Origin: a bacterium
GTDB taxonomy: Bacteria; UBP15; UBA6099; DSWB01
NCBI GenBank assembly: GCA_020061125.1
Contig: JAGUYV010000384.1
Coordinates: 1 to 9,985, forward strand
Direction: 5' to 3'
Length of the DNA: 9,985 nucleotides
Part shown: in pieces, positions 1 to 9,985 of the stretch
How the letters are laid out: each line of letters starts with the position of its first letter
Numbering within the stretch: the first letter of the stretch is position 1
Made by a program: the position numbers and the translations under genes
Notes under the pieces: generated by a model
Seen by the model: only the letters and a program-made list of their open reading frames with translations
Database searches by the model: none
Told to the model about the DNA's origin: nothing

Positions 1-1131
1 CGTGTGTCCGTGGGTTGCGGTGGCGAAGGCGGTGGAAGCGAACCCGTCGAATGTTGCGGCGTCCACGGCGGTGAGTAGAGACCCGTCACCCACGAAGTAA
101 GTGGCTGTTGCATTGCCTGTGGTTGTGAACCCGCCTGCGGTGACCGTGCCCGTAGCCGCAGTGATGCCGCCGTCTGTGACCAGGCCGCCCTGCACTGTGA
201 GTGCGCCGGTCATGGTGCCGCCTGTGCTGGCCATGTAGCCCGTGTGCCCGTGAGTTGCGGTGGCGAAGGCGGTGGAAGCGAACCCGTCGAATGTTGCGGC
301 GTCCACGCTTGAGAGCAGAGAGCCGTCGCCCACGAAATAGGTTGCCGTGGCGTTGCCTGTGGTGGTGAAACCCCCGGCGGTGACTGTGCCCGTGGCCGCG
401 GTGATGCTGCCGTCGGTGACCATGCCGCCCTGCACTGTGAGTGCGCCGGTCATGGTGCCGCCTGTGCTGGCCATGTAGCCTGTGTGCCCGTGAGTTGCGG
501 TTGCGAAAGCTGTGGAATCCATGCCGTCCAAAAGATTCGCGTCCACATTTGTTACATAAGCGCCATCGCCCATGAAGTAGGTTGCCGTGGCGTTGCCTGT
601 GAGCGTTATGCCGGCGGCGGAAATGGTGCCCGTGGCCGCGAAGATGTCATTGGCGGTCATGATGTTGCCTTCGACCGTAAGATTTCCGGTCATGGTTCCG
701 CCTGTGGACGCAACATACCCAGTGTGTCCGTGGGTTGCGGTGGCGAAAGCCAGGGAATCCATGCCGTCCAGCAGATTCGCGTTTACATTGGACAGGAAAG
801 CGCCGTCGCCCACGAAGTAGGTGGCGGTTGCATTGCCCGTGGTGGTAAATCCGCCCGCGGTTATGGTGCTTGTGGCGGCGGTGATGGCGCCCGAAGAGGT
901 GATGGTGCTGCCTACAATGAGCGGGCCGGTCATGGTGTCGCCGGTTTTGGAAACCGCGCCACTGGCCGTGACGCCGGTGAGGAATGAGCCGTTGCCGAAG
1001 AAATAGGCCGCCGTGGCGTTGCCCGTGGTGTTGAATCCTCCAGCGGTCACGGTGCCGGTCGCTGCGGTGATGTTGCCCGAAGATGTGATTGCGCTGGCCA
1101 CAACGAGCGGGCCGGTCATGGTGTCGCCGGC
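1..1131 (-). repeat. Tandem 240-bp in-gene repeats (80-residue period)
   Basis: The marker GGTCATGGT recurs at 208, 448, 688 and 928, exactly 240 bases apart, and again at 1114 (186 bases). The unit is therefore 80 codons, except the most N-terminal one, which lacks the DGMDS...ATHGH segment. By my count, bases 1-240 and 241-480 differ at about 25 positions, and 184-240 is identical to 424-480. Units nearer the N-terminus are more diverged. The array continues past the left edge, so the copy number is unknown. The identity falls in a coding frame and keeps it. Confidence 0.92.
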
Positions 1132-1539
1132 CGTGTTCACGAATCCCTGGGTGTTCAACGCATAGGGCGCGGACAGTAGCTGTTCGCGCGGTGTCAGCGT
1201 GGTGCCGGCCACATTCACTTCCAGATACACGCTTGTGTTTTCCCAATCAATGAGCGCGATGTCCGTGTCGCATGTTCCCGCGGCCACGGCCCCGATGGCG
1301 TGGCTGAACCGGCCATACGCCACGGTCACGGATGTGGTCTCCGAACACAGCAGCGCGCCGCCCACGCTGTTGTCGTACAGGCTGAATGTCATGTTCAGAG
1401 CGCCGTTCACGGGCACGCCATTGTTCTTGAGATAGCCCTGGTAGTTGAACTGCTGCGGCGCCGCAGCCTGGGCAAGGCCCCACACACATCCCACAACAAG
1501 AATAGCCGCAAATGCGGAAACAATGCGATTGCTACGCAT
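1..1539 (-). CDS. Exported repeat-rich fibre/adhesin-like protein, 3' end beyond window
   Basis: Seen: an uninterrupted minus-strand frame from ATG 1539-1537 to base 1 (513 codons, no stop), preceded by AGGGG about 7 bases upstream. Residues 1-25 look like a signal peptide (hydrophobic core, A-Q-A near 23-25; a V-V-G-C string at 15-18 could be a weak lipobox). Residues about 29-130 form one domain, with QFNYQGYL near 30 and SAPYALN at 123-129. From about residue 138 come repeats built of T-M-T-G-x-L, an ITAATGTVTAGGF stretch, YFVGDG and, in all but the first, a D-G-M-D-S / ATHGH segment. Known: this N-domain plus TMTG/YFVGDG repeats occurs in large bacterial surface proteins and tail-fibre-like proteins, often with a C-terminal endosialidase-type chaperone domain. 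Inferred: a secreted, probably trimeric, surface fibre. The C-terminus and any anchor lie outside the window. Divergent from the secreted-protein operon. Sure of the gene; function is tentative. Confidence 0.85.
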   Translation of the reverse strand, partial: MRSNRIVSAFAAILVVGCVWGLAQAAAPQQFNYQGYLKNNGVPVNGALNMTFSLYDNSVGGALLCSETTSVTVAYGRFSHAIGAVAAGTCDTDIALIDWENTSVYLEVNVAGTTLTPREQLLSAPYALNTQGFVNTAGDTMTGPLVVASAITSSGNITAATGTVTAGGFNTTGNATAAYFFGNGSFLTGVTASGAVSKTGDTMTGPLIVGSTITSSGAITAATSTITAGGFTTTGNATATYFVGDGAFLSNVNANLLDGMDSLAFATATHGHTGYVASTGGTMTGNLTVEGNIMTANDIFAATGTISAAGITLTGNATATYFMGDGAYVTNVDANLLDGMDSTAFATATHGHTGYMASTGGTMTGALTVQGGMVTDGSITAATGTVTAGGFTTTGNATATYFVGDGSLLSSVDAATFDGFASTAFATATHGHTGYMASTGGTMTGALTVQGGLVTDGGITAATGTVTAGGFTTTGNATATYFVGDGSLLTAVDAATFDGFASTAFATATHGHT

Positions 1540-1542
1540 GAC

Positions 1543-1550
1543 GCACCCCT
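1543..1550 (-). promoter_or_regulatory. Ribosome binding site of the fibre-like gene
   Basis: Read on the minus strand, AGGGGTGCGTC precedes the ATG at 1539. AGGGG is a good Shine-Dalgarno match at a normal distance and fixes the start. Confidence 0.7.
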
Positions 1551-1597
1551 GATTTCTTGTGAAAAGCACAGACAAAAATTCTACGGACCATGCATTG

Positions 1598-1626
1598 ATA
1601 GTAACATGCATCGTCAATGCGGACAA
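1598..1626 (-). promoter_or_regulatory. Candidate sigma70 promoter of the fibre-like gene
   Basis: On the minus strand, TTGTCC (1626-1621), a 17-base spacer and TACTAT (1603-1598), with an extended -10 TG one base upstream of the hexamer. The predicted start is near 1591, giving a leader of about 50 bases. The inverted repeat GCATTGA (1592-1598) / TCAATGC (1614-1620) overlaps the -10 and start region and could be an operator. Confidence 0.45.
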
Positions 1627-1647
1627 CATTACAAACACTCTCTTATA

Positions 1648-1663
1648 TGTGATGTATATCATA
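1648..1663. promoter_or_regulatory. CRP/FNR-family-like operator between divergent promoters
   Basis: TGTGA-N6-TCATA, with an exact TGAT-N4-ATCA core at 1650-1661, resembles CRP/FNR-family sites (TGTGA-N6-TCACA; TTGAT-N4-ATCAA). Its centre, 1655.5, lies about 43 bases upstream of the predicted rightward start and about 64 bases upstream of the predicted leftward start. These are close to the class II and class I activator spacings known for this family. No such regulator gene is in the window, and the base composition here is AT-rich, so a chance match is possible. Confidence 0.4.
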
Positions 1664-1692
1664 TTGATAATCAGTAGATATTCTGATAAAAT
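1664..1692 (+). promoter_or_regulatory. Candidate sigma70 promoter of the secreted-protein operon
   Basis: TTGATA (1664-1669), a 17-base spacer and TAAAAT (1687-1692); five of six bases match consensus in the -35 and four of six in the -10. Transcription would start at about 1698-1699, at or beside the ATG at 1699, which would give a leaderless message. This agrees with the absence of a Shine-Dalgarno sequence in 1670-1698. Confidence 0.45.
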
Positions 1693-1698
1693 CGTGTC

Positions 1699-2349
1699 AT
1701 GATGGCGAAATGCGCTCAAAAAACAATTGGTATTTCACGAATACTGGGATTTGTTGCGTTTGCGTGTCTTGTGGCCGCGCGGCCCGCCCTATGCGGAACC
1801 AAGACCGGCGGCGTTTATGAAATCACGAACGACACCGTGGCCGTGGCGGGCAGCACGGCGCTCTCGGGCGGAACTTACTCAATGATATCCAGCGCGGGCC
1901 AGGGTGCGGGGTTCGTGGATTTCTTCCAGTCGCTTGGCGTCTATGATACGGGCTATCTGCTTGAATCCGGATTCGTCAGCGGCATCGAGGCCGTGTTCGA
2001 TGTGTTCACGCTCACGGCGACATCCACGGCGCCCGTGTCCGGCGGCTATCTTGGCGCGGGCGACGATGTGGTCCCCGGCGCGCGCATCAATTACACCATG
2101 GCGTTCCACAACGCGGGCCAGGCCGCCATTGACCCGTCGGACGCGGACAGCGCCGCACTGCTGCGCAACGCCATGCCCGCGCAGGTGCTTTTCGAGCCGG
2201 GCACCATCATGCTCAACGGCGTGGCCAAAACCGACGCCCTGGACGGGGACGAGTGCCATTACGACAGCGGCGCGCATGCCGTGGTCTGCAATGTGACCCT
2301 CACCGCGGGCGCTTCCGGCAACATCACATGGTCCGGGATTTTGCAGTAG
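1699..2349 (+). CDS. Exported protein with C-terminal DUF11-like domain
   Basis: A 216-residue protein, first gene of the plus-strand run. Seen: a basic start and hydrophobic stretch (about 10-27) followed by A-L-C-G, a likely signal peptide with cleavage near 31-33. Residues about 38-95 hold a short Gly/Ser/Thr-rich domain ending LLESGFVSGIEA. Residues about 118-216 read as a DUF11/TIGR01451-like beta domain: VPGARINYTMAFHNAGQ, then PAQVLFEPGTI and a closing GNITWSGIL. Two cysteines (in DECHYD and VVCNV) might form a disulphide. Known: DUF11-like domains are common in large bacterial envelope proteins. Inferred: small surface or periplasmic subunit. ATG codons at 1699 and 1702 are both possible; no Shine-Dalgarno sequence precedes either. 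The next gene starts 27 bases downstream and has a paralogous C-terminal domain. Molecular function is not recognised. Confidence 0.85.
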   Translation: MMAKCAQKTIGISRILGFVAFACLVAARPALCGTKTGGVYEITNDTVAVAGSTALSGGTYSMISSAGQGAGFVDFFQSLGVYDTGYLLESGFVSGIEAVFDVFTLTATSTAPVSGGYLGAGDDVVPGARINYTMAFHNAGQAAIDPSDADSAALLRNAMPAQVLFEPGTIMLNGVAKTDALDGDECHYDSGAHAVVCNVTLTAGASGNITWSGILQ

Positions 2350-2376
2350 CGGACGAAGCAAAAAACTTAATGAATT

Positions 2377-3426
2377 ATGCGTGAAATGAAGAAATTATTT
2401 TTTTTAACAATACTAATAATGGCCGGGGCGGCCGCGCCAGCGCTTGCTTTGGGCACGGCCAGCGATACGGCCCTTGTTCCGGCCGCGTCCGTGGATCTGT
2501 ACAACTACGCCACCTACACCGTCGGTTCCACCCTGACGCAGAGCGTCACGGCCACGCAGACCGTGCGCGCTGTCTATGGTCTGGCCACGGCCACATTCAC
2601 CGAAGAGGCCGCCAAATCCGCGGCTGCGGGCGCAACCGCCACCTATGATTTCGCCATCCAGTATGTGGGCAACGCCACGGAGACTGTGTATGCGGATCTG
2701 GGCGCGCAGTCTTTCGGGGGCGCGGCCGGAACCACGACCGAATGGTCCGTGGCCGCGGAGCACACAGGCGTGGGCATGGTCTCCTTTGTGACCAGCGGCG
2801 GGGCCACAGCCGCGCAGGCCGGGGACTCCGCTCCGCTGTCCGGCATCGCGCCCGGAGCAACCGCGGCCGTGCGCCTGTACCACAAAACCGCGGCCGACGC
2901 CACGGACGGAGGTTCAAGTTCCTTCACCGTGTCCCTGCGAGTCACAGCCTATCCGGGCGCACCGTACACGGGCTTCAACGGCGTGGTGTACGGCGGCGCA
3001 ACCACATGGTCCCGGCAGCTTGATTCCGGGACCGTGATCACAACGGTCAACGGCGTGGTCATAAACGCCACCAAAACCCTGGCCGTGGTTGCGCCCGCGG
3101 CGTATGTGTCCGCGGGCGGGGGCGCGGCGGACGCGGTTCCTGGAGCGCTGCTCAATTACACCCTGACATTCGCGAACAACGGCGGGCAGGCCGCGAACAC
3201 GGTCATTGTCACGGACGCCTTGCCCGCCAGCGTCACCTATGTTCCCGGCAGCATCAAATCGTGCTTCACGGGCGCGGCGTGTGCGCCCATGGCAGACCCG
3301 GACGCGGACGGCGCGGACCCGGACTGCTACGCGTCGGGCGCGCCCGTAACGCAAATCATCTGTAACGCCGCCACGCTGTCCGCGGGCGGCGGAGGCCAGG
3401 TCACCTATTCCGTGACCATTGATTGA
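2377..3426 (+). CDS. Exported DUF11-like domain protein
   Basis: A 349-residue protein, second of the secreted run. Seen: MREMKKLFFL plus a hydrophobic core and A-L-A-L, a clear signal peptide (about 1-25). ATG 2386 (MKKLFF) is an equally good start, and neither has a strong ribosome site. Residues about 28-230 are Ala/Thr/Gly-rich and beta-strand-like, with a pattern of transport-stage beta sandwiches (ATYDFAIQYVGN, SSFTVSLRVTAYPG). Residues about 240-349 are a DUF11-like domain: VPGALLNYTLTFANNGGQAANTVIVTDALPASVTYVPGSI. A DPDADGADPD acidic loop sits among four cysteines and could bind calcium; that is a guess. The gene ends 4 bases before the next ATG, so translation is probably coupled. 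Inferred: surface-exposed structural protein; no enzyme motif seen. Confidence 0.87.
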   Translation: MREMKKLFFLTILIMAGAAAPALALGTASDTALVPAASVDLYNYATYTVGSTLTQSVTATQTVRAVYGLATATFTEEAAKSAAAGATATYDFAIQYVGNATETVYADLGAQSFGGAAGTTTEWSVAAEHTGVGMVSFVTSGGATAAQAGDSAPLSGIAPGATAAVRLYHKTAADATDGGSSSFTVSLRVTAYPGAPYTGFNGVVYGGATTWSRQLDSGTVITTVNGVVINATKTLAVVAPAAYVSAGGGAADAVPGALLNYTLTFANNGGQAANTVIVTDALPASVTYVPGSIKSCFTGAACAPMADPDADGADPDCYASGAPVTQIICNAATLSAGGGGQVTYSVTID

Positions 3427-3430
3427 TTCA

Positions 3431-6151
3431 ATGAAACTATTTGGAATGCTGAACAAATCCGGAGTTATATTTTCAGGCATATTGCTATTCGTGTTGTTTG
3501 CGTGCGTGCGCGCTGTCGCGTTCACCCCGGCGGGCACGAACATCGCCATACCGAACCTGTCCATCACCGCGGACGGCGGGGCGGTCACGGTTTCGCAGCC
3601 CGCGAACCCGGCATCCGTGGCCGTGCTCGCGGTTTCGGGCGTGGCCTGGACCGCCACCCCCACCGGCGCAACCCTTGCAGCGGGCCAATCCGCAATCTAC
3701 CAGTTCACATTTTCCCACAACGGAAACATCGGGATCAATCCGGTCAAGGACAGGTTCTACATCAGCGTGACAAGCGCGTGGCTGAACGGCGTGTATCAGG
3801 ACGCAGGAGCCACTATCCCCGCTTCCGGCACCGTGGATCTGCCCCCGAATGCGGGCAATACATACACTTTTTATGCTAAAGTCACGGCCCCTGCCGGCGT
3901 TTCGGGCGTCACCGACACGCTCACGGCAACCGTGCACAACGATTATTACCAGAACAACGGCGCGAACGACCCGTTCGGCGATCCGGACCGCATTACAATG
4001 ACGGTGGCCACCACCGTTCCGGACACCACGCCGCCCGTGCTCGCGCTTTCGTCGCCCCTGGCAAACAGCGCGCTCACCGTCAGCTCCGCATCCGTGACCG
4101 GAACCACGGAACCGGGCGTTTCGGGCGTGATTTCCCTGTCGCCGTCGGGCGCCACCGCCGCGCTGGTAGTGTCCGGCGCGGGCGCGTTCTCCCAGGCCGT
4201 GGCCCTTTCCCAGGGAACCAACACGATCACCGTGCAGGTGGTGGATGCGGCGCTGAACACCACCATCGCCACGCGCGCCGTGGCCGTGGATTCCATTGTC
4301 CCCACAGTGGCCTTCACGGCCCCGGCACAGGGATCTTCTGTGGAAGGTGCTGTTCCGGTCACGGGTACGGCCGCGGACACGAATTTCTCACAGTACGCGC
4401 TTTATTACGGCCCGGGCCTGTCGCCCACAGCCTGGGGCGTGATTACCGCCACCAGCACGGCGCCGGTGAGTTCCGCCACCCTCGGCACATGGGACACATC
4501 GAGCCTTTACGGCGATTACACCCTGCGCCTGGCGGCCGTGGACACCTTCGGCAACACGGCCGAGGCCACGCGCTCCGTGTACATCGGCAACGCGGGCATA
4601 TTCACCGCGGCCATACCTGCCGGAGAATGGACCATGGTCGCCATCCCGGGCATCCCATACAACCCCGACCCCGCGCAGTGGTTCGGCTCGGGCCGCTTCG
4701 AAGTGCAGCGCTGGGACCCCGCCATGACGCCGGACCCCTACATGTACCAGTACCAGCGCACTTTCTCGGTGTCCGCGGGCCAGTCCTTCTGGGTGAAATC
4801 CTACGGAACAGCCGTGAATTACACAGTGAACGCCTGGGTTCCGGACACCACGCAGCCGTTCGAAATCCCGGTGCGCGCCGGGTGGAATCAGATCGCAAAT
4901 CCCTACAACCGCGCTATTGCATGGAGCCTTTTCCAGTTCAAGAACACGGCCACGGGAACCACCAAATCCATAACCGACGCCATCGCCGACGGCTGGATTG
5001 ACGGCTCCATCTATTCCTATTCCGGCAACAATTACAATCAGCACGGAACCGCGGATTCGCTGCAGCCGCAGACCGGGTACTTCATGAAGGCGCTTGTTGA
5101 CGGCACGCTTGTGATTGACCCTGGCGCGGGCCGCCCCGGCGGCGTGGCGCGCATGGTGCGCGCCAAATATGACTTCAAGCTCCAGCTCGCCGCGCAGGGC
5201 GCGAACCTGCGCGACACCGACAACTATGCGGGCATTCTCGCGAACAGCGCCGACGGCCACGACCCCGCCGACGCGGGCAATCCGCCCCTGGTCGAGCCAT
5301 TCGTCACGCTCTACTTCCCGCACGACGAATGGCCCGAACGGGCCGCCGGGCGCTATGCGTCCGACATCCGCCCCGCGCCGGAACAGGGGCAGTCCGTGAA
5401 GACCTGGACCTTCGTGGTGGAAACCAGCGAACCCGGCGCGCCCGTAACCGTGTCCTGGCCCAACGCGCACACAGTGCCCGCCAATTATGAAATCACCATA
5501 ACGGATGTGGAAACCGGAGCGACCGTGGATCCGCGAGTCCAGGATTCCTACGAATTCACGGCTGCGGCGCGCACGCCGCGCGTGTTCCGGCTCGCCGCGC
5601 GCAAGGCAGGCGCCGTGGCCGCGCAAAAGCTGGCCCTGTCTCTGCTCCCGGGCTGGAATCTCATCACCATTCCCCTGGACCCGGAAAACACGGATGTGCG
5701 CGCCCATCTTGGCGCCAATCTCCGCAACCTGTCCTTCTATCAGTATTACGACCTGAATTATTACGACCCGGACAGCCCCGAGCGCGTGGACATCCAGGCC
5801 GGGCTGGGTTACTGGGTATACGCGCAGGACGCCATGACCGTGGAATTCGAGGGCGAGCCGCCCAGCCCGCAGGCCCCGCTGGATGTGCCCCTTGCCTCGG
5901 GCTGGAACCTGATCGGCAACCCCTTCAACGAGGCTGTGGCGTTCGACGACACCCTCACAGTGGTGTCCGGCAGCCAGGTCCTGACCCTTTCCCAGGCTGT
6001 GGACGCGGGGCTTGTCGAGGGCCGGCTGTTCCGGTTCAACCCAGAAACCGGCGGATACGATGTGCTCGGCCCGGGCGCGTCCATGTCGCCCATGCAGGGG
6101 TACATCATCAAGGCTCTGGCCGCCTGCTCCCTGCGCTTCTCCGCCCAATAG
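3431..6151 (+). CDS. Large modular exported protein: Ig-like domains and GWN-type repeats
   Basis: A 906-residue protein, last of the secreted run. I chose ATG 3431, 4 bases after the previous stop; a TTG at 3419 in frame would add 4 residues and overlap that gene. Seen: signal peptide about 1-31 (ending VRAVAF). Residues about 32-190 are a beta domain related in style to the middle of the upstream protein. Two bacterial Ig-like domains follow, opening PDTTPPV (about 197) and VDSIVPTVAF (about 285). Then come four GWN-type modules: AGEWTMVAIP (about 395), AGWNQIANPYN (about 481), PGWNLITIPL (about 740) and SGWNLIGNPFN (about 822). Each closes with a G-Y/Q-[FWYI] stretch such as GYFMKA, GYWVYA or GYIIKA. 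A beta-rich segment (about 580-725; FVTLYFPHDEWP, TWTFVVET) separates modules 2 and 3. No sortase or obvious sorting tail. Inferred: surface or secreted binding protein; no catalytic residues identified. Confidence 0.9.
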   Translation: MKLFGMLNKSGVIFSGILLFVLFACVRAVAFTPAGTNIAIPNLSITADGGAVTVSQPANPASVAVLAVSGVAWTATPTGATLAAGQSAIYQFTFSHNGNIGINPVKDRFYISVTSAWLNGVYQDAGATIPASGTVDLPPNAGNTYTFYAKVTAPAGVSGVTDTLTATVHNDYYQNNGANDPFGDPDRITMTVATTVPDTTPPVLALSSPLANSALTVSSASVTGTTEPGVSGVISLSPSGATAALVVSGAGAFSQAVALSQGTNTITVQVVDAALNTTIATRAVAVDSIVPTVAFTAPAQGSSVEGAVPVTGTAADTNFSQYALYYGPGLSPTAWGVITATSTAPVSSATLGTWDTSSLYGDYTLRLAAVDTFGNTAEATRSVYIGNAGIFTAAIPAGEWTMVAIPGIPYNPDPAQWFGSGRFEVQRWDPAMTPDPYMYQYQRTFSVSAGQSFWVKSYGTAVNYTVNAWVPDTTQPFEIPVRAGWNQIANPYNRAIAWSLFQFKNTATGTTKSITDAIADGWIDGSIYSYSGNNYNQHGTADSLQPQTGYFMKALVDGTLVIDPGAGRPGGVARMVRAKYDFKLQLAAQGANLRDTDNYAGILANSADGHDPADAGNPPLVEPFVTLYFPHDEWPERAAGRYASDIRPAPEQGQSVKTWTFVVETSEPGAPVTVSWPNAHTVPANYEITITDVETGATVDPRVQDSYEFTAAARTPRVFRLAARKAGAVAAQKLALSLLPGWNLITIPLDPENTDVRAHLGANLRNLSFYQYYDLNYYDPDSPERVDIQAGLGYWVYAQDAMTVEFEGEPPSPQAPLDVPLASGWNLIGNPFNEAVAFDDTLTVVSGSQVLTLSQAVDAGLVEGRLFRFNPETGGYDVLGPGASMSPMQGYIIKALAACSLRFSAQ

Positions 6152-6342
6152 CCCGGAGCGATTTACAGCCAAGAATTTCCAATATTAATGAAAATGGATT
6201 AAATCAAATTTATAATACTCTTTGTCTGTAATGCATGAAACAATGTCATTCACGGTTGAAAAATGCGCGCAAATCGCATAAAAATCCGGTTTAGAATTTG
6301 AGCGGCGCGGGACCGGCCTCCCCGTGGCACAGGCGGCACGCA
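6152..6342 (+). promoter_or_regulatory. Intergenic region with two candidate promoters for the NtrC-type gene
   Basis: This AT-rich gap of 191 bases holds ATGAAA (6188-6193)-N17-TATAAT (6211-6216), whose -10 is perfect, and TTGAAA (6256-6261)-N17-TAAAAA (6279-6284). A small inverted repeat, ATGCG (6263-6267) / CGCAT (6275-6279), lies inside the second spacer. Predicted starts are near 6223 and 6291. No convincing rho-independent terminator follows the stop codon at 6151. Confidence 0.4.
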
Positions 6343-7716
6343 ATGACAAACGCAAAAATCCTGGTGGTGGATGACGAAAAGCCTCTGGCCCGGCTGATCT
6401 GCAAAAGCCTCTCCATGAAGGGCTTCACCGCGGACATGGCGCACACGGGCGCGGACGCCCTGGCCCTGCTCGAAAACCAGAACTACCACCTTGTGATCCT
6501 CGATTTTAAAATGCCGGGCATGGACGGGCTTGAAACCCTCAAGGCCATCCGCGAAAAATACCCTGACACGCGTGTGATTTTTACAACGGCATTCGGAGAT
6601 GACGATTTAGCCATACGCAGCCTGGAGCTTGGCGCGGACGATTTCATCCACAAGCCCTGCGACCTCAAAAACCTGCACTTCAGAATCCAGAAAACCCTGA
6701 AATACCGCAGTCTGGAAGCAGAAGTCGAGACTCTTCGCACGCAGGTTCACGACCCGCGTGCGCCGTTCATCGCAGGCAGCCCGGAAATGCTCGAGGTGAT
6801 TCAGCGCATCGAGCAGGTGGCCGCGGCCGCGGCCCCGGTTCTGATATGCGGCGAAACCGGCACGGGCAAGGAACTCGTGGCCAACGCCATCCACAACAGC
6901 GAGAACAACCCGCGCGGTAGCAGGCCGTTCATTTCCGTGAACAGCGCGGCCATCAGCGAGAACCTGCTTGAAAGCGAACTTTTTGGGCATGCGCGCGGTG
7001 CCTTCACGGGTGCGGTGTCCGTGAAGCACGGATTGTTCGAGGTGGCCGACGGCGGCACGCTGTTCCTGGATGAAATCAGCAGCGCGCCCCTGTCATTGCA
7101 ATCCAAACTCCTGCGCGTGCTCGACGCCGGGGAGTTCATGCGCGTGGGCGAGTCCAGGGTGCGCAAGGTTGATGTGCGCATCCTCGCCGCCACGAACCGC
7201 AACCTGCTGGAAGAAGTCAAAAACTCCCGCTTCCGCGCGGATCTCTACCACCGGCTCAATGTGCTCCAGATCGAACTGCCGCCCCTGCGCTTGCGCGGCG
7301 CAGATGTGCTGCTCCTCACGGATTATTTCGTGGACCATTTCAATAAAAGTACGGGCCGCAGCGTGAAGCTGGGCCGACAGGCCCGAAGCGCGCTCGCCGC
7401 CTATCCCTGGCCCGGCAATGTGCGCGAACTCAAGCACTGCATCGAGTCCCTGGTCCTTTTGAACCGGGGCGGCAGAATCGAGCTGCATGACCTGCCCGAG
7501 CGCGTGGCCGGCGCGGCCGCAGCCGCCCTCAACGCCAGCTTCACGGATCTCAAAAACCGTACCATCGAGAAATTCGAGCGCAATTACTTTGTTTCTCTGC
7601 TGAACAATGCGTCCGGCAATGTGTCCCAGGCCTCGCGCATCGCGGATATGAACAGGGCTTATTTGATAAAAAAACTCAAAGAATATGACATAGACCCTTC
7701 CGAATTCAAGCACTGA
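6343..7716 (+). CDS. NtrC-family sigma54-dependent response regulator
   Basis: A 457-residue protein from ATG 6343, with AGGCGG 6 bases upstream; a TTG at 6298 would add 15 residues of unlikely sequence. Seen: receiver domain 1-120 with D10/D11, phosphoacceptor D54 (LDFKMPGMDG), T82 and K104-P105. A linker helix (about 120-140) leads to the AAA+ domain: Walker A GETGTGKE 170-177, sigma54-contacting GAFTGA 219-224, Walker B GGTLFLDE 237-244 and FRADLYHRL 297-305 with the arginine finger. A Fis-type helix-turn-helix is at about 425-450 (GNVSQASRIA...YLIKKLKEY). Known: phosphorylation of such proteins drives ATP-dependent opening of sigma54 promoters. All key residues are intact, so it should be active. 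The cognate kinase is not in the window. Its targets are unknown; a sigma54-like motif lies in the next intergenic region. Confidence 0.96.
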   Translation: MTNAKILVVDDEKPLARLICKSLSMKGFTADMAHTGADALALLENQNYHLVILDFKMPGMDGLETLKAIREKYPDTRVIFTTAFGDDDLAIRSLELGADDFIHKPCDLKNLHFRIQKTLKYRSLEAEVETLRTQVHDPRAPFIAGSPEMLEVIQRIEQVAAAAAPVLICGETGTGKELVANAIHNSENNPRGSRPFISVNSAAISENLLESELFGHARGAFTGAVSVKHGLFEVADGGTLFLDEISSAPLSLQSKLLRVLDAGEFMRVGESRVRKVDVRILAATNRNLLEEVKNSRFRADLYHRLNVLQIELPPLRLRGADVLLLTDYFVDHFNKSTGRSVKLGRQARSALAAYPWPGNVRELKHCIESLVLLNRGGRIELHDLPERVAGAAAAALNASFTDLKNRTIEKFERNYFVSLLNNASGNVSQASRIADMNRAYLIKKLKEYDIDPSEFKH

Positions 7717-7738
7717 TCCCCGCACCCCGCACAAGCCC

Positions 7739-7767
7739 TTTACATGCCATGATTGTGTCGTTATAAT
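7739..7767 (+). promoter_or_regulatory. Near-consensus sigma70 promoter in the gene-free region
   Basis: TTTACA (7739-7744), a 17-base spacer and a perfect TATAAT (7762-7767): five and six matches of six. Predicted start is near 7774, about 290 bases before the next start codon, so it makes either a long leader or a separate small RNA. An 8-bp inverted repeat arm (7770-7777) overlaps the start point and could be an operator. Confidence 0.6.
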
Positions 7768-7773
7768 GCCTGT

Positions 7774-7854
7774 ATGCAGATGCAAACGGACGGTTGTATC
7801 CTATCGCATACAGCAATGACCGGAGTAAAAAATCCAGCGGTCATGGGCGTTTTT
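7774..7854 (+). ncRNA. Candidate small RNA or attenuated leader
   Basis: Bounded by the predicted start of the promoter at 7739-7767 and by a hairpin (ATGACCG 7816-7822 / CGGTCAT 7838-7844) followed, after GGGCG, by T5 at 7850-7854. The loop is 15 bases and the T-run starts 5 bases after the stem, so the terminator is weak by usual rules. No family is recognised. Confidence 0.3.
7816..7854 (+). terminator. Weak intrinsic-terminator-like hairpin with T5
   Basis: Seven perfect pairs; an inner GGA/TCC pairing could lengthen the stem, with a bulge. The T-run 7850-7854 also supplies most of the left arm of the next hairpin (7851-7857 / 7862-7868), so the two structures compete, as in attenuators. 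It could also end read-through from the gene ending at 7716. Confidence 0.3.
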
Positions 7855-7977
7855 GGATCGCTCCAAAATTGAGTATGCTGCGGCATACATTATGGGCCAC
7901 AAGACCGCCACACGGCGAGGGGGCAGGAAAACAAAAAAACCTAATATAGAAGAGGATATTCTTATTTTCCGTAAAAC

Positions 7978-8065
7978 TTCCCGCCCGTGGCATGCGAATT
8001 GATTCGTAGTTAACCGCGCTCAATCGCGAATCGCAAGGCGCCATATTTGAAAGGACGGGCGGGAA
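7978..8065 (+). promoter_or_regulatory. Structured leader element flanking the ribosome binding site
   Basis: TTCCCGCCCGT (7978-7988) is perfectly complementary to ACGGGCGGGAA (8055-8065). The right arm starts on the last base of the Shine-Dalgarno-like AAAGGA (8050-8055) and ends on the A of the start codon at 8065. Inside are further complements, such as GATTCG 8001-8006 / CGAATC 8027-8032 and GCGA 7994-7997 / TCGC 8031-8034. In RNA this would be a closing stem with internal helices that blocks initiation. It could also be a DNA operator. Confidence 0.45.
7988..8003 (+). promoter_or_regulatory. Sigma54-like promoter motif
   Basis: TGGCATGCGAATTGAT fits the consensus TGGCAYRNNNNTTGCW at every fixed position except the -12 C, which is A here (GG-N10-GA instead of GG-N10-GC). 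The predicted start is near 8014, about 50 bases before the receiver gene. It lies just downstream of a gene for a sigma54 activator. The altered -12 dinucleotide lowers confidence. Confidence 0.33.
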
Positions 8066-8472
8066 TGCACGGGAAACGGGTTCTCATCGCCGACGACGAT
8101 GCTTTTTACCGCAAGCGCATCGCGGACATTTTCAAGAATTGCGGCATCGGCTACACCATGGTGGACTCCGGCGTTGACCTGGTCAAGGAGCTCCTCGCCC
8201 GGCCCGCAGATTACGCCTGCATCCTCACGGACATCTACATGGAAGCCATGTCAGGGCTGGAGGCGGCGTCCATGATCCGCGCGCGGTTCGAGAACCTTCC
8301 AATTGTGGTCATGACCGGCGACGATTGCCTGGAGACGGAGATTGACGCGCGGCGCATCGGCATTTCCTACTATCTCAAGAAACCGTTCGGCAAGCAGGAG
8401 CTTCTGGCCGTGATTTCCCGGTACGCTCCAGATCTGGCGGCAAAGGGACATGTGGAAAATTCTCATTGTTGA
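8065..8472 (+). CDS. Receiver-only response regulator (CheY/Spo0F-like)
   Basis: A 135-residue protein from ATG 8065, with AAAGGA 9 bases upstream; a TTG at 8047 is in frame but less likely. Seen: a single receiver domain filling the protein, with acidic D10-D11-D12, phosphoacceptor D56 (LTDIYMEAMSG), T84 (VVMTGDD) and K106-P107, plus a short tail (GHVENSHC). The proline usual four residues after the phospho-Asp is replaced by E60. No output domain. Known: such proteins act by binding partners or passing phosphate on. The gene overlaps the next receiver gene by 23 bases, so they are co-transcribed. Inferred: a relay or competitor module; its kinase is not in the window. Its expression may be controlled by the inverted repeat around its start. 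Confidence 0.93.
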   Translation: MHGKRVLIADDDAFYRKRIADIFKNCGIGYTMVDSGVDLVKELLARPADYACILTDIYMEAMSGLEAASMIRARFENLPIVVMTGDDCLETEIDARRIGISYYLKKPFGKQELLAVISRYAPDLAAKGHVENSHC

Positions 8473-8875
8473 AGACGATCCGGAAATGCGCGAATTCATG
8501 AGCGATGTAGTGGACATGCTCGGGTACAGCGTATGCACAGCGGATTCGGGCGGCCAGGCGGTGCGTGAGGCCGATCGGCTCCGTCCAGACTTGGTGGTGC
8601 AGGACATCATGCTTCCGGATTTTGACGGGTGGACCGCGGCCCGTCGCATGCGCGACCTGCCGGGGCGCCGGGATCTGCCGGTTGTGTTCTGCAGCGGCTC
8701 GCAGCAGGAGGCCGAGCATTACATGCAGTGCCCGCCACCCGCGTCCAGGTTCCTGCTCAAGCCTTTCGACATAGACGCGCTCAACGCCGCAATCAAGGAA
8801 TTTCTGGCCGAGGCACGGCGCGATGACAACGGGGAGCCGCAACCCGCGCTCCCTCCTCCGGTTCCGGAGTCTTGA
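8450..8875 (+). CDS. Receiver-only response regulator
   Basis: A 141-residue protein. ATG 8450 lies inside the end of the previous gene (23-base overlap, different frame), with AAAGGG only 2 bases upstream, so coupling to upstream translation is likely. Seen: receiver domain about 1-125, with E8-D9-D10, phosphoacceptor D52 (VVQDIMLPDFDGW), S82 in place of Thr (VFCSGS) and K104-P105. The stretch between beta4 and the lysine has an unusual YMQCPPPASRF segment. A Pro-rich acidic tail (about 128-141) follows. No DNA-binding domain. The pair with the preceding receiver gene shares no obvious close identity outside the fold, so it is not a very recent duplicate. Inferred: a second CheY-like element in the same pathway. 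Confidence 0.93.
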   Translation: MWKILIVEDDPEMREFMSDVVDMLGYSVCTADSGGQAVREADRLRPDLVVQDIMLPDFDGWTAARRMRDLPGRRDLPVVFCSGSQQEAEHYMQCPPPASRFLLKPFDIDALNAAIKEFLAEARRDDNGEPQPALPPPVPES

Positions 8876-8908
8876 ACCCGGAATCCAATACCGTTCGGAG
8901 ATATGGGA

Positions 8909-9985
8909 ATGGATCAGCTCACGAACAAACAGTTTGACGAACTCAAAATGCAACTCGATGTACTGGCCGGAATTATCGCGGACATGGACGAAGCCAGCGA
9001 GCATATTCTTGGCGTTGCCGAAGAGATTCTGCTCAAGGTGTCGAACGCGGAATCCGGCGGCCTCGAGGCGGAAACCCGTGCCGCGCTTGATTGCGTGCGC
9101 CGCGTGCGCGGCGCGGACGAGCCTTTCGAGTCCTGCTACCCCGCGCTGTGCGACGCCGTGGACAAGCTCCAGCGCGCGGCCGAGGCCATGGCGCAGGCCG
9201 GTCCGCAAATCCCGAATCCCCCGTCCGCGGACCCGCTTCCCGAAATCTCCGGAGATCCCGAAACAGCCATTCCCATTGATGTTTTTGATGAATTCGGGGA
9301 GGATGCGGAAGATTCAGATGACTCGGGCGTGGAGCATGTGGTGTTGAGCCAGGCCGACTCCCAGGATCTGGACATGAACCTGGACATCATCGCCGATCTG
9401 CTCGAGGGAATAGACGAAGACAACGAGCACCTGAAAAGCGTGCTTGTGGATATGTTTCAGAAAATTGCATCCATACCGGGCCTGCCCGCGCCGCTCATGC
9501 GGCGGGTGTGCTCAACGGCCGCCATGCTCGAGCACGGGCGCACGGATTTCCCGAGCGGAGTGGCGGAGCTGCGGGACGCTGTGAACACCCTTCGTGAACT
9601 CACGGCCACGGAACCGGCCGCGCCTCCGGAGTCGGCTTCGGACGCGGCCCGCGCCGCATCCAAGACCAGGAGCGCGAACCTGGACACCTTCCTGGAGCTG
9701 CACCCGCCGCTCCTCGACGCCCTGGAACAGGAACTCATGAACGCGGTCCACGGAGGCGAACAGGCCGCCGCCGCAGTCAGAAACCGCATCCGCAGCCTTA
9801 TCGAAGAATATGAAAAATACAATTATGAAGCGCCCGCCGCATTTCTCAAGCAGGTGCAGACCCGGCTCGACGCCATGGGCGCGGAGCTGTGCGAGGAAGC
9901 TGTGACCGCGCTTCTGAACGCCAGGGACATCCTGTTTGATTCCTTTGACGCGGTCGAGGGCGAGGATGTGGACGCCGCGCGCGCC
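8909..9985 (+). CDS. Unrecognised helical protein with internal duplication, 3' end beyond window
   Basis: A frame open from ATG 8909 to the last base (359 codons). GGAG at 8897-8900 is 8 bases upstream of 8909; ATG 8903 is the alternative. Starts 33 bases after the receiver gene, in the same apparent operon. Seen: no signal peptide or membrane segment; mostly helical and acidic. Residues 12-90 and 154-231 align: LKMQLDVLAG...DEASEH...K with LDMNLDIIAD...DEDNEH...K, and later DAVDKLQR with DAVNTLRE. A Pro/acidic linker (about 98-150) joins them, another Ala/Pro/Ser-rich linker is at about 232-255, then a third helical region (258-359). Not identified: the helical pattern faintly recalls CheZ-like or Hpt/CheA N-terminal helices, but no phospho-accepting A-H-x-L-K-G motif is present. 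Context suggests a partner or scaffold of the receivers. Function unknown. Confidence 0.8.
   Translation, partial: MDQLTNKQFDELKMQLDVLAGIIADMDEASEHILGVAEEILLKVSNAESGGLEAETRAALDCVRRVRGADEPFESCYPALCDAVDKLQRAAEAMAQAGPQIPNPPSADPLPEISGDPETAIPIDVFDEFGEDAEDSDDSGVEHVVLSQADSQDLDMNLDIIADLLEGIDEDNEHLKSVLVDMFQKIASIPGLPAPLMRRVCSTAAMLEHGRTDFPSGVAELRDAVNTLRELTATEPAAPPESASDAARAASKTRSANLDTFLELHPPLLDALEQELMNAVHGGEQAAAAVRNRIRSLIEEYEKYNYEAPAAFLKQVQTRLDAMGAELCEEAVTALLNARDILFDSFDAVEGEDVDAARA

Follow-up and report, generated by a model that had tools for sequence, protein, structure and literature searches.

The locus and its gene content

The window analysed here is a stretch of 9,985 nucleotides that makes up the whole of contig C454 (9985 bp), one of 513 contigs in an assembly with an estimated completeness of 79%. 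The last open reading frame of the window (8909–9985, + strand) encodes 359 amino acids and is still open at the contig end; as the window is the entire contig, this frame is truncated by the end of the contig. The homologues described below identify it as the 5' part of a cheA gene. A second in-frame ATG at 8903 provides an alternative start, and residue n counted from the ATG at 8903 is residue n-2 counted from the ATG at 8909. The residue numbers of bundles and helices given below count from 8903.

A stand-alone receiver (REC) gene is located directly upstream of the cheA gene (8450–8875, + strand; PF00072, E 1e-22) and is preceded by another stand-alone REC gene (8047–8472, + strand; PF00072, E 1.6e-20), the product of which is 38% identical to L017_6 at the homologous locus L017. 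Thus, both of the receiver genes that the original prediction had placed before the frame are confirmed by profile matches. Further upstream lies a gene for an NtrC-type sigma-54 response regulator (6298–7716, + strand), which is 51% identical to the regulator at the equivalent place in L017.

The remainder of the window is occupied by genes of a different kind. Three successive secreted or surface-type proteins with matches to DUF11-like and Ig-like domains are encoded at 1699–6151 (+ strand), adjoining the NtrC-type regulator on its upstream side; in L017, their place is taken by a 1239-aa PAS/GAF sensor kinase. At 1–1719 (− strand), a repetitive, secreted-looking protein is encoded by a frame that is open at the contig start and contains a 240-bp tandem unit (80 aa), and the motifs TMTG and TATYF recur in this protein.

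The truncated frame as the front end of a CheA kinase

Relatives with a window-like N-terminus are encoded once more elsewhere in this genome and at loci in five genomes of the same order. All of these homologues are CheA proteins, with full-length sizes of 815–967 aa (plus one 809-aa fragment), and in them the window-homologous region is followed by PF01627 (Hpt, P1), PF02895 (H-kinase_dim, P3), PF02518 (HATPase_c, P4) and PF01584 (CheW, P5). The frame had earlier been described as an unknown helical protein. The full-length homologues identify it instead as the front end of CheA rather than a stand-alone protein, and, judged by this homology, it almost certainly represents the N-terminal third of the chemotaxis kinase. 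The core domains P1, P3, P4 and P5 lie beyond the cut end of the window gene and were found in the full-length homologues and on another contig of the same genome, C12.

Searches with the window protein itself were less informative. Scans against Pfam and NCBIfam assigned no family to it, and the candidates DUF2277 and ParcG were rejected as weak matches below the cut-off that were inconsistent across members. In addition, no relative was found when GTDB-based contigs were scanned with the window protein, and the IMG/VR search gave no match.

Contig C12 (5162 bp) starts within a cheA gene, shortly before P1. This gene runs for 571 aa up to its stop codon, shows 57–63% identity to its relatives and encodes all four core domains (P1, P3, P4 and P5), with the phospho-His motif FHNVKG in P1; it is followed by cheW, cheR, cheD, cheY, cheX and then another receiver-containing gene. 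In the searches made of this genome, two N-termini of the window type and two closely matching core halves were recovered, and one pair of these is joined in L016. Therefore, we infer that C12 most likely holds the remainder of the cheA gene that is cut off in the window; as the genome is 79% complete, another partner is possible. An overlap between the window end and C12 was sought and none was found, and the gap between them appears to be approximately 30–40 residues, judged from L016. The same genome also encodes a further CheA-like kinase with a C-terminal receiver (L036, G000:C345).

An internal duplication within the frame

The original prediction had recognized, by eye, a duplicated domain in this protein, and quantitative comparison bears this out. 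Residues 12–44 and 154–186 (counted from the ATG at 8909) share 11 identities and 21 positives over 33 positions. Scored without gaps by BLOSUM62, the pair reaches 62, more than any other off-diagonal 33-mer of this protein (shuffled 200 times: mean 27, SD 4.9, maximum 49). A gapped Smith-Waterman alignment of copy A with copy B scored 70, against 26.6 ± 4.9 for shuffled sequences, and none of 1000 shuffles reached 70. The profile self-alignment proposed as a check was likewise significant: a profile-profile comparison of A with B across the homologues gave an E-value of 1.7e-13 (probability 98) over 84 columns. The DAV triplet is also present in both copies, at 82 and 223. From these comparisons, it is as good as certain that the duplication within the frame is real and that its copies have diverged.

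A small tree placed the A copies in one cluster with a support of 0.89, while other deep branches were weakly supported. From this cluster, the duplication is probably older than the split between the compared genomes. A search with the A–B profile was positive in 6 of 386 genomes, all from the window's own order, and three of the four genera examined in this order retain the A/B pair. The A/B region also breaks assemblies in more than one metagenome-assembled genome, since the L017-type cheA of a relative (G006) is likewise split at this region over two contigs, C25 and C598 (L048 and L019).

Three predicted four-helix bundles

AlphaFold2 predicted three four-helix bundles in the fragment, A (residues 8–98), B (150–235) and C (245–352), with low-confidence acidic linkers between them; the pTM of the whole-fragment model (0.33) is too low for bundle-to-bundle packing to be read from it. 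Repeat A (8924–9196, + strand) comprises helices 8–26, 33–49, 55–69 and 75–98, with pLDDT values mostly of 75–86. It is followed by the acidic A–B linker (9197–9349, + strand), with a pLDDT of about 30–48 at residues 101–145, and by repeat B (9350–9607, + strand), with helices 150–169, 175–189, 196–210 and 216–235. When repeat B was modelled alone, with all copies as the alignment, the model had a pLDDT of 90 and a pTM of 0.79.

The original prediction had suggested comparing the two copies with the Hpt and CheA P1 folds. At the level of predicted structure, the best VIA match of repeat B was the P1 domain of Thermotoga maritima CheA (1tqg; Z 13.5, rmsd 1.6 over 91 residues), in a tie with designed bundles. 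For both repeats, CheA P1 is the best natural structural match, designed four-helix bundles score as well, and high fold Z-scores come easily to unrelated helical bundles. At the level of sequence the similarity is faint and not significant: the A/B profile aligned with Hpt in a colinear but weak manner (E 0.0041; reversed control 0.058), no Pfam Hpt match was obtained for either repeat, and profile comparison of A and B alone with domain C or with the local P1 set gave no significant match. Matches of the repeat profile in the PDB to designed coiled coils, syntaxin and troponin C were judged to be compositional.

If the weak Hpt alignment is right, the putative phospho-His site is occupied by Ser47 in A and by Ala189 in B. 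Under this alignment, the homologues (an alignment of 8 rows, representing about five independent lineages) carry Ala, Asn, Glu or Ser at the site in B, and never His in A. A and B thus form a duplicated pair that evolves fast, is predicted to fold like P1 and has no His at the putative site; the two probably share a common origin with P1.

For the third bundle, the relationship to P1 is considerably clearer. Domain C (9635–9958, + strand) matched a set of 27 Hpt domains in hhalign with an E-value of 1.3e-6 over 99 columns (reversed control 0.17). Profile searches with hmmsearch and against the PDB retrieved the CheA P1 structures 3kyi, 1i5n and 8c5v, with P1 matches at E 0.0034 and 0.0097, and its fold matched 1tqg in VIA (Z 12.7, rmsd 1.8 over 100). 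The phospho-His position on helix 2 holds Arg297 in the window, and the relatives carry Ala or Gly there, so that His is absent from it throughout. Domain C is thus very likely a degenerate P1/Hpt domain from which the phospho-histidine has been lost. One homologue, L022, is without domain C. The suggested neighbourhood of Hpt and CheA P1 therefore proved well chosen, in that the gene is cheA, a degenerate P1 makes up the third bundle and the repeats are predicted to be P1-like.

The D-E-x-x-E-H motif

The two repeats had drawn attention by a D-E-x-x-E-H motif, which is indeed present in both copies in the window: as DEASEH in repeat A (residues 27–32 from the ATG at 8909; 8987–9004, + strand) and as DEDNEH in repeat B (residues 169–174 from the same ATG; 9413–9430, + strand). 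It had been placed on helices; in the AlphaFold2 models, it sits instead in the loop that links helix 1 to helix 2 and at the N-cap, at the same turn of each bundle, approximately 13 residues ahead of the position aligned with the phospho-His.

Beyond the window, the motif does not hold as a shared feature. The window and L022 have the copy A His, which most homologues (L016, L017 and L018/L020/L021) lack, and the leading Asp and Glu vary among the homologues. Therefore, D-E-x-x-E-H is not a shared catalytic motif, nor is it a phosphoacceptor, and the copy B His alone deserves attention. This residue (H176 counted from 8903, H174 from 8909) is invariant in all 8 sequences, with an acidic neighbour in most of them, and a Lys of the same copy (K187) is invariant as well.

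Gene neighbourhood of the homologous loci

The order sigma-54 regulator, receiver, cheA is common to the window, L017 and L048, and a REC related to that at 8047–8472 precedes the homologous cheA in L017. In three lineages, represented by the window, by L017/L048 and by L018/L020/L021, a clear receiver gene lies immediately 5' of cheA, while no receiver gene was found upstream of cheA in L022. At the paralogous locus L016, a receiver-like protein (9197–9703, − strand) overlaps the cheA start and scores 23.4 bits against a Pfam cut-off of 30.2; it may be a degenerate receiver beside His-less Hpt bundles.

Genes for MCP, CheR, CheD, CheY, CheX and FapA are encoded at the homologous loci. The chemotaxis-cluster genes were seen at these loci and on C12, and the window itself contributes only the receivers and the sigma-54 regulator. 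In addition, the flagellar switch protein FliM was present in all seven genomes searched for it. Given this gene content and the presence of FliM, the homologous cluster looks like a flagellar chemotaxis cluster.

Possible roles of the His-less bundles

No Pfam match to a P2 domain was found in any CheA of this group, C12 included. We propose that the three tandem four-helix bundles, A, B and C, stand before the catalytic P1 and do not themselves carry phosphate. They would serve as non-catalytic binding modules for CheY and/or the upstream-encoded receivers, or for array partners, would keep the bound proteins within reach of the active P1 and of the kinase core, and would in this way substitute for the P2 docking domain. 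We favour this explanation as a whole, that is, a CheA N-terminus with His-less P1-like bundles acting in docking or as a scaffold, with moderate confidence; the docking or scaffold role, taken on its own, is tentative.

Two observations weigh against this explanation. Between homologues, A, B and C mostly show 17–38% identity, against 44–70% in P1–P5, and such faster divergence is expected of a spacer as much as of partner-specific docking; and L022 has neither a receiver gene upstream of its cheA nor domain C. The bundles might accordingly be a flexible spacer, an array-anchoring segment or decaying relics of a duplicated P1, with no specific receiver binding. The acidic, low-confidence linkers between the bundles and the absence of domain C from L022 would also fit this reading; however, three of four genera retain the A/B pair, copy B has its invariant His and Lys, and the predicted fold is confident, all of which argues that the pair is not simply decaying. 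We consider this alternative somewhat unlikely. A more specific form of the docking proposal, in which A/B would be a lineage-specific receiver-docking module of the UBP15 CheA that replaces P2, with H176 and K187 in a phosphate-independent surface for the adjacent-encoded receiver, is speculative and, as it stands, distinctly unlikely.

The bundles could also be pseudo-substrates, which would rival the genuine P1 in binding to P4 or to receivers and thereby lower the output. Domain C is a His-less P1, and the analogy is with AHP6, a His-mutated pseudo-HPt that inhibits cytokinin signalling (PMC3572949). However, the bundles are poorly conserved in comparison with P1, and a mimic directed at the conserved surface of P4 would be expected to differ in this respect, which makes such competition improbable.

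That the D-E-x-x-E-H motif forms an active phosphotransfer or phosphatase site, as originally proposed, has only the invariance of the copy B His in 8 sequences in its favour and is extremely improbable, as the motif lies in an inter-helix turn some 13 residues short of the aligned phospho-His, copy A lacks the motif's His in L016, L017 and L018/L020/L021, the Asp and Glu are variable, the window protein matches no phosphatase family, and CheX, a known CheY phosphatase, is encoded separately in the clusters. With regard to CheZ, which had also been named for comparison, no Pfam or NCBIfam profile matched the window protein, and it was absent among the fold matches listed, an absence that excludes nothing.

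Comparison with known multi-Hpt CheA proteins

Multi-Hpt CheA proteins with His-less copies are already known. ChpA, a Tfp-class CheA from Pseudomonas aeruginosa, resembles the protein described here in its tandem N-terminal Hpt-like bundles, some of which are without the phospho-His and one of which was missed by HHpred (PMC10782961). It differs in its many His-bearing Hpts and its C-terminal receiver, whereas here there is one intact P1 and no receiver fusion, and CheD, CheX and FapA genes are its neighbours in the cluster, in genomes carrying FliM. A further precedent is FimL, a homologue of the ChpA N-terminus in which Gln occupies both acceptor sites (PMC3019171); FimL binds FimV and the CheY-like PilG, and brings PilG to the poles (PMC10519157). 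The likeness of ChpA and FimL to A and B is drawn here at the level of domain arrangement and acceptor residues.

CheA3 of Cereibacter (Rhodobacter) sphaeroides likewise has degenerate, His-less Hpts alongside an intact one, and its P1 (3kyi) is the best PDB sequence match of domain C. In CheA3, however, the active P1 comes first, with the degenerate Hpts after it, and the protein has a non-functional kinase core (PMC10782961), whereas here the degenerate bundles precede P1 and the core families P3–P5 score well. The function of the His-less Hpt domains in both ChpA and CheA3 is unsettled (PMC10782961). The plant protein AHP6, an Hpt fold with its acceptor His lost, offers a precedent for a regulatory role; it is a stand-alone eukaryotic protein and is compared with the bundles by analogy.

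The CheA family described here thus combines two or three His-less bundles with a single intact P1, has no P2 match and lacks a fused receiver. ChpA, with its many phosphorylatable Hpt domains, is a less simple test case than this family, and an unannotated repeat of a poorly studied candidate phylum thereby gains a name.
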